The notes below the pieces were generated by a model. The model ran no database searches and was not told where the DNA came from. It saw only the letters and a list, made by a program, of their open reading frames with translations. A program made the translations under genes and the position numbers. Positions 1 through 64,000 of a DNA stretch of 64,000 nt are shown here, piece after piece (position 1 is the first letter of the stretch; each line of letters begins with the position of its first letter). The DNA comes from Candidatus Caenarcanales bacterium (lineage in GTDB: Bacteria; Cyanobacteriota; Vampirovibrionia; 2-02-FULL-35-15): positions 186,001 to 250,000 of the forward strand of contig JAGVKQ010000005.1 of the NCBI GenBank assembly GCA_020050435.1, in the 5' to 3' direction.

Positions 1-1
1 T

Positions 2-787
2 AAAAATCTGGCAATTCTACTTCTTTTAGTAAGTACGGCTGCTTTATACACGAAATACTCAGCTGTAATTTGTTTAGGTGTTCTTATTCTGATTTGTGGA
101 AAAGACTTAATTAAATTACGTTTGCCAGGACATGCTGAAAGAAAAGTTCTTGCTGTTTTATTTTCAAGCTTTATGTTATTTGCACCGTGGGTATATTTCC
201 ATAATTATAAAGAGACACATAAACTTTTTCCGAATAATACTGAACATGGCTTAGGATCAGACTTAGCAATTGATGATGATAGACCGGTAATTGATACCAT
301 AATTAGACTTCCTTTTAGTTTAAGTAGTGGTTCACATGAATGGGATGATCCATGGGCTCATGGTTATTCAAAACCTGAAAGTAAAAAACATAATTATTGG
401 GCTTTTTGTTTCATAACCTCGCTATTTAGCGAAAATGTATATGAGAAACCAGGAATAGATTTAGTTTGGTTGATGTTTTGGTTAAATTTAGTAATTGTTC
501 TTTTAGGCTTAAGTAGGATTAAAAAAACATCATTAACAAAGCTTGCTGCTTTATTTATAGGACTTGCTCACTTTGCCCATATTATACTTTTGCTGACTAT
601 GGAGCATCCAGCTGCATGTACAATGGATTTTCGCTATCTTTCATGGAGTTGGATAGCCTGGGCTTTATTATATTCTGATCTATTAAGTGAAAAATCGGAA
701 TTGTCCAGAGTATTTTCGAAGTTACTTATTGTTGCAGTAATACTTCATTCTTATACTTTAATTGTTCTTTTTGGAAATGGTACCTGA
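2..787 (+). CDS. C-terminal part of a polytopic membrane glycosyltransferase-like protein (5' end outside window)
   Basis: The reading frame is open from the window edge (base 2) to TGA at 785-787, so the start lies upstream and about 261 residues are visible. The first visible residues form hydrophobic helices around TAALYTKYSAVICLGVL, a pattern like the 'K-Y-t/s' transmembrane region of GT-C (PMT_2/GT39-type) glycosyltransferases. A luminal/periplasmic stretch rich in H, D and W follows, then about three more helices (WLMFWLNLVIVLLG, ALFIGLAHFAHIILLL and the C-terminal LLIVAVILHSYTLIVLF). The catalytic Asp region would be in the missing N-terminus. Its neighbours are other large membrane proteins and a GT2 enzyme, which supports a role in transferring lipid-linked sugars. 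Membrane location is firm. The glycosyltransferase assignment is by pattern only. Confidence 0.55.
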   Translation, partial: KNLAILLLLVSTAALYTKYSAVICLGVLILICGKDLIKLRLPGHAERKVLAVLFSSFMLFAPWVYFHNYKETHKLFPNNTEHGLGSDLAIDDDRPVIDTIIRLPFSLSSGSHEWDDPWAHGYSKPESKKHNYWAFCFITSLFSENVYEKPGIDLVWLMFWLNLVIVLLGLSRIKKTSLTKLAALFIGLAHFAHIILLLTMEHPAACTMDFRYLSWSWIAWALLYSDLLSEKSELSRVFSKLLIVAVILHSYTLIVLFGNGT

Positions 788-804
788 ACTCTAGAATTAT
801 CCCC

Positions 805-894
805 CCATTTTAATTAGCTCGCAGACCGAAATTTTTTGCTTGTTGCGTTACTCACGGCGCAAAAAATTGGTCTGCTCACTTTTAATTAAAATGG
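805..894. terminator. Long imperfect hairpin between convergent genes
   Basis: The outer arms CCATTTTAATTA (805-816) and TTAATTAAAATGG (about 882-894) pair, as do the inner arms GCAGACC / GGTCTGC and AATTTTTTGC / GCGCAAAAAATT. This gives a near-complete stem of about 35 bp around a loop near 840-857. It lies exactly between two convergent genes, so it may act as a bidirectional terminator. Its length suggests a mobile palindromic (MITE-like) origin. Confidence 0.6.
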
Positions 895-928
895 TTAAGT
901 TTATTTGAAGGTTATTATATGTTCTAAA

Positions 929-3900
929 TTACAACCCAATAAAATTTGCAAATGTATAATCTTTGTATTTAGAGAGGTTAATGGTCTTTAAGGTACCATC
1001 ACTATTCATAATTTCAAGACTTAAAGTTTTTGCATTATAAATAGCTATTTCTGCTTTGCCATCTCCATTATAGTCAGCAGGTAAAGGAATATCACCTGAC
1101 ATTCCTAAAATGGCTGTAAATGGAGTTTTTGCTGCTCCTGCAGAAAGAAAGTCTTTAGCATAAGATATTTCCCATTTTCCTGATTCAGGTGTCCATGTAG
1201 CAAGATCATATTTTTTATCCCCGTCAAAATCTTCTATGACAGCTCTAGAACTTGGATTACCATTTATAACCTTTGTAGCTACTGGACCGCTACTTCCTGC
1301 AATAGGGATGCCGCATCCCACTGCTTGTGGTGCAGAAGGAGTAGCACTACAAGTTGCATTATAAATATAAAACTGAGATTCACTAGGTCTATAAATAACA
1401 TAATCTGATTTTTTATCACCATCTACATCTGCATACATGGGGATATCAAAAGGAGTGCTTGGGAATTCTTTTCTATAAATAACGCCTGGCTTAGTACTTA
1501 ATACAGTAGGCCAATTTCCTGAATTTCTATTTGGTACATATGTGGCAATTTCAAATTTCCCATCCCCATCAATATCACCAGGCAAAGGTGTTTCTCCTCT
1601 AAGTCCCCCCCAAAAAATAGGACCTTCAGGTCTTAAATCAGAAGAGTGGATTATATGCCATGTAGCTTTTGTCCTGTTAAATAATGCAATATCTGTTTTT
1701 CCATCTCCATCATAATCAGATGGCATTGGAGAAAAAGTGTCATTTGCATCAGCTTCAGAAATAATATTATCTAAGCTAACAATTTTTTCTTTTAAATCAC
1801 TGGAATTAACAATATAAAACTTCTTATTCTCAGCATCAAAAAATGCAAAATCAATAATCTTGTCACCATCGTAGTCATTAGAGAAGCTATTGTAAATTCC
1901 CCAATATGGGCATTCAGCAATAGATTTTAAATATTGAGATAGGTTTTTCTTATCCGTTTTATTAAAATTAGATAAAATCTCAGCATATTTAATGTTATTT
2001 GTTTTTGGAAATGAACTGGGATTAAGCTCAAGTAATTCTTTACCATTAGCTGATTTGGCTAATTTTACGCCATTCTTAGTAAACCCACTTAAAAGTCTAA
2101 TTTTCCCTTCAGGAGAAATATAAAATCTAAATAAATTAGGAGTAAGAAAAGCCCAACCAATTTTCTTTTCTAACCAGCTCTTTCCGCCATAGGAAAATTC
2201 TGTTCTGTAAAAATCCGCCTCATATTTATTTGCAAATTCATTTTTTAGAGGAAATTCGAATATATTTTCAGGGAGTGTGAAAGTGCTTACTCCTGAGCTT
2301 ATTGAGAATAAGTTAGCAATTTCAGGATCAATAATAATAGAGTTGTTTTTATTTTGATGTAGAGTTATATACTTTGCAAAGTCTTTGTCTTCAAAGTTTA
2401 TATCTTGCTGTAATGCCTGTAATCCAGAAAACCTCAGAACATTATTCTCTAATCTGAAAAGAGGTTTATTATTGCTAAACAACCAAAAAGTTAATGTGCT
2501 AATTGAAAGTAGTGAAAATGTTACTATATAAAACTTTTTTAAACCTTCATGGCTGGTTATCTTCAAATAGTCTTTTATGAAATCTAAAGAATAGGGAAGT
2601 ACAAAAGCCCCTATTAAATTACAGTTTATTAAAACTTTTCCAACATCACCATTTGGAAGAGTAAACAATAGCTGGCTAATAAATGCAGCAGCAAAAAATG
2701 GAATAAGAAAAATGGTCCAAGGACATTTCTTTTTATATGCTTGATAAAATCCTAATATATATAAGCCTACAAGAATTATATTGGCTGAGAAGATTCCATG
2801 AGATTTGTCAACTAGGGGGCTGCCTACTGTAAAATATTGAATTAAAGAAATATAATTGCTGTTTATGTTAAACCAGTTCCCGTAAATAAAGCTAAGCAAT
2901 AAGGGTAATATGGTTATTATTCCAAAATCTCTTAAAAATATTTTATGTTTTTCATAATTATTTGCTTGAAGATCTTTAACAATTTGCTCTGAAGTTTTTG
3001 AGAAGACCATATAAATAAAGATTGCAATGTAGATTAAAAGAAACTTGCTGGCATCTAAAATAAATAGCCCACTTATATAAGTAGCAATTAGAATTCCATA
3101 TTTTAAATCTTTTCTATCTTCACAGTTAAAGAATCTGTACAGTAGATAGATTGCTATAAAAAAGAAAAAGATACTAAAACCCGTTGGGGGATTAAAAAAC
3201 CAGTTTAATGTCATGCCGCTCCACTGAGCATCTGTAGTTAATTTGTTTTGAGCGATGTGTATAAGTCTATTTAAAAATCCGACAGGTAGAATTTCATTTT
3301 TATTTTGAATAAAGAGACTTGTAATGGGTCCCCAGGCTAGAAATGCTGCAAAGGGAATTAGATATTTGTTTATATTGTTTGTATTTAAAAATTTTATGGT
3401 CAATGTAAAAATCAATAAAATACTTAGATTTAAAAAGAGCAAAGTTAAAACATCAAGTGAAATATCTGGATGGCAGTTTGAAAATCTTGAAACAGTGGCT
3501 CCTAAAATGTCAGAACCATAGTGATATTTTTGTGAGACACCTGGTAAAAAAGAATATTCAGGAGGATATTTCCCTGCAAGAAGCTGGTTTATATTAAAAA
3601 TATGTACATTAGGGAGTCCGTTTCTGTCTAATTTAAAAGTAGAAACTGCCATTAAGCCATAAATAAAATTTATTACTCCAATTAAAATCCAAAAACACCT
3701 ATCTGTATACTGATTAAAAAAGGCTTTTAATTTATCTTTGTTTGAATACTCTCTTATAACTGAATAAATTTTAAGTGTTTCTTCTTTTTGCCAAAATCCA
3801 ATTCCCATGGTCATTGCTAAAACAAGAGCAAGAGCTATATTAAAATCTCTTATAATATTCCCAATTAAATTAATGCTTATTAAAAATGCAAAACCACCAA

Positions 3901-4039
3901 ATCCAATATTTATAAGCTCTTTGAGAAGTTGATTTTCTTCGCTAAAATCAAATCTAAAAATCTTTCTTATAAGGTGACCAATAAACCAAAAAGTTGAGAT
4001 TAAAAGTAATCCTATAATTAGTGCAAAAACAATATCCAT
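929..4039 (-). CDS. Fusion protein: polytopic membrane module plus C-terminal VCBS/FG-GAP-like repeats
   Basis: This 1036-residue protein starts behind a strong AAGGAG Shine-Dalgarno 5-6 nt upstream of ATG. Residues 1 to about 530 contain a dozen or more hydrophobic helices, with a polar segment around FLPGVSQKYHYGSDILG of the kind seen in GT-C-fold membrane enzymes. After a soluble linker (about 530-690) come at least five repeats built on D-x-D-G-D-x-x-x-D-[IFY]-[AV] with aromatic pairs. Examples are DYDGDGKTDIALFN, DIDGDGKFEIATY, DVDGDKKSDYVIYRP, DFDGDKKYDLATWTP and DYNGDGKAEIAIYN. These match calcium-binding VCBS/FG-GAP-like propeller repeats, presumably outside the cytoplasm. The same repeats form a separate protein at 9567-10544. 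Function is unknown; surface glycan synthesis or display is an inference. Confidence 0.75.
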   Translation of the reverse strand: MDIVFALIIGLLLISTFWFIGHLIRKIFRFDFSEENQLLKELINIGFGGFAFLISINLIGNIIRDFNIALALVLAMTMGIGFWQKEETLKIYSVIREYSNKDKLKAFFNQYTDRCFWILIGVINFIYGLMAVSTFKLDRNGLPNVHIFNINQLLAGKYPPEYSFLPGVSQKYHYGSDILGATVSRFSNCHPDISLDVLTLLFLNLSILLIFTLTIKFLNTNNINKYLIPFAAFLAWGPITSLFIQNKNEILPVGFLNRLIHIAQNKLTTDAQWSGMTLNWFFNPPTGFSIFFFFIAIYLLYRFFNCEDRKDLKYGILIATYISGLFILDASKFLLIYIAIFIYMVFSKTSEQIVKDLQANNYEKHKIFLRDFGIITILPLLLSFIYGNWFNINSNYISLIQYFTVGSPLVDKSHGIFSANIILVGLYILGFYQAYKKKCPWTIFLIPFFAAAFISQLLFTLPNGDVGKVLINCNLIGAFVLPYSLDFIKDYLKITSHEGLKKFYIVTFSLLSISTLTFWLFSNNKPLFRLENNVLRFSGLQALQQDINFEDKDFAKYITLHQNKNNSIIIDPEIANLFSISSGVSTFTLPENIFEFPLKNEFANKYEADFYRTEFSYGGKSWLEKKIGWAFLTPNLFRFYISPEGKIRLLSGFTKNGVKLAKSANGKELLELNPSSFPKTNNIKYAEILSNFNKTDKKNLSQYLKSIAECPYWGIYNSFSNDYDGDKIIDFAFFDAENKKFYIVNSSDLKEKIVSLDNIISEADANDTFSPMPSDYDGDGKTDIALFNRTKATWHIIHSSDLRPEGPIFWGGLRGETPLPGDIDGDGKFEIATYVPNRNSGNWPTVLSTKPGVIYRKEFPSTPFDIPMYADVDGDKKSDYVIYRPSESQFYIYNATCSATPSAPQAVGCGIPIAGSSGPVATKVINGNPSSRAVIEDFDGDKKYDLATWTPESGKWEISYAKDFLSAGAAKTPFTAILGMSGDIPLPADYNGDGKAEIAIYNAKTLSLEIMNSDGTLKTINLSKYKDYTFANFIGL

Positions 4040-4134
4040 TTTTTCTCCTTTACACCATACTCAATATATCCTAGGTTACAAAAATAAGAGCGTAGTATTA
4101 CAACTTCCTCTAAAATTGATAAAATTGGTTTCTT

Positions 4135-5637
4135 ATGGCAAAAAAGATAGGAATATATTTTCTTTTTGGACTTGTTTTTTATTTAATATTTTCATTTTAC
4201 TTCTGGACTATTAGCTATGGTCATGCTGTACATTTAGATAAAAAAAATCATTGTTATTATAATCTTTTGTCTGAAGGCTTTCTTTCAGGAATGTTAAATC
4301 TAAGTATTGATCCTAGTCCTGGACTTCTAAGCTTGCCTAATCCTTATGACCATATAAAAAATACTCCTTACCGGTTACATGATGCATCTCTTTACAATGG
4401 GAAATATTATTTATATTTTGGACCTGTTCCAGCATTAGTCTTATATATTCCATGTATGTTGATAACAGGAATGTATTTAAGAGATCACATAGCAATATTT
4501 ATCTTTTCTTTTTTATCTTTATTCTGGGTACTAGGCATATTTTTATTCTTAAAAGAAAAATACTTTCAAAAAACATCATACTTTATGATTTTATTTGCTT
4601 TATTTATTGTGGCTTTTTCAGATGTGGCTATTTATAATCTTCGACGTCCACACATTTATGAAGTAGCAATTTCATGTGGAATGTTTTTTCTAATAGGAGC
4701 TATTTATTTTTTATGTAATTCATTTAAAAATGACAAGCCAAAAATAGTAATGCTTTTATTTGCTAGTGTTTTTATTGGTTTGTCAGTAGGAGCAAGACCA
4801 AATTTTGTTTTTATGGGTATCTTGCTTTTAATAACTGCCTTAAAGGTTTACAGAAGTAATATTCAGGTTAAATCAAAAATTGTTTCTATTTGTTCACTTT
4901 TAATTCCATATAGTTTACTTATAATTGCTATTTGTGTTTATAACTATATGCGTTTTGATAGCCCGTTTCAGTTCGGTAATAAATATCAATTAGCTGCTAT
5001 GGATATGAGTCAGTATAAAATATTAGATGTTAATTCCATTTTGCTCGGATTATATCTTTATCTTTTTAGCCCCATGAAAATAAATTCTAATTTCCCTTTT
5101 GCATATTTAAATGCTGATTTGCCTGCGTATTTAAAACCAGCAACCCCATATTTTTTAGAAAAAGCTTCAGGAATTATTTCTTTTATCCCCTTTCTTTTAT
5201 TGGGCTTATTTACTCCTGCTTTAATGATTCTTTTGTCAAAATTAAAATCAGCAAAACTTGAAAAAATTGTATTTCCCAAATTTGAACTATTAATTATTCT
5301 TTTACCAGGATTAATAAATCTATTATTCATTACTTCTTTGAATGGAGTGGCTCAGAGGTATGCTCAAGATTTTGCCATTTATTTCATAATGGCAACAATT
5401 TTCTTATGGTTTTATTTTTACTCTAAAACAAATAATATTCTTATAAAGAAAGTAATCAATTCTTTTGTTTTCTTCTCTGGTGTATTAAGTATTTTATTTG
5501 GTGTAGCTTTAAGTATTATGGGTTGTTATGAAGGACTTAAGGAGCAAAACCCCCACGAGTTTGATAAATTAAGCTCTGAATATAGTTTTTTATCAGAAGT
5601 TATTCATTCTGTTGCGCCATTATGGGGAGAGTATTGA
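4135..5637 (+). CDS. Polytopic membrane protein, paralogue of the next gene
   Basis: This is a 500-residue protein with roughly 11 hydrophobic helices and a first helix at residues 4-27. After it comes a conserved extracytoplasmic loop: YYNLL near residue 37, then HDASLYNGKYYLYFGPVP near residues 84-101. Further on is LRRPHIYEVAISCG (about 173). The downstream gene has the same three blocks in the same order, so the two are clearly paralogues. The architecture resembles GT-C glycosyltransferases, but no family-defining catalytic motif is recognisable, so I leave it unnamed. There is no clear Shine-Dalgarno before the ATG. The gene lies divergently from the VCBS fusion gene, with about 95 bp between them. 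The next gene starts within its stop codon. Confidence 0.75.
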   Translation: MAKKIGIYFLFGLVFYLIFSFYFWTISYGHAVHLDKKNHCYYNLLSEGFLSGMLNLSIDPSPGLLSLPNPYDHIKNTPYRLHDASLYNGKYYLYFGPVPALVLYIPCMLITGMYLRDHIAIFIFSFLSLFWVLGIFLFLKEKYFQKTSYFMILFALFIVAFSDVAIYNLRRPHIYEVAISCGMFFLIGAIYFLCNSFKNDKPKIVMLLFASVFIGLSVGARPNFVFMGILLLITALKVYRSNIQVKSKIVSICSLLIPYSLLIIAICVYNYMRFDSPFQFGNKYQLAAMDMSQYKILDVNSILLGLYLYLFSPMKINSNFPFAYLNADLPAYLKPATPYFLEKASGIISFIPFLLLGLFTPALMILLSKLKSAKLEKIVFPKFELLIILLPGLINLLFITSLNGVAQRYAQDFAIYFIMATIFLWFYFYSKTNNILIKKVINSFVFFSGVLSILFGVALSIMGCYEGLKEQNPHEFDKLSSEYSFLSEVIHSVAPLWGEY

Positions 5638-7007
5638 TGAAAAGACTTCCTTTTTATATATTCTTTTTAATTTTTTATGTGTGGACCGTATCTCCTAATT
5701 TATTTTCTCAGTGTATGCACTATAACTATTATAATTTACTTGCTGAAAGTCTTATAAAATTTAATGTAGCAATGCCTATAAAACCAAGCGCAGAGCTTTT
5801 AGCCTTAAGTGATCCTTACAATCCGATTTTAAATGAAAAGTTTAGAGCACATGATTTATCTTTGTATGATGGAAAATATTATTTATATTTTGGCATTGTT
5901 CCTACAATACTATGCTATCTCCCATTTAAGATTTTAACCCACGGGGATCTCCCTGATGGGGTTGTAGTGTTAGTTTTTTCTTTTTTAACTTTCATTGTTT
6001 CTGTTCGTTTACTTGATTATTTAAAAGATAAATATTTTAAATCAATTCCGGAGAATATTGTAGGTATTTGTATTAGGGTATTAGGGTTCTGTAATTTTCT
6101 TCCTGCTATTCTAAGACGTCCTGAAATGTATGAAGTTGCTATATCTGTAGGATTATTTTTTCTGGTATCAGCTATATATTTTCTACTTAAAGAAATAAAT
6201 AAGAATAACCCTAGTAAAAACCATTTAATATTAATTAGTTCTTTATTGGGGCTTGGTTGTGGATGTAGACCTCAAATTATCCTTATAGGAAGCTTATTGA
6301 TATTAGTGTTTGGCTGGTGGAAAAAACTGAAGAATGTAAATCTACTGGCGCTAACATTACCGTTCTTCTTTTTTTTAATATTACTGGGTTTCTATAATTT
6401 TATTAGATTTAATAATCCTTTTGACTTTGGTCTTAAATACCAATTAATAGCGGATACTTTTAGTAATGATTTTTTTAATTTACAAAATATTTTTGTGAAT
6501 ATATATTTTGACTTTTTCCATCCACCGGTAATTAATACAATCTTTCCATTTGTACATGTAAAGTTTTTAGAGATACAAGGGATTAAAACTTATAGCCCAG
6601 GAATTTTGTTTGCTCTTCCTTTTCTTTGGGTTAATTTTATCTTTTTTGCTTGCAGTACTAATGAAATTTATAAATCAATCAAAGGAAAAGAGTTTTTAAT
6701 TTCTTTCCCTTATAAAGAATCTATTATGATTTTAATTCCACCTGTTGTAAATATTGTTCTTATGCTTGCAATGCATGGTTTAGTTATTCGTTTTCTGGCA
6801 GACTACTCTTCATTCTTAATACTAATTACTTCTTGTGTATGGTTTAATTTTGGTTATAAATACCCTGTAAAAAACAGTAATTTATTAAATAAAGTAAGCC
6901 TATTTCTCGCAATTACAAGTATAATTTTTGGGATTGCCTTTGATATTGAGAATCCGGAAGCAAAAATCACTTTTCTACCTTTTAGCGAGCTATTGAAAAA
7001 AATTTAA
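5637..7007 (+). CDS. Polytopic membrane protein, paralogue of the preceding gene
   Basis: I choose the ATG at 5637, which overlaps the preceding TGA as ATGA and has GGGGAG 7 nt upstream. An ATG 15 nt earlier (5622) is in frame but would put that purine run inside the gene. The protein has 456 residues and about 10 helices. It repeats the blocks of its neighbour: YYNLLAE, AHDLSLYDGKYYLYFGIVP and LRRPEMYEVAISVG. The arrangement implies tandem duplication followed by strong divergence, and translational coupling. A GT-C-like enzyme or a flippase-type role in the same pathway as the following GT2 gene is inferred from context only. Confidence 0.75.
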   Translation: MKRLPFYIFFLIFYVWTVSPNLFSQCMHYNYYNLLAESLIKFNVAMPIKPSAELLALSDPYNPILNEKFRAHDLSLYDGKYYLYFGIVPTILCYLPFKILTHGDLPDGVVVLVFSFLTFIVSVRLLDYLKDKYFKSIPENIVGICIRVLGFCNFLPAILRRPEMYEVAISVGLFFLVSAIYFLLKEINKNNPSKNHLILISSLLGLGCGCRPQIILIGSLLILVFGWWKKLKNVNLLALTLPFFFFLILLGFYNFIRFNNPFDFGLKYQLIADTFSNDFFNLQNIFVNIYFDFFHPPVINTIFPFVHVKFLEIQGIKTYSPGILFALPFLWVNFIFFACSTNEIYKSIKGKEFLISFPYKESIMILIPPVVNIVLMLAMHGLVIRFLADYSSFLILITSCVWFNFGYKYPVKNSNLLNKVSLFLAITSIIFGIAFDIENPEAKITFLPFSELLKKI

Positions 7008-7010
7008 AAT

Positions 7011-7742
7011 ATGAAAAAAACACTAACAATAATTATTCCAGCATTTAATGAGGAAAATAGAATCCTAAAAAATTTAAATGAGATTAATGATTACGTTGCT
7101 AAAAATTCTCTTTTTGACGAAATTAAAACCATAGTAATAGATGACGGAAGTACAGATAAAACAAAAGAGGCAGTAGAAGAATGGATTAAGAGTAAACTAG
7201 TCAATGGTTTTTCAATAGTGAGCTATAAGCCTAATAAAGGAAAAGGCTATGCTGTAAGGGACGGGTTTTTAAAAGCAGATTCAGAGCTCATATTATATAC
7301 AGATGCTGATGGTGCCAGCCCAATTTCAGAAATTGAAAAATTGTTACCAGAGATTGATAAAGGTTTTACTGTAGTTTGCGGATCCAGAGTATTAAAAAAT
7401 GAATCAGTCAGTGTAAAAATGGCATTAAAAAGAAGAGTGATTGGTCTTGTATTTCATATGCTTTTAGGTTTACTTAAGTTAAATTTCATTAAAGATACAC
7501 AATGTGGTTTTAAGCTCTTTGAAGCTAATGTAGCAAAAAAAATTGCAAAAGCACAAAAATGCTTTAATTTTTCATTTGATATTGAATATTTATACCTGAG
7601 TAGAAAAATGGGTTGTAAAATAAATGAAGTTCCCATAAATTGGTACCATGTTAAAGGGTCAAAAGTTAATTTGGTAATAGATTCAATAAAGATGTTAGTA
7701 GAAGTGTTAAAAATAAGGTTTTATTACAAGTATAATACTTAA
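7011..7742 (+). CDS. GT2 glycosyltransferase, polyprenyl/dolichyl-phosphate glucosyltransferase (ALG5)-like
   Basis: The 243-residue protein has the GT-A fold signature of family 2: IIPAFNEE near the N-terminus, VIDDGSTDKT (first Asp pair), NKGKGYAVRDG, and the metal-binding YTDADGASP. The acceptor-side block DTQCGFKLF follows, with FDIEYLYLSRKMG. This order is typical of the DPG_synthase/ALG5 group, which moves a sugar from a nucleotide sugar to a polyprenyl phosphate at the cytoplasmic membrane face. It has no long membrane helices, as expected for that soluble-domain group. It starts 3 bp after the preceding stop, inside a run of GT-C-like membrane genes. It is therefore a good candidate to supply their lipid-linked sugar. 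The sugar and acceptor cannot be read from the sequence. Confidence 0.85.
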   Translation: MKKTLTIIIPAFNEENRILKNLNEINDYVAKNSLFDEIKTIVIDDGSTDKTKEAVEEWIKSKLVNGFSIVSYKPNKGKGYAVRDGFLKADSELILYTDADGASPISEIEKLLPEIDKGFTVVCGSRVLKNESVSVKMALKRRVIGLVFHMLLGLLKLNFIKDTQCGFKLFEANVAKKIAKAQKCFNFSFDIEYLYLSRKMGCKINEVPINWYHVKGSKVNLVIDSIKMLVEVLKIRFYYKYNT

Positions 7743-7752
7743 GGGAATTTTT

Positions 7753-9567
7753 ATGAATGTAGAAAAATCTGAAGAAAAAGAAAGCAAGATTGATACTTAT
7801 TATTTTCTTAGTACTAAAACTGAAAGAATTCTTTTTTTAGCATTAATGACACTTATTTCAGCTGCACCATTAATTTTTCAAAATGGCTTACCTGCCCATG
7901 CTGATTGGCATAGTCATATTGCAAATGCTTATCAGTTTAAAAGATGTTTTTGGCAGGGAGATTTTTTGCCTCGCTGGATTGATGGCAATCTTTTTGGTTA
8001 CGGTCTTCCAAAATTTAATTATTATGCCCCTCTTTTTTATTATATTTTTGTTTTTTTAGAGATTTTTTTTAGAAACCCTGTCTATTCAATGAAAGCTGCT
8101 CTTGTTTTAATCTTAATTTTATCGACAGTTTTTGGTTACATATATCTCAGGAGGCATGGATCACCAGTGGCTGCCTGTTTGGCTACTGTTTTTGTCATCC
8201 TCTCGCCAGCCATACATATTTTTACTTATAATAATAACTTCCCCACAAATGCTTTAGCTATTCCATTTATTTTTATTGCACTTTATGGAATTGATACATT
8301 TGATAGTGAAAAAGATTTTGACAAGAAAGCTTTTTTAATAACATCGTTTGGATATGCAGGAATGGTTCTTTCTCACTTACCTACTGCATATATATTCTCA
8401 TTGATGCTTATTCCCTACTTCTTATTTTCACTTTCTTTATACAAAACAAAAAAGTTTGTTAAGTTTTTTGTATCAAGTATTGCTTGTGGTCTGGGTTTAA
8501 GTGCATTTTACCTTTTCCCTGCAATTACAGAAACAAATTTAGTTCACACTGAAGTTTTATCAAGTGGTCCAGGATGGGATTATAGTAAGAATTTTCTTTT
8601 TACATATTTAGATAGACTACCTAGTGAAGGTTATTATTGGGGTATTTTTGATCATAGGTATTATGAAGTTAGTAATGGATTATTTGGACTTGTAGGTTTA
8701 ATAGCTGCGGTTTTATTATTAGCAAATTACGATAGAATCAAGACTCATCTACCTGAATATAAAAGAGTTAAAGTAGTTATAATTATGCTTTTTATATCTT
8801 TTGTGATGATGACTCCAGCTTCATTTTTCATTTGGTCTATGTTTAAACAAATGCAAACCTTACAATTTCCCTGGAGATTTACAAGTGTTCTTATTCCTTT
8901 TTGTTGCGTAACGATGGTTTATGCTTTTGATTTAATTTCTAAATTTAAAAATGAGAAAATGGATATTTCAGGGTTCAAATACATTATTTATTCTTTGGTA
9001 CTTTTACTTACACTTCTTTTTTATGTAAACTTTATAAATGTCTTTAAGTGGGAATGGGCATCGCCTGAAATGTTTCTTAAACATGCAATTAATGTAGTGT
9101 GGCAGAATAGAGAATATCAACCTAATTTTGTAGACAATCCAAATTGGAGGCAAGAAGATTTTTCTAAAGACTTCACCCCTACTTTAAGCTCTTCAGATCC
9201 TAATGCTGACATTACACTTTTAAAATGGACTTCATACGATAAAATATTTCAATTATTTGCACCGCTAGAACATCAGATTAGAATAAGAACCTTTTATTTC
9301 CCTGGGTGGAATATTTATGTAGATGGTAGAAGGGTAGACATTTCAATGGACCCTAAAACAGGAGCAATGATATTTAAAGCTCCTTCTGGAAAACACCAAG
9401 TTGAAGTTAAATTTGAATTGACTTCACAGAGAAAACTTGCTCTGATAATAAGTTTTGTAGCCTTGGCGATTTACTTGTTTCTATTCTCAAAAGCTTCTGC
9501 TACTGGTATTGGTTTTAAGCTAAGAAATATTCAAAAGCCAGTTTCCATACAGGGGGCAAGTACATAA
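7753..9567 (+). CDS. Large membrane protein, PTPS-related/YfhO-like family
   Basis: This 604-residue protein has AAGGGA 6 nt before ATG. After one helix (about residues 27-47) comes the block LPAHADWHSHIANAYQF, then WIDGNLFGYGLPKFNYYAPL. These are typical of the bacterial membrane family annotated as '6-pyruvoyl-tetrahydropterin synthase-related', which despite its name looks like a GT-C membrane protein. About 10 further helices follow. A soluble beta-rich domain at about 490-575 (including FYFPGWNIYVDGR) is typical of YfhO-like C-termini, and a last helix closes the protein. Its TAA overlaps the ATG of the VCBS-repeat gene. This split pair parallels the single fused protein at 929-4039. Confidence 0.75.
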   Translation: MNVEKSEEKESKIDTYYFLSTKTERILFLALMTLISAAPLIFQNGLPAHADWHSHIANAYQFKRCFWQGDFLPRWIDGNLFGYGLPKFNYYAPLFYYIFVFLEIFFRNPVYSMKAALVLILILSTVFGYIYLRRHGSPVAACLATVFVILSPAIHIFTYNNNFPTNALAIPFIFIALYGIDTFDSEKDFDKKAFLITSFGYAGMVLSHLPTAYIFSLMLIPYFLFSLSLYKTKKFVKFFVSSIACGLGLSAFYLFPAITETNLVHTEVLSSGPGWDYSKNFLFTYLDRLPSEGYYWGIFDHRYYEVSNGLFGLVGLIAAVLLLANYDRIKTHLPEYKRVKVVIIMLFISFVMMTPASFFIWSMFKQMQTLQFPWRFTSVLIPFCCVTMVYAFDLISKFKNEKMDISGFKYIIYSLVLLLTLLFYVNFINVFKWEWASPEMFLKHAINVVWQNREYQPNFVDNPNWRQEDFSKDFTPTLSSSDPNADITLLKWTSYDKIFQLFAPLEHQIRIRTFYFPGWNIYVDGRRVDISMDPKTGAMIFKAPSGKHQVEVKFELTSQRKLALIISFVALAIYLFLFSKASATGIGFKLRNIQKPVSIQGAST

Positions 9568-10544
9568 TGAAAGCAGGTATATTTTTAGCTCTTCTCCTTT
9601 CAATTTTTCCAGCTGCATGGATATTCGATCTTTCAAAAGATAAACTTATAGTTTTTGCTTCTAATTCATCATATGGTTGTGACTTTGATGGAGACAAAAA
9701 GGGGGATCTTTCTGTCTGGAATCCAAAAACAAATACAGTTTATTTTCAACTTTCTTCAGACAATATGTTTTATCAAAAGAAATATTTTAATGATGGGATA
9801 ACATACAAACCAGTTTTTGCTGATTATGATGCAGATGGAAAAACAGATTTTGCTTTTCATCAAGAAGATGCTGGTCAGTGGATAATTAATTTATCCTCAA
9901 AGCCTGATGCAGCAATAAAAATGTTTTTAGGAAATTATGGTGATCTTCCTATTCCTTTAGACTTAGAAGGGGATAAAACTTTTGATATCGGTGTTTGGAG
10001 ACCGGCTAATGGTGTTTGGGTTTTATTAAAAAAAGATGAGAAGCTAACAAAAACAGCTTCACTTCATACTCAAGGTTATGCAAGTGATATTCCATCTACA
10101 GGAGATTTTGATGGAGATGGGAAATCTGATCTAGTAATATTTAGACCTGAAAGTGGATATTGGTTTATAGATAAATCTAGTACAGAGTTTAATCCAGGTT
10201 CAGGTTTAGGTATTCAAAATGGTCAGGAATGGGATGTCATTGTCCCGAATGATTATGATGGTGATGGTAAGTGTGATTTAACTGTTTGGAGACCATCTAC
10301 TCAAACATGGTTTATTAACTATACTAATGGTTCAGGACAAAATCAGGTAAAATTTGGAAATAAAGATGATATACCTCTTTCGCTAGATGTAAGTGGAGAT
10401 TCAATACCAGAGCTGATTACCTGGGATGATTCTAGGAAAACCTGGAATGTATATAATATGAAAACTCAGCAAACACTTTCATATAAATGGGTTGTTCCAG
10501 AGGGTTCACTCCCATCTAGTTCTATATTACAAACATTTGAATAA
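9567..10544 (+). CDS. Exported protein made of VCBS/FG-GAP-like repeats
   Basis: This 325-residue protein begins with a signal-peptide-like helix (MKAGIFLALLLSIFPAAWIF). The rest is about six repeats of roughly 45 residues, each with an acidic Ca-binding loop and a following W/F-rich strand. Examples are DFDGDKKGDLSVWNP, DYDADGKTDFAF, DFDGDGKSDLVIFRP and DYDGDGKCDLTVWRP. The pattern suggests a beta-propeller bound to the outer membrane face or in the periplasm. The ATG overlaps the upstream TAA (TAATG), indicating translational coupling with the membrane protein before it. One repeat (DLEGDKTFDIGVWRP) and the last (DVSGDSIPELITW) have lost acidic residues and may not bind calcium. Confidence 0.8.
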   Translation: MKAGIFLALLLSIFPAAWIFDLSKDKLIVFASNSSYGCDFDGDKKGDLSVWNPKTNTVYFQLSSDNMFYQKKYFNDGITYKPVFADYDADGKTDFAFHQEDAGQWIINLSSKPDAAIKMFLGNYGDLPIPLDLEGDKTFDIGVWRPANGVWVLLKKDEKLTKTASLHTQGYASDIPSTGDFDGDGKSDLVIFRPESGYWFIDKSSTEFNPGSGLGIQNGQEWDVIVPNDYDGDGKCDLTVWRPSTQTWFINYTNGSGQNQVKFGNKDDIPLSLDVSGDSIPELITWDDSRKTWNVYNMKTQQTLSYKWVVPEGSLPSSSILQTFE

Positions 10545-10556
10545 AGATGTGAAGCC

Positions 10557-10904
10557 ATGAAAATGATAATAGCAATAATTAGACCAGGGAAACTGTCATC
10601 AGTAAAGATGGCAATGGATAGCGCTGGCTTTACAGGGATCACAGCTATTGCTGTAAAAGGTAGAGGAAGTCAAAAGGGAGTTGTTGAACAGTATAGAGGT
10701 AGTGAATATAAAGTAGATCTTTTGGACAAAGTGGAAATTAAAGTTGTAGTGAATGATGATGAGTTAGATAAAGCAGTCTCTATTATTATTGATAGTGCTA
10801 AAACTGGTGAAGTTGGAGATGGAAAGATCTTTGTTTTAAATGTTGAAGAGGTTATAAGAATTCGTACGAATCAAACCGGTGAAGAAGCATTGGAACCTAA
10901 GTAA
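10557..10904 (+). CDS. glnB: Nitrogen regulatory protein P-II
   Basis: This is a full-length P-II signal protein (115 aa). It has the N-terminal strand MKMIIAIIRPGK, a T-loop with Q39, Y46, R47, S49 and Y51 (EQYRGSEYKVD), and the B-loop AKTGEVGDGKIFV. The C-terminal region ends IRIRTNQTGEEAL. P-II trimers sense 2-oxoglutarate, ATP and ADP and control ammonium channels and nitrogen enzymes. Both the uridylylatable Y51 and the cyanobacterial phosphorylation site S49 are present. Which one is used cannot be told. The gene lies 6 bp before amt, the usual GlnK-AmtB pairing, so it probably plugs that channel when nitrogen is plentiful. The name glnK would be equally suitable. Confidence 0.95.
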   Translation: MKMIIAIIRPGKLSSVKMAMDSAGFTGITAIAVKGRGSQKGVVEQYRGSEYKVDLLDKVEIKVVVNDDELDKAVSIIIDSAKTGEVGDGKIFVLNVEEVIRIRTNQTGEEALEPK

Positions 10905-10910
10905 ACTCCC

Positions 10911-12218
10911 ATGGAAGAAAATGTTTATAACATTAAAACACTGTTAGATACTGCCTGGTTGATTTTAATGTCACTTTTAGTGTTTTCTATGAATTCTGGA
11001 TTCTCTATGCTGGAAGCAGGTTTTTGTAGAACTAAAAATGTAGTTAATATGCTTGTAAAAAATCTTTGTGTTGTTTTTATTTCTTCAATTGCATATTGGG
11101 CTATAGGATTTCCATTAATGTTTTCATCCGGTAGTGAATACTTCGGAGCAAATGTTTTAAATGGACTTTTTCTTTCAGGAAATCTTTTAAATTATTCTTC
11201 TATCAATAGCAACGGCATTCCACTTGAAGCAATTTTTCTTTTTCAAATGGTATTTGCTACCACCTCTGCCACTATAATTTCAGGAGCAGTAGCAGAAAGA
11301 GCAAAGTTTTTAACTCTTTTAATTTTTGCTTTTTTTATGACAAGTTTTATTTATCCTGTTTGCGGACATTGGATTCTAGGAAAAGGATTTTTATATGATC
11401 TTGGTGTAAGGGATTTTGCAGGATCTTTGATGATACATACCGTAGGTGGAGTCTCAGCTTTAGCTGCAGTTATAGTAATGGGACCAAGAGTAGGAAAATA
11501 CAATAGAGATTTAACACCTAATGCAATTATCGGGCACTCTCTTCCCATGATTACTTTAGGAGTTTTTATTCTTTGGCTTGGATGGTTTGGTTTTAATATG
11601 GGTTGTACTTATGGTTTTTCAGCTGCTTGTGCACATATAGCACTTTGTACAAATGCATGTGCAGTCTCTGGAGGGCTAGGTGCACTTTTAGTTTCATATA
11701 TTCTTCAGAGGAAATCAGATCTTTCAATGATTATAAATGGCATTTTAGGTGGACTTGTTTCTAGTACTGCTTCATGTGCTTTTGTTAGCATAACTTCAGC
11801 ATATGTAATTGGTTTTATCGCTGGATGTATAGTAGTAATTTCTATAATGCTTTTTGATAGATTTTTTCATACAGATGATCCTATAGGAGCTATTTCAGTT
11901 CATGGAGTTTGTGGCATTTGGGGGACGATTGCTCTTGGACTGTTTAGCTCTGGTGAAACCCTTTTCTTTACAAATATCTCTCCACCTAAAGCTGGTTTGT
12001 TTTTTGGCGGAAAACTTGAACAATTAATCCCTCAGCTAATTGGAGTAGTAGCAGTAGCTTCATGGGCATTTATTGTTTCTTTTGCTATTTGGTTCGTGCT
12101 TAGAAAAACGATAGGGATTCGGGTCTCTCAAAAGATTGAAGTTGATGGATTAGATATTGGTGAGCATGGAATGGATGCATACCCAGGTTTTGTAAATTCA
12201 GGTGAAGGGATTTTGTAA
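10911..12218 (+). CDS. amt: Ammonium channel/transporter Amt
   Basis: The 435-residue protein has the 11-helix Amt/MEP/Rh layout. Diagnostic stretches include SMLEAGFCRTKNVVNMLVKN in the first helices, FQMVFATTSATIISGAVAER, the pore region around MIHTVGGVSALAAV (first conserved pore His), GWFGFNMGC, and DPIGAISVHGVCGIWGTIALG (second pore His). It conducts ammonium/ammonia across the inner membrane. The C-terminal cytoplasmic tail ends around EHGMDAYPGF, the usual P-II docking region. It forms an operon with P-II upstream (6 bp gap) and overlaps the downstream ornithine cyclodeaminase-like gene by one base. No good Shine-Dalgarno precedes the ATG, so translation may depend on coupling. Confidence 0.95.
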   Translation: MEENVYNIKTLLDTAWLILMSLLVFSMNSGFSMLEAGFCRTKNVVNMLVKNLCVVFISSIAYWAIGFPLMFSSGSEYFGANVLNGLFLSGNLLNYSSINSNGIPLEAIFLFQMVFATTSATIISGAVAERAKFLTLLIFAFFMTSFIYPVCGHWILGKGFLYDLGVRDFAGSLMIHTVGGVSALAAVIVMGPRVGKYNRDLTPNAIIGHSLPMITLGVFILWLGWFGFNMGCTYGFSAACAHIALCTNACAVSGGLGALLVSYILQRKSDLSMIINGILGGLVSSTASCAFVSITSAYVIGFIAGCIVVISIMLFDRFFHTDDPIGAISVHGVCGIWGTIALGLFSSGETLFFTNISPPKAGLFFGGKLEQLIPQLIGVVAVASWAFIVSFAIWFVLRKTIGIRVSQKIEVDGLDIGEHGMDAYPGFVNSGEGIL

Positions 12219-13189
12219 TGAATAAAACCCCCTTAAAAATAATCCTTGATGAAGAAAAAATCAAAAAATCTTTAAATATAAAAAATGTTATAAAAATTGT
12301 TGAAGAAGGCTTTAGGAAAAAGGGTTTGGGATTGGTAAGTTTATTACCTAAAATGGGTCCTGATCTTAGAACCGATGGTGCTTTTGCTGACTCTATGCCA
12401 GTTTCAGTTTTTGATTCTTTTGATGAGGGCGAGGGCACGTGCCCTCGCTTGCAGATCTTTGGAATAAAGTGGTTAAGTGCTTATAAAAGTAATATAAAAA
12501 AAGGACTGCCATATATAAACAGCTTGATTATTTTAAATGACCGTAAAACTGGTGAGCCCATAGCGATTTTAAAAGGTAATTGGATTACTGCTATTAGGAC
12601 AGCAGCAGTTTCAGCAGTGACTGCAAAATATCTAGCTCCGAAAAAAAAGCAATTAACGGTAGGAATATTTGGTACTGGTTTGCAGGCATATGTTCATGTT
12701 TTGGCTTTTAAAGCTTTATATAAAAACCCAAGATTTATTTTATTTAATCATAGTGAAACATCACTTAGACAATTTCTTGTCAAGTTTAAAAACGAAAAAT
12801 TCCAGATAGAAAATGACTTTCACAAAGTTGTACAAAATTCAGATGTAATAATAAGTGCTACTACTTTTACTTCTGAAATCACCCCATATATTTATTATAA
12901 AGACTTAAAAGATGATGTTTTAATTCTTCCACTTGATTATGGTTCTAGGATTGATCCAGCTTTATACAAAAAACTTGATGAGGTTTATACTGATGACATT
13001 TCTCAGTATGAATTAAAAAGTAAGGTAAGAACTTATTTCCCTAAACAAAGGCCAATAATAAAAATCGAGGTTGGAGACTTAATTGCAAAGAGGAAAACTA
13101 GAGATTCAAAGCCAAAAAAAATCCTCGTTTTTAACCTAGGTATTGCTTTGTTTGACATTCTGACGGCCTTATCAACCATAAAGAAATAA
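12218..13189 (+). CDS. Ornithine cyclodeaminase/mu-crystallin family enzyme
   Basis: This 323-residue protein has AAGGGA 8 nt before an ATG that overlaps the amt stop. It shows the family pattern GIKWLSAYKSNIKKGLPYI, ILNDRKTGEPIAI, then WITAIRTAAVSAVTAKYLA and the NAD-binding GIFGTGLQA. Family members use NAD(P) to deaminate ornithine to proline, or act as related imine reductases or dehydrogenases. Location behind P-II and amt suggests ammonia metabolism. A 28-bp palindrome is inserted in frame at 12425-12452, just before the conserved GIKW block, and adds an EGTCPRLQ-like peptide. The exact substrate is uncertain because this family includes alanine dehydrogenase-like and siderophore enzymes. 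Confidence 0.85.
   Translation: MNKTPLKIILDEEKIKKSLNIKNVIKIVEEGFRKKGLGLVSLLPKMGPDLRTDGAFADSMPVSVFDSFDEGEGTCPRLQIFGIKWLSAYKSNIKKGLPYINSLIILNDRKTGEPIAILKGNWITAIRTAAVSAVTAKYLAPKKKQLTVGIFGTGLQAYVHVLAFKALYKNPRFILFNHSETSLRQFLVKFKNEKFQIENDFHKVVQNSDVIISATTFTSEITPYIYYKDLKDDVLILPLDYGSRIDPALYKKLDEVYTDDISQYELKSKVRTYFPKQRPIIKIEVGDLIAKRKTRDSKPKKILVFNLGIALFDILTALSTIKK
12425..12452. repeat. 28-bp palindrome inserted in frame in a coding gene (subfamily with CACGTG centre)
   Basis: The centre is CAC|GTG and the arms GCGAGGGCAC / GTGCCCTCGC are perfect over 10 bp. The 14-bp arm starts at a codon first base and is read E-G-E-G-T-C-P-R-L. A near-identical copy in leuS at 26462-26489 is read in the same frame. 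Confidence 0.85.
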
Positions 13190-13548
13190 GTCTCATTGTA
13201 AATTCTCTGATTGTTTCATCAGCTTTAGGACTAAGTTCTTATATCAAATAACTATGATTTAGCCCTTTTTATAGGTAAATGGAAGGGACTTCGTATATAC
13301 ACACAATTTGAATTATAAAAAAAAGATTAATGTGTATAAATTGGCCTTTAAATCACACTTAAGTAAATGTTAAGATCGAAGGGTAAGCACTTATTTAAGC
13401 ATTATATAAAAAAACATAGAAAGTACGACAAATCAATGGCGATAAGGTCGATAGTAAATAAAGATAATAGAGCGGTTTTGATGACAAAGCCTGCTCGTTT
13501 TTTGTTTTAAGGGATAAAAGTTTCTAGCTATTCAAAGGGGAATAAGCT
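13190..13548. other. Gene-free stretch (359 bp) ahead of the giant orphan gene
   Basis: No ORF with coding character is seen. The region is AT-rich and includes a short inverted repeat ATACACA...TGTGTAT around 13297-13337. A TATAAA at 13335-13340 is a possible but unsupported promoter element. Near its end it carries a terminator-like hairpin (listed separately), so transcripts of the downstream gene either start after it or read through it. Confidence 0.5.
13470..13508 (+). terminator. Terminator-like hairpin with T-run in the leader of the 1396-aa gene
   Basis: GAGCGG (13470-13475) pairs imperfectly with CCTGCTC (13490-13496), with extra TTT/AAA pairing inside. GTTTTTTGTTTT follows. It lies 280 bp after the ornithine cyclodeaminase-like stop and 40 bp before the next start codon. 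This position suits an attenuator or the end of a short leader RNA better than a simple operon terminator. Confidence 0.5.
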
Positions 13549-16500
13549 TTGACGATGACAGCACCAGTTGGACCAGTAGATTCAGGACAAAGTTCATTAG
13601 GAGCAGATACTCTTAAAGCTTCTGATACTGAAAGAACTAAGCCACCATTAATCCAAGCAGCATCTACTGTTCAGGTTCCAGAAGTAGAGGCTGGAACAGT
13701 TTTTACTTCATGGGGTAGAGCTATAGGTGTTTTACCTGCTGATAATAAACCATTTCTTGATTTTCTCCAACAAATATATGACATTCATAATTTACCTAAA
13801 GAGCAAAGACAAGAATATATTTTAAAGAATGTAGAGCTTGTAAGAAGTACCGCTGAAAGTGTAATTGAAAAAGGGAAAGAAAATTTCAATAATGGAAAAC
13901 CTGAATGGGCAGGTGTAACTAAATCCTCTGGTATTCCTATGTCTACTCAGCTAGAAGATCTGACAGGTGGATACTCACCACAGTTTCACTACTCTCATAA
14001 TTGTTTAGGCTACCACATGGCAAAAGCAGTAAAAGAAGGTTTAAAACTTTTTGAAAGTGAAGACTGTGATGGTACTTTCGTAGATAAAACCTTAAGAACA
14101 TTTGCTACAAGAAGATTCCAATCACTTAGACAAATCTATGAACATTTTCAAGCTATAAATGCAAGTACTGAACTTTTAGATACTACCTGGACGGTTAATA
14201 CAGCAAGGTCTTTATTCTCTACACAAATTTTAGCCAGAAATGAAGGCATAGAGGGTTCTACTACAATGGGTGAACACTATAGTGCATTTTCAGAAATTGC
14301 TGGTACTAGTCCTGCTGACCAAATCGATTTAGCTAATAGGATGGGGGTTTCTGCATTTAATGGTGCCGTAAGACATGAGCCTAGTAAAGCAGGAGAAAAG
14401 CCTAAACCTCTTTATATTTCACCTAAGCTGATGCAAGTAGATTACATGTTTAGATTCCTTGGTGATGACTTTTTAGATAAGTTTTTTATAAAGCCTACGC
14501 TAGAACATGAATATTCAGCGGCTGAGCCAAAAGGCCTTACTGACTATATTTTTCAAACACAAAAGATTTTAGGAGAAGTTTATTATACTGACTATTTAAA
14601 AATTGCTCAGGCATATGAGGATACTGTTCAAGTTGGAAAAAGTTGGGACGATTTTCAAGTTGAAATAAAAAGACTAATCAAAGATGAAGATTTAAAAATT
14701 ATTGGTAGTACTCCATTAGATGAAACCACCCAAAACAGAATGATAGGCAGTAAAATACCTAATTATTATGATCTTTTGGAAAACAGTCCACAAGAATTCT
14801 TCTTTACAGTTACAAATTCTAGAATTACATCTATTTGTTGTCACTTTTTTAACTCTCGAGGGGTTCCAAAAGAAGGTTCTATAGATGATGCTAAAGATAA
14901 ATTAATTGACTGGTCACATCATGAAGGGGTTAGAAATAGAACAAGAGAATTAAATCGTGGCTGCATGCACACGCAGCCGGAAATAAGAAAGTATGTAGAA
15001 GAAAACCAAAGAATTTTAAGAGAAGATGGTGTAAAAGCTTATATAGACAAGCGATTATTAGATCACATGATGCATCTTTATAAAAAAGATGATTTTAAAA
15101 ATAGTAAAGTTTTTGACATTGTTTTTGATGAAATTGAACATTCACATAAACTTACTTTTAAAAAAGAATTCTTAGAATCACTTAATTCTTATGATCATAC
15201 AAGAAACTATGTATATGAATTAAAAGAAAAACTACAAGATGGCACAGCTCCAGAAAGAGAATTGGCAAAATATTTAGATGATATTTTTCCTGTGGACATT
15301 TTAGATAGAAGTTTACTTAGCGATACATATGATCTGGATCCTTCGAGTAAAACTGATGGACTGTATCTTTTTCCTGATGAACTGTTTTGTGTAAATAATA
15401 AAAATCAATTTACTGGACATGATTCTTTTATATCTATTTTTAATTTAGAAGCTAAATCAAATGCATTAAATCCAGATGGAAACTATTATTTTGAACTCCA
15501 GCCAAATACTTCCAAAGGTGAGGTGATTCCATCTCCTCGAAGATGTTTTGAAGAAGGTCTATTCCCTATCCATCATGGTGATACCTTAAGTGACTTAGAT
15601 GCCCAGATAGCGTGTTTAGAAAGAGGTGGATTAGCTATAGTACCTTATACTCTTATTAAGGATGGAAACATTTATGAAGCAGCTTTTAAAGCTAGAGAAA
15701 AATATGCAACAGTTGTAGAAGAATCCATAAATATAGTAACTTCAGGATTTCATGTTACTAAAAGACAAATACCAACATTTGATGTTGATCAAGGGAGAAT
15801 GTTATCTGATGAAGAACTTGCCTTACAAGATTGGAATGAGCGATTGGCAAATGTAGATTCAGCTTTAACAAACGTTAAGCAACTATTTGCAAATGGTGCC
15901 TATGGTATAGAGAAAAATAAAGAAACGGAAAATTATAAAAAGGTGATTATTACTGAGGATGGTAATAAAGACTATGTAAGAGATGAATCAGGAAATATTC
16001 TTGAGTTTACTAAAGACGAGATAATAACTGATATTAAGAGATTTTATTTAGGACGAGTAGTTAGAATGCCTAATCCATCAGCTAAAGTTAGATGTCATTC
16101 TGAAATTATTCAGCTTTTAACAGGTGTTAATTTGACTCTTGATGAAAATTCAGAATTTGCTACAAAGGCTATTGAAAGAGACAGATATATTTCATCTCAT
16201 ATTCCTAAGTCAAGAGCTTGGTTTATATATAGAGATGATCATAATGAAGCATTTTATAGAAGAAAAGAAGATGGATGTCTTGTCTCATTAAAGACTGGAA
16301 AAGTTCTTACTTATGGAGTGGAGAATGTTTTAAAGAGAAGAGAAAAGATTGCAGAAGGACATATTTTGAATAAATGTGTTGGAGAAAAAATTGATGGTAT
16401 AGATCAGGAAGTAACAATAGACTTCTTAAACAAGATTCTACAAGAAGATAAACATCTTCCAGCGGTAAGCCAAAAATCGGGACTTTTTTCAAACAATTTA

Positions 16501-17739
16501 ATATTAAACTGTTTTGGACTTGGAGATAAGAAAAAGGGTGAAGAAAGATTAGATGATTTATTGTGTAGACTTCCCCGAGTGTTTCCTAAGGTTCTAGAGT
16601 GGTCAGGTGGCATGATGGCTCTTGGTGGAGTAATTAGACTTATTAGTATTCCTTTTGTAGGTGAAGAAAGTATTGTAAATAAAACTGGATATTGGGTCTC
16701 GAATTTAGTTAGAGCAGCTTCTGCATTAGCTGGTGGATTACGTGGGGAGTTAAATGTAAATAAATATCATGATATTTTTGGCGGTGAATTAATAAATGTC
16801 TTTTCTGCTCTCTTTCTTGGTAATGGAGCTAAGCATGCTGGACTTGGACTAGGGAATCTTTTACTGTTTGGTGGGAGAGGAAGACAAAGAGCTCAGATAA
16901 TGCAAAGAGTTAATAGTCATACCCTGTCAGATATTAAGAGCGGTAAATTAGAAAGTCTTGATCCAAGAGAATATACTAGAGATGTAACAAAGTTTGCAGC
17001 GGAAGATTTAATTGTAAATATTACAAATGCTGCTAAGAGAGCTAAATGTCCAGTATTGCTTGCTGAAGTAGGAGCTACACTTTTTAGTTCTCTTCTAACT
17101 CCAGGGAAGATAGTTTATGATGTTATTAGGGAACCAAAATTAATTTTTTCGTGGACAAAAAGAGAATCAGAAAAATCAGGTAAGGTGTATTCCACCATTC
17201 CTAGTGCAGGACATTTACTATCTATTACTGGTTTGATTAGTGGTATTGGAGCTATTATAGCTGGGACATTAGGAAGAAGTGAAAAAGCTGGTGATATAGC
17301 AGATCATGGATTTAACTTCTTGGGAGATTGGGCTATTAAGATCTCATCAGCAATCCCTGCTCTTAGTATCATTGTAAATGGATGGGAAGTAGCTAATAAT
17401 GCTCAAGGACTTCCATTGTCTACTAGAAATTTAGATGGTACAGAAATGAAATATAATCCTAAGAGAGCTGGATTTGCACAAATGGCTGCTGGTGGTTTAT
17501 ATGGAATACTTCCATGGTTTGGATTACATAAAGACTCTGTAGCAGCAGCATATGATGTAGCAAATGGTTTGTATTTTGGATTGCCAGGAATGAATATGAG
17601 TGTGGCTGAAGAAGAAAAACTAAATACATTAAAAATGGTTGAAGATGAGCGTACTAAAGGTCAAAAACTATTCTTAAATCAACATGAAACCTTGGCAGAA
17701 ATAGCTAGTAGAGCAGTAGCCCCAGTACAAGCAGCCTAA
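13549..17739 (+). CDS. Giant protein of unknown function with hydrophobic C-terminal third
   Basis: This 1396-residue protein is not one I recognise. The TTG at 13549 is preceded by AAAGGGG at 8 nt. An ATG two codons later would be 14 nt away, so TTG is preferred. Residues 1 to about 1000 are soluble-looking, without a signal peptide. They are rich in charged and aromatic residues, with His-rich spots (YSPQFHYSHNCLGYHMAK near 145; DWSHHEGVRNRTREL near 465). From about 1010 to 1370 there are about seven glycine/alanine-rich hydrophobic segments, such as GGMMALGGVIRLISIPFV, HLLSITGLISGIGAIIAG and AAGGLYGILPWFGL. The C-terminus ends in a short polar tail. A cytoplasmic domain anchored to the membrane is plausible. 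Codon use is like its neighbours, so recent transfer is not indicated. Confidence 0.8.
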   Translation: MTMTAPVGPVDSGQSSLGADTLKASDTERTKPPLIQAASTVQVPEVEAGTVFTSWGRAIGVLPADNKPFLDFLQQIYDIHNLPKEQRQEYILKNVELVRSTAESVIEKGKENFNNGKPEWAGVTKSSGIPMSTQLEDLTGGYSPQFHYSHNCLGYHMAKAVKEGLKLFESEDCDGTFVDKTLRTFATRRFQSLRQIYEHFQAINASTELLDTTWTVNTARSLFSTQILARNEGIEGSTTMGEHYSAFSEIAGTSPADQIDLANRMGVSAFNGAVRHEPSKAGEKPKPLYISPKLMQVDYMFRFLGDDFLDKFFIKPTLEHEYSAAEPKGLTDYIFQTQKILGEVYYTDYLKIAQAYEDTVQVGKSWDDFQVEIKRLIKDEDLKIIGSTPLDETTQNRMIGSKIPNYYDLLENSPQEFFFTVTNSRITSICCHFFNSRGVPKEGSIDDAKDKLIDWSHHEGVRNRTRELNRGCMHTQPEIRKYVEENQRILREDGVKAYIDKRLLDHMMHLYKKDDFKNSKVFDIVFDEIEHSHKLTFKKEFLESLNSYDHTRNYVYELKEKLQDGTAPERELAKYLDDIFPVDILDRSLLSDTYDLDPSSKTDGLYLFPDELFCVNNKNQFTGHDSFISIFNLEAKSNALNPDGNYYFELQPNTSKGEVIPSPRRCFEEGLFPIHHGDTLSDLDAQIACLERGGLAIVPYTLIKDGNIYEAAFKAREKYATVVEESINIVTSGFHVTKRQIPTFDVDQGRMLSDEELALQDWNERLANVDSALTNVKQLFANGAYGIEKNKETENYKKVIITEDGNKDYVRDESGNILEFTKDEIITDIKRFYLGRVVRMPNPSAKVRCHSEIIQLLTGVNLTLDENSEFATKAIERDRYISSHIPKSRAWFIYRDDHNEAFYRRKEDGCLVSLKTGKVLTYGVENVLKRREKIAEGHILNKCVGEKIDGIDQEVTIDFLNKILQEDKHLPAVSQKSGLFSNNLILNCFGLGDKKKGEERLDDLLCRLPRVFPKVLEWSGGMMALGGVIRLISIPFVGEESIVNKTGYWVSNLVRAASALAGGLRGELNVNKYHDIFGGELINVFSALFLGNGAKHAGLGLGNLLLFGGRGRQRAQIMQRVNSHTLSDIKSGKLESLDPREYTRDVTKFAAEDLIVNITNAAKRAKCPVLLAEVGATLFSSLLTPGKIVYDVIREPKLIFSWTKRESEKSGKVYSTIPSAGHLLSITGLISGIGAIIAGTLGRSEKAGDIADHGFNFLGDWAIKISSAIPALSIIVNGWEVANNAQGLPLSTRNLDGTEMKYNPKRAGFAQMAAGGLYGILPWFGLHKDSVAAAYDVANGLYFGLPGMNMSVAEEEKLNTLKMVEDERTKGQKLFLNQHETLAEIASRAVAPVQAA

Positions 17740-17924
17740 TCTATTTTCTTCAATTGAAATAATGTAGATAAAGTTAAAATGGGTTTTTTTTGCAATAAAC
17801 TATAAACTCTATTTATTGCACCGGTTAAACTTTCTTTTCTTGCGCGAAATTTAATCTCTTTTTTAAGTGCTTGTAATTCAGTTTTTCTTTCTATTTCTTC
17901 TTCGAAGATTGGATTATATATCAT
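17736..17924 (-). CDS. Small hypothetical protein (62 aa)
   Basis: TGAGG lies about 8 nt upstream of the ATG. The peptide is highly charged in its first half (PIFEEEIERKTELQALKKEI) with a basic, amphipathic remainder (SLTGAINRVYSLLQKKP). Its stop overlaps the 3' end of the converging giant gene by 4 bp. A 9-bp inverted repeat, TGCAATAAA/TTTATTGCA, lies inside the gene at about 17789-17820. There is no recognisable family. The good ribosome-binding site and helical composition make it a plausible real gene, but it could be spurious. Confidence 0.45.
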   Translation of the reverse strand: MIYNPIFEEEIERKTELQALKKEIKFRARKESLTGAINRVYSLLQKKPILTLSTLFQLKKID

Positions 17925-18094
17925 GATTTTTACCTCATTGTAAAAAGTGGACCTAATCGCTCTTTAGGATACTGACGTCTGAAACACCAAACTGCTCCTA
18001 TAGAACTTTATACCCAATACTATAGAATCTAATGGTTATTGATTTGTTAAACTTCCTAAAGAATTTTTAGGCATGAGCCTAGAGAAGAATCTAT

Positions 18095-18133
18095 CGCCGC
18101 CTTTGGCGCCCGCTCGACGCCTTGTGAGCGGGG
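18095..18133. repeat. GC-rich double palindrome
   Basis: Two dyads lie side by side: CGCCGCC-TTT-GGCG, then CCCGCTC (18109-18115) pairing with GAGCGGG (18126-18132). The first part shares CGCCAAAGGCG with an insertion in recJ at 60575-60608 (reverse complement). It is much richer in G+C than the flanking DNA. Confidence 0.6.
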
Positions 18134-18225
18134 AGTAATAAGGAAAGAAAACTGATAAAGGAAATTAATTCCTCAGGTTCTGCTTGTATAGAGGTGTTAA
18201 AGGAAGGGTTAAATCAAACCCCACT

Positions 18226-18315
18226 CGTCATTGCGAGGAGGGCAAAGCCCGACGTGGCAATCCGCTTCATTTACATTATGGAGATTGCTTCGTCATTTCA
18301 TTCCTCGCAATGACG
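18226..18315. repeat. REP-like 90-bp inverted repeat (CGTCATTGCGAGGA type)
   Basis: The ends CGTCATTGCGAGGA (18226-18239) and TCCTCGCAATGACG (18302-18315) are perfect inverted copies. The interior carries GGCAATCCGCTTC and GGAGATTGCTTCG, a second nested dyad. This type of sequence (GTCATTGCGAG...CTCGCAATGAC) occurs in many unrelated bacteria as a REP/MITE-like repeat. It lies 29 bp before the rph start, so it may affect its expression. Confidence 0.85.
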
Positions 18316-18344
18316 TAACCAGAGAGAATTGCTATCATTGTCAT

Positions 18345-19079
18345 ATGCGCCCAAACAATAGAAAAAATGATGAATTACGACCAATGAAGTTTACGACTGG
18401 CTTTTCAAGTAATGCTGATGGTTCAGTACTTATTGAGTTTGGAGAAACCAAAGTATTAGTAACAGCGATGATTGATGAAAAGGTCCCACCATTTCTAATG
18501 AATACTGGTAAGGGCTGGCTTACTGCTGAATATTCCCTATTACCAGGCTCTACTAGTCCTCGAGCTCAAAGAGAAGTTAATAAAGGTAAACCATCAGGCA
18601 GAACTAATGAAATCCAAAGGTTAATAGGTAGGAGCTTAAGGGCGGCTTTTGACTTAAATGCTATTGGTCAAAGAACTATAACGATCGATGCTGATGTTAT
18701 AAATGCAGATGCTTCTACTAGGGTTGTTAGTATTTGTGGTGGTTTTATCGCTGTTTATAAAGCCTTGGAAAAAATTAAACAGAAGGGCTTAATTAAGACC
18801 ATTCCTTTAATAGAACCAGTATCTGCTGTAAGTGTAGGAATTATTGATGGTGAATTAATGCTTGATCTTTCTTATGTAGAAGATTCTAAAGCAGAAGTTG
18901 ATTGTAATGTAGTTATGAATAGATCGGGTGAAATTATAGAACTTCAAATGACTGCAGAAGGTAAACCTTTTAAACAAGAAACCGTAGACCAGTTAGTGAA
19001 GCTAGCCCAAAAGGGTATAAATCAAATTATAGAAAAACAATTAGAGTTAACTGTAGGACTTTCTCCCCTAACTAAATGA
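18345..19079 (+). CDS. rph: Ribonuclease PH
   Basis: The 244-residue protein starts MRPNNRKNDELRPMKF, aligned with the canonical MRP-x-R-x(4)-[LV]RP start of RNase PH. Upstream in-frame codons are repeat DNA and are excluded. Family motifs follow: GSVLIEFGETKVLVTAMI, GWLTAEYSLLPGST, GRTNEIQRLIGRSLRAA, TITIDADVINADASTRVVSI (catalytic Asp region), and QMTAEGKPF near the end. The enzyme is a phosphate-dependent 3' exoribonuclease that trims tRNA and rRNA precursors. Length matches the family. There is no strong Shine-Dalgarno. Confidence 0.95.
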   Translation: MRPNNRKNDELRPMKFTTGFSSNADGSVLIEFGETKVLVTAMIDEKVPPFLMNTGKGWLTAEYSLLPGSTSPRAQREVNKGKPSGRTNEIQRLIGRSLRAAFDLNAIGQRTITIDADVINADASTRVVSICGGFIAVYKALEKIKQKGLIKTIPLIEPVSAVSVGIIDGELMLDLSYVEDSKAEVDCNVVMNRSGEIIELQMTAEGKPFKQETVDQLVKLAQKGINQIIEKQLELTVGLSPLTK

Positions 19080-19135
19080 TAACTTTGTTGTTTTAACATT
19101 GAAGATTATTAGAAAAACTCCGAATGGAATAATAG

Positions 19136-19633
19136 ATGATTTCTATTTACCTTACAGCTATTATCTTTACTCTCCTCCTCGCAAATCCATGTTTTGCAGA
19201 AGGAATAAAGTATTCTGTAGGACCATCATGCAAAGATAAAAAAGTTATTTGCCCAAACCAAAACGAAACTCCAGTTTGTATTGTTCTTGATCCCAGAGTT
19301 CATGTAGAGCAAACAGTAAACTCATTAAATAAAGTAGTGAATAGATTTGAACCTTCTTGTGGAGAGGAAGTAAATAATTTCAAAATAGGCTGCATCGATA
19401 TTTTAAATAATAATGAAGCCAGTAATAAATTTATAGATAATGTTTCAATTGACTGTATTGAGCTGGTTAAATGTGAAAAGGATAAAGAAAATAATAAAAT
19501 ATCTGTTTCCTGCTCAAGTGGGAAAATGGCAAAGTGTTTAGGAAGTGATGATATTCCTAATTGTGAAAATGATTCTATGTGTGTAAGTGACTCATTGCCA
19601 GTATGTGACTACGTGTGGCAGGCGAATCTTTAA
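19136..19633 (+). CDS. Secreted cysteine-rich hypothetical protein
   Basis: This 165-residue protein has a signal peptide (MISIYLTAIIFTLLLANPCFA, cleavage likely after CFA). The mature part has about 16 cysteines spaced in pairs (for example CKDKKVICPNQNETPVC, IDCIELVKCEKD, CVSDSLPVC), suggesting several disulphides outside the cytoplasm. No family is recognised. It lies 57 bp after rph and converges with an MnmC-like gene, with 4 bp between the stops. Its cysteine content recalls the CCC-motif proteins at 35-38 kb, but it lacks triple cysteines. Confidence 0.7.
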   Translation: MISIYLTAIIFTLLLANPCFAEGIKYSVGPSCKDKKVICPNQNETPVCIVLDPRVHVEQTVNSLNKVVNRFEPSCGEEVNNFKIGCIDILNNNEASNKFIDNVSIDCIELVKCEKDKENNKISVSCSSGKMAKCLGSDDIPNCENDSMCVSDSLPVCDYVWQANL

Positions 19634-19637
19634 TCTA

Positions 19638-20309
19638 CTATTCCCTACCATTTTCCACACACAAGCTATGGTTTTTCTTACCAATGGCATCTATTCTAAT
19701 TACATTGAAACCATTATCAATAGCTAATTTCTCTATTCTTTTTAAACCTGAATAGGTGGTTAATCTTCCACCTTTTGAAAGCAATTTAAAAATAGAAAGT
19801 AAAAACTCTTCAGTCCAAAACTGAGGTGCTACTTTAAAGCTAAAAGGATCAAAAAATATAATGTCATAAGTATTATTTTCTATGGATTTTAAAGCATTGA
19901 AAATGTCATCTACAATAAGTTTAATTTTTATCTTTTCATACTCTATATAATTTCTCTGTTCAAGGTCTTGTAAGAGCTTTTTCCATTTAATGTAACTTTT
20001 AGGGACTTTAATTTCTTTTATTTTTTCTATTATATTTCTATCTTTTTCAATGGCAGTAATGGAGATGCTTGGATTGTTGCCTAGCTTGTAAATAAAATCA
20101 ATTACTACTCCACTGTTATATCCAAGTCCAAAAAAAAGATCTAGAATTTTTACTTCTCTTGAGAAAGATTGCTTTAAAATATCCTCACAAGGAGCAACAA
20201 ATTTATGCAGCGATTCAGTTATTGGACCGATTTTACTGTGATAAGCTTCTTGAAATTCACTGTTAAAGAACGTTTGAGCACCATCTGGACAAAAGATGCT
20301 GTTACTCAC
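19638..20309 (-). CDS. MnmC-like (DUF752) SAM-dependent methyltransferase
   Basis: The 223-residue protein begins with the DUF752 signature (CPDGAQTFFNSEFQEAYHSK, then GPITESLHKF), followed by the SAM-binding ILDLFFGLGYNSG, an acidic IEKD after strand 2, and YDIIFFDPFSFKVAPQFWT. This is the methyltransferase half of MnmC, which completes 5-methylaminomethyl-(2-thio)uridine at the tRNA wobble position. The oxidase half is absent, as in several bacteria with stand-alone versions. Its start codon overlaps the stop of the small upstream gene (ATGA), so the two are translationally coupled. Its activity on tRNA is inferred from the family. Confidence 0.8.
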   Translation of the reverse strand: MSNSIFCPDGAQTFFNSEFQEAYHSKIGPITESLHKFVAPCEDILKQSFSREVKILDLFFGLGYNSGVVIDFIYKLGNNPSISITAIEKDRNIIEKIKEIKVPKSYIKWKKLLQDLEQRNYIEYEKIKIKLIVDDIFNALKSIENNTYDIIFFDPFSFKVAPQFWTEEFLLSIFKLLSKGGRLTTYSGLKRIEKLAIDNGFNVIRIDAIGKKNHSLCVENGRE

Positions 20310-20515
20310 ATTAATCCTGTGCCTGTAGCAAAGTAGTCTTTCATTTGCCCTTTTATTTTTTCTCTTTCTTCATCTGATTTTGCTCGTTCTAAACACCAAA
20401 CATAAGCTGTTCTAGGTGTTACATTCCTAGTAGCACAATACTTTTCTATTTCTAATTCACCCCTCATAACTAAATCAAGATCTGAATTAGTGTTAATTCT
20501 TCTTATATCTTTCAT
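20306..20515 (-). CDS. Small hypothetical protein (69 aa) coupled to the MnmC-like gene
   Basis: AGGAG lies 5 nt before the ATG, an excellent ribosome-binding site in this window. The protein is charged and mostly helical, with RNVTPRTAYVWCLERAKSDEE looking like a short helix-turn-helix or tRNA-binding-type helix pair. I do not recognise the family. The stop overlaps the start of the MnmC-like gene by 4 bp, which argues for a shared transcript and possibly a related role. Confidence 0.7.
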   Translation of the reverse strand: MKDIRRINTNSDLDLVMRGELEIEKYCATRNVTPRTAYVWCLERAKSDEEREKIKGQMKDYFATGTGLM

Positions 20516-20573
20516 TTTTCTCCTATTGCGAAAGAACTATACGCTTAATTAAATAATTAGATGCTTAACCAAT

Positions 20574-20601
20574 GATTAGACGTTATAAATAACGTCTCTA
20601 C
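20574..20601. repeat. 28-bp palindrome supplying a stop codon (GTAGAGACG type)
   Basis: The minus-strand arm is GTAGAGACGTTATT and the opposite arm GATTAGACGTTATA. The first four bases on the minus strand (GTAG) contain the TAG stop of the 73-aa gene at 20598. Confidence 0.85.
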
Positions 20602-20819
20602 GCTGTTTTTTGTGTTAATTTTCTTTTCAAGCTTTCTTTGTTGACAACTTGTAAAGTCTCATAAAACTCTAATGTCCATTTGCCACGATTTTTTCTAGCA
20701 CCTAAGCGCATTTTATCTCTTGTTGAAAGTAGTTGTTTATCTGACCATTTAGAAAGGTCACCCATTTTTTTCTTTGAGTCTTTAAATAAAGAAATGGACT
20801 TTTTGATTTCATCTGGCAT
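20598..20819 (-). CDS. Small basic hypothetical protein (73 aa)
   Basis: AGGAG is placed 8 nt upstream of the ATG. The peptide is strongly basic and helical (SISLFKDSKKKMGDLSKWSD, RDKMRLGARKNRGKW), which suits a nucleic-acid-binding or ribosome-associated role, but no family is recognised. The TAG stop is formed by a 28-bp palindromic repeat, so the C-terminus may have been reset by that insertion. It lies divergently from gatD, about 40 bp away. Confidence 0.65.
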   Translation of the reverse strand: MPDEIKKSISLFKDSKKKMGDLSKWSDKQLLSTRDKMRLGARKNRGKWTLEFYETLQVVNKESLKRKLTQKTA

Positions 20820-20861
20820 GTTTCTACTCCTATTTACTTAATAATTATATAATATATCTTA

Positions 20862-21596
20862 ATGACAGGGAAAGTAATTAATCTAGACCTTTGCTACCTA
20901 TACCCAAAGCTCCTAAATATCTATGGTGATAGAGGAAATGTATTGACTCTGTCTTATAGATGTAGCCAGAGAAATATAGGATTAAATATTACTACGATAG
21001 GCATTGGAGAAAGTGTTGATTATGAAAAATTTGATCTTTACTTTATAGGTGGTGGGCAGGATGAACAACAACTTCTTGTAGCAAATGATCTCCAGGAGAA
21101 GAAGGAGACTTTAATAAAAGCCATTGAAAAAAATGCCATTTTTCTTGCTATTTGTGGTGGATATCAACTCCTTGGAAAATATTATAAAACACCTGATGGT
21201 TCTGAATTGAAAGGGATTGATGCTCTGGATCTATATACAGTGGCTGGAAATAAGAGAATGATTGGAAATGTACTTTGTAGAGAAATTGAATCAGAAGAAA
21301 CACTGGTCGGATTTGAAAACCATAGTGGGAAAACTTTTTTAGGAAAATCATTAAAACCTTTAGCTAAAGTCATTCGCGGTGGCGGAAACAATGGTGAAGA
21401 TGGTTTTGAAGGTGTCAGGTATAAAAATGTTTTTGGTACTTATTTACATGGATCTCTTTTACCTAAGAATCCATTTTTAACAGATAAATTAATAAAGCTT
21501 GCTCTTGAAAGAAAAGGAATTTCTGCACCTTTTATAAATATCGATAGTTCTATAGAAGATATTGCGCATAAAAAGGCCGTGAATCTATCGTATTAG
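20862..21596 (+). CDS. gatD: GatD-like glutamine amidotransferase (lipid II isoglutaminyl synthase, glutaminase subunit)
   Basis: The 244-residue protein has the CobB/CobQ-type class I glutaminase pattern. NLDLCYLYPKLLNIYGDRGN is the GatD hallmark start. GGGQDEQQ follows, then the nucleophile Cys98 in FLAICGGYQLLG and the catalytic His196 in GTYLHGSLLPKNP. With MurT, GatD amidates the alpha-carboxyl of D-Glu in the peptidoglycan stem peptide. No murT is found next to it here, where most genomes place it. The partner must be elsewhere, or the protein has another ligase partner. A 28-bp palindrome begins directly after the TAG. Confidence 0.85.
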   Translation: MTGKVINLDLCYLYPKLLNIYGDRGNVLTLSYRCSQRNIGLNITTIGIGESVDYEKFDLYFIGGGQDEQQLLVANDLQEKKETLIKAIEKNAIFLAICGGYQLLGKYYKTPDGSELKGIDALDLYTVAGNKRMIGNVLCREIESEETLVGFENHSGKTFLGKSLKPLAKVIRGGGNNGEDGFEGVRYKNVFGTYLHGSLLPKNPFLTDKLIKLALERKGISAPFINIDSSIEDIAHKKAVNLSY

Positions 21597-21624
21597 GAGA
21601 GACGCCCCGCCGGGGCGTCTTTAC
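21597..21624. repeat. 28-bp palindrome directly after gatD stop
   Basis: The arms GAGAGACGCCCCGC and CGGGGCGTCTTTAC are inverted copies (perfect over 10-11 bp). It can fold as a GC-rich hairpin and may terminate gatD. It touches the first copy of the duplicated M16 gene end. Confidence 0.85.
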
Positions 21625-21744
21625 GACAATTTAAATTCTTTTGGTAAATTTCTTTTAGGTCGTACAGACATCCCATTGGGATGTCTCTTCTAATGCACCT
21701 TACGATAGCTTAAATTCTTTTGGCAAATTCCGTTTAGGTCCTAC
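21621..21744. repeat. Duplicated 3' end of the M16 peptidase gene (two copies, 79-bp period)
   Basis: Copy A (21621-21664, minus strand) would encode VRPKRNLPKEFKLS-stop. Copy B (21700-21744), the functional end of the peptidase gene, encodes the same from GPKRNLPKEFKLS-stop. The two copies differ at several silent sites, and a 28-bp palindrome lies between them. Copy A is outside the gene because copy B already has a stop. Confidence 0.9.
21662..21689. repeat. 28-bp palindrome between the duplicated gene ends
   Basis: The arms GTACAGACATCCCA and TTGGGATGTCTCTT are inverted copies over about 11 bp. It belongs by length and end sequence to the same family as the other 28-bp elements. Confidence 0.8.
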
Positions 21745-22965
21745 CACTACCAGAGTAAAATATTTTGGATCAAAAATATCTTCAGAAAGCTTAATTATGT
21801 TTTCATTGGTTATTGATTGTATGGAATTATTTATTTCTTCAACTGATAAAAATCTTTTATAATAAAGCTCATAGAGGGCATTCCTGAATGCTCTTACTTT
21901 GCTGGATTCAAGTTCAATTAAAAGGCTTGTACGCAGTTGCATTTTTGATCTTTCTAATTCATCTTTTTTTAATCCATGTTTTTTAATGCTATTGAGTTCT
22001 TTTAATACTAAGTCCAATACTTTTTGGGAATCATTACCTGTGGTAGCAGCATAAATGCCGAATAATCCACCAAGTTTATTAGTGTGATAGTAAGATGAAA
22101 TTGTATAAGCCAGTCCTCTTTTTTCTCTAATTTCCTGAAACAATCTTGAGCTGCTCCCATTTCCAAGAGCCGTATCTATAACAGCAAGAGTGTATCTGTC
22201 TTCTTCGTATATTGAAGTTCCTTTTGTTGCAAAGCTTAAGTAAGCTTGTTCAATGTCTTTGTCTTCTATAAAAATACTAGGAGTGATTTGTAAAGGAAGA
22301 ACATCTTTTTTTTCAAGTTTTCTTTTTAATCCTTTTGTCATCTCTTCTGTCTTTTTTATTACTTTATCTAAGTCATATTCTCCAGCTAATGAAATAACTA
22401 TATTGTCAGGAGTATAAAGCTTATTTAAATAATTGAAGACATCTTCTCTTTTTAAATTTGTTATTGTTTCAGCTATTCCTGTTATGGGTCTTCCCATTGG
22501 ATGATCTTTCCAGAAAATTTCATAAAGTTTATCTTGAGCAAGATCTTCTGGAGTATCCTTGTACATTTTTATTTCTTCCAGAATTACATGTCTTTCAAGC
22601 TCAAAATCATCATTATCAAGTCTTGTATTGAATAGCATATCTAAAAACAATTCAAGTGGAATAAGAGCATATTCACTTAAGACCATTGTATGGAAGCAGG
22701 TGTTTTCTCTATCAGTAAAAGCATTTAAATTTGCCCCAACATTTTCACTTTCTTCTGCTAAATCTAATGCTGTTCTGGATTTACTGCCTTTGAAAACCAC
22801 ATGTTCAATAAAGTGTGAAATCCCATTGTTATTTAAATCTTCATGAACAGAACCAGCATTTATCCAGATACTAAGTGAACAAGCCAATGCACCGGGGATT
22901 TTTTCCGATATTATTGTTATTCCATTATCTAATACTACCTTTTCAGGCAACTTGAACTCAGTCAT
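21700..22965 (-). CDS. M16-family zinc peptidase (processing peptidase-like)
   Basis: The 421-residue single-module M16 protein carries the inverted zinc motif H51-F-I-E54-H55 in GISHFIEHVVFKG, followed by the third ligand region at about E131 in ILEEIKMYKD. LNAFTDRENTCFH matches the family. The C-terminal inactive domain includes GNGSSSRLFQEIREKRGLAY, a strong hallmark of the bacterial PqqL/mitochondrial processing-peptidase-like group. No signal peptide is visible, so cytoplasmic. Its last 14 codons are duplicated just downstream beside palindromic repeats. It is 2 bp downstream of the matrixin-like gene on the same strand. The specific substrate is unknown. Confidence 0.93.
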   Translation of the reverse strand: MTEFKLPEKVVLDNGITIISEKIPGALACSLSIWINAGSVHEDLNNNGISHFIEHVVFKGSKSRTALDLAEESENVGANLNAFTDRENTCFHTMVLSEYALIPLELFLDMLFNTRLDNDDFELERHVILEEIKMYKDTPEDLAQDKLYEIFWKDHPMGRPITGIAETITNLKREDVFNYLNKLYTPDNIVISLAGEYDLDKVIKKTEEMTKGLKRKLEKKDVLPLQITPSIFIEDKDIEQAYLSFATKGTSIYEEDRYTLAVIDTALGNGSSSRLFQEIREKRGLAYTISSYYHTNKLGGLFGIYAATTGNDSQKVLDLVLKELNSIKKHGLKKDELERSKMQLRTSLLIELESSKVRAFRNALYELYYKRFLSVEEINNSIQSITNENIIKLSEDIFDPKYFTLVVVGPKRNLPKEFKLS

Positions 22966-22967
22966 AG

Positions 22968-24932
22968 CTAAGGTTTAATTCGCCATTTTCTATTTAGTGT
23001 TCTGAATGAATTGGGTGATAATAAAATATCTTTTTCATCACTGGTTTGATTGCCACAAGAAATACTTACGGTGACCACTTCAGAAGAACCATTTGATATT
23101 AAATTAACAGCTTGTATTAGAGGAACCTTTACTGTTATAACCTTTTGAGTCATTATTGGTCCAAGCATGAATCTGGAAGGTTTTGACATAAGGAGAGTTG
23201 AATTTGATGTAAGAATTGAACATGGAGTCATTCCAGTAAAATTGCTTCCATTTGCAGTTAACTGTATAAAATTCATTCCTGAAGGATTTAAGAAAATAGT
23301 ATCTGAGCCTGAAAGCGTAACTGTCGGATTGCTTGTGCTACCTGAGGAAGAATTAATATCTAATTTGTATGTAGATGAACCTGCAAATGCTCCAACCCCA
23401 ATTAAATAAGTGCCAGTATCTAAGGTCGTGCTAATTAATTCATCGGTATTTCCATTTTGACTTGATGTATCTAAAATTTGACTTCCATTACTATTAAAAA
23501 GCACTAAATCTAAATCATCTTGTTGAGAGCTGCTGTCTATGGATAAATTTGCATTGAAGCTAGTTGTCCCATTTAATACCACTTGATACAAGTCGCTTAT
23601 TACAATCATTGCTCCTGTATCTGATGTGAGCTCTAATTCCCCACCATCAGATGATGAAGCATTTCCTGAAATAGCTGCTGGTATAGAAATGTTTTGAGCT
23701 TCAGCGATTGAATCATTTGGTTCAATTTCAGTTAATTGACTTATTATTCCACTGCTGGATGAAGAAGATGATGATGATGTAGAAGCTGTAGTTGAAGCAA
23801 TAATATTTGCTCCTGAAATAGTTTGACCTGCTGAAACACTTACAATAAGTGCTTTGCTTTTATCAGTGGTAATTGGTAGATTTGGACCTGTATAATAGCC
23901 ATTAGGAACTGGACTAACAAAGGATTTATCAGTTTTACTGGCTGAATAAGGACCTACACCTGACCCACCTGTAAAGGATAGATCTATAGGTTCAATTTCG
24001 ATCGTATAATCTCCTGGAGGAAGAGCTTCTAAAGAGTATGTTCCTGTACTATTTGCTAAATAATCTGATACGCATGAAACGGCTTCAAGTATAGGATTAT
24101 TTACACTTTTTGCAATAACATTCCCACCTAAAACAACTGTTTTTCCATCTGATCTAAGTAGTTTTCCTTCTATTTTTCCGAAGTTTGATGCAGTTGAGGA
24201 GTTTGGATATAGAGATGCGGCGGCTGATTGATCATCTCTTTGAATAGTAAATAAATCATTTACAGCAATTGGAAACATTAGAGGTACACTATCTCTTACT
24301 TCTTGTGTAGATCCAGATTTTATTGATTCTACATTTATTTGGGAATGATCAAGTCCAAAAGCATGACCAAATTCATGAAGAATAGTACCTTTTAAAGAAT
24401 CTTCTGATGATTCAGGATCACTAGAACTATCTATTCCATTGATAAATTTCCCATTAAAAACACCTTGTGATTCTGCAATTTGATTTGCAAATTGTCCACT
24501 ACTAACTGTTATAGGACCAGCTAATCCAAGAACTGATTTCCCTGCACCACTTCCTAAAAATGCATCTAGCAACTTACCATCAGTATCAAAAATAATGGGA
24601 CTATAGCCGAGTAATTCTTGTGAGTTTAATATAGAATCAAAGTTTTTATCAGTTACATCAAAATCCAAAGAGCCAGGGCTATCTTTTTGAAATTTTACAT
24701 CTGATGATGTTAGGTTAACCCAGCTTGCAAAAAGAGATTCAATAATATTAGTAATCTCAGTATTCGATAATTTCCCAAGTGTTCCTTGGTCATATCTATA
24801 AGTTAATGCTCTTGTTCCATATGTAATAGCTTTGCCATTTTTAACTACAAGCGGACCAGCTGCATGTGCTATCAATTGATTTGATGTAAATGATAGTAAT
24901 AATAATGTTGAAATAAGACTTTTTTTGCTCAT
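22968..24932 (-). CDS. Secreted matrixin-like metalloprotease with PPC-type and serine-linker regions
   Basis: The 654-residue protein has a signal peptide (first 25 residues, ending IAHAA). The catalytic zinc site HEFGHAFGLDH at 186-196 (H186, E187, H190, H196) fits the metzincin/matrixin pattern. A carboxypeptidase-regulatory-like beta domain follows at about 255-345, including SLEALPPGDYTIEIEP. Then come a run of serines (about 385-395), a PPC-like beta domain (about 405-535, with EPNDSIAEAQNI and DTGTYLIGVGAF), and a final Ig-like segment. It probably cleaves extracellular proteins. It shares an operon with the secreted protein upstream (stop and start 2 bp apart). Confidence 0.9.
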   Translation of the reverse strand: MSKKSLISTLLLLSFTSNQLIAHAAGPLVVKNGKAITYGTRALTYRYDQGTLGKLSNTEITNIIESLFASWVNLTSSDVKFQKDSPGSLDFDVTDKNFDSILNSQELLGYSPIIFDTDGKLLDAFLGSGAGKSVLGLAGPITVSSGQFANQIAESQGVFNGKFINGIDSSSDPESSEDSLKGTILHEFGHAFGLDHSQINVESIKSGSTQEVRDSVPLMFPIAVNDLFTIQRDDQSAAASLYPNSSTASNFGKIEGKLLRSDGKTVVLGGNVIAKSVNNPILEAVSCVSDYLANSTGTYSLEALPPGDYTIEIEPIDLSFTGGSGVGPYSASKTDKSFVSPVPNGYYTGPNLPITTDKSKALIVSVSAGQTISGANIIASTTASTSSSSSSSSSGIISQLTEIEPNDSIAEAQNISIPAAISGNASSSDGGELELTSDTGAMIVISDLYQVVLNGTTSFNANLSIDSSSQQDDLDLVLFNSNGSQILDTSSQNGNTDELISTTLDTGTYLIGVGAFAGSSTYKLDINSSSGSTSNPTVTLSGSDTIFLNPSGMNFIQLTANGSNFTGMTPCSILTSNSTLLMSKPSRFMLGPIMTQKVITVKVPLIQAVNLISNGSSEVVTVSISCGNQTSDEKDILLSPNSFRTLNRKWRIKP

Positions 24933-24934
24933 GA

Positions 24935-25594
24935 TTAATTACCTGCTAATTCCTTTACTGCTTCTGTAAATTCTTTATATCTAATTGGAATACCTAATTC
25001 TGAACAATTACTTATATATTCTTTAAGAAAGGTATTCTTTTTTAAAGAAGCTATTTTTTTATTCCTTGGATTCTTATATAGACCTTTGTTGTTGGTTTTA
25101 TTTTTTACGACCTTATTTCTTCTAAAAAACCCTTTACTGTCAACTTCAAACTGACCTTGTAAAAACCCAACAGGACTGGTTAAACCTCTTTCACTTTCAG
25201 GATATAAAAATAGGATGTAATTTTTTCCTACATCGTATCCAGCATTGTTTACAGTAGGCTTCCATTGTTTGAAACTGATTTCTTTATTTTCACCAATGCC
25301 TTTAAGTCCCTCGGTTACCTTAAATGTATATTTAATAACAGGTAGTTTAGATTCTTTATCATTTTCAATTTCTTCAATCTTCTTGCATTCTCCAGCAAAT
25401 ATTTTTTCTGCGTCTTGAGTGATTTCTTCAAGGTTCATTGGTACTGTATCGAAAACAAAGTGTCTATCAATTTTCGGTTTGTCTTCTGAGTCACCATTAT
25501 CATTTAATATGACAGATGCTTTACTTGAACCAAGCGTTACTAATAAAAAAGCAATCAAAAAAATTGTTGCTCTTTTAAACTTATTATTATTCAT
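24935..25594 (-). CDS. Secreted hypothetical protein, partner of the matrixin-like protease
   Basis: The 219-residue protein has an N-terminal signal segment (ATIFLIAFLLVTLGSSKA). Mature motifs are EEITQDAEKIFAGECKKIEE, a beta-rich stretch with ITFKVTEGLKG-like spacing (here KYTFKVTEGLKG), and YDVGKNYILFLYP, followed by a basic tail. I recall similar short secreted proteins encoded beside matrixin-type proteases in other bacteria, but no activity is established here. It is first in a two-gene unit with the protease. A chaperone, propeptide-like inhibitor or adaptor role would fit but is conjecture. Confidence 0.7.
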   Translation of the reverse strand: MNNNKFKRATIFLIAFLLVTLGSSKASVILNDNGDSEDKPKIDRHFVFDTVPMNLEEITQDAEKIFAGECKKIEEIENDKESKLPVIKYTFKVTEGLKGIGENKEISFKQWKPTVNNAGYDVGKNYILFLYPESERGLTSPVGFLQGQFEVDSKGFFRRNKVVKNKTNNKGLYKNPRNKKIASLKKNTFLKEYISNCSELGIPIRYKEFTEAVKELAGN

Positions 25595-25735
25595 TGATTT
25601 TAAAATCCTATTCTCTTTTAATTTTGATACTTTATTCTAAAGTATTAATACCCTAGCAGTGTTGATTTAAACACCTTTTCTCCCAAATTGTAGAGATATT
25701 ATCCTAAATATTCTAGAATATATATAATTAAAAAC

Positions 25736-28288
25736 ATGATTACAGAAATAGCAGTATATAAACCAAAAGAAATTGAGAGCAAATGGCAAAATATTTGGGA
25801 AAAATCCCAAATTTACAAAGCAATAGATTTTGATAAAAGACCAAAATACTATTCACTTGTGATGTTTCCCTATCCTAGTGGTGATTTGCATATGGGTCAT
25901 ATGAGGGTCTACACCATTAGCGATGTCATTTCTAGACATAGAAGAATGCTTGGTTTCAATGTATTAAATCCAATGGGATTTGATGCATTTGGTCTACCAG
26001 CAGAAAATGCTGCTATAGAGAGAAAAATCCCCCCTAAAGACTGGACTCTTAAAAATATTAATCACATGAAAAATGATCAATTAAAGAGGATGGGAACTAG
26101 CTATGATTGGGGGAGAGAAGTTGTTTCATGCAATCCTGACTATTATAAATGGACTCAGTGGTTATTTCTTCAGTTTTATAAGCATGGATTAGCCTATCAG
26201 AAAGAAGCCCCGGTAAATTGGTGTAATAAGTGTCAGACAGTTCTAGCAAATGAGCAGGTTGAAGATGGAATGTGCTGGCGTCATGATGATACTCCTGTTG
26301 AAAAAAAGAAAATGCGTCAGTGGTTTTTAAAAATTACTAATTATGCTGAAGAATTACTAGATGATCTTGACAAATTAACTGGATGGCCTGATCGCGTTAA
26401 ACTAATGCAAAAAAACTGGATAGGAAAATCTCATGGTGCAGAGCTTGTTTTTACCGTGGATGAAAGCGAGGACACGTGTCCTCGCCTTCAAATTCCTGTT
26501 TACACCACTCGTCCCGATACCATTTATGGTGTTACTTATCTGGTTTTAGCGCCTGAACATTCTTTAGTCTCTGGTTTAACTACAAAAGAAAATAAAGAAA
26601 TTGTTGAAGCATATATAAAAAAGGCAAGCGTACTTTCTGAAATTGAAAGACAATCCGATAGTAGAGAAAAAACTGGGGTACCATTAGGTTCATATGTAAT
26701 TAATCCATATACTGGTGAGAAAGTTCCCATCTGGATTAGTGACTATGCACTTTTAGATTATGGAACTGGTGCAGTGATGGGTGTCCCAGCACATGACATT
26801 AGAGATTTTGAGTTTGCTAAAAAATTAAAGCTTGATATAAAACAAGTGATTTCTATTGATGGGAAAGAATCAGAATTAAAAAATGCATATACTGATCCTG
26901 GAATAATTGTTAACTCTTCACAGTTCAATGGACTAAATAGTGAAGATGCAAAATTGAAAATTATTGACTATGGAGAAAAAGAAGGATTTGCAAAAAAGAG
27001 AATAAATTATCGCTTGCGTGATTGGTTAATTAGTCGTCAGAGATATTGGGGTTGCCCAATTCCAATAATTTACTGTGAAAAGTGTGGAATCGTTCCTGCT
27101 CCTGAAGAAAATCTTCCCATAGTTCTTCCTGACAATGTAGAAATCTCTGGAAGTGGTGGTTCTCCACTGGAAAGAGCAAAAGACTGGGTCTCTGTAAAAT
27201 GTCCAAAATGTAATTCTGACTCTAAAAGAGAAACAGATACTATGGATACATTTATATGTTCAAGTTTTTATTACTTGCGTTACAGTGATGCTACAAATGA
27301 TAAAGAAGTTTTCAATAAAGAAAAAGCAAATTATTGGCTGCCTGTAGATCAATATGTAGGTGGTATTGAACATGCGATTTTACATCTTTTATATTCCAGA
27401 TTTTTTACGAAAGCTGCCAGAGACTTTGGTCTTGTAAAAATTGATGAGCCTTTTAGTAATCTTCTTAGTCAGGGCATGGTTACTATGTTTAGCCCAAAGA
27501 CAAATAAAATATCTAAAATGTCAAAGTCTAAAGGAAATGTAGTTGGTACTTCTGAATTTTTTGATGAATATGGTGCTGATGCAGCCAGGTTATTTATTTT
27601 ATTCGCAGCTCCTCCAGAACAAGAAGTAGAGTGGAATAAGCAGGGCGCAATAGGGCAATATAGATTTTTAGAGAGAATCTGGAGATTGTTTTTTATTCTG
27701 AAAGAGAAAGCAGGTCTAACTGTATGCGACGTAAGGGCATTTCATGAAATGCCCTTACATGAAACACCAATGGAACCACCTGTACGCGAGTTGTACAGAG
27801 TAGCAAATTACACTATTAAATCTGTTTCAGAAGATATTTCAGATAAAAAATATATCTTTAACACTGGCATTGCAAGAATGACAGAACTTGTGAATTGCAT
27901 TTATAAAATTATTCAAAATAAAACTTCCTTTACTGAGATAGAATCAAAAGTTTTAAATTTTTCAATTACAAATCTTTTAAAACTATTAGCACCGTTTGCT
28001 CCTCATATTACAGAAGAATTATGGGGAATGATGGGGGAGAAAGAATCAATCCATCTTCAGAAGTGGCCTTCTTTTGATGAGAAAGCTCTTGAAACAGATG
28101 AAGTAGAGCTTGTTATTCAAATGGGTGGGAAAAAGATAGATGTTTTAAAAATAAAAAAAGGATTGCCACAAAAAGAAATAGAAGCCATGGCTATGAGTCA
28201 AGAAAAAGTAAAAATTAGAATGGAAGGGAAGGAATTGGTTAAGATTGTTGTTGTGCAGGATAAAATTGTTAATATTGTGGCGCGATGA
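25736..28288 (+). CDS. leuS: Leucyl-tRNA synthetase
   Basis: The 850-residue class I synthetase has the HIGH motif as H52-M-G-H55 in [15 protein letters not shown] and KMSKS near residue 594 in [14 protein letters not shown]. The editing-domain [13 protein letters not shown] and zinc-like CEKCG/CPKC pairs are also present. It charges tRNA-Leu. Two 28-bp palindromes are inserted in frame. One lies at 26462-26489, right before the conserved TTRPDT block of the editing domain. The other, at 27731-27758, is in the linker before the anticodon-binding helices. Both encode family peptides found in other genes of this window. The TGA stop overlaps the hisH start (ATGA). Confidence 0.97.
26462..26489. 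repeat. 28-bp palindrome in frame in leuS editing domain
   Basis: The arms GAAAGCGAGGACAC and GTGTCCTCGCCTTC are inverted copies around CAC|GTG. It starts on a codon first base and is read E-S-E-D-T-C-P-R-L, matching the copy at 12425-12452. Confidence 0.9.
27731..27758. repeat. 28-bp palindrome in frame in leuS linker
   Basis: A perfect palindrome with arms GTAAGGGCATTTCA and TGAAATGCCCTTAC. It starts on a codon first base and is read [10 protein letters not shown] degenerate copy lies in hisH. Confidence 0.95.
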
Positions 28289-28878
28289 AAAAAAATATTT
28301 CATTAATTGATTTCGGTGCTGGGAATCTACACAGCGTCCACAAAGCATTGAAATTTGTGGGTGCAAATATAGAAATTACAAATGACGAATCAAGAATTGA
28401 AAAATCAGATGCAGTGATTTTTCCTGGTGTTGGTGCATTTGGTTCAGTAATGCAATCAATTAGGGAAAACAATCTTGAGTCCATAATTAAGAAAATGGCA
28501 ACTTCAGGAAAGCCATTTTTAGGTATATGTGTAGGAATGCAGGTTTTATTTGAATCAGGAGAAGAAAATCCTGACATGCCTGGGCTGGGAGTGTTTAAGG
28601 GCAATGTTGTTAAGTTTAAAAAAGCAAAAAAGATTCCTCATATTGGTTGGAATGATGTTGGGGTGATTCATGAATCACCCTTACAAAAGTTCTACTTTGT
28701 TCACTCGTACTACGTCATACCAGAGGATAAAAATCTTATTTATGCAAAATCAAATTATGATGGCGAAGAGTTCTGTTGTGCTGTTAAAAAAGATAACTTG
28801 TTGGCTGTTCAATTTCATCCTGAAAAAAGCGGAGATGCAGGGCTAAACTTTTTATCAGATTTCGTGAAGAAAATATAA
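28285..28878 (+). CDS. hisH: Imidazole glycerol phosphate synthase, glutaminase subunit HisH
   Basis: The 197-residue class I amidotransferase has [11 protein letters not shown] at the N-terminus, the nucleophile Cys82 in [30 protein letters not shown], and the His178/Glu180 pair in VQFHPEKSG. HisH delivers ammonia to HisF in histidine synthesis. HisF and other his genes are not adjacent, so the gene seems detached from a his operon and is instead coupled to leuS (4-bp overlap). A palindromic 28-bp element (28657-28684) occupies the variable segment just after GWN, where homologues have a charged loop of differing length. Confidence 0.95.
28657..28684. repeat. 28-bp palindrome in frame in hisH
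   Basis: The arms GTTGGGGTGATTCA and TGAATCACCCTTAC are inverted copies with one end mismatch. It starts on a codon first base and is read V-G-V-I-H-E-S-P-L, the same frame as the leuS copy at 27731. Confidence 0.9.
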
Positions 28879-28887
28879 GTCAATGTT

Positions 28888-30345
28888 ATGAATAAAATAG
28901 CAATTTTATTTTTTACAATTCTCGTTTTTTTTATAAACTGTAATTTCGTTAATGCTATGCCACTAAATAGGATGGTTCTTAGTGAAGAGCATTTATTGGT
29001 TTCTGATCTGATTTATAATGCCCAAAATAAAAATCTTTATCTTGTTACCTCAAATGGAATATTGATTGTATTTGATTTAAGCAAGAAGAAGATTATTCAA
29101 AAAATAGATTTAGGTGGAAGAAATGCTCTGTATGATCATGGAGTGATTTCTGCAACAGATGATGAAAAATCTATTTTATATGTTTCATTTAATAGAACTT
29201 TATATGTTGTGGATATGCTGACAAATACAGTGAAAAACAAAATATATCTAATTGAAAACCCAGATAAAATTATTGTAAAAACCGGATCAAGTAAAATATG
29301 GCTATTGGATACGAGCTTGGGTGTTCTTGGATCTGTAGATGATGTTTTAAGTAATTCTTCTAAAAAAGATTCAATTAAATATTTGAAATTTGTAAAAAGA
29401 CCTCAAGAAGTATTTTTTGATTCTAAGTTAAGCAGGCTTTACTTGATTGATTCTAAAGCAAAATTTATTTACATTTTAAATGGAAATGACAAAATCATTT
29501 CTACTATAGATTATAGAGAAGAAATTAAGAATATTGAATCAATGAATAAAGTATTTAATTCTGTCGTAGATGGAAATGATTCAGAGATTGTTATATCACA
29601 ACTGAAATCTTTTAATAAAGAAAAGCTTTTTGCTTTGGATGAAGAAAGCCATAAACTCTATATTCCTCTAAATGAGTCCACTCTTGTTTTTAATCTTATA
29701 ACAAATGCTTTTGAAAAAAGATTTAAAAATCTTCCCCCGTCTAAAAAGCTTATTGTAAGTGGAGGAAAAATTTACCTGTTATTTGAAGCAGGTAATACTG
29801 GTAATCATGCTCTGGCAGTAATAGATGAAAGTCGGGGGAAATTAATTGATTTAACTGTATTGGGAAACATTAAAAATATTGCTTTGGATAAGGAAAATAG
29901 AAAAATTTTTGCACTTACTGAGTATATTAAATTAAAACCTGAGTATTTGATTACAGCTGATTTAAGTGAAAACTTTCTGAATAAAAAAAGCTTTTTAAAT
30001 CAATTTGATAAATTGATTGTTGAGCTTGATCAGTTAATTGTCTCTAATAAAGATATTAGGATGCTAAAACTTTATAAAAACATATCTCCAGCTATAGAGA
30101 AAATTAAATTAATAAGAAAAAGTAAAGAGAAGGACTTAAGCTGTACACCCTTAATTGGTAATTATATAAAAGATGATATTAAGCATTATATAAAAAGATT
30201 TATAACTCCTTGTGTTTCAGGAGATGACAGTACAAAACCTTGTTTGGATTATTATAGAGTAAAAGATTTAGTACTTTTCCTGGAAGCTATAGTGGCTGTA
30301 GACTTCAATCAAAATAACGTTTCTGATATTTGTGAAATTAAATAG
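28888..30345 (+). CDS. Secreted YVTN/propeller-like protein of unknown function
   Basis: The 485-residue protein has a signal peptide (first 24 residues, ending FVNA). Residues 30 to about 350 show repeated beta-propeller-like strands, such as NKNLYLVTSNGILIVFD, KSILYVSFNRTLYVVDMLTN, SRLYLIDSKAKFIYILNG and ENRKIFALTEY. They resemble the 'N-x-[IV]-Y-V-x(n)-V-D' pattern of YVTN repeats. The C-terminal 130 residues are helical with four cysteines. No enzyme motif is seen. It is probably a periplasmic or surface binding protein. The 3' end overlaps the converging murG by 8 bp. Confidence 0.7.
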   Translation: MNKIAILFFTILVFFINCNFVNAMPLNRMVLSEEHLLVSDLIYNAQNKNLYLVTSNGILIVFDLSKKKIIQKIDLGGRNALYDHGVISATDDEKSILYVSFNRTLYVVDMLTNTVKNKIYLIENPDKIIVKTGSSKIWLLDTSLGVLGSVDDVLSNSSKKDSIKYLKFVKRPQEVFFDSKLSRLYLIDSKAKFIYILNGNDKIISTIDYREEIKNIESMNKVFNSVVDGNDSEIVISQLKSFNKEKLFALDEESHKLYIPLNESTLVFNLITNAFEKRFKNLPPSKKLIVSGGKIYLLFEAGNTGNHALAVIDESRGKLIDLTVLGNIKNIALDKENRKIFALTEYIKLKPEYLITADLSENFLNKKSFLNQFDKLIVELDQLIVSNKDIRMLKLYKNISPAIEKIKLIRKSKEKDLSCTPLIGNYIKDDIKHYIKRFITPCVSGDDSTKPCLDYYRVKDLVLFLEAIVAVDFNQNNVSDICEIK

Positions 30346-31462
30346 AAGAAGTTAAATTTTTATTTTCTATCTTAGCTAGTATTAGATTAGCAATGTCTAC
30401 TGAAGCATTTGGTTTTGCATATGATTTAGCTATTTTACTCATCTGTGCTAGTTTCTCATCATTTTTTAAAAGGTCTAAAACATCACTTAAAAGTAATTTA
30501 AGATTTAATTCTTTTTGTCTGTGAAGAATAGCAGCACCACTGTTTATTAAGTGCATAATATTTGCTTCCTGGTGATTTCCTGCAAATGGAAAAGGAATAA
30601 AAATAGCGGGTTTTCCAAGAATACAAATTTCAGTAGTTGTTATAGCTCCTGCTCTTGTAATAACCAAATCTGAGATATGATAACACTTTTCTGGATGCTC
30701 AAAAAATGGTTTAGCAACATAGTTTTTAGTTTCTAAGACTTTACAGGGTATTCTTTTGCTAAATGCATCATGAGTTAAAGATCCAGTTTGATGAATTACT
30801 TGAATATCATTATTTAAAACAAGATCTTTTAAAATTTCAAGAGTCGCTTCATTGATAGCAGTAGCTCCTTGTGATCCCCCTATTATAAAAACAGTTTTCT
30901 TTTCTGGAGTGAATCCAAATTCTTCATAAATTTTTGATTTGTCCAATTTGTCAACTTCTAAAAATGATTGCCTGATGGGATTTCCTGTAACCACTACTTC
31001 CATGTCTCTTGCATAAACTTCTTTAGATTCAAACCCTAAGGTTAAAAGTGCTGCTCCGCTTGCTGAAAACTGATTAGCCATGCCTAGTCTATAGTCAGGG
31101 TTATGAACTACATATGGAATATTAAGTCTTTTTGCAGCAATGAAAACTGGTGCACTAGAGTAACCACCAGTACCAAAAACAATGTCAGGTTTAAAATGTT
31201 TTAGATAAACCTTAGCTTTGCTAACGGCTTTAAGTAAATAAAAAGGCCATGTTATAAGTTCTTTTTGTAATTTCCTCGGCAAACCCACAAAATCATATCC
31301 ATAAAACTCAATTTTATTTTCTTCAGCAATTTTTTCTTCTGGTTTGCCATTTACGCCAATATAATATAAATCACAATTTTCTTTTTTTAATACTTCAGAT
31401 ACAGCAATGCTGGGGAAAACATGTCCACCACTACCACCACCACATAGTACTATTTTCTTCAT
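30338..31462 (-). CDS. murG: UDP-N-acetylglucosamine-N-acetylmuramyl-(pentapeptide) transferase MurG
   Basis: The 374-residue GT28-family enzyme carries the glycine-rich G8-G-G-S-G-G-H motif followed by FPSIAV at the N-terminus. It also has GTGGYSSAPVFIAA, VVHNPDYRLGMANQ, the second glycine loop IIGGSQGATAINE, and the UDP-GlcNAc contact region RAGAITTTEICILGKPAIFIPFP. MurG adds GlcNAc to lipid I to make lipid II on the cytoplasmic face of the inner membrane. The gene lies alone here, not in the usual mur/fts cluster. No Shine-Dalgarno is seen upstream of the ATG. A TATAAT-like sequence sits only about 10 bp upstream, which would give an almost leaderless mRNA if used. Confidence 0.95.
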   Translation of the reverse strand: MKKIVLCGGGSGGHVFPSIAVSEVLKKENCDLYYIGVNGKPEEKIAEENKIEFYGYDFVGLPRKLQKELITWPFYLLKAVSKAKVYLKHFKPDIVFGTGGYSSAPVFIAAKRLNIPYVVHNPDYRLGMANQFSASGAALLTLGFESKEVYARDMEVVVTGNPIRQSFLEVDKLDKSKIYEEFGFTPEKKTVFIIGGSQGATAINEATLEILKDLVLNNDIQVIHQTGSLTHDAFSKRIPCKVLETKNYVAKPFFEHPEKCYHISDLVITRAGAITTTEICILGKPAIFIPFPFAGNHQEANIMHLINSGAAILHRQKELNLKLLLSDVLDLLKNDEKLAQMSKIAKSYAKPNASVDIANLILAKIENKNLTSSI

Positions 31463-31475
31463 ATTTTTTTATTAT

Positions 31476-31505
31476 AGCCCAAAACAAGTTTGGGCTTCTT
31501 TTTGT
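31476..31505 (+). terminator. Hairpin with T-run upstream of murG
   Basis: AGCCCAAA (31476-31483) pairs with TTTGGGCT (31489-31496) around a 5-nt loop, followed on the plus strand by TTCTTTTTG. Read on the minus strand it lies between the 144-aa gene and murG, without a T-run. The orientation as a plus-strand terminator is odd, because the nearest plus-strand gene ended over 1 kb earlier. Confidence 0.5.
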
Positions 31506-31524
31506 CAATCTGCTATATTGGATC

Positions 31525-31552
31525 GAATTCACCGAATAAATCGGATGAATCC
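31525..31552. repeat. 28-nt hairpin with ATAAA loop, copy 1
   Basis: Stem GAATTCA-CCGA, loop ATAAA, then TCGG, a bulged A, and TGAATCC. The layout (7+4+5+4+1+7) is the same as copy 2 at 43993-44020, but most stem base pairs differ. Confidence 0.75.
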
Positions 31553-31608
31553 TATAACTTCAAGTAAGCTTATACAATTATAGCTTAAAATAAATTGGGT
31601 TTTCTTAC

Positions 31609-32043
31609 TTACCCACCGGTTTGCTGAACAGGTATGAGTCTGCATTCAAAAGGAATATTACATACAGATTCAAGTGGTCCTTCTGGGCGTCCTATAGAAA
31701 TAGTAACGTAATAAACCCCTGTTTCGCGTAAAGTCAGCATCATTGAAAAAGAATCAATACACCAATGGCAAGAAATTGGTGGACTTGAGGTTATTGTAAA
31801 TTGATTTTTTCTTTCAGCTAGTAATGCACCTGAGGGAGTGAAAAGTTCAAGTTGTTGTAAAAAATTGCCCTGAGCATTTGTCCATTGATTGGCTACTACA
31901 AACTGTGACAGTGTGGCAGGTAAAGTAGGGGTCTGAAAAACATTTTGTATGTTTAAAAGGTGTACAGCATGAGTAACCTTATCAAAACTTACTTGACTGC
32001 AAATGGCACCTATATTATGACGTGGTAAGCTGTCGGGATTCAT
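31609..32043 (-). CDS. Small beta-rich hypothetical protein (144 aa)
   Basis: No signal peptide is present. Alternating hydrophobic strands such as LTLRETGVYYVTISIG and PATLSQFVVANQW, plus LELFTPSGALLAERKN, suggest a beta-sandwich. The overall pattern (strand, G-x-L, then tail ending in a short polar segment) is like the small cytoplasmic DUF6941-type proteins, but I cannot confirm that. Cysteines at CHWC and near the C-terminus (VCNIPFECRL) might bind metal. Gap to ctpA is 26 bp on the same strand, so they may be cotranscribed. Confidence 0.65.
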   Translation of the reverse strand: MNPDSLPRHNIGAICSQVSFDKVTHAVHLLNIQNVFQTPTLPATLSQFVVANQWTNAQGNFLQQLELFTPSGALLAERKNQFTITSSPPISCHWCIDSFSMMLTLRETGVYYVTISIGRPEGPLESVCNIPFECRLIPVQQTGG

Positions 32044-32069
32044 GGATTATATTATACAATATCTCTCTA

Positions 32070-33248
32070 TTAGTTACCCAGGGCTATTTCTTTTCTATTT
32101 AAGCTCTCAAGAATCTCTTTAGCCCTGACTAATTGTTGTTTATCATTATTAATTACTTCATCAGGAGTAATCCCTATTTTATTTATACATTTGCCAGATG
32201 GTGTTAGGTAAGCAGCTATTGTTATGTGTAAGGCTGACTCATCAGGAAGTTTAATCACTTCTTGTATAAGTCCTTTTCCATATGTTTTTTTCCCGATAAC
32301 AATTGCTCTTTTATTTTCTTTTAATGCACTTACTAATATTTCACTTGCACTTGCTGTATTTTCATTTACTAAAATAATAATATTTGAATTCTTTGAATCG
32401 GATAAATTATTTGGTCTTGCTATTTCATCTTTTTTTTGTGTTTTAGTTACCGTGCTTACAATTTGACCATTATCTAAAAACATATCAGCTATTTCAACAG
32501 CATTTTTAAAGAGTCCGCCTGTATTATTTCTTAAATCAATAATAATGTCTTTTGACATGGCTTTAGTGAGTTCCTCCCTGAATAAACTGCTAGTGTTTTG
32601 TGGAATAAACGAATCTATTCTTATGAGTGTAATATCCCCATCTAAACTTTTACTCGAAACATTTTTTAAATTTAACTGCTCTCTTTTTATGGTTTTAAAT
32701 AATGTTTTGTTTCCTCTTTGAAGTTCAAGTGTAACTTTCGAGTCCTTATCACCTCTAAGCAGATTTGAAACTTGGATGGAAGTGAGATTTCTAGCATCTT
32801 TTTCATTTACTGTAACTATTAAATCTTGTGGTTGTATTCCTTCTTTAAAAGCTGGACTGTCTTCGATTACATTTGTAATAAATGGTTTTACATTTGCAAG
32901 TTTAATCCCAATACCTACAAAAGAAGATCTCATTAAATTTAACTCATCTTTGAATTCCTCTTTAGAAAGAAGTTTTGTGTATGGATCATTCAACTCTTTA
33001 ATTAATACATTTATTTCTTTGTGGGCATCATTTATGTTTTTGACTTTTTTATTTTCTAATTTATTGAAATCAATATTTGTTCTAAAATAAAATTTATTTT
33101 TTAAGTTTTTAATTGCTTCTTTGTAAACTAGATTTGCTTTTACTGACTCTTCTGTATTTGCATTTGTTTTTTGTTCAGTTGTTAAAAGCAATAGAGATAT
33201 TAAAGAAAGAGAAAGCGTGAGTGTAAGTGTTTTTATTCTGTAATTCAT
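32070..33248 (-). CDS. ctpA: Carboxy-terminal processing protease (S41)
   Basis: The 392-residue protein has an N-terminal signal or anchor (residues 8-23). A short helical lead follows, then a PDZ domain (about 108-185; FVGIGIKLANVKPFI, SPAFKEGIQPQDLIVTVN), then the S41 catalytic domain. The catalytic dyad is S302 in NENTASASEILVSAL and K325 in GKKTYGKGLIQ. DLRNNTGGLF is the hallmark strand-loop. It acts in the periplasm, degrading or trimming protein C-termini. The plus-strand exchanger gene starts divergently 126 bp away. In cyanobacterial relatives such proteases mature D1, but here the role is general envelope proteolysis. Confidence 0.93.
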   Translation of the reverse strand: MNYRIKTLTLTLSLSLISLLLLTTEQKTNANTEESVKANLVYKEAIKNLKNKFYFRTNIDFNKLENKKVKNINDAHKEINVLIKELNDPYTKLLSKEEFKDELNLMRSSFVGIGIKLANVKPFITNVIEDSPAFKEGIQPQDLIVTVNEKDARNLTSIQVSNLLRGDKDSKVTLELQRGNKTLFKTIKREQLNLKNVSSKSLDGDITLIRIDSFIPQNTSSLFREELTKAMSKDIIIDLRNNTGGLFKNAVEIADMFLDNGQIVSTVTKTQKKDEIARPNNLSDSKNSNIIILVNENTASASEILVSALKENKRAIVIGKKTYGKGLIQEVIKLPDESALHITIAAYLTPSGKCINKIGITPDEVINNDKQQLVRAKEILESLNRKEIALGN

Positions 33249-33374
33249 TTTGTTTGTTCTTTTATAATAAAGCTGCTTATCTTCGAATTGTGATACCTTG
33301 TTATAGAGGTATATTTATCTTAGGTGAAATGTCCCTTAACCTTCAATGAGAAAACATTAATTCTTAATTAATTT

Positions 33375-34448
33375 ATGATGTTATTTTTATCTTTTTTAGC
33401 TTCTTTAACTGCAATTCTAATTGTTTGTGTATTTTTTAGTAATTCTGTGGAGTGGCTTGGCGAAAAATTAAATCTTTCTCATGGAGTTACTGGAAGCATT
33501 TTAGCAGCAGTTGGAACGGCTTTACCTGAGACTATTGTTCCACTTGTAGCAATTTTTTGGGGAGTAAATAATGCTGAGTTAAAAGACATTATTCTTGGCA
33601 ATCATACACTTTCTTCTTCAAGTGAAATAAGTCTTGGTGCAATAATTGGTGCACCTTTTATGTTAGCTACACTTGCATTCTTTTTAATAGGACTTAGTAG
33701 TTATACATACTTTAAGTCAGGTAGAAGAAAAAGCATAGAAATAAAAGTAGATAAGACCGTTTTAAATAGAGACTTAACTTTTTTCTTAATTTCATATTCA
33801 CTTGCTTTCTTAGCAGTTTTTATAAATCCACACTGGGTACATGTTTTATTTGCAGTTGTATTACTTCTAATGTATGGTCTTTATTTATATTTGACTATTA
33901 CAGAAGAAAGTAATAGTAATTATAAAGGAGAAGAACTAGAGGAAAACCTGGACCCTTTTTTACTCGGAAAGATTTTTAAGAAACATGAAAACAATCCTTC
34001 ACTTTTTTTGATTTGGGTTCAATTAATTCTTTCATTGCTTATGCTTCTATTTACAGCTCATTTCTTTGTAGATGTAATAAAAGATGTTTCTCATCATCTT
34101 AGTTTTCCTGCATTTGTAATAAGTTTGCTTTTAACACCACTTGCTACAGAGCTTCCAGAAAAGTTTAATAGCTGGATGTGGATTAGGCAAAGAAAAGATA
34201 CTCTTGCTGTGGGAAATATTTCAGGCGCTCTTGTTTTTCAAAGTACTTTTCCTGTTTCAATAGGCCTTTTATTTACTACCTGGCAGGTGAAGTCAATTCT
34301 TTCTTATGCTACATTTGTTTTTTGCATAATTAACACGCTTATCATTTTGATTGCACTTAAGCAAAATAAATTAAACTATAAGACCTTTCTTTTCTGCGGA
34401 ATAGCCTATTTGATTTATTTAGTCTTGGTTTTTGGCGAGATTAGGTAG
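33375..34448 (+). CDS. Sodium/calcium exchanger family membrane protein
   Basis: The 357-residue protein has about 10-11 helices arranged as two alpha-repeats. Repeat 1 is TGSILAAVGTALPETIVPLVAIF with the downstream SSSEISLGAIIGAPF. Repeat 2 is PAFVISLLLTPLATELPEKFN with AVGNISGALVFQSTFPVS. These G-T-A-L-P-E and A-T-E-L-P-E helices are the ion-binding core of CaCA-type antiporters (Na+/Ca2+ or H+/Ca2+). A charged cytoplasmic loop (EESNSNYKGEELEENLDP) separates the halves. Repeat 1 carries an insertion between its two helices (GVNNAELKDIILGNHTLSS) that is longer than usual. No Shine-Dalgarno is seen before ATG-ATG. The ion is unknown. Confidence 0.85.
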   Translation: MMLFLSFLASLTAILIVCVFFSNSVEWLGEKLNLSHGVTGSILAAVGTALPETIVPLVAIFWGVNNAELKDIILGNHTLSSSSEISLGAIIGAPFMLATLAFFLIGLSSYTYFKSGRRKSIEIKVDKTVLNRDLTFFLISYSLAFLAVFINPHWVHVLFAVVLLLMYGLYLYLTITEESNSNYKGEELEENLDPFLLGKIFKKHENNPSLFLIWVQLILSLLMLLFTAHFFVDVIKDVSHHLSFPAFVISLLLTPLATELPEKFNSWMWIRQRKDTLAVGNISGALVFQSTFPVSIGLLFTTWQVKSILSYATFVFCIINTLIILIALKQNKLNYKTFLFCGIAYLIYLVLVFGEIR

Positions 34449-34506
34449 AAAACTGATTAAGGTGTCATTTTTATGGTATAATCACCATACTTATCAGTTT
34501 TTCTTA
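34449..34506. terminator. Hairpin with embedded promoter-like -10 box after the exchanger gene
   Basis: AAAACTGAT (34449-34457) pairs with ATCAGTTTT (34493-34501), and GGTG with CACC inside. TTTTTCTT follows, so it could terminate the exchanger transcript. Confidence 0.55.
34477..34482 (+). promoter_or_regulatory. Candidate -10 box TATAAT
   Basis: A perfect TATAAT about 65 nt upstream of the 201-aa gene, with a weak -35 candidate TGATTA 17 nt before it. It lies in the loop of the hairpin at 34449-34506. Supported by motif only. Confidence 0.4.
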
Positions 34507-34547
34507 TCTAACAAAGAAGTTTAAATGTAAATTAAAAGAGGTGGCCA

Positions 34548-35153
34548 ATGCCAAATGATAATTTAACACCAGAACAAGGTTCAGCAGTTCAAATCGGTGA
34601 AACTATTCAGCATGCAATCGTCGGAGTAATGGATGGAAGCAGTACTATTTTTAGATCAATGATTGGTACTATAAAAGATTCATCAATCTTTGCTATCAGA
34701 TCGGGAAAAGAAGTTACTCATGAAGCAACAGATGCTGTATTTAGCACTTTAAAAAAAGGTATTGAAGAAACTAGAAATATCTCTATAGAAGGGACAAAAG
34801 TTGCCTTTGCTTTTGCAAATGAATTAGGTAGAAATTTAAAATCAAGCATTATCGGTACAGTAGAAGGTAGTCATGAAGTCTGTGTAAAAACGGCAGATAC
34901 TGCAGGAAAAACAGTAGTAGATCTTACTCAGAATGTTTATAACGTAGGTGAAAAAGTAGGCACCATTGCTAAGAGTGCTTCCATAAACACTATTCATGGT
35001 ACAGCAGAAGTTGGCAATGAACTTTTTGGAAAAATTAAATCAGGAGTTAATGGAGTAATTAATATTGAAAATATTAAATTCGGTAGAAAAAAAGTAGAAG
35101 AAACGCCACGTCGGAGTGCCTTTACGCCACCTGATGTCATAGAGAATAATTGA
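34548..35153 (+). CDS. Amphipathic helical (phasin/apolipoprotein-like) protein of unknown function
   Basis: The 201-residue protein has AGAGGTGG just upstream of the ATG. It has no signal peptide. It consists of repeated amphipathic helices of roughly 11-residue periodicity around GTIKDSSIFAIRSGKEVTHE, STLKKGIEETRNISIEGTKV and SIIGTVEGSHEVCVKTADTA. Each turn repeats the pattern 'I-G-T-[IV]-[KE]-[DG]-S'. Such proteins coat lipid surfaces or granules, or associate with membranes. The tail (KKVEETPRRSAFTPP) is basic and disordered. No family is recognised. It has its own promoter candidate at 34477. Confidence 0.75.
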   Translation: MPNDNLTPEQGSAVQIGETIQHAIVGVMDGSSTIFRSMIGTIKDSSIFAIRSGKEVTHEATDAVFSTLKKGIEETRNISIEGTKVAFAFANELGRNLKSSIIGTVEGSHEVCVKTADTAGKTVVDLTQNVYNVGEKVGTIAKSASINTIHGTAEVGNELFGKIKSGVNGVINIENIKFGRKKVEETPRRSAFTPPDVIENN

Positions 35154-35254
35154 TAGAAAGATAAAATTTCTCTAATCTTTGTTTATTCCAAGTATTTTTA
35201 ACTGTTTCTTAATATAAGATTAGTATTGATTTGGAATGATCTTTTTATAGAGAT

Positions 35255-37105
35255 ATGAATTATTTTGTTTACAATTTTAAAAAAGCAGTTAGGAAAATCT
35301 TTTCGATTCTTCTTTCTATTATGATTTTAATGGGAGTAACTTCTTATAATCCTGGAGTTACAGCTTTTACAATAGTGTGTGGAGTTACTCCAGGATATGA
35401 AAATTGTTTTAATGCCCCTAATCCTCTCACGTGCTCTGCTTCACCCAATGGAGGATGTAGCATCCTGGATCCGGTTCACAGATGTTCTGGCATAAATGGA
35501 ATTATGGCTTGTTGCTGTCCAGTGAAGGATTGTGGTATTGCATGCATGGAAAGAGATGTTAACAGTGGACCACCAGGAGTTAAATATACTAGTGGATCTG
35601 ATGCTACTTCTCCTCTTCCTCCATATGGATGCGGTTCTACAAGTACTCCTGAGCATTTTCCTAGAAGAACACATGGCATCGTAGGAATGAATCAAATATG
35701 TTGCTGTATGGCACCAGCTATAAACTGTGATAACACTGCTGCTGGTGGGTGTATGGGTTATTTTATGAACGGAGTTCCTTTTAGCCCTACTATATCAAAC
35801 CCTACTTGTGGAAGTGGCTTTGAAAAAAATGCAACTAACACTTGTTGTTGTCCCATAGATTGTAGTATTAATGGTATTTGTGCTGGATATACTCAGGGAG
35901 AACCATTAAGCGATGGTGCTTCTTCTTGTACTGCAAATTGGGAAGTTGTGAATCAGTGCTGTTGTGGGCCTTGTATTGATCCGCCAGGACCCGCTTCCTG
36001 TCGAATTGTTTTACGTGAAGTAAATGGCAAAACAGTTAGATATAGCTCATGCCCAATTCCTACGCCGACACCTACTGCAACACCTACTGCAACACCTACT
36101 GCAACAGCGACTGCAACAGCGACTGCAACTGCGACTGCAACAGCGACTGCAACAGCGACAGCAACTGCGACAGCAACAGCAACTGCTAGTGCTACAGCGA
36201 CACCAAGTGCAACAGCAACACCGAGTGCTACAGCTTCATCATCATCTACTGGTTGCCCTTCAGGTCAAATTAATTGTGGATCAGGATGTATGAATGGAAA
36301 TTGTTGTGATGATACAAATTGTACTTTTGAAGTTACTTATTGTGTTGCTAATACTTGTGTTCCAATTTCTATGGGATGTAGAGTGATTTCTAAAATTGTT
36401 AAAGGTAAGACTACTAAATTTATTACATGTGGTAGCGTCACAACCTCTACTTCAGCTCCATCAACAGTCAAATTTTCTGGAACATGTACCCAGCCAGGAA
36501 TTAGACTAGTACAGCCTTTTGCACCGGGTCAGGCATTAAATTATATTGGAATTAGTGCTGGACTTTCTTCTTCATGGATGATTGGTGAGTATGTAACCCT
36601 AGGAACTCAACTTTTTACTATTAATGAAATTCGCCCAGTTGGTGCAGCAACATTTGACATTGTTGTACTTAATCAAAGACCTGCTATTACTTACCCTACT
36701 TGTACAGAAGTAGTTTATAGGGGTGCTTTAAAAGTCACAACTCCTACGCTAACTTCTATTCCAACACCTACTCCTTTCTCTGTTACAGAACGAACATATA
36801 ATTCTGTGAATAAAAAACCGTTGTGTGAAAATGTAGAAGTTCCAAATACTTCTCTTTTCTTGCCTAGTATTTGTATAGATGGTGGACTGTGTAAAGGAGA
36901 AAATGAAATATGTGGCTTATCTTCTGCTGAGGATAGTTTTGGAAGAGAGTTTTTAAAATGTGGTTGCTTTAAAAAATGCTCTAATTTAAATGCACCATCA
37001 TGTTCAGAAGGATATTGTTATCCTGATGTATGTGGTGTAATTTCTGATCCTGAAAATCCAGATAAAAAAATATGTGGGTGTGTGAAAAAAGATGAAGATG
37101 AATAG
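35255..37105 (+). CDS. Secreted cysteine-rich protein with CCC motifs and a Thr-Ala/Pro repeat linker
   Basis: This is a 616-residue protein whose first 40 residues act as a signal or anchor (helix IFSILLSIMILMGVTSY). Domain A (about 38-260) contains repeated modules ending in triple cysteines: MACCCPVKDC, ICCCMAPAINC, NTCCCPIDC and NQCCCGPC. A low-complexity Thr/Ala/Pro/Ser linker (about 268-330) follows. Domain B has more cysteines, a beta-rich part (about 400-490), a second Thr/Pro linker, and a C-terminal EGF-like cysteine cluster (about 520-616). The next gene is a shorter paralogue, overlapping it by 14 bp. A surface adhesin or structural wall protein with many disulphides is the best guess. 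Confidence 0.75.
   Translation: MNYFVYNFKKAVRKIFSILLSIMILMGVTSYNPGVTAFTIVCGVTPGYENCFNAPNPLTCSASPNGGCSILDPVHRCSGINGIMACCCPVKDCGIACMERDVNSGPPGVKYTSGSDATSPLPPYGCGSTSTPEHFPRRTHGIVGMNQICCCMAPAINCDNTAAGGCMGYFMNGVPFSPTISNPTCGSGFEKNATNTCCCPIDCSINGICAGYTQGEPLSDGASSCTANWEVVNQCCCGPCIDPPGPASCRIVLREVNGKTVRYSSCPIPTPTPTATPTATPTATATATATATATATATATATATATATATASATATPSATATPSATASSSSTGCPSGQINCGSGCMNGNCCDDTNCTFEVTYCVANTCVPISMGCRVISKIVKGKTTKFITCGSVTTSTSAPSTVKFSGTCTQPGIRLVQPFAPGQALNYIGISAGLSSSWMIGEYVTLGTQLFTINEIRPVGAATFDIVVLNQRPAITYPTCTEVVYRGALKVTTPTLTSIPTPTPFSVTERTYNSVNKKPLCENVEVPNTSLFLPSICIDGGLCKGENEICGLSSAEDSFGREFLKCGCFKKCSNLNAPSCSEGYCYPDVCGVISDPENPDKKICGCVKKDEDE
36058..36240 (+). repeat. Hexanucleotide-like low-complexity tract coding (Thr-Ala/Pro)n
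   Basis: Imperfect tandem units such as ACAGCG, ACTGCA and ACACCT, all multiples of 3 nt, encode alternating Thr-Ala or Thr-Pro. Length change by slippage would keep the frame and alter only linker length. Confidence 0.85.
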
Positions 37106-37952
37106 AATAAATATAAAAAATAGATTGATGAGCATTGTATTTTTAATACTGTTGATAGCTACTAGTTTTTTTAATTGTTCTTTTGCTGCACCTGCTTCTT
37201 TTGGATGTGGAATAAGTCCTGGATACACTAATTGTATAAATGGTAATAATACTTACTCAGGGGCTTCATGTAGCGCTACTAGCACAACAGCAGTTTGCAA
37301 TTCTGGTGATTATAAAAGATGTAGGTCACTTTTTGCTGGAGGAATGTTAATTAATTGTTGTTGTAAAGAAACTAGTTGTGATGATGCATGTAGAGGTAAT
37401 ACCTCAGGTTTTCCATCATGTACTTCTGGCGGCAATTATGCTTCAGGAAGAGATTGGCATGCTTTAAATACTTGTAATTCATTTGAAGATCAAAAATTCT
37501 TTAGTCCTATTGGATGTGGTGCTGTGGGCAGTATAGAAAGTCAGAATAAATGTTGTTGTACTAGACCAAATTGTGGAAATGCTAATGGCGAGGGTTGTGC
37601 AGGCTATTCAGATCCTGGTCAGGTTGTTATGGGAGGCTCATGTCCAGCTCTTGGAGGACCTTTTAATGTAGAAGGAATGTGTTGTTGTCCAGTAGACTGT
37701 GGAGTTGTTTGTGGTGTTGGAGGAAGTCCTGCTACTGGAAGTACATGTCCAGATGGATCATATTTAAATAGTCAATGTTGCTGTCAGGCTAATTGTGGAA
37801 ATGGTCCGGGTGCTTATTGTGAAGGTTTTGATGGGGGAAGTGCTTCTGTTGGAGGGATTTGTCTGACTGGAGAGTATCCAAGAGGACCAAATAATGTTTG
37901 TTGTTGTACAGGAATGTTTACTCAGCCGCCAGGGACTGTAGCATGTCCGTGA
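37092..37952 (+). CDS. Secreted CCC-motif cysteine-rich protein, paralogue of the preceding gene
   Basis: The 286-residue protein has a signal helix (SIVFLILLIATSFFNCSFA). It then starts FGCGISPGYTNCINGNN, matching VCGVTPGYENCFNAPN of the upstream gene. Five modules of about 45 residues each end in a triple cysteine followed by another Cys: INCCCKETSC, NKCCCTRPNC, GMCCCPVDC, SQCCCQANC and NVCCCTGMF. Within a module the order is C-x-G-[YF], then a Gly-rich loop with one Cys, then CCC. It lacks the Thr/Ala linker and C-terminal domain of its neighbour. The 14-bp overlap implies cotranscription. No known family is recognised. Confidence 0.8.
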   Translation: MKMNRINIKNRLMSIVFLILLIATSFFNCSFAAPASFGCGISPGYTNCINGNNTYSGASCSATSTTAVCNSGDYKRCRSLFAGGMLINCCCKETSCDDACRGNTSGFPSCTSGGNYASGRDWHALNTCNSFEDQKFFSPIGCGAVGSIESQNKCCCTRPNCGNANGEGCAGYSDPGQVVMGGSCPALGGPFNVEGMCCCPVDCGVVCGVGGSPATGSTCPDGSYLNSQCCCQANCGNGPGAYCEGFDGGSASVGGICLTGEYPRGPNNVCCCTGMFTQPPGTVACP

Positions 37953-37982
37953 AAGCGATGTTACTCTTGCCTTCCATCTTAC

Positions 37983-39320
37983 TTAGTTCACTATTCTTTT
38001 ACCTGCCAACAATCCAGCAGCTTCACCCATAGCAAAACAATTTGGCTGAATACGTGCTGAGCCTTGTGCCTCAAACGTAGCAGATAAACATCTTCCAGCT
38101 ACTATTAAATTCTTAACTTCATTTTCTTTTGGAAGCAGTGAGCGAAGTGGAATATCATAAAAATCACCTTTTGGTGGATGGCGGAGTTGTCCTTTTTCAC
38201 CTATCTTAGATGGATGAATATCAATTGGCCAATTAGAACTAGCAATTCCATCATCAAACTTTTTAGCATTTAAAATATCTTCTGCAGTTAAAACATATTG
38301 TCCTTTTAATCTTCTGGATTCCCTTATGCCTATATGTGGTGCTATCTGGGAAAGATATGCATTCTTAAATCCGGGTAAATATTTTTTTGTAAAATTACTA
38401 ATTCTTTTTATCATTTGTCTTCCATGAGTTAAAACCCATGAAGTATCTTCATTGTTTAAAGGATTTAATGTTTTATCTTCTGGTGTAATTCTAGGGCAAT
38501 TAAAAGCCATAAGTCCTGGTGATCCAGGGACTGAGAAAATCTGAAAATAAGCAGCATCTTCTTTTTCTAAATCCCCATTTTTTAAAGCATCATCAAAAAA
38601 TGGTTTTAATGTCCAATCTCTCTCATATGTAAAAGCGCTACTGAGTAAAATATCTCCATTGTCTAATTTATATACAGGAGAATCATCTGTTTTATCATTT
38701 TCACTTAACCATTTACCAAAAGTTTCAAGGTCTACATTGCTCATCATGAAACGAAGTGACATAGCTTGCCTGGCTCCAGCACTTCCTTCTTCATAGCCTG
38801 CTCCAGATAAAGCTATAAGGTCACCATCTCCACTGCAGTCGATAAACTGTTTACCAGAAATAGAAAAACATCCCGCTTTATTCAGGATATATGCTGCTTC
38901 CAGTATGGGTTTATTGCAATAAACCCCTATGATTTGATTATCAAACATTAGTTTCACGCCAGCTTCTGTACATATGTCATCTAGTACTATTTTATAAATT
39001 TCAGGATTAAACCAGCCTGGATTGCCATCTTTGAAACGGGCACCACCACCAGCTTTGACGAGCCTGTCGCAAACTTCGGCAAAAATACCTTTGGTAAGGA
39101 GAGACGGGGTCGCCCCTTCTATACAGAGAGCATTTTTCATCATAGGTGTGACTAATGCACCCGTAGCCATACCACCAAGAAAAGTACTTTTTTCTATCAA
39201 AATAGTTTTAGCGCCTGATCTGGCTGCACTAACTGCAGCTGCTACTCCAGCTGAACCACCACCTGCTACTAATACATCACAGGGTTTTAGATCTTTATAA
39301 GAGATTTCTAGCTTTTTCAT
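37983..39320 (-). CDS. FAD-dependent oxidoreductase (FAD_oxidored family)
   Basis: The 445-residue flavoprotein has the dinucleotide motif G20-G-G-S-A-G-V-A-A-A in CDVLVAGGGSAGVAAAVSA, then GAKTILIEKSTFLGGMAT. QFIDCSGDGDLIALSGAG is a hallmark of the family, and the C-terminal FAD-binding stretch is NLIVAGRCLSATFEAQGSAR with NCFAMGEAAG. Members oxidise unknown small molecules; substrate cannot be inferred. No signal peptide. The start overlaps the tatD stop by 4 bp, so the two genes form one unit. It ends just after a 30-bp gap from the converging CCC-motif gene. Confidence 0.9.
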   Translation of the reverse strand: MKKLEISYKDLKPCDVLVAGGGSAGVAAAVSAARSGAKTILIEKSTFLGGMATGALVTPMMKNALCIEGATPSLLTKGIFAEVCDRLVKAGGGARFKDGNPGWFNPEIYKIVLDDICTEAGVKLMFDNQIIGVYCNKPILEAAYILNKAGCFSISGKQFIDCSGDGDLIALSGAGYEEGSAGARQAMSLRFMMSNVDLETFGKWLSENDKTDDSPVYKLDNGDILLSSAFTYERDWTLKPFFDDALKNGDLEKEDAAYFQIFSVPGSPGLMAFNCPRITPEDKTLNPLNNEDTSWVLTHGRQMIKRISNFTKKYLPGFKNAYLSQIAPHIGIRESRRLKGQYVLTAEDILNAKKFDDGIASSNWPIDIHPSKIGEKGQLRHPPKGDFYDIPLRSLLPKENEVKNLIVAGRCLSATFEAQGSARIQPNCFAMGEAAGLLAGKRIVN

Positions 39321-40078
39321 ATATTAAACAACCTCTTGGCATTTTGTGATGTTACTTCACCCACCTCTTCTATAGATATCTCTTTTAATTTAGCAATCTC
39401 TTCAGCCACATGGATTACAAATTTTGGCTCATTTCTTTTTCCACGATGAGGAATGGGGGCTAAAAATGGAGAATCTGTTTCAATCAATATTTTTTCAAGT
39501 GGGATTTCTTTAGCTGCTTCTTTTATGGGAAGGGAGTTTTTAAAAGTCACTATTCCTGAAAAAGAGATATAAAACCCTATTTCAATAGCTTCCATCGCTG
39601 CTTTTAAATCTCCAGTAAAACAATGAAAGACTCCAGCCTTTGGCTTTTCATCTTTTAATATTTCAAAAGTTTCATCAAAAGCATCTCTTGTGTGAATAAT
39701 GAGGGGAAGGTTAACTTCTTTTGCTATTTTCACCTGTTCTCTAAAGACAAAAAGCTGTGTTTCTTTGGGACTAAGATTATAGTAATAGTCTAAACCCGTT
39801 TCACCTATTGCTACTACCTTTTCTTCTTTTGAGTAATTTATGATCTCTTCTTTACTAGTATTTGTCCAGGTTTTAGCTTCATGTGGGTGAATTCCTACAC
39901 TAGAATAGATGTTTTCATACCTTTTTGTTAACTTAAGATTTTCTTTTATCTCTTCAAGGTTATCGCAGGACTGGACAAGATGTGTAATGTTGTTGGAGAA
40001 TGCTTGTTGTATGACTTCATCTCTGTCATCATTAAAACGATCTAAAATTAAGTGAGAGTGTGAGTCTATAAAATGCAT
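39317..40078 (-). CDS. tatD: TatD-family metal-dependent hydrolase (DNase)
   Basis: The 253-residue protein has the TatD start MHFIDSHSHL with metal ligands H7 and H9. Also present are VGIHPHEA, VAIGETGLDYYYN (bridging Glu), PLIIHTRDA, GVFHCFTG and LIETDSPFLAP (last Asp). This TIM-barrel enzyme acts as a 3'-5' exonuclease or deoxyribonuclease in DNA repair and turnover in the cytoplasm. The start is firm because MHFIDSH is the canonical N-terminus. It overlaps by 2 bp with the start codon of the divergent histidine kinase, both being built on the same CATG. Confidence 0.95.
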   Translation of the reverse strand: MHFIDSHSHLILDRFNDDRDEVIQQAFSNNITHLVQSCDNLEEIKENLKLTKRYENIYSSVGIHPHEAKTWTNTSKEEIINYSKEEKVVAIGETGLDYYYNLSPKETQLFVFREQVKIAKEVNLPLIIHTRDAFDETFEILKDEKPKAGVFHCFTGDLKAAMEAIEIGFYISFSGIVTFKNSLPIKEAAKEIPLEKILIETDSPFLAPIPHRGKRNEPKFVIHVAEEIAKLKEISIEEVGEVTSQNAKRLFNI

Positions 40079-42056
40079 GGAAAAAATCCCTGAAAAAAAT
40101 AAAATACTTGTCCTTAGATATCTTACAAGAAAAAGACTTATTGGACTAATACTTGGTCTTTTGCTTGCAATTATTGTATTAAATGTAGATAAAAAACTTT
40201 GGCTTCCGCTTGAACTTGAGACATTGAATGGGCGTAATACAGCCTCTTATAAAAATATCATTAAAAAACAAAAAGATTCTTCCAATATTGTTTTAATTCT
40301 ATTTGATGATAAAACTCAATTTTTATTGCGTAAAAATGGCATGCCTATTAAAGATTTTGAAAAAAGAGGAAGAGATCTTATAAAGTCTGCCATAGAAAAA
40401 CTTGAAAGTTATAAAGTTAAATCCATAGGCGTAAATTTAAATTTAAGTGGTCAATCTACACCAGAAATGGATGACAGGTTGGCAAAGACAGTATCTTCTT
40501 TTAAAAATATTATTATTGCTGAGTCTATTTATTTAACACCGGCTTACCCTGTAGATAAAATCTTAAACAGTGCCTCGGGAATTGGATTTGGAGAATTGTT
40601 CGCTGATTACGATAAAATAGTTCATAAAATTAAGCTCACAGAAAATAATGCCATTCCTTCTTTTTCTTACTCCTTGTTTAAACTTTCCACAAGTGAAGAT
40701 GTGGACAAAGATTTAAAACAAAAAAATGAGTTTTATCTAAAGTATCAAAAAGATCAGTTCCCCAAATATTCTTTTATAGACTTAGTTCAGGGGAGAATCC
40801 CTCATCACCTTTTAAAAAATAAAGTAGTTATTCTAGGCGTAGGTTTAAACAGCAAGCTCATAAAAGATGGACTTTTGAGCCCATTTAGTAAAAAAGAATT
40901 TATTTCAGACAGTGAAATCCAGGCTCAAGCACTTTCAAACCTTATTGACAAATCTTATTTATTTAAATTTAGTTTGAATAATTATTCTGTACTCTTCATT
41001 TTGCTAAGCATGTTTTTAGGTGCACTTTTTAGCAGTTTGAAAACTATACGAAGACTTATACTAGGTGCAACTTTGTTTCTTGTAAGTGTTTTTTATAGTC
41101 AATTTGCATATAGCTTTAATCATCTTGCTATTGAGACGGTTCCTCTTCTTTTTTTAATTCTTGGAAATCTAACAATAGGTTCTTTTGTTTTTCTTCAGTT
41201 AGATCTTCAAGAGCAAAATATTGAGCTAGAACATGCATTTAGAATGCTTACTAGAAGAAGCGAAGAGTTGGAGTCATCTAAGTCTCAGCTACAAAACAGG
41301 AATGTACAATTGACAAATGCTTTGGGTGAGTTAAATGTAAAAATCAATGAATTGAAAGAAGTTAGAAAGCAGCTTTCTAGCAGAAGTGAAGATGAGAGAA
41401 AAAGAATTGCAAGAGAGTTGCATGATGATACTTTGGCTAGGATAACGGATGTAAAAAGACATATAGAATCAGTGTTGAATTCTAGAGATCTGTCTGTTAC
41501 ACCAAAAAAAGAACTAGGGGTTTGTATCCAAACAATGGACAATATAACTCATGAAATTAGAAGAATTATAAATGCTCTTAGACCCTCTATGCTTGATAAT
41601 GTCTTAGGTCTAATTCCTGCTATAGAAAATCTTTTAGATGAACTTACTAAGAGATCAAACTACAAAATACAAACCAAGTTTACTTCTAATGTTAATAGCT
41701 TTAAATTGCCAGATCTCTCAGAAATAAACTTATATAGAATTATTCAGGAATCCTTAAACAATGTATTAAAACATTCTGGTGCTACAAAAGTTGAAATCCA
41801 AGTTATAGAGCAGCCTGGTCAAATACTTTTTCTAATTTCAGATAATGGAATAGGAATTAATCAAAGTAAACTAGAAAAAAATAAAAATGAAAAATCTGGT
41901 TTTGGTTTGGTGGATATGAAAGAAAGAGCAGAATTAATTGGTGCTAAAATTCAGTACTTAAATAAGCCAGAAAGAACTGGCACTACATTAGAAATTATTT
42001 TGCCTGAGTCACTAAAAAGTACTAAAAGTGAATCAAAAGCTAGTCTTAATGCCTAA
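40077..42056 (+). CDS. CHASE2-domain sensor histidine kinase (NarL/HisKA_3 type)
   Basis: This 659-residue protein has one N-terminal helix (about 21-40), then an extracytoplasmic CHASE2-like sensor region (about 60-290; NIVLILFDDKTQFLL, GIGFGELFADYDKIV). Three helices follow (about 302-370), then a coiled coil (about 380-440), then the dimerisation/phospho-acceptor box with H449 in RKRIARELHDDT. A HATPase_c domain follows with ISDNGIGI (G1 box) and GFGLVDMKERAELIGA (G2). It autophosphorylates in response to an unknown periplasmic signal. No response regulator is adjacent. The ATG overlaps the divergent tatD start, so its promoter must lie within tatD. Confidence 0.9.
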   Translation: MEKIPEKNKILVLRYLTRKRLIGLILGLLLAIIVLNVDKKLWLPLELETLNGRNTASYKNIIKKQKDSSNIVLILFDDKTQFLLRKNGMPIKDFEKRGRDLIKSAIEKLESYKVKSIGVNLNLSGQSTPEMDDRLAKTVSSFKNIIIAESIYLTPAYPVDKILNSASGIGFGELFADYDKIVHKIKLTENNAIPSFSYSLFKLSTSEDVDKDLKQKNEFYLKYQKDQFPKYSFIDLVQGRIPHHLLKNKVVILGVGLNSKLIKDGLLSPFSKKEFISDSEIQAQALSNLIDKSYLFKFSLNNYSVLFILLSMFLGALFSSLKTIRRLILGATLFLVSVFYSQFAYSFNHLAIETVPLLFLILGNLTIGSFVFLQLDLQEQNIELEHAFRMLTRRSEELESSKSQLQNRNVQLTNALGELNVKINELKEVRKQLSSRSEDERKRIARELHDDTLARITDVKRHIESVLNSRDLSVTPKKELGVCIQTMDNITHEIRRIINALRPSMLDNVLGLIPAIENLLDELTKRSNYKIQTKFTSNVNSFKLPDLSEINLYRIIQESLNNVLKHSGATKVEIQVIEQPGQILFLISDNGIGINQSKLEKNKNEKSGFGLVDMKERAELIGAKIQYLNKPERTGTTLEIILPESLKSTKSESKASLNA

Positions 42057-42057
42057 T

Positions 42058-42654
42058 CTAAATAAAGAGTCCTGAAAAAAGTAGTCCTAATACATTGGCT
42101 ATTAAAAATGCAAATAAAAATACTCCAAGTAAAAATGGAACGATGGCAAGAAGCATTACTCTCCAGGTTTCAAGCTGAAAACTTTTGGATAATGAAATCC
42201 AAAATAAAATAAATGACCAAAATCCAACTATTAACTGAAAGAAAGTATAAATGCTAGGGTTGATATTATTTAAAAGTGCAATAGGAGTAAGCAAAAGAAA
42301 TGGTAAATGTGAAAGACCTGTAAAGCCAAGCAATCTTGCAAAGCTATTATTTGGTGTTTTGAAAACAGTACTGAAAAAAATTATAAATAGTCCTACAAAA
42401 AACCAAGCAAAAAAACCAATAAACTCAATGCTTATTAATTTAAAAAAGCCATAGCTTCCTGGTTCAAGTTTGCCAAAATTTGATAAAAAAACAGCAAGTA
42501 TTCCATAAACTACAATAGTAAAACCATCTTCCATGTAGAGAGCATCAAAAGTTTTTTTTGGCGTGAATAGTACTCCGTAAAAAGTTTCTAAGAAACTTAT
42601 TTTAGGACCATCATTTGAAAAAGTATTTTCAACATTTGTAGGGTTGCTTTCCAT
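42058..42654 (-). CDS. Yip1-family membrane protein
   Basis: The 198-residue protein begins with a cytoplasmic segment FLETFYGVLFTPKKTFDAL, the classic entry of bacterial Yip1 proteins (F-x-x-P-x-x-T-[FW]). Five hydrophobic helices follow. The role in bacteria is unknown. Its start lies 2 bp after the stop of the pyrimidine phosphorylase gene, so they share a transcript, though a functional link is not apparent. Its stop converges with that of the histidine kinase 1 bp away. Confidence 0.8.
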   Translation of the reverse strand: MESNPTNVENTFSNDGPKISFLETFYGVLFTPKKTFDALYMEDGFTIVVYGILAVFLSNFGKLEPGSYGFFKLISIEFIGFFAWFFVGLFIIFFSTVFKTPNNSFARLLGFTGLSHLPFLLLTPIALLNNINPSIYTFFQLIVGFWSFILFWISLSKSFQLETWRVMLLAIVPFLLGVFLFAFLIANVLGLLFSGLFI

Positions 42655-42656
42655 CT

Positions 42657-43955
42657 TTAAGTAATTATAGCTTCAATTAATTTTAGTTTGGGTATTTTAT
42701 TCTGTGAAAATGTAAAAGAATTCAAGAGTTTGTCTTTAACAAGGTTAATATCTTCCTTCTTCTTTGCATGAATTTCAAATAATGCGTCGTCAATGTTTAC
42801 AAAATCACCATGTTTTTTACCTAAAACTATTCCAACTGAATGGTCTATGGAATCTGTTACTTCTTTTCTACCAGCTCCAAGAGAATGAACGACTTCGCCA
42901 ATAGACTGTGCATTTACATTACTAATGTAGCCGCTAATTGAAGATTGTATTGTTTCAATATAATTAGCTTTTTTTAGGGTTGAAAAATCTGTGTTACCCC
43001 CTTGAGCAATTATCATTTCCTTAAACTTTTTAAGAGCTTCACCACCTAGTAAAAGTTCTTTTAACTTGTAATCAATGTCAGTATCTATGTTATCCACTAA
43101 ACCTATTACTTCTCTAGCTAAAACAATTGTAATTTCAACCAGGTCATTTACTTCTTTGCCATTTAAGACTTCTAATGCTTCTTTTATTTCCAGGCTATTT
43201 CCTATAGCGTAACCTAGCGGTTCATCCATATTTGAAAGCACAGCTTTAATCTTTTTATTTAAATTTTTCCCGATTGAAACCATAGTCTGAGCAAGTAATT
43301 TTGCATCGTCTTTTGATTTCATGAATGCACCAGAGCCAAACTTAACATCAAGAATTATATTTTTAGATCCACCAGCTATTTTTTTACTCATTATGGAAGA
43401 AGCAATAAGTGGAATAGAGTCAACAGTATCAGTTACATCTCTTATGGCATAAAGCTTTTTATCAGCAGGAGCCAAGTCAGTATTTGCACCACAAATAGCA
43501 AGTCCAATTTTTTTTATTTGTTCTTTCATCTCAGCAATACTGAGATTTGTTTTAAAACCTTGAATGGATTCTAATTTATCAATGGTTCCACCAGTAATTC
43601 CAAGCCCTCTTCCTGAAAGTTTTGCTACTCTGATTTCTTTTTTCTTATAAGCAGCTATTAGAGGGGCAAAAAGAAAAGTAATTTTATCTCCTATTCCCCC
43701 AGAGCTATGTTTATCAATAAGTGGTTCTAATTCATCCCAGTTTAAAATGATACCGGAATTGGCCATTGCAAGAGTTAAATTTGATGTTTCAATATCACTA
43801 AGCCCATTTTTTTTAACTGCTCTTAGCCAACTTGCAATTTCTTCTTGGGAAAAGCTGTTTAGATTTTTTATAAAATATGAGATTTCTTCTTTAGTGTGAA
43901 GCTCATTCCCCTCTTTTTTTTTTATAAAGTTTTTCATTTTTTTGATTTCAAACAA
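42657..43955 (-). CDS. deoA: Thymidine/pyrimidine-nucleoside phosphorylase
   Basis: The 432-residue enzyme is read from a TTG at 43955, which has AGGAGA 7 nt upstream. The ATG at codon 7 would be too far from it. Family motifs are KKKEGNELHTKEEISYFI near the start, DKHSSGGIGDKITFLFAPL (phosphate/sugar binding), LSGRGLGITGGTIDKLESI, ILDVKFGSGAFMKS, and the C-terminal barrel-sandwich (SLGAGRKEV). It splits thymidine or uridine into base and (deoxy)ribose-1-phosphate. Whether it is DeoA or the broader Pdp cannot be told. A family hairpin and an inverted repeat lie upstream. Confidence 0.93.
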   Translation of the reverse strand: MFEIKKMKNFIKKKEGNELHTKEEISYFIKNLNSFSQEEIASWLRAVKKNGLSDIETSNLTLAMANSGIILNWDELEPLIDKHSSGGIGDKITFLFAPLIAAYKKKEIRVAKLSGRGLGITGGTIDKLESIQGFKTNLSIAEMKEQIKKIGLAICGANTDLAPADKKLYAIRDVTDTVDSIPLIASSIMSKKIAGGSKNIILDVKFGSGAFMKSKDDAKLLAQTMVSIGKNLNKKIKAVLSNMDEPLGYAIGNSLEIKEALEVLNGKEVNDLVEITIVLAREVIGLVDNIDTDIDYKLKELLLGGEALKKFKEMIIAQGGNTDFSTLKKANYIETIQSSISGYISNVNAQSIGEVVHSLGAGRKEVTDSIDHSVGIVLGKKHGDFVNIDDALFEIHAKKKEDINLVKDKLLNSFTFSQNKIPKLKLIEAIIT

Positions 43956-43992
43956 GCTGAAATCTCCTTATGCTCACCTTTCTCAACGGGTC

Positions 43993-44020
43993 GGATTTGG
44001 TGAATAAATCACACAAATCC
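43993..44020. repeat. 28-nt hairpin with ATAAA loop, copy 2
   Basis: Perfect stems GGATTTG-GTGA / TCAC-(A)-CAAATCC around loop ATAAA, with a single bulged A. CTTTTTACG follows, so it could also terminate transcription. It has the same layout as 31525-31552, with compensatory changes. Confidence 0.8.
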
Positions 44021-44107
44021 TTTTTACGTAAATAAGTTAGAAAGGTATTCATTCAGGAATAAATTCTATCAATAATTATTCCGTAATGATAGATATACTT
44101 GTTCGCA

Positions 44108-44177
44108 AATCGTGATTCGTGGATCGTACTCTCTAAAGAAAGCTCCTGTATCCAAGTACGATTCACGATTAACGATG
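44108..44177. repeat. 70-bp inverted repeat with tandem CGTGATTCG-type units
   Basis: The left arm ATCGTGATTCGTGGATCGT and the right arm ACGATTCACGATTAACGAT (reverse complement similar) enclose about 25 bp. Within each arm a unit of about 7-8 bp (ATTCGTG / CACGAAT-like) is repeated. It lies in the 281-bp gap between the divergent deoA and secF genes. Confidence 0.7.
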
Positions 44178-44236
44178 CACCATTCACAACCTACGAGATA
44201 TAATGAATCTGATTAATTATATTCATAGAGGTAAAC

Positions 44237-45253
44237 ATGCAAAGTGTAGAAGTAAAGAAAGCTGAAAAAATGCAAGAAGTAAAACAAGGAAAACATAGAT
44301 TTCATGTAGATATTGTTAAATATCGTAACTGGTGGCTTGGTGCTTCATTAGCTGTTTTAATTCCTGGAATGATTGCTCTTTGTATTTGCATGGTTCGCTT
44401 TGGTTCACCTATTAAGTTAGGTCTGGACTTTACCGGTGGTACTAAACTTGAATATAAATTTTCTCAAGAGATAAAAATTGATGAGGTCAGAACCCTTTTA
44501 GATACATATAATTTAGGTGGTAGTAATATTCAGCTCTCTAAGGTTGCAGCTGACGGGTCACAAGTTTTAATTATTAGATCAAAAGCACTTAGTGAAAGAA
44601 AATCTACTCAAACATCTACGAGTGAAAAAGAAAAAATAGATGGTGCATTAAAGCAAACATTTGGGCAGTTTGAAACATTATCCATAGATACAGTAAGTCC
44701 TGTTATTGGACCAGAACTCTTAACTTCTGGGCTCCTTGCTCTTTTATTTACTCTAATAGGAATAGTTACATATATAAGTTATAGATTCAAAAGAGACTAT
44801 GCTGTTTGTGCCATTATTGCTCTTTTACACGATGTACTAGTCTTGGTAGGTTTATTTTCAATTTTTAGTTTGGTCTGGGGAATTGAAATTGATAGCTTAT
44901 TCATTACAGCAGCATTAACTGTAATAGGTTTTTCTGTGCACGACACCATTGTTGTATTTGATAGAATTCGTGAGAACTCAAAATTCCTTGCTAAAAACAA
45001 AACTTTTGGTGAAATCGCAAATGACAGTATTAATCAAACTCTTGTTCGTAGTATAAACACTTCTCTTACTACGTTAATTACTCTCGGAACACTTTATTTA
45101 ATCGGTGGTGAAACTACTAAACTCTTTGTAGGTGCTATGTTCTTAGGAATTGCATCAGGTACTTACTCCAGTATTTTTGTAGCTAGTGCTCTTCTTGTTT
45201 GGTGGAGAGAAATTTCTAAAAAGAAAAAGCTTAAGACACTTAAAGTTGTTTAA
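44237..45253 (+). CDS. secF: Protein translocase subunit SecF
   Basis: The 338-residue protein has six helices: one near residue 35, a periplasmic loop with the SecD/F signature KLGLDFTGGTKLEYKF, and five more helices in the second half. SIDTVSPVIGPELLTSGLLA and FSVHDTIVVFDRIREN (with the conserved Asp/Arg helix) are diagnostic, as is NQTLVRSINTSLTTLITLGT. SecF with SecD uses proton motive force to finish preprotein export. It has GAGGT 6 nt upstream. secD, usually adjacent, is not in this window. A TATAAT lies at 44200-44205. Confidence 0.95.
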   Translation: MQSVEVKKAEKMQEVKQGKHRFHVDIVKYRNWWLGASLAVLIPGMIALCICMVRFGSPIKLGLDFTGGTKLEYKFSQEIKIDEVRTLLDTYNLGGSNIQLSKVAADGSQVLIIRSKALSERKSTQTSTSEKEKIDGALKQTFGQFETLSIDTVSPVIGPELLTSGLLALLFTLIGIVTYISYRFKRDYAVCAIIALLHDVLVLVGLFSIFSLVWGIEIDSLFITAALTVIGFSVHDTIVVFDRIRENSKFLAKNKTFGEIANDSINQTLVRSINTSLTTLITLGTLYLIGGETTKLFVGAMFLGIASGTYSSIFVASALLVWWREISKKKKLKTLKVV

Positions 45254-45264
45254 ATAAGGAAATA

Positions 45265-45411
45265 ATGATTACTCGTGACTTATTAATAGGAGCAGGATGT
45301 GCATTTACAATCCTGACAATAATTTTTACTTTATATATAACGGTTTTTTCTAAACTAATGCCAGATCACAAAGAAGAAGATGGAAAGCCTTATTTCCCTT
45401 TTGATGAATAA
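45265..45411 (+). CDS. Small single-helix membrane protein (48 aa)
   Basis: It starts 11 bp after secF with AAGGA 5 nt before ATG. The peptide has one hydrophobic helix (GAGCAFTILTIIFTLYITVF) preceded by MITRDLLI and followed by a charged tail ending FPFDE. Clean ribosome-binding site, spacing and TM composition make it a plausible gene cotranscribed with secF, possibly a small Sec-associated or other membrane accessory. I do not recognise its family. Confidence 0.6.
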   Translation: MITRDLLIGAGCAFTILTIIFTLYITVFSKLMPDHKEEDGKPYFPFDE

Positions 45412-45415
45412 TTTT

Positions 45416-46381
45416 TTAAACCGTTTTTTGGAAAGCTTTAGCTTTATCTTCTAATTTTTTTCTTATCTCAGGTAATTTTTTTATAGCAGCCGCTTCGCCA
45501 GCTTTAATGGCTTTTTCAAGGGTATTACGATCTAAATCTAAAATATTTATGCCTTCAAGATCAGGGCTTATGACAACGTCTGCTTTATTAAGCAATAATT
45601 CTGATTGTGCTACTAGTCCAAGATTTATTACTCTAGTTAATGTAGTTTCAAAAGATTTAAAATCTTTAAATCTGTATTGTTCATTACGAGAGTCTACATC
45701 TACTGCAATCACAATATCAGAACCCATTTTTTTTGCTTCTTCTATAGGAATATTTCTTAAAACTCCCCCGTCGACAAGAAGTTGATTGTCTATAGGAATT
45801 GGTTGATGAAGTCCTGGAATAGCTACACTTGCCTGAACAGCAAGACCAACATCGCCTGATTTAATTACCACTGGTTTTCCACTTATTAGATCTACAGCTA
45901 ATATATGAAGAGGAATTTTTATATTTATAGTGCCATCTGTATTTGAAATAGTGTTGTTTATAAAGTGATGAATTCTGTGGTCATTATAAAGTCCAGCGTA
46001 AAATGGTTTTCTGCGACAGGTCTTAAACATTCTATTAACATTAATACACAAAACTCTAAATATGGAAATATTAGTTTTAAATGCTTTTTTAATGGATCCG
46101 CTAAGAGCATATCTTTCAATATCATCAGGTGAGGAACCGCCAGAATATAATGCTCCAATTAATGCTCCTGCACTAGTTCCTACCAGATAATCTACAGGTA
46201 TATTTTCTCTTTCAAGTACTCTAAGTACACCTATATGTGCGGCTCCACGAGCACCGCCCCCACCTAATGCTAAACCAATTTTGGGTCTCATTACATTAAC
46301 ATCATCCTCAGCCAAACAATGAATATTTAGACTTAGTAAAAATGTTGATAATAAAAAAAAAGTAAGAGTTTTTCTATTCAT
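45416..46381 (-). CDS. Patatin-like phospholipase (RssA/NTE family)
   Basis: The 321-residue protein has a signal peptide (first 24 residues, ending CLA). The oxyanion-hole motif is GGGGARG (40-46), the nucleophile is S70 in the GTSAGAL elbow, and the second dyad residue is D204 in LVDGGVLRNIP. It hydrolyses phospholipids or acyl esters, in the periplasm or outer membrane given the signal peptide. C-terminal segment DVVISPDLEGINILDLDR is typical of bacterial RssA-like members. It is 2 bp downstream of cysC on the same strand, and its stop converges with the 48-aa gene 4 bp away. Confidence 0.9.
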   Translation of the reverse strand: MNRKTLTFFLLSTFLLSLNIHCLAEDDVNVMRPKIGLALGGGGARGAAHIGVLRVLERENIPVDYLVGTSAGALIGALYSGGSSPDDIERYALSGSIKKAFKTNISIFRVLCINVNRMFKTCRRKPFYAGLYNDHRIHHFINNTISNTDGTINIKIPLHILAVDLISGKPVVIKSGDVGLAVQASVAIPGLHQPIPIDNQLLVDGGVLRNIPIEEAKKMGSDIVIAVDVDSRNEQYRFKDFKSFETTLTRVINLGLVAQSELLLNKADVVISPDLEGINILDLDRNTLEKAIKAGEAAAIKKLPEIRKKLEDKAKAFQKTV

Positions 46382-46383
46382 TT

Positions 46384-46950
46384 TTATACAGTTTCTAAAT
46401 AATTATTTTTAAGTAGAAAATTTATAATCTCTTCAGCTCTTTGATCGGGAGTGCCTGAATCTGTTCTTACTGTAATTTCAGGATTTAATGGTTCTTCATA
46501 AGGATCTGAAATCCCTGTAAATTGTTTAATTTCTCCAGATCTGGCTTTTTTATAAAGTCCTTTAACATCTCTTTCTTCAAGTACTTGAAGTGGACAGCTT
46601 GCATAAATTTCAATAAAGTTTTCATGCATTTCTCTAACTTCATTTCTTATATCTCTGTAGGGTGAAATAGCTGCTGTAATAGAAATTACATTATTTCTTG
46701 AAAGAAGAGATGCTACATAACCAATTCTTCTAATGTTTGTGTCTCTATCTTCTTTACTAAAACCAAGACCTTTACTGAGGTGAGTTCTAACAATGTCACC
46801 ATCTAAAACCTCTACTTTTAATCCATATTCTTTAAGCTTTTTTTCAAGAATATCAGTAATTGTGGATTTCCCAGCACCTGATAACCCTGTAAACCATAGT
46901 GTGAAACCTACTTTGTTTTTCATTTTTTTACTAGTTGTTTGTGTATTCAT
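46384..46950 (-). CDS. cysC: Adenylylsulfate (APS) kinase
   Basis: The 188-residue P-loop kinase has AAAGGGA 5 nt before ATG. The Walker A is G22-L-S-G-A-G-K-S29, with LDGDIVRTHLSKGLGFSKED (APS/hydrophobic pocket), DRDTNIRRIGYVA and AAISPYRDIRNEVRE (the conserved Ser/Pro-Tyr-Arg segment). The end is SDPYEEPLNPEITV. It phosphorylates APS to PAPS. No cysND or cysH is next to it. A stand-alone cysC can also supply PAPS for sulfation of cell-surface compounds. Which of these it serves here is open. Confidence 0.95.
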   Translation of the reverse strand: MNTQTTSKKMKNKVGFTLWFTGLSGAGKSTITDILEKKLKEYGLKVEVLDGDIVRTHLSKGLGFSKEDRDTNIRRIGYVASLLSRNNVISITAAISPYRDIRNEVREMHENFIEIYASCPLQVLEERDVKGLYKKARSGEIKQFTGISDPYEEPLNPEITVRTDSGTPDQRAEEIINFLLKNNYLETV

Positions 46951-46972
46951 AATTTCCCTTTATATTATCAGA

Positions 46973-47566
46973 TTATCCCTGCCCTAACTCCTGATTCGGT
47001 TCGCTTGGTTCTTTTGCTGGAATTGAAACTGCAACCATAGCTGGCCTAACAACTTTTTTATTTAAAATATATCCTTTTTTAAGAATCTGCATTACTGTAT
47101 GTTCTGGAAGTTCATTGGTTGGTATTTGTTGTATAGGCTCATGATATATAGGGTCAAAAAGTATTCCTGTCTCTTCAATAGTTTCTAGGCCAGCTTCTTT
47201 TAAACATTTTAGTAGAGAATCAAATACAAGGTTAAAATCTTTTGTTAGCTTCTCTACATTAGAATCCGGTTTTATTGCTTGCTTTGCATAATCAAAAGTA
47301 TCTAAGGCCGGCATTAATACTTCTATGGTTTTCATAGCAGCAAATTTGTATATTTCTTCTTTTTCTTGAGCTGTTCTTTTTTGAAGATTTTGATAGTCTG
47401 CAAGAAGTCTTAAGTACTGGTTCTCAGACTGAGCCAACTTTTCTTTTAACTTCTCTTCTTCTGAAAAAGTTTGATTTTCATCAATTTTTTCTTCTTCTTC
47501 TTTTTCTGTTTCCATATTTGTATCTTTTTCTAGGGTAGTCCCGCAACTTTTAATATTACCTGTCAT
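46973..47566 (-). CDS. grpE: Nucleotide exchange factor GrpE
   Basis: The 197-residue protein has a long acidic lead (ETEKEEEEKIDENQTFSEE), then a helical coiled coil including NQYLRLLADYQNLQKRT. The beta-wing end GILFDPIYHEPIQQIPTNEL, with ILKKGYILNKKVVRPAMVAV, is the GrpE signature. It drives ADP release from DnaK. The start may also be at a Met near codon 18 (METEKEEE); neither has a good Shine-Dalgarno. dnaK, dnaJ and hrcA are not adjacent. Confidence 0.93.
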   Translation of the reverse strand: MTGNIKSCGTTLEKDTNMETEKEEEEKIDENQTFSEEEKLKEKLAQSENQYLRLLADYQNLQKRTAQEKEEIYKFAAMKTIEVLMPALDTFDYAKQAIKPDSNVEKLTKDFNLVFDSLLKCLKEAGLETIEETGILFDPIYHEPIQQIPTNELPEHTVMQILKKGYILNKKVVRPAMVAVSIPAKEPSEPNQELGQG

Positions 47567-47753
47567 TTTTTTATTACACTTAACTTTTTATCATTGAAAT
47601 AGGCTAATCGCTTAAAATTTTACTTAAATTTTAACTTTCTTTGGTAACAACCCGTGTATTTCCAAAACCTTCTCATAACCTTTATGTAGGATCCTATTAA
47701 ACAACAAAGCGATCAGGTTTTAAAGTCTAAGACAAAAGAAATTGAGGTAAATT

Positions 47754-48227
47754 ATGAAGACAGATACAAATGAAGAGATATCCTTTACAAACTGCTATGC
47801 AGGTATATATCTCAATAAGAAAGAAGGAGCTGTAGCTTTAGACTTTAAGTCACAAGAGATAGTTTTGTATCTAAATACATCCTTGTATCAAGCTTTTGCC
47901 TGGCTATTACAAAATGCACATGATTGTAAAGAACTAATGAATTTTGTTAATTGGGAAGTAGATCCAACAACTGTAAGTAAAAATTCTTTAATAGAAATAC
48001 ATGGACCAGAACATTCTGTATGTTTAGTTTGTATACCAGGACATGAAAGAGTTCAATTAAATTTTGAAATAGGTATTTCGGTTGACCTTAAATTTACAGA
48101 CTTTAAAGGGCTCGTTGATTTAGTTTCAGAAGCTCAGGATGATCTTGAGTGGAGAAGAAATCTTTTACAATGGACATTAAAGAAAGACGTCTCTGAACAC
48201 CATAAAAAAGATAGAAAGATTAGCTAG
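47754..48227 (+). CDS. Hypothetical protein (157 aa)
   Basis: GAGGT lies 6 nt before the ATG. The protein is soluble, with alternating strands and helices: EISFTNCYAGIYLNKKEG, EIVLYLNTSLYQAFAWLLQN and SVCLVCIPGHERVQLNFEIG. A helical charged C-terminus follows. No catalytic motif is seen, although HGPEHSVCLVC and PGHER could contribute metal or nucleotide contacts. It has no recognisable family. It converges with a TPR gene, with stops 2 bp apart. Confidence 0.7.
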   Translation: MKTDTNEEISFTNCYAGIYLNKKEGAVALDFKSQEIVLYLNTSLYQAFAWLLQNAHDCKELMNFVNWEVDPTTVSKNSLIEIHGPEHSVCLVCIPGHERVQLNFEIGISVDLKFTDFKGLVDLVSEAQDDLEWRRNLLQWTLKKDVSEHHKKDRKIS

Positions 48228-48229
48228 TT

Positions 48230-48856
48230 TTATTGACCCAATTTAATTTTTCTAAGCTTTTCTTCCAGGATATTTACCTTTTCATTTTTACCTGTTATTT
48301 TATATAACTCAATAATATTTTCAAGTACGGTTATAGCGTTTTGATGACCTCTTCCTAATTTCTTTTCAAAAATCTCTAGAGAATCTTTATAGCATTTTTC
48401 AGACTCATCATATTTTGCACATGAAAAGTAAAGGTCACCAAGATTATTTAAGCAAGAGCCTACATCAGGGTGCCCTTTGCCTAAGTTTGTCTCCCAAATA
48501 GATAGAGCTTTAGTGTATAAAGGTTCAGCTTCTGCAAATTTGCCCTGAGATTTATAAAATGCAGCTAGATTGTTTAGGGAAGTAGCAACCTGAATGTGAT
48601 TTTCACCAAAGGCTTTAATAGCAGTATTTAATGCTTCTTCTGCAACTATAGTGGCTTCTTTTATTTCACCAGCTTTATGTAATTGAACAAGCTGCATATT
48701 CAAGGCTTTCCATATATTTTCCTGAGTGTAGAGCTTAGGATTATTTGGAAATTCCATAGGCTCATTTTTTACAGGAGTAGGTTTTGGTTTTAAAAAAAAG
48801 AATGCTACTAAACCACCAAGTACTACAATTACAAGTATAAAAATTAAAATTTCCAT
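48230..48856 (-). CDS. Membrane-anchored TPR protein
   Basis: The 208-residue protein begins with a transmembrane helix (residues 2-24, ending FFFLKPKPTP). About four to five tetratricopeptide repeats of kinesin-light-chain-like 42-residue spacing follow: ATSLNNLAAFYKSQGKFAEAE, DVGSCLNNLGDLYFSCAKYDE and AITVLENIIELYKITGKNEK. TPR units mediate protein-protein binding. It is the downstream partner of the Fe-S protein gene (1-bp overlap, TAATG), suggesting a role in assembling or anchoring that complex. A second TPR protein lies on the other side. Confidence 0.85.
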   Translation of the reverse strand: MEILIFILVIVVLGGLVAFFFLKPKPTPVKNEPMEFPNNPKLYTQENIWKALNMQLVQLHKAGEIKEATIVAEEALNTAIKAFGENHIQVATSLNNLAAFYKSQGKFAEAEPLYTKALSIWETNLGKGHPDVGSCLNNLGDLYFSCAKYDESEKCYKDSLEIFEKKLGRGHQNAITVLENIIELYKITGKNEKVNILEEKLRKIKLGQ

Positions 48857-50898
48857 TAAAGAGTTGCCTTTGCTACAATTTCACTTATATCTTCAACTGT
48901 TGGAGGAGTTTCACTCTTATCAAGGGTTCTAGCTGTATCCAGCATGATAGTACAGTATGGACAGGCGCTAGCTGCACTCTTAGCTCCAGATTCTTTGATT
49001 TCATTTAGTCTCATTACATTTATTTGTTTGCCTGGAGCTTCATACCAAAGTTGCGCACCACCACCACCACAGCATGTACCTTTTTCTTTAGAGTTTTCCA
49101 TTTCTGTATACTTAAGTCCAGGCACTTTTTCAAGAATATTTCTAGGTGCATCATATTTATCATTATGTCTGCCAAGGTAACAAGAGTCGTGATATGTAAT
49201 TTCCTGACTTACCTCTTTATTCATAGTAAGTCTTCCTTCTTTAATGAGCTCCCAGAGTACATCAGTATGATGCATTACTTCTACATCCTTTAAACCAAAT
49301 TCTGGATATTCATTTCTAAACGTATTAAAGCAGTGAGGACAATGAGTAATGATTTTTTTTACATTGTTAGAGTTAAAAGTTTCTATATTTTCGATAGCAA
49401 GTTCTTGAAATAATCCTTCATCTCCTGCACGACGTGCCGTATCCCCTGTACATTTTTCTTTCTTTCCTAAAATTGCAAATTTTACATTAGCTTTATTTAA
49501 AAGTTTCACCATGGTTTTAGAAACGTTTTGACTTTTATTATCATATGCTCCAGCACAACCAACCCAGTACAAGTACTCAAAATCTGGCTTATCTGTAACT
49601 CTAGGTACATCTAAACCATCAGCCCATTTCTCTCTATCTTCAGGCGGCTGCCCCCATGGATTTGAACGAGAGCGAATATTTTTTAAAGTATTGAGCATAT
49701 TGCTTGGAGCTTTATTTTCAGAAATAAGGGTTCTTCTGAGTTCAATAATTTTTCCAAGTTGGTCAATTCCAACTGGACAAGTTTCAACACATGCTCTACA
49801 GGTGGTGCATGACCACAAGGTTGCTTGAGTTATTAAGTCTTGAAGGTTAGTAGACCCTTCTTTTAATTCACCTTTGTACCCATGATCATACATGGGTTTT
49901 TCATACATAATTCGTTTCAAGTCTAAAATTATCCATTTAGGTGAGAGCGGCTTTTCAGAGTTTGATGCTGGGCAAAGATCCTGGCATTTTCCACATGCAG
50001 TACAGGCATCTAAATCCATTAAATCTTTCCAGGTAAAGTCTTCTATTTTATTTACTGTTTTTGCAAAATCATCAGGAGGATTATCCATTGCCATTATTTC
50101 AACAAGATTAAAAGGAGTAGAAAGTGCACCTTTTGGTTTTGTATTTGTAAAAAACAGATTAGCAGGAGCTATGAACATATGACTAAACTTTGTAAATGGG
50201 GTAAGTGCAATGAAAGAAAAAGTTTGTAGTGCATGTACCCACCAGGTTACTAGGTGAATAGTTTTTTTTGTTTCATATGAAAATCCATTAACTAAATTAG
50301 CTACCAATGCTCCTACTGGTGCATAGGGTTCTATCTGATTTGTAGCTGATTGTCTTAAGCCTTCTATTAAAAACCCTAAAATTACAAATAAACTCAAATA
50401 GACTAGCTGTATCCAATCTTTTTGAAAATTATCAAGCCTTTTAGGTTTTATAACATATCTTATGTATGCAAAAATACCAAGACCAATAAGCATGAGTACT
50501 CCAAAGGAATCCATAGCTAATGAATATGCTTTATAGAAAGGACCTTGATAAAAATAAACCGGAATTTTATCTTGAACAGTTAATATTTCAGTTCCTATCC
50601 AAAGTACAAAAAATCCATAAAAAACAAGTCCATGAGATAGTCCAACAAGAGCTCTTTCTTTATTTCCTTTATTTGATTTTTCACTCCAGGCTTTATAAAC
50701 AAAGCTACGGTAAAGCATGTTTTTTATGCGTTCAGATATATTTTCAAAATTATTTACTTTTCTACCGCGTGACCAATTCTTAATTTTTAAATAAAAACCA
50801 TATATAAAAAAAACAAAAGAAAGTGAAAAAAAAGTATAAAAAATCTCCTTATAAAAAGGATAATCATGAATATTCCACCAGAGGATACGAGTTTCCAT
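48856..50898 (-). CDS. HdrD/HmeD-like membrane Fe-S oxidoreductase
   Basis: This 680-residue protein has about six N-terminal helices (residues 15-245), resembling a NarI/cytochrome-b-type module with possible haem-ligand histidines (such as LVTWWVHALQTF). Two 4Fe-4S clusters follow: CTACGKCQDLCP near 298 and CTTCRACVETCPVG near 365. Then come two CCG domains, YWVGCAGAYDN with THCPHCFNTFRN, and HDSCYLGRHND with CCGGGGAQLW and ACPYCTIML. This fused layout matches heterodisulfide-reductase-related proteins that link quinone or haem b to a soluble thiol or flavoprotein donor. It is flanked by TPR genes. The physiological donor is unknown. Confidence 0.88.
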   Translation of the reverse strand: METRILWWNIHDYPFYKEIFYTFFSLSFVFFIYGFYLKIKNWSRGRKVNNFENISERIKNMLYRSFVYKAWSEKSNKGNKERALVGLSHGLVFYGFFVLWIGTEILTVQDKIPVYFYQGPFYKAYSLAMDSFGVLMLIGLGIFAYIRYVIKPKRLDNFQKDWIQLVYLSLFVILGFLIEGLRQSATNQIEPYAPVGALVANLVNGFSYETKKTIHLVTWWVHALQTFSFIALTPFTKFSHMFIAPANLFFTNTKPKGALSTPFNLVEIMAMDNPPDDFAKTVNKIEDFTWKDLMDLDACTACGKCQDLCPASNSEKPLSPKWIILDLKRIMYEKPMYDHGYKGELKEGSTNLQDLITQATLWSCTTCRACVETCPVGIDQLGKIIELRRTLISENKAPSNMLNTLKNIRSRSNPWGQPPEDREKWADGLDVPRVTDKPDFEYLYWVGCAGAYDNKSQNVSKTMVKLLNKANVKFAILGKKEKCTGDTARRAGDEGLFQELAIENIETFNSNNVKKIITHCPHCFNTFRNEYPEFGLKDVEVMHHTDVLWELIKEGRLTMNKEVSQEITYHDSCYLGRHNDKYDAPRNILEKVPGLKYTEMENSKEKGTCCGGGGAQLWYEAPGKQINVMRLNEIKESGAKSAASACPYCTIMLDTARTLDKSETPPTVEDISEIVAKATL

Positions 50899-50989
50899 AG
50901 ACGATATTCTACCAAGCCCATAGAGACGTTATATAAGCTAATAAAAACTTTGTAACACGTTGTTTTATATTTAGATGGGGGTGTCTGTA

Positions 50990-51859
50990 CTACGCCGGCT
51001 TTTTATTTCTTAAACCCTTGGCTCTTTCTGTATACGTAAGAGCTTTAGCATTGTCTCCAGTTTTTTTGTAGGCTTGAGCTATATTGTCTAGAACTACGAT
51101 AAGATCTGGACTATTAACTCCTATCTTTGTTTCAAGGATAGACAATGTCTTTGTAAATAAAGGAAGACATTCTTGGTATTTGCCTTGCAAGTAATAGATT
51201 GCAGCTAAATCATTTAATGCTTTTGCATAAGAGACATCATCCTTTTTGTCTTTTTTACTATCACGCCCAGTAATGATTTCTTTGTAAATAGTCTCTGCTT
51301 CTAGAAACTTCTTTTCAACTTTGTAAACTTCAGCAAGATTTCTTTTCATTATTTCTGTATTTAGATCATCCTTGCCAAGAGTTGCATTTAAAACTTCAAC
51401 GGAGTCTTTATATAAAGCTTCTGCCTTGTCAAATCTTTTTTCTGCAAAATATACACTAGCAAGATTGTTTTGTGAAAGAGCAACTTGGACATTGTTTTTC
51501 CCAAGAACTTTTTCTCTAATGGCAAGAGATTTTTTATAGCATTGTTCCGCATCACTAAGTTTGCCTTGAATTCTGTAGAGTTCTCCCAGGTTATTTAATG
51601 CAGTAGCTGTTTTTGGGCTTTCAGAACCAAAAGTTTTTTTAGAATAGTCCAATGACTGATTAGCAAAAACAAGAGCGTCTTTAATTTTCCCTTGTTGATA
51701 AAGTTCAAGTGTTTTTTTATTTAAGTCTTTAAAAACAGCGTCTTTTGCTTTTAACTCTTCAGGCGCCATGGCACATTCAAGACAGTTTTGTTTTGCACAA
51801 CCACTTAAAGTTAAAACTAATAATAAAAATAATGACACTAAACTTTTAGACAATTTCAT
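50990..51859 (-). CDS. TPR lipoprotein
   Basis: The 289-residue protein has a lipobox (LTLSGC, Cys21) after a hydrophobic signal, so it is probably anchored in a membrane. Residues 50-275 hold about five kinesin-light-chain-like TPRs (TALNNLGELYRIQGKLSDAE, SQNNLASVYFAEKRFDKAE, NDLAAIYYLQGKYQECL). AAAGGAG precedes the ATG by 5-6 nt, inside the 3' end of the upstream gene. Its TAG stop is followed on the minus strand by TACAGACACCCCC, resembling one end of the 28-bp palindrome family. It may partner with the membrane TPR/Fe-S pair downstream. Confidence 0.85.
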   Translation of the reverse strand: MKLSKSLVSLFLLLVLTLSGCAKQNCLECAMAPEELKAKDAVFKDLNKKTLELYQQGKIKDALVFANQSLDYSKKTFGSESPKTATALNNLGELYRIQGKLSDAEQCYKKSLAIREKVLGKNNVQVALSQNNLASVYFAEKRFDKAEALYKDSVEVLNATLGKDDLNTEIMKRNLAEVYKVEKKFLEAETIYKEIITGRDSKKDKKDDVSYAKALNDLAAIYYLQGKYQECLPLFTKTLSILETKIGVNSPDLIVVLDNIAQAYKKTGDNAKALTYTERAKGLRNKKPA

Positions 51860-52094
51860 TTTCTTCTCCTTTGATTGACTTCTTTAAAAAAACTGGACAT
51901 TTTGCTACTGATCTTTTTTCTTCAAAAACTACATCTGGTCGGAGTTTAAATTTACACCTAACACCAGGAAAAAAAGGTTTTTGAGGGGTATAATATTTAC
52001 ACTCAAAACATAGTTCAAAACGAGCAGTAGTGGTCGCTTTTCTCCTCCAGGGATCAAGGGTTATTGCTGCGTCTATATTGTCGTTTAGCGGCAC
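51846..52094 (-). CDS. Small cysteine-containing hypothetical protein (82 aa)
   Basis: The peptide has four cysteines placed as CFECKYY, then VRCKF and AKCPVF, consistent with a small metal site. It is otherwise polar. It overlaps the TPR lipoprotein start by 14 bp and follows aroQ by 4 bp, so it appears to be part of the aroQ transcript. No known family. Confidence 0.6.
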   Translation of the reverse strand: MPLNDNIDAAITLDPWRRKATTTARFELCFECKYYTPQKPFFPGVRCKFKLRPDVVFEEKRSVAKCPVFLKKSIKGEENEIV

Positions 52095-52098
52095 GGCT

Positions 52099-52563
52099 TT
52101 ATATTATAGATCCTAATGCTAATAATCCCAACTTATAACTATCTACTCCAAAACCGGTGATTTGTCCTACACATGCTGGAGCTGTTAATGACTTATGTCT
52201 AAATTCTTCTCTTTTATGGATGTTAGAAATATGTACTTCAACAGTAGGTAGTTTTACAGCTAAAATGGCATCTCTAATAGCAACACTAGTGTGAGTGTAA
52301 GCAGCTGGATTTATAAGAATGCCATCAAAATCTTTTTTATATGCTTCATGTATAAAATCTACAATTTTTCCTTCAATATTTGATTGCTTAACTTCTAGTT
52401 CTACATCCAATTCTTTAGCAAGGCTTTTTAAATCCTTATTTATCTTTTCAAAGCTTATATTTCCATAAATACCCTTTTCTCTTTTCCCAAGAAGATTTAG
52501 ATTAGGCCCATGTAGTACTAATACTTTCTTTGGTTTTGATGGCGATTTTTTCTTTTTTGACAT
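52099..52563 (-). CDS. aroQ: Type II 3-dehydroquinate dehydratase
   Basis: The 154-residue enzyme shows the type II signature: [21 protein letters not shown] (lid Tyr and Arg), [32 protein letters not shown] (catalytic His region) and [19 protein letters not shown]. It makes 3-dehydroshikimate in aromatic amino acid synthesis as a dodecamer. Residues 1-15 add a short basic N-terminus ([12 protein letters not shown]). TATAATATTCCT lies directly before the ATG, so the leader may be very short. Other aro genes are not adjacent. Confidence 0.95.
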
Positions 52564-52577
52564 AGGAATATTATAGC

Positions 52578-52621
52578 TGAGCCTATGTTCTTATGCCTCT
52601 TGTTCATAGTGCATAGGCTCA
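52578..52621. repeat. Perfect 10-bp inverted repeat between divergent genes
   Basis: TGAGCCTATG (52578-52587) and CATAGGCTCA (52612-52621). The half-site GAGCCTAT recurs a third time at 52656-52663, overlapping the ribosome-binding site of the next gene. It may be an operator or hairpin. Confidence 0.6.
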
Positions 52622-52664
52622 CAGGTTCAAATTTATGTTATCTTATATTAAAAAGGAGCCTATC

Positions 52665-52877
52665 ATGTCATCAATTTTAAAAAATGTGTCAAATGAAGAA
52701 AAGCTTAGAGTAGTAAAAGATATAGTAGTGGCTTATATAAATAGCTCAGTTAAGAAAAAGGGTGAAGAAACAGAGCCTACATTAAAACCAGAAAACGTTT
52801 GTGATTTACTAAAAAAAGTCTTTAAAACTATAGATGAGCTTGCACCTATGAGTGAAAATAAAGTTGGATTGCACTAG
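52665..52877 (+). CDS. Small hypothetical protein (70 aa)
   Basis: I choose the ATG at 52665 because AAGGAG lies 6 nt upstream. An in-frame ATG at 52635 has no such site and would lie close to the inverted repeat. The peptide is helical (SNEEKLRVVKDIVVAYINSS, ENVCDLLKKVFKTIDELAP), acidic/basic mixed, with no signal peptide. It ends 8 bp before kdsB, so they are probably cotranscribed. No family is recognised. A GAGCCTAT half-site overlaps its Shine-Dalgarno. Confidence 0.7.
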   Translation: MSSILKNVSNEEKLRVVKDIVVAYINSSVKKKGEETEPTLKPENVCDLLKKVFKTIDELAPMSENKVGLH

Positions 52878-52885
52878 TATTTAAA

Positions 52886-53617
52886 ATGACTACAGCCATT
52901 GTTATTCCTGCGCGCTATGAAAGTACTCGCTTTCCTGGGAAGCCATTAGCTTTAATTTCGGGAAAGCCAATGATAGAGTGGGTTGTAAAAAGAGCAAAGG
53001 AAGCCAAGCTGGCTGACAGAATTATTATTGCTTGTGATGATGATAGAATCTTTGATTTTGCTAAAAAAAATCTAGATGTAGAAGTAGAAATGACTTCACC
53101 TGATCATACCTGTGGAACAGATAGAATCATAGAAGTTTTAAAGAGAAATCTAGATATAGAATATGTCGTGAACTTTCAAGGGGATGAACCTCTTCTTCCA
53201 GGTGCATATGCCGATATTTTAATCAAATCGAGTGTAGAAAATAAAAACGCTATTTCTACTCTAATCACACCTATTAAAGATAAAAAAGATTTAGATAATC
53301 CAAATATAGCAAAAGTAATTCTAGATAAAGATGGCTATGCTATATGTTTTTCTCGTTCTCAAATCCCATATAATCGTGATAATCGATCTGATTTTACTTA
53401 TTATAAACACATTGGAATATACGGCTATAGCAGAGAAGTTCTTTTAAAATTTGGTGAGCTTCCAGTAAGTGAAATAGAAACCATGGAACAGTTAGAGCAG
53501 CTAAGAGCTATATTTAATGGCATTAAAATTAAAACCAATATTGTAGAAAAAGCATTTCAACCAGTAGATCTTCCTAGTGATGTAAAGCTTGTAGAAAGCG
53601 TTTTAGCTCTTAACTAA
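52886..53617 (+). CDS. kdsB: 3-deoxy-manno-octulosonate cytidylyltransferase
   Basis: The 243-residue CMP-Kdo synthetase begins TTAIVIPARYESTRFPGKPL, the CTP-binding signature with the Arg/Lys pair. MTSPDHTCGTDRI and NFQGDEPLLP (metal Asp) follow, then FSRSQIPYN, YKHIGIYGYSREVL and SEIETMEQLEQLR. It activates Kdo for lipid A core synthesis, indicating a Gram-negative outer membrane with LPS. No other Kdo gene lies adjacent. The 3' end overlaps that of the converging coiled-coil gene by 15 bp. Confidence 0.95.
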   Translation: MTTAIVIPARYESTRFPGKPLALISGKPMIEWVVKRAKEAKLADRIIIACDDDRIFDFAKKNLDVEVEMTSPDHTCGTDRIIEVLKRNLDIEYVVNFQGDEPLLPGAYADILIKSSVENKNAISTLITPIKDKKDLDNPNIAKVILDKDGYAICFSRSQIPYNRDNRSDFTYYKHIGIYGYSREVLLKFGELPVSEIETMEQLEQLRAIFNGIKIKTNIVEKAFQPVDLPSDVKLVESVLALN

Positions 53618-54931
53618 GTTTTCAGCTTTTTCTTGTGTCTTTTCTTGTCTTAAAACTTCTGATTTTAGTTTACTGATTCTAGTATGTAAACTAATGGCTA
53701 TGTTTTTAGCTGAATTTAACTCTTCTTTTAAAGAATCTGCTTTTTCAGGTAAAGATGAGAGCTCATCTATTTTTTGCTGAAGGGAAGCAATCTTTTCATG
53801 GGCTTTTTCTAAAGACTCAGTATTAAGAGCAAGTTCTTTAGTTAAATTAGTACTTTTATTTTCAGAAGTAGTTAACTTGTCATTTAATAAAGATGATTCA
53901 TTCTCAATCTGACTCTTTACAATAAGTATAGCTTCATAATCAGATTGAAGTTTTTGTACTATTAAAACTTTTTCATTTATTGACCTTGAAGCTTTTGCTT
54001 CTTGATCATTTAACTCGTCTAAAGACTCAATAACTTCATTTAACTTTTCAATAATGCTTTCGCTACTTTTTGTTTTTCCAGAGAATAATTTGCTTAAGAA
54101 GCCACCATCATTAGATTTGCTGATTTCTTCTTTTGCTTTATTTAATTTTTCTTTAATTGATTTGATTGATTTGTTTTGATCTTGAGATTCTTGTGGTGTA
54201 TTTAATTCACCTTCAGAAAGTTGCTTATTTTTATTAAAAGTAGACTGGTATAGAGAAATAAGTTCTTTTAATTTACTGTCAGAAATACTTTTAGGAAAAT
54301 ACTTCTCAACTAATTTTTCAGTTATTCTTTGGAGAGTTTTGCCTACACCTTCGGCAGTACTAGGATACTTCTCTTTTACTTTTTCAATTAAAACTACTGA
54401 AAGCTCATTGATGTTTGAAATTTGATTAAGGCTAACTGATGCTAATGCTAATCTTACTGCCCAAATTGCATGTGTGTTTGGATCGACATCATTTTGAAGA
54501 GTTAACTCTTTTTGAAATTTTCTAAATTTCCCAAGATTTTTAGATTCAATATGTAACAGTGTTTGTAAGTGTCTGATAATATCTTTTTGAGCTTTGCACT
54601 GCTTGTTTTGAAGTCTTATATGATTAAAATCAGCTACTGATGTTTCTTTTTGTTTTGCAGGAAAAAGGAAAAGGATTTGATTTTCAAGTGTCCATACATA
54701 GTTTAGTATTTCTTCTTGGATTTCTTCTTCGGAAGCTTTTTGCCAATTCTTAGTCGGAGAAATGCTGTAAACAGCTTGAGTTAATTCTTCTTGAGAAAGT
54801 TTTTTACCTCTGCTTTGTAAAAGTGAAGCTAATTCCTCAATGTTAGTAGCAGGAAATTCACAAAGTGTTTTTAAAACAATTTTTTGAGTTTCTTTGTTTA
54901 AGGTTTGTGGTTGTTCTTGAGTAGCTACCAT
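53603..54931 (-). CDS. Coiled-coil hypothetical protein (442 aa)
   Basis: AAGGAG lies about 7 nt before the ATG. The first 210 residues are globular-helical (TLCEFPATNIEELASLLQSR, HAIWAVRLALASVSLNQI). A linker rich in S/Q/K contains GGFLSKLFSGKTKSSE. From about 300 to 440 there is a continuous coiled coil with heptads (EKLNEVIESLDELND, KLQSDYEAILIVKSQIENES). It is soluble, without a signal. Structural or cytoskeletal roles are possible, but unsupported. It lies 24 bp downstream of the S1-like gene on the same strand. Confidence 0.75.
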   Translation of the reverse strand: MVATQEQPQTLNKETQKIVLKTLCEFPATNIEELASLLQSRGKKLSQEELTQAVYSISPTKNWQKASEEEIQEEILNYVWTLENQILFLFPAKQKETSVADFNHIRLQNKQCKAQKDIIRHLQTLLHIESKNLGKFRKFQKELTLQNDVDPNTHAIWAVRLALASVSLNQISNINELSVVLIEKVKEKYPSTAEGVGKTLQRITEKLVEKYFPKSISDSKLKELISLYQSTFNKNKQLSEGELNTPQESQDQNKSIKSIKEKLNKAKEEISKSNDGGFLSKLFSGKTKSSESIIEKLNEVIESLDELNDQEAKASRSINEKVLIVQKLQSDYEAILIVKSQIENESSLLNDKLTTSENKSTNLTKELALNTESLEKAHEKIASLQQKIDELSSLPEKADSLKEELNSAKNIAISLHTRISKLKSEVLRQEKTQEKAENLVKS

Positions 54932-54955
54932 TTTATTCTCCTTATCACTTACACT

Positions 54956-56182
54956 TTAATTATTAAGGGCTTCTTCTGTTTCATTTTCCAATGAACATAA
55001 TGCAAAATTATCTAGGCTAATAGAAGGGATATTGATTGAATCATAATCACTTCCATTATTTCCATTACCATTTCCATTACTTAATGTTGCATTCTCTAAT
55101 GGTGCATTTTCTGACTCATCTGATGATTGAAGTTTAACCCCTTCAATTTTTTCTTGAGTTACATCAATAAGTGACAAACCAATTTTCTTTTGATTAATAT
55201 CAAGCTTTACAACTTTTGCAATTATAGTAGAACCAACTTTTGGTTTTTCAGATCCCTCTGGGATTTCTGAATTATGAAGAAGAGCTTCAATTCCTGGTAA
55301 TAACTCTACAAAAATACCAAATGCTGCTTCGCTAATTACTGTTCCGTAAATTAACATGCCAGCTTCAACCTTGGATTTGATTTGTGTCCATGGATCTCCA
55401 AGTAACTTCTTAATACTGAGTGCTACTCTTTGATTTTCTTTCTCTACCCTGAAAATAACAGCTTTTATTTCTTGACCCACTTTTACAACTTCTTTTGGGT
55501 GATTGTATCTTCCCCAGCTAAGTTCAGAAGCTGGAATTAAACCGTCAATACCACCAAGGTCAATAAATACACCAAAATCTGCAATTCTAAGTACAGGAGC
55601 AGAAACGATGTCTCCTTCTTTTAGTTTTAGTAAGGTATCTTCTGCTTTTCTTTGTTTTTCTAAGTCAACTGCTTTCTTTTGATTTAAAATTAATTTTCTT
55701 TCATTTTGGTTGATTTCTTCAATTAATACTTCAATTTCTTGTCCAATCCAATTTTCTTGAGCAATACCTGGAAGTCTAATATATCTTCCTGGTAAGAAGG
55801 CTCTTATGGAGTCAATGAATATCTCAGCGCCACCTTTTATAACCTTTGAAATGGTTACTTTAAATGAGTTCTCTTCTAATTTTAGTTGTTCGAGTTTTCC
55901 CCAGATTTCTTTTTCTTTTAATGCTCTTGGTGAAACTAAGTATCTGTCACTTTTATCTGGTCCAGATAAAACTACTGCTTTTAATTCTTCATTTTGCTTT
56001 ACTTCTTCAGCTGTTAAATGAGTGCTTGGAATAAAACCTTCCCACTCTTCATTAATATCAACAATATAGCCATCTTTTAATTTGGCTAGAATTCTACAAC
56101 TAACTTCTACATCCTTTGTAAGCTTATTTGCATATTTTGCTTTTAACTCTTCAAATGTAATTGTTGACATTGTTTTTGACAT
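54956..56182 (-). CDS. rpsA: Ribosomal protein S1-like (four S1 domains)
   Basis: The 408-residue protein carries four OB-fold S1 modules at roughly 20-85, 100-170, 190-260 and 275-345. The best matches are KEGDIVSAPVLRIADFGVFI plus DLGGIDGLIPASELSWGR and GMLIYGTVISEAAFGIFVEL plus GIEALLHNSEIP. S1 helps mRNA bind the 30S subunit, which suits a genome in which many genes lack Shine-Dalgarno sites. Four domains is the cyanobacterial/Gram-positive-like length rather than the six of E. coli. The C-terminal 60 residues are Asn/Ser/Glu-rich and disordered. A second start (MSTITFEE) lies four codons in. Confidence 0.85.
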   Translation of the reverse strand: MSKTMSTITFEELKAKYANKLTKDVEVSCRILAKLKDGYIVDINEEWEGFIPSTHLTAEEVKQNEELKAVVLSGPDKSDRYLVSPRALKEKEIWGKLEQLKLEENSFKVTISKVIKGGAEIFIDSIRAFLPGRYIRLPGIAQENWIGQEIEVLIEEINQNERKLILNQKKAVDLEKQRKAEDTLLKLKEGDIVSAPVLRIADFGVFIDLGGIDGLIPASELSWGRYNHPKEVVKVGQEIKAVIFRVEKENQRVALSIKKLLGDPWTQIKSKVEAGMLIYGTVISEAAFGIFVELLPGIEALLHNSEIPEGSEKPKVGSTIIAKVVKLDINQKKIGLSLIDVTQEKIEGVKLQSSDESENAPLENATLSNGNGNGNNGSDYDSINIPSISLDNFALCSLENETEEALNN

Positions 56183-56220
56183 TATCTTCGCCTCACTTAA
56201 TTAATTAAAACTAGAATATT

Positions 56221-56643
56221 TTAACTTGCTTTAGCATTTACAAAAAAGACTTTACTAGCATAACCTAAACCTAAGCTAACTGCTAGGCAGATAATTCCTA
56301 AAATTGCTTTATCAATACTGCTATTACGCAAAAAATAACCTATTGACATCATAATACCTAGTAAAACAAAGCCTCTTATACCTAGGACTTTTATCCAACC
56401 TATATACATGTCATTTCCTGTAAAGGTTATTGACTTTGCATTATTACAATATTTAGTAGCAACCTTTTGAAGAACAAATCTACCTTTTAATAGTCCAATA
56501 ATAACTCCAATTGAAGCAAAAATAATTAGCTTAGGCCCAATATCTAATGTAAGTAATCCCTGTACACCCGTTGAAAGTAATCTTATTGAAACAGCTAGCC
56601 AGATTAACCCAACAATTAATAAACTTACTTTTTCTGGTTTCAT
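56221..56643 (-). CDS. Small membrane protein (140 aa) of unknown function
   Basis: It has about four hydrophobic helices: VSLLIVGLIWLAVSIRLL, PKLIIFASIGVIIGLL, FVLLGIMMSIGYFL and AILGIICLAVSLGLGYA. A polar segment between helices 2 and 3 holds CNNAKSITFTGNDMYIGW. No family is recognised. It lies upstream of the S1-like gene on the same strand with a 38-bp gap. Confidence 0.7.
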   Translation of the reverse strand: MKPEKVSLLIVGLIWLAVSIRLLSTGVQGLLTLDIGPKLIIFASIGVIIGLLKGRFVLQKVATKYCNNAKSITFTGNDMYIGWIKVLGIRGFVLLGIMMSIGYFLRNSSIDKAILGIICLAVSLGLGYASKVFFVNAKAS

Positions 56644-56878
56644 TTTATTTTTATCCTTATTCTTATTTCTTGATCATTATATTAAAGTCATCTTAATATA
56701 AAATTTGTATTTCTAACCATTTCTTTACCTTCCAAGCCTCTTACCTAAGCCTTTTAAACAAAGGATCAGGTTGAAAATAAAATTTATTTAATATATATAG
56801 AAAATCGAGAAAGATTAACTTTATTTTATCTAGATTATCTGTATATAGTCTTCAAAAAACCTAACAAAGAGGCTATTA

Positions 56879-57205
56879 TTGTTTCATAAGGTTAAATCTA
56901 TGAAATCCCACTCAAAAAATGAATCAGTACCAATAAGAGCTTTAGATCAAGAGCTTATTAATTTATTGTATAAACAATTAACTGATGAATTAGCAGAACT
57001 AATTAAAGAATTAAATGACTCCTCAAAGATCGGTGCTTTTGGTGCTATGTCTACCTTATCAGCAAAGATCTCTGAAATGTCAGCAGATATTAAAAAACTT
57101 CAACATCTTCCTTCAATGCTTACAAATCCTTTTATTATGGAAGATCCTAGAGATGTTCTAGATGATTTAAGTAAGAAATATAATAAGAAGAAAAAGAAGA
57201 AGTAA
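56879..57205 (+). CDS. Small helical protein with Lys-rich tail
   Basis: Two starts are possible: TTG at 56879 with AGAGG 6 nt before it, or ATG at 56900 with AAGG 8 nt before it. The annotated 108 residues use the first. The peptide is helical (EVLINLLYKQLTDELAEL-like heptads), with an unusual C-terminus of about nine lysines with few breaks. The rest is acidic. A basic tail of this kind suggests nucleic-acid or membrane contact. No family is recognised. A palindromic repeat and the converging pilC end follow 12-37 bp downstream. Confidence 0.65.
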   Translation: MFHKVKSMKSHSKNESVPIRALDQELINLLYKQLTDELAELIKELNDSSKIGAFGAMSTLSAKISEMSADIKKLQHLPSMLTNPFIMEDPRDVLDDLSKKYNKKKKKK

Positions 57206-57217
57206 ACGTCTTTGCCG

Positions 57218-57245
57218 GTAGAAGCGCGATTAATTGCGCTTCTAC
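57218..57245. repeat. 28-bp palindrome forming the pilC stop codon
   Basis: The arms GTAGAAGCGCGATT and AATTGCGCTTCTAC are inverted copies. Minus-strand bases 1-4 (GTAG) contain the pilC TAG stop at 57242-57244. The GC-rich hairpin lies between converging genes. Confidence 0.9.
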
Positions 57246-58525
57246 TTGATCTGCGAAATAACAGTAAAGATAGGAAGATACATTCCTATAACAATAGCTC
57301 CTACTAATCCGCCTAATGTAACGATCATAACTGGCTCCATAAGAGATGTAAGTGATTCAACAGCATTTTCTACTTCAACATCATAAAAGTCAGCGACTTT
57401 TTCAAGCATGTTTTCTAATTGACCGGTTTCTTCACCGATAGCTACCATTTGTGTAACCATGGGTGGGAAAAGTTTGCTTTCACCTAAAGGTCCGCTAATG
57501 GTGCCACCTTGCTGAACTTTTGCCTGAATCAATTCAACTGCTCTTGATAAAACTGCATTTCCAGAGGAATCTTTAACTACATCAAGTGCTGAAACAATAG
57601 GTACACCAGATTTTGTAAGCGTTCCAAATGTTCTTGTAAATCTTGCTACTGCTACTTTTCTCATAATGTCGCCAAATATAGGGACATTAAGCATTGCATA
57701 GTCAAGAGCATATTTACCTTCAGGTGTTTCATACCACTTTTTCAGTGACCATGTTCCAAATATTAATCCAGCAATTATAGCTATCATGTACCATGAACGT
57801 AAAAAATCACTGATAGAAATTAAAAACTTTGTGTATGCTGGGAGCTCGCTACCTAGAGATGTAAATAATCCAGAGAATGTAGGTAGAACTAAAGTTAACA
57901 TAGCATAGAATACACCTACTGCAATTACCATGACTACTACAGGGTAAGTCATTGCTGATTTTACCTGCTGAGTGAGTTTACTTCTTTCTTCCATGAATCC
58001 AGCAAGCCTATTTAAAACCTGATCCAGCACACCGCCGGCTTCACCGGCTCTTACCATTGAAATATAAAGAGTGTCAAAAATCTTAGTGTGTTTAGAGAGT
58101 GCATCTGAAAGTGTGCCACCTTGTTCAATGTCATATCTAACCTGTTCAAGCACTTTTCTAAGCTTTGGATTTGTAGTTTGTTCAGTTAAAACAGTTAAAG
58201 CTCTGAGCATTGCAACACCAGCTTCAATCATTGATGCAAACTGTCTGGAGAAAATAACCATATCCCTCAAAGTTACAGGCTGATATTTTTCAAGAAAATC
58301 TTGAAAAGAAGAATTCTCCTCTGTTTTTTTTGTAGAGGGGGCAGAGCCTGACGGGCTGTATGTAAAAGAAGGAGAGGAGTTTTTTGAGCTGGTTTGTTTT
58401 ATATCTACTACCCAAAGCCCATCTTGTTTAAGAGTAGCTCTGGCACTGTCCATACTATCTGCATTTATGGAAGCTTCTTTGAGCTCTCCTTTATTGTTTC
58501 TGGCTTTGTAAGTAAATGTTGGCAT
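57242..58525 (-). CDS. pilC: Type IV pilus / type II secretion inner-membrane platform protein PilC
   Basis: The 427-residue protein has a soluble N-terminal domain (about 1-80; MPTFTYKARNNKGELKEASI) and a Ser/Pro linker. Two T2SSF domains follow, each with FARTFGTL-like helices (here FSRQFASMIEAGVAMLRAL and FTRTFGTLTKSGVPIVSAL). The C-terminal helices hold VESLTSLMEPVMIVTLGGLVGAIVIG. PilC anchors the pilus assembly ATPases at the inner membrane. pilB, pilT and pilin genes are not adjacent. The stop codon is created by a 28-bp palindromic repeat. No Shine-Dalgarno is seen. Confidence 0.95.
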   Translation of the reverse strand: MPTFTYKARNNKGELKEASINADSMDSARATLKQDGLWVVDIKQTSSKNSSPSFTYSPSGSAPSTKKTEENSSFQDFLEKYQPVTLRDMVIFSRQFASMIEAGVAMLRALTVLTEQTTNPKLRKVLEQVRYDIEQGGTLSDALSKHTKIFDTLYISMVRAGEAGGVLDQVLNRLAGFMEERSKLTQQVKSAMTYPVVVMVIAVGVFYAMLTLVLPTFSGLFTSLGSELPAYTKFLISISDFLRSWYMIAIIAGLIFGTWSLKKWYETPEGKYALDYAMLNVPIFGDIMRKVAVARFTRTFGTLTKSGVPIVSALDVVKDSSGNAVLSRAVELIQAKVQQGGTISGPLGESKLFPPMVTQMVAIGEETGQLENMLEKVADFYDVEVENAVESLTSLMEPVMIVTLGGLVGAIVIGMYLPIFTVISQIK

Positions 58526-58706
58526 AACTATTTAATTAAATATTAACAGGAAATATTCTTAACCATTAAATTCAGATTTTTTATATGGGATTTTGTTCCT
58601 GACATTACTATTTAATACTCAATCATTAAATGTAACCATGGGTTACATTTTTTACTTTCCTTTATTAACCTTTAATCCCTAGCTTCAAAAGCCTATAATC
58701 ATTTTC

Positions 58707-61241
58707 ATGAAATATAAGTGGAATATTAAAGAACATAATAATATATCAAAAGAATTTTTAGAAATAGCATTCAATTCAGAAATAATTGCAAAAATGCTTT
58801 TGAATAGAGGAATTGATTCACCTCAAAAAGCTAAAGAATATTTATATCCAGAAGAATATACCCCTTCAAGACCTGAAGAAATTCCTGGTCTTGTAAAAGC
58901 AAAAGAAAGAATAATAAAAGCCATAAATGAAAATGAAAAAATAACTATTTTTGGTGATTATGATGTAGATGGCACTACTTCTGCTGCTTGTCTTATTCTG
59001 ACTCTAAAACAATTTACAAATAATATTGATTTTTATATTCCAAATAGATTGAGTGAAGGCTATGGATTAAATCTTGAAGCTGTTAGAGCGATTGCGAAAA
59101 AAAGTAAGAGGGCGGGTCACGACACGCCCCTACTCATCACATGTGATTGCGGAATTACAAATGTAAAAGAAGTAGAGCTGGCTAATGAGCTGGGAATGGA
59201 TGTAATTATTACTGATCATCATTCACTTCCAGAAATTTTACCCCCTGCTCATGCAATCTTAAACCCGAAACAATTACCTGAAGGACATAAACTTCACTTT
59301 TTACCAGGTGTTGGTGTGGCATATAAGTTAGCTGAGGCTATTCTTGAAGATATGTGTCATTCCCGGCTTGATCGGGAATCCATACCATTGAAAGACCTGG
59401 ATTCCCATTTACATGGGAATGACAAAAAAAACAATCCAATTGCTCATACTGAGTTGCTTGATCTTGTTACTTTAGGCATGATTGCAGATCTAGCACCACT
59501 TGTAGATGAGAACAGATATCTTGTCCAAATTGGCTTACCAAGGCTTGCATATACTAAGAAATTGGGGCTTAGGGAATTATTAAGAGTTTGTGGATTGAGT
59601 GCTCCACAAGGTGCAGATGTTGTACGAGGTAAAGACGTTGTACACAACGTCTCTACAGAGCACATTGGTTTTGGAATAGCACCTAGAATTAACGCTGTAG
59701 GCAGACTTACTGATGCAAATCTTGCTGTAAAACTTATGACTACAGAAGATTTGCTTGAAGCCGTAAATCTCGCTACAGAGTTAGAATTTCAAAACAGACA
59801 AAGACAAACTCTTTGTGAAGAGACAGTAAAAGATGCAATTTCTCTGGTCTCTGAAGAAGTAGATTTTGAAAAAGATAAATGTATAATTATTGCTAAAGAA
59901 AATTGGCACCATGGAATTATAGGAATTGTAGCTTCTAGAGTATTAGAAAAGTTTAGTTTGCCTACCCTTTTGATTTGCATAGATAAAGAACAAAACATTG
60001 CCAGAGGATCAGGTAGAAGTATTGGTGCTTTAAATATAGTAGATGTATTGAATGAATGTTCTTCTCATCTTGAAAAATTTGGAGGACATAAAGCTGCATG
60101 TGGTCTTTCTATAAAACCTGAAAATATAGAATCTTTTATTGATAAGTTTAAAAATACTACTAATAAACTTTTAGAAGGACATGATATTAGTCCTGTATTA
60201 ATGGTGGATTCTAACCTTTCTATTTCAGATGTAAATATTGATTTAATAGAAAAAATAAATAAGCTTTCTCCTTTTGGTTTTGGAAATAAAATGCCTATTT
60301 TTGCAAGTGATGAAGTTGAAATAGTTGGACTTAAATCCATAGGAAAAGATGGGCAACACTTGAAATTGACACTTTTAAGTGTAATTGCGAGGGGTGACGT
60401 AAAAACCTTTGAAGCCCTCATCTGGAACTATGACAAAAGCCATCCTTTTGAAATCGGTGAAAATATAAAAATTGCTTATACGCCTAAAATAAACTCTTTT
60501 AATGGAAACACTTCTATTCAGTTAGAAGTTAAAGACTGTGAGAGAGTAGAACAAGTGATAGAAGTCAGAAATCAGCCGCCAAAGGCGAGCCTCGCCCAAT
60601 TGGGCGGGAAATCAGAAGATGGCATAGCTGTTTTTGACTATAGGATGAAAACAGAAGAATGTATTAATGAAGTTGGTAATTCTGTGCTCTTTTTCGCCGA
60701 AGTTAGCCAAAAAGATTTTTTACCTTTAAAAACTTATTCCAGAAATAATATTTCAAAGTGTGAAAATCTTGTTTTTCTTGATCTTCCTCCTGCTGAAAAC
60801 ATTTTCTTAGATGTAGTTAATAAAGCACAACCGAAAAATGTTTACTTGGCTTATTCACCCGAACATTTAGAAATGAATCCTCACTTTTTAATGAGAAGAT
60901 TAATAGGTATGATTCGCTATGTTGTAAATAATAAAGACTCAAAAGTAAGTGAAATACAATTACAATCTGCTTTAGGAATTAATAAAACTGCTTTAGCATA
61001 TGCCCTTCAAAGCTTAGAAAAGATAGGTTTTTTGGGGATTAGAAGAGGAAGTGATGTCTTAAATATAGATATTCTTGAAACTTCTCGACAGAATTTTGAA
61101 GAGTTAATAGAATATAACCTGTTGGTTTCAGAGATGAAAAAAATTCAAAAGTTTCACTTAACTTTGCTTCAGGCAAAAATCAATGAAATAGGACAGATCT
61201 TAAATAAACAAAAGGAATTAGCAAATGTCAGAAATAATTAA
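58707..61241 (+). CDS. recJ: Single-stranded-DNA-specific exonuclease RecJ, long form with repeat insertions
   Basis: This 844-residue DHH phosphoesterase starts with EEIPGLVKAKERI, then TIFGDYDVDGTTSAACLI (motif I), ITCDCGITN, VIITDHHSLPE (DHH motif), NPKQ, LVTLGMIADLAPL and GFGIAPRINAVGRL. Next come HHGIIGIVASRV and SGRS, with GGHKAACG (DHHA1), and an OB-fold. A winged-helix-like C-terminal extension (about 680-830; NKTALAYALQSLEKIGFLGI) makes it longer than the usual 560-580, as in the long Bacillus-type form. It degrades ssDNA 5'-3' in repair. At least four repeats are inserted in frame: 59106-59133, 59356-59423, 59629-59656 and 60575-60608. Confidence 0.95.
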   Translation: MKYKWNIKEHNNISKEFLEIAFNSEIIAKMLLNRGIDSPQKAKEYLYPEEYTPSRPEEIPGLVKAKERIIKAINENEKITIFGDYDVDGTTSAACLILTLKQFTNNIDFYIPNRLSEGYGLNLEAVRAIAKKSKRAGHDTPLLITCDCGITNVKEVELANELGMDVIITDHHSLPEILPPAHAILNPKQLPEGHKLHFLPGVGVAYKLAEAILEDMCHSRLDRESIPLKDLDSHLHGNDKKNNPIAHTELLDLVTLGMIADLAPLVDENRYLVQIGLPRLAYTKKLGLRELLRVCGLSAPQGADVVRGKDVVHNVSTEHIGFGIAPRINAVGRLTDANLAVKLMTTEDLLEAVNLATELEFQNRQRQTLCEETVKDAISLVSEEVDFEKDKCIIIAKENWHHGIIGIVASRVLEKFSLPTLLICIDKEQNIARGSGRSIGALNIVDVLNECSSHLEKFGGHKAACGLSIKPENIESFIDKFKNTTNKLLEGHDISPVLMVDSNLSISDVNIDLIEKINKLSPFGFGNKMPIFASDEVEIVGLKSIGKDGQHLKLTLLSVIARGDVKTFEALIWNYDKSHPFEIGENIKIAYTPKINSFNGNTSIQLEVKDCERVEQVIEVRNQPPKASLAQLGGKSEDGIAVFDYRMKTEECINEVGNSVLFFAEVSQKDFLPLKTYSRNNISKCENLVFLDLPPAENIFLDVVNKAQPKNVYLAYSPEHLEMNPHFLMRRLIGMIRYVVNNKDSKVSEIQLQSALGINKTALAYALQSLEKIGFLGIRRGSDVLNIDILETSRQNFEELIEYNLLVSEMKKIQKFHLTLLQAKINEIGQILNKQKELANVRNN
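59106..59133. repeat. 28-bp palindrome in frame in recJ, copy 1
   Basis: The arms AAGAGGGCGGGTCA and CGACACGCCCCTAC are imperfect inverted copies. It begins on a codon first base and is read K-R-A-G-H-D-T-P-L, the same frame and pattern as the leuS and hisH copies. It lies before ITCDCG. Confidence 0.85.
59356..59423. repeat. 68-bp REP-like inverted repeat in frame in recJ
   Basis: The ends GTCATTCCCG and GGGAATGAC are inverted copies, with internal nested repeats GGGAATCC and GGATTCCC. It is read as CHSRLDRESIPLKDLDSHLH and continues GND. The same repeat type is widespread in other bacterial genomes. Confidence 0.9.
59629..59656. repeat. 28-bp palindrome in frame in recJ, copy 2
   Basis: The arms GTAAAGACGTTGTA and CACAACGTCTCTAC are inverted copies. 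Here the element begins at the second base of a codon, unlike the other five coding copies, and is read G-K-D-V-V-H-N-V-S-T. Confidence 0.9.
60575..60608. repeat. GC-rich palindromic insertion in recJ
   Basis: GCCGCCAAAGGCG is followed by CTCGCCCAA|TTGGGCGGG (9-bp arms with one mismatch). It is read P-P-K-A-S-L-A-Q-L-G-G-K. It shares CGCCAAAGGCG with the intergenic element at 18095-18133. Confidence 0.75.
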
Positions 61242-61746
61242 ATCTAAGATTAGAGATATTCCAGACTTTCCACGTGAAGGCATAGTTTTTAAAGATATAA
61301 CCAATGTTTTAAAAGATGCAGATGCTTTTAAGCATGCCATTGATTTGCTTGCTAAGCATTTTGAAAAACAGCATATTGATTATATTGCAGGAATTGAAGC
61401 AAGAGGTTTTATTTTTGGCAGTGCTCTTGCGTATAAAATGGGTAAAGGTTTTATTCCTATTCGTAAACCAGGCAAACTTCCTCATAAAACTGAAAAAATT
61501 ACTTATGACTTAGAGTATGGAAAAGACAGTTTGGAAATTCACCTGGATGCTGTAGAGCCAGGGAAAAAAGTTCTTATAGTAGATGATCTTTTAGCTACAG
61601 GCGGTACTATAGATGCTGCTGTAAAATTGGTTAAGAAAATTGGTGGTGAGGTAATGGGAGTTGCTTTTGTTGTAGAACTTGAGTTCTTAAATGGACGCAA
61701 AAGGCTTCCAGAAGACTGTAATATTACTAAATTGATTACTTTTTAA
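61225..61746 (+). CDS. apt: Adenine phosphoribosyltransferase
   Basis: The 173-residue enzyme starts MSEIIKSKIRDIPDFPREGI, the classic Apt N-terminus. FKDITNVLKDADAFKHAID, GIEARGFIFGSALA and KPGKLPHKTEKITYDLEYG follow, then the PRPP-binding KVLIVDDLLATGGTIDAA. It salvages adenine to AMP in the cytoplasm. The start lies inside the recJ 3' end (17-bp overlap), with AAAGGA upstream, so expression follows recJ. Confidence 0.96.
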   Translation: MSEIIKSKIRDIPDFPREGIVFKDITNVLKDADAFKHAIDLLAKHFEKQHIDYIAGIEARGFIFGSALAYKMGKGFIPIRKPGKLPHKTEKITYDLEYGKDSLEIHLDAVEPGKKVLIVDDLLATGGTIDAAVKLVKKIGGEVMGVAFVVELEFLNGRKRLPEDCNITKLITF

Positions 61747-61773
61747 TATCTCGCATAATCTATAGAGAAATAA

Positions 61774-62520
61774 ATGCGTTTAAATTTAAAAACTAGCCCT
61801 ATTCTTCAACCTTCTGATGTGTTGCTGAGAAGGCATTTAGACAGATGGACTTTATCAGGATTAAATGCAAGAACAGTTGATAAATTAGGAGTGAGATCAA
61901 GTGTAGCTGGAAATTCAATTGTAATTCCTTTTTTTTCATTGAGAGGAGAATTCCTAATTGGTTATAAAGCAAGGCTTGACGAAGGAGCAGATAGTCAAAA
62001 ATTTGGTGAAAGAGCACTTCCTAAAAGTATATCCACTGCTGGTGTGGAGAGTTCTTTTTTTTATCCACATATTAATAACTTGCATTGGAGTGAAATAGCA
62101 ACAGATACTACTATCCCTATTTTTATAACTGAAGGTGAAAAAAAGGCAGCAAAGCTTTGTGCTGAAGGATTTCCCAGTATAGGAATTGGTGGGATATATG
62201 GGTGGACAGAATATCCTGATGAATTAAAATACCCTAGGTTGGATAGACCTAGTAAAAGTTTTAATGACATAAACTGGAAAAAAAGAACAGTTTATATAGT
62301 ATTTGATGGGGATAAACATAAAAAGTCTTATGTTTTAAGAGCAGAAAGCCATTTGGAAGCCCAAATGAAAAGCCTCGGGGCAAATGTCAAAATCCTAGAT
62401 TTGCCAGAAGTTGAAGGCTCAATAAACAGTGGAGTTGATGATTATTTACAGCAAAGTGGTAGAGAATATTTCTTACTATTAGTGGCTCAAGCAAATTATT
62501 TAAGCCATTATGCTCGATAA
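61774..62520 (+). CDS. Stand-alone DUF3854/Toprim-like protein
   Basis: The 248-residue protein contains IFITEGEKKAAKLCAEGFPS-type Toprim sequence (the acidic Glu followed by K-K), GIGGIYGW, and a second acidic motif VYIVFDGDKHKKSYV (D-x-D). LDLPEVEG with GVDDYLQQ, typical of DUF3854 domains, closes it. Such domains usually form the N-terminus of primase-helicase proteins of phages and plasmids, but here no helicase follows. It lies 27 bp after apt. It might be a primase-like or nucleotidyl-transfer relic, or an accessory DNA enzyme. Confidence 0.8.
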   Translation: MRLNLKTSPILQPSDVLLRRHLDRWTLSGLNARTVDKLGVRSSVAGNSIVIPFFSLRGEFLIGYKARLDEGADSQKFGERALPKSISTAGVESSFFYPHINNLHWSEIATDTTIPIFITEGEKKAAKLCAEGFPSIGIGGIYGWTEYPDELKYPRLDRPSKSFNDINWKKRTVYIVFDGDKHKKSYVLRAESHLEAQMKSLGANVKILDLPEVEGSINSGVDDYLQQSGREYFLLLVAQANYLSHYAR

Positions 62521-62631
62521 ATAGCTGAAGATTAAATTTATTTAATACAGATGATTAATTATGGTTAGCTTCTTTAAAAGTGGCAATTAGGAATCTGATA
62601 TAATTACAGTCTTACTATATATCAGGTGATT

Positions 62632-63699
62632 ATGGCTATAGGCTCTAATTCAATTACAGGACCATACAGTCCTCTTACCAGCATTATCCTTGTTGGGTTT
62701 TATCCTCAACCTCTTCCTGCTCCAATAGAGCAACCAAAACCTAATAAACCTGCTGTTGTTGAAGTCCAAAGAGCAGTAACTTCACCTAAAGTGTTTAGTC
62801 CACCCCCTAATACAGCACCATCAAAAAGAAAAGCAGCTTTAGTTTCACCTAAGAGAGAACGAATTGCTAAACCAAAAGAAAAAATGGTGACAGTAGAAAA
62901 GCCAACTTTAAATCCTATTCCTTTAAGAGAGTTTACATTAAGTGATGAAATGAATAATATTGTTAGCTGTTTAGAACCAAAGTTAAATCTCAGTTTAAGA
63001 TTTTATGGTGAAACTTTAGGTGTTGATTCTTTCGATTTTGTTAGGGAATGTGTAGAGATTTTTTATAGATTTGATGCTTTGAATAATAAAAGTAGTCATG
63101 ATGAAATTGAGTTTGCAAAAAGGCAACAATTTTTATTTAGTGCTTGTCGAGGTGACCTCCCATATTATAATTTTTCCCCATTAAATTTATCCAATTTAGG
63201 ATCTGAGTTTTATGCTCATGAAAGATTTATGAAATTAGATGAGATGACACGACATAGAATCAATAAATTTTTACAAACAGGAAGTACTAATCTTAATTCA
63301 TTTAAATTTAGAGCTGAATTAGCAGAGTTTTTAGAGAAGAATGGTCAGGCGGGAGAAAGAGTCCTTGGTAATTTAATGTTTTTATCAAATGAATATAGAT
63401 TAACAGTGAATAACTTTCTTTCTAGAGCATTGCCATTGGAGGGGAAACCTTTATCTGAATTAGATTTAAGGCTTGTTAGGTTAAGAAGAGCATTGCAAGA
63501 ATTAAAAGGAAAAAAATCTATAGAAATAGAACAACATGGACTTAGAAATGGACATATAGATTTAGTTGTTTCATTAAAAGATGGAGAAAATCTATTTCTC
63601 TTAGCTAAAAATCGAGAAGAAATTAATAGCAATACTCTTAGTAAATTACAAAGATTTGCAAAAAATCATGGAGCAAGATTAGTTTTTTGTAATGCTTAA
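62632..63699 (+). CDS. Hypothetical protein with Pro-rich N-terminus and possible endonuclease-like C-terminus
   Basis: I choose the ATG at 62632. A GTG two codons earlier is in frame, but its Shine-Dalgarno is worse. The first 110 residues are Pro/Lys-rich and disordered (PQPLPAPIEQPKPNKPAV). A helical middle (about 115-270) follows. The C-terminal 60 residues hold SIEIEQHGLRNGHIDLVVSL and NLFLLAKNREE, then ARLVFC. The E-x-[EQ]-x(6)-D spacing with a later K is loosely like a PD-(D/E)xK fold, but this is weak. TATAAT at 62599-62604 is a possible promoter. Confidence 0.6.
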   Translation: MAIGSNSITGPYSPLTSIILVGFYPQPLPAPIEQPKPNKPAVVEVQRAVTSPKVFSPPPNTAPSKRKAALVSPKRERIAKPKEKMVTVEKPTLNPIPLREFTLSDEMNNIVSCLEPKLNLSLRFYGETLGVDSFDFVRECVEIFYRFDALNNKSSHDEIEFAKRQQFLFSACRGDLPYYNFSPLNLSNLGSEFYAHERFMKLDEMTRHRINKFLQTGSTNLNSFKFRAELAEFLEKNGQAGERVLGNLMFLSNEYRLTVNNFLSRALPLEGKPLSELDLRLVRLRRALQELKGKKSIEIEQHGLRNGHIDLVVSLKDGENLFLLAKNREEINSNTLSKLQRFAKNHGARLVFCNA

Positions 63700-63870
63700 C
63701 CTAAAGTATGAAAAAGTTCCGTTATGAAACCCTGTTTTAATGCTTATTTTAACTACATTAAATAAATTTAATCCTCTAAATAGATGATTAAGGCATTTTT
63801 CTATTGATTAAGAAATTTAAGTCTGCTACTCTTGAAATAATAGATAAATTATTAAAGAGTTATTTAAATT

Positions 63871-64000
63871 ATGGCAGTTAAGACCGCTAGAATAATCCCG
63901 CCCTGGAGACATCTAAGGAATAGAATAATTCCAAGAACTGTTTGTGAGCAGAGGGATAAACGAATTCCTGTTGAAGTAGAAAATGGAGCTAGTGTCTATG
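63871..64000 (+). CDS. Start of a gene running out of the window
   Basis: An ATG at 63871 opens a frame that stays open to the window end (43 codons): MAVKTARIIPPWRHLRNRII, then a basic stretch with CEQRDKR and a PVEVENGASVY segment. No Shine-Dalgarno is evident (AAAGAG is about 11 nt away). The peptide is too short to assign. The 171-bp gap before it contains nothing I can name. Confidence 0.5.
   Translation, partial: MAVKTARIIPPWRHLRNRIIPRTVCEQRDKRIPVEVENGASVY

Follow-up and report, generated by a model that had tools for sequence, protein, structure and literature searches.

Organisation of the M16 peptidase locus

The window, a stretch of 64,000 nucleotides, comes from a draft genome of 2.49 Mb in 30 contigs. 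It carries an intact M16 peptidase gene on the minus strand (21700-22965), which encodes 421 amino acids, contains the Pfam domains PF00675 and PF05193, and is 65-70% identical to its relatives. The nearest named relatives are Candidatus Melainabacteria assemblies, approximately 70% identical in the peptidase. The convergent neighbour is an open reading frame (ORF) on the plus strand (20862-21596) for a CobB/CobQ-like glutamine amidotransferase (PF07685). This synteny is maintained in several relatives, where the amidotransferase lies close behind the peptidase, and in genome G001 the gap between the two genes holds another repeat-like sequence.

At the junction of these two genes, the end of the peptidase gene is present twice. 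Copy B (21700-21744, minus strand) covers the final 14 codons plus the stop codon of the intact gene and is the true end of the 421-aa ORF, reading VGPKRNLPKEFKLS before the stop codon. Copy A (21621-21665, minus strand) reads VRPKRNLPKEFKLS before its stop and, by sequence comparison, is probably the displaced end of a diverged peptidase allele. The two are direct repeats of 45 bp, 84% identical (seven differences) and 79 bp apart, which bears out the duplication and the period given in the first-pass annotation of this DNA. The peptidase end is single in every relative inspected, the state that this annotation had proposed looking for.

Read along the minus strand, the order is peptidase end, 13 nt, palindrome 2, copy A, palindrome 1, and the end of the amidotransferase gene. 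The 13-nt spacer between the peptidase stop and palindrome 2 (21687-21699, assigned to neither strand) reads GGTGCATTAGAAG on the minus strand. Palindrome 2 (AGACATCCCATTGGGATGTCT, 21666-21686, plus strand) has the tag GTAC at 21662-21665, while palindrome 1 (AGACGCCCCGGCGGGGCGTCT, 21600-21620, minus strand) has the tag GTAA on the minus strand at 21621-21624, overlapping the TAA stop of copy A. The 40 nt of clear homology in copy A (GACC...TAA) lie between the two tags. There is indeed a palindrome beside each copy, as first annotated, but each is perfect over 21 bp (10-bp arms and a 1-nt loop), and the 28 bp originally given are reached only when the partly paired tags are included. The palindromes have different arms (GCCCCG versus ATCCCA), are oppositely oriented with their tags inwards, and are out of register, lying 0 nt and 13 nt from the respective stop codons. 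Because of these differences in arms, orientation, and spacing, what is repeated is only the gene end, without a palindrome.

A dispersed family of REP-like palindromes

Both palindromes belong to a dispersed family with the structure GTAN-AGAC-arm-loop-arm-GTCT, of which 70 elements were read in 1.2 Mb. The arms vary together, and the GTA[N] tag, mostly GTAA, GTAG or GTAC, adjoins at least 56 of the 70. Genome-wide, the pattern AGACG..CGTCT has 60 matches, as against 7 for a reversed control pattern, and several relatives are likewise rich in it. With many dispersed copies of 20-40 bp and a GTAG-like tag at one end, these elements have the characteristics of REPs. They resemble the GTAG-tagged REP elements (PMC3733652) in their size of 20-30 bp, their GTA[A/C/G] tag and their dispersal, and both kinds often lie next to stop codons, although the last base of the tag is more variable here than in the published GTAG. 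REP termini in the GTAG-tagged superfamily have been reported as a source of stop codons (PMC3733652). Two more AGAC...GTCT elements occur in the window, at 20578-20597 and 59633-59652.

Such elements account for the palindromes, but not for the duplicated gene end. When the flanks of all 70 were compared with random places, no flanking duplication above background was found at the other REPs, and the window alone stood out; some control values came from masked N runs and were disregarded. The palindromes are thus ordinary dispersed repeats and not the cause of the duplication, since other REPs lack flanking duplications above background, the window pair is neither in register nor in the same orientation, and palindromes are missing from several comparable loci (described below). 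The initial suggestion that the duplication is a footprint of palindrome insertion is therefore not supported, with one of 70 family members showing it.

A related possibility is REPIN-like capture, in which a RAYT transposase moved an inverted REP pair with copy A as its spacer. The two window REPs, 45 bp from each other, face in opposite directions with their tags inwards, and TT dimers spaced 20-100 bp apart have been described for GTAG REPs (PMC3733652). The genome also encodes two Y1_Tnp (IS200/RAYT-like) genes, at C5:121756 (L147:1756-1986) and C19:113664 (L201:13664-14218); palindromes occur in or near both, and their sequences differ from those of the window family. However, REPs in this genome are nearly always single, with two pairs within 250 bp among the 70, and the 87-bp unit is matched in full at the window locus only. 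Capture of this kind would also give no reason why the spacer should be the tail of the adjoining gene, and would leave the REP-free loci unexplained. We regard it as very improbable.

Silent divergence between the gene ends

Of the seven single-base differences that separate copy A from copy B, six leave the encoded peptide unchanged; the other one (GGA/CGA) adjoins the GTAC tag of palindrome 2. None of the six changes in the 12-codon stretch that runs from PKRN to KLS alters an amino acid, against approximately five expected to do so under random substitution (P ~1e-4, under a simple random-substitution model without transition bias). The same signature recurs at the other loci described below. 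Silent changes make up 7/7 differences in the tail of a TPR-metallopeptidase-like gene and 8/8 in the second displaced copy of a uracil-DNA glycosylase (UDG) gene, and, in the relative G007, 5/5 in guaA and 6/6 in a gene for a 491-aa protein. As a positive case, we computed 10 silent and two non-silent differences for icd and icdC of Escherichia coli, where the prophage e14 supplied an icd end of its own. Tails that differ thus vary almost only at silent sites, a pattern that points to divergence while coding, in separate lineages. Tails A and B of the peptidase appear to have diverged in just this way, and the early view that copy A was once translated gains support from the silent changes, which are the mark of translation.

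This pattern bears directly on a tandem duplication of the gene end, whether by slippage at a hairpin, as originally considered, or by insertion of a palindrome that created a long target-site duplication, with the copies diverging later. The direct repeat does adjoin palindromes, and a 78-bp repeat at the end of the peptide deformylase gene is 100% identical, like a fresh duplication. Copies of such origin would start out identical and then change without constraint in the non-coding copy, which should gain amino-acid-changing differences; these are absent, and every codon change tested is silent even though copy A lies outside any coding sequence. The inverted, out-of-register arrangement of the palindromes and the undisturbed flanks of the other REPs also argue against it. 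A strong hairpin precedes just three of nine displaced ends, so that most occur without one, and hairpins as a general cause were rejected. Slippage or insertion with target-site duplication is consequently most unlikely as the source of the repeat.

Displaced gene ends elsewhere in the genome

To place the window locus in its genomic setting, 1371 ORFs in 1.59 Mb of the 2.49-Mb genome were scanned with tblastn for pieces of each gene within 15 kb of that gene, gene starts and gene middles serving as controls. Seven tail copies were found, all downstream and on the same strand, one of them a tandem paralogue; the scan returned a few chance or paralogous matches elsewhere, and no opposite-strand or gene-start copies. 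This bias goes beyond chance. The true cases are six displaced tails behind five genes, the window included. In each, an orphan 3' end lies downstream of an intact gene on the same strand, which is the arrangement characteristic of displacement at Rhs and type VI secretion (T6SS) loci. Candidates on C13 and at C27:79k were dropped as tandem paralogues, those on C21/C14 and C9 as low-complexity repeats, and C19:106k/114k as another palindromic repeat.

The TPR-metallopeptidase-like gene (378 aa, C12:116937-118073, L136:16937-18073) has its last 18 codons again 157 bp further on (L136:18230-18286). Short GAGCCTATGTTCCCAT tandem repeats occur between these tails. On contig C19 (L199:5061-8659), a 50-codon tail of an ABC-F ATPase gene is displaced by approximately 1.8 kb. 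At the peptide deformylase locus on contig C27 (L174:4095-6742), the identical 78-bp copies flank an antisense open frame of 601 aa without a Pfam match, and the locus looks like a recent insertion.

The UDG locus on contig C22 (L185:11430-15170) retains a 3-kb insert that holds an antisense 885-aa ORF and two displaced tails, and is without an integrase. The two tails are the product of serial events, which are not seen at the window locus. One of them, NEWNKAPGSPK, resembles the G007 orthologue (HEWNKAPDSPK) more closely than it does the end of its own gene (TDWNTAPGSPK), as would be expected of a tail from another lineage. The 885-aa ORF has no Pfam or PADLOC match; a stretch with LLHGSE and ESCYSES is caspase-like by eye.

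Displaced gene ends in the relative G007

In G007, of which 397 kb and the UDG locus were covered, the arrangement recurs at several genes. The closest match to the window is guaA (L224:13496-15264), the end of which recurs 89 bp further downstream, beyond a palindromic repeat; the order 'gene end, palindrome, gene end' that had been proposed as a check is therefore present outside the window. Among 117 genomes of the class, 69 had a match to the guaA tail, and the extra copy occurs solely in G007. The gene for the 491-aa protein (C3:244k) has tails 20 bp apart. In DprA (L240:17192-18966), the C-terminal 57 codons are repeated 489 bp downstream, and the two copies share an identical middle part of approximately 85 bp, with divergence to either side of it. 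Lastly, the tails of UDG in G007 enclose a PemK-like toxin gene and a small upstream ORF. No convincing displaced tail was found in 400 kb of G009, nor in 78 loci of other phyla (741 kb, in short loci from which distant copies would be missed).

This recurrence weighs upon two further explanations. An assembler that fused two strain haplotypes in a metagenome could have produced the repeat, given that the genome is a 30-contig draft and that short junction repeats could mislead assembly. Two separate assemblies (G000 and G007) nevertheless carry the same signature at multiple loci, some loci hold kilobases of coding cargo, and the UDG copies are serial, all of which make an artefact exceedingly unlikely. 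The second explanation is that the whole gene was duplicated in tandem, that the paralogues diverged under selection, and that the second copy was then deleted except for its last 14 codons. This would yield silent divergence, and a distant second M16 paralogue does exist in G001 and G003. On the other hand, it requires that, in many unrelated genes, a near-complete deletion stopped at almost the same point, and leaves the cargo genes and toxin modules between the copies unexplained. We consider it improbable.

Probable gene-end displacement by recombination

The most probable explanation, to which we assign a probability of roughly 70%, is that the second tail was left behind by recombination with a related species' DNA, a scar of an event that gave the gene a new tail and moved the old one downstream. 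The incoming DNA, from a related species or strain, would have carried a diverged peptidase 3' end with the following 13 nt (21687-21699) and a REP. A first, homologous junction would lie inside the peptidase gene, and a second near the last codons of the resident gene. A circle could have entered by Campbell-type integration, or a linear piece by homology-facilitated illegitimate recombination. Either way, the gene would stay complete with one version of the tail, whether resident or donated, and the other would be left downstream as a non-coding relic of 40-45 nt. REPs often accompany the 3' flanks of genes. The inserted piece at the window amounts to only 34 bp (the 13 nt and the REP); it may represent the donor gene flank alone, or larger cargo may have been lost since.

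The junction coincides exactly with the palindrome 2 tag, GTAC followed by GACC, against GTAG before GACC in the gene itself, with three bases shared; one might speculate that this reflects microhomology, or a nick or preferred break point at the tag. The identical middle of the DprA copies and the UDG relic that is nearer to a relative's orthologue both favour homologous exchange. DNA uptake is a possible source, as the genome encodes a ComEC homologue.

Other features fit displacement less well. The pieces are short (30-180 nt) and clustered at gene ends, which recombination alone does not predict without selection or the loss of longer repeats; longer repeats may have been lost by recombination, leaving short tails only. 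One island, at an antiporter gene on C14, repeats the gene start instead. In addition, the assembly is a draft, and the donor and the empty site would become visible at the DNA level only with a relative of the same genus.

Comparison with known systems

Displacement of gene ends has been described at toxin loci. For Rhs tips, integrase-free displacement via circular intermediates has been proposed, in which homologous recombination moves the old 3' end downstream (PMC2935791), as it would have done here. Serial displacement at Rhs loci creates arrays of orphan ends (PMC2935791), which UDG resembles with its two tails. Rhs genes, however, join unrelated toxin domains to a long conserved core (PMC2935791), whereas the old and new ends at the window encode the same peptide, so that no new C-terminal toxin domain has been gained; the genes here are housekeeping genes, and only short displaced ends are left. 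In Vibrio cholerae, displacement of T6SS effector-immunity modules by homology-facilitated illegitimate recombination has been proposed: homology anchors one junction, the other is illegitimate, and the 3' end of the old gene is left downstream of the new module (PMC5361080). The present loci would share these features. Unlike them, the T6SS events are confined to effector loci under selection for new toxins (PMC5361080).

The prophage e14 in E. coli icd offers another parallel: the gene there is complete, its 3' end is of foreign origin and has diverged silently, and the original end lies displaced downstream. The tails here could accordingly be attL/attR remnants of elements that entered at gene 3' ends by a tyrosine recombinase and were later lost, and the anatomy and silent signature are the same as in icd/icdC. 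However, e14 bears an integrase, while all inserts here are without one, including the UDG insert with its two displaced tails, and none adjoins the window locus. The genome has four tyrosine-recombinase (PF00589) profile matches, none of them at the displaced-tail sites. The sites would be at least five different genes, among which inspection by eye revealed no common core. Remnants of integrative elements are therefore an unlikely source.

The cargo between copies includes the 885-aa ORF (UDG), the 601-aa ORF (peptide deformylase), and the PemK-like toxin module (UDG in G007). It is conceivable, if doubtful, that the 3' ends of housekeeping genes in this lineage of Melainabacteria are general insertion ports for small integrase-free cassettes, and that 21600-21744 is a port emptied of its cargo. 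Cassettes such as toxin-antitoxin modules and large ORFs, flanked by host-gene-end copies of 35-180 bp, would then travel between species by homologous recombination, possibly as circles. The minimal mobile elements of Neisseria are similar, being small cassettes exchanged between conserved flanking genes without a recombinase of their own. To our knowledge, displaced gene tails are not part of their definition.

Significance and additional repeats

Gene-end displacement is already described for toxin loci and prophage sites. The interest rests in the series of loci rather than in the single window locus. The presence of such scars at several housekeeping genes, in two genomes, suggests that recombination between species leaves a legible record, in which each scar would preserve a fragment of an allele now gone from the genome. 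The marker is simple, a complete gene with a second, silently diverged version of its tail behind it, and might be used to map recombination and cassette insertion in uncultured bacteria.

Two further repeats were observed in the genome. On C14, a 61-nt repeat (97% identical) of the start of an Na+/H+ antiporter-like gene (L206:12166-12226 and 19787-19847) flanks an ArsR-like gene and a hydrogenlyase-like operon, in a 5'-end version of the pattern. A 55-nt repeat (98% identical; L208:12173-12227 and 17681-17735) surrounds a 5.5-kb stretch with a gene pair that is AbiE-like by eye and an 893-aa ORF.
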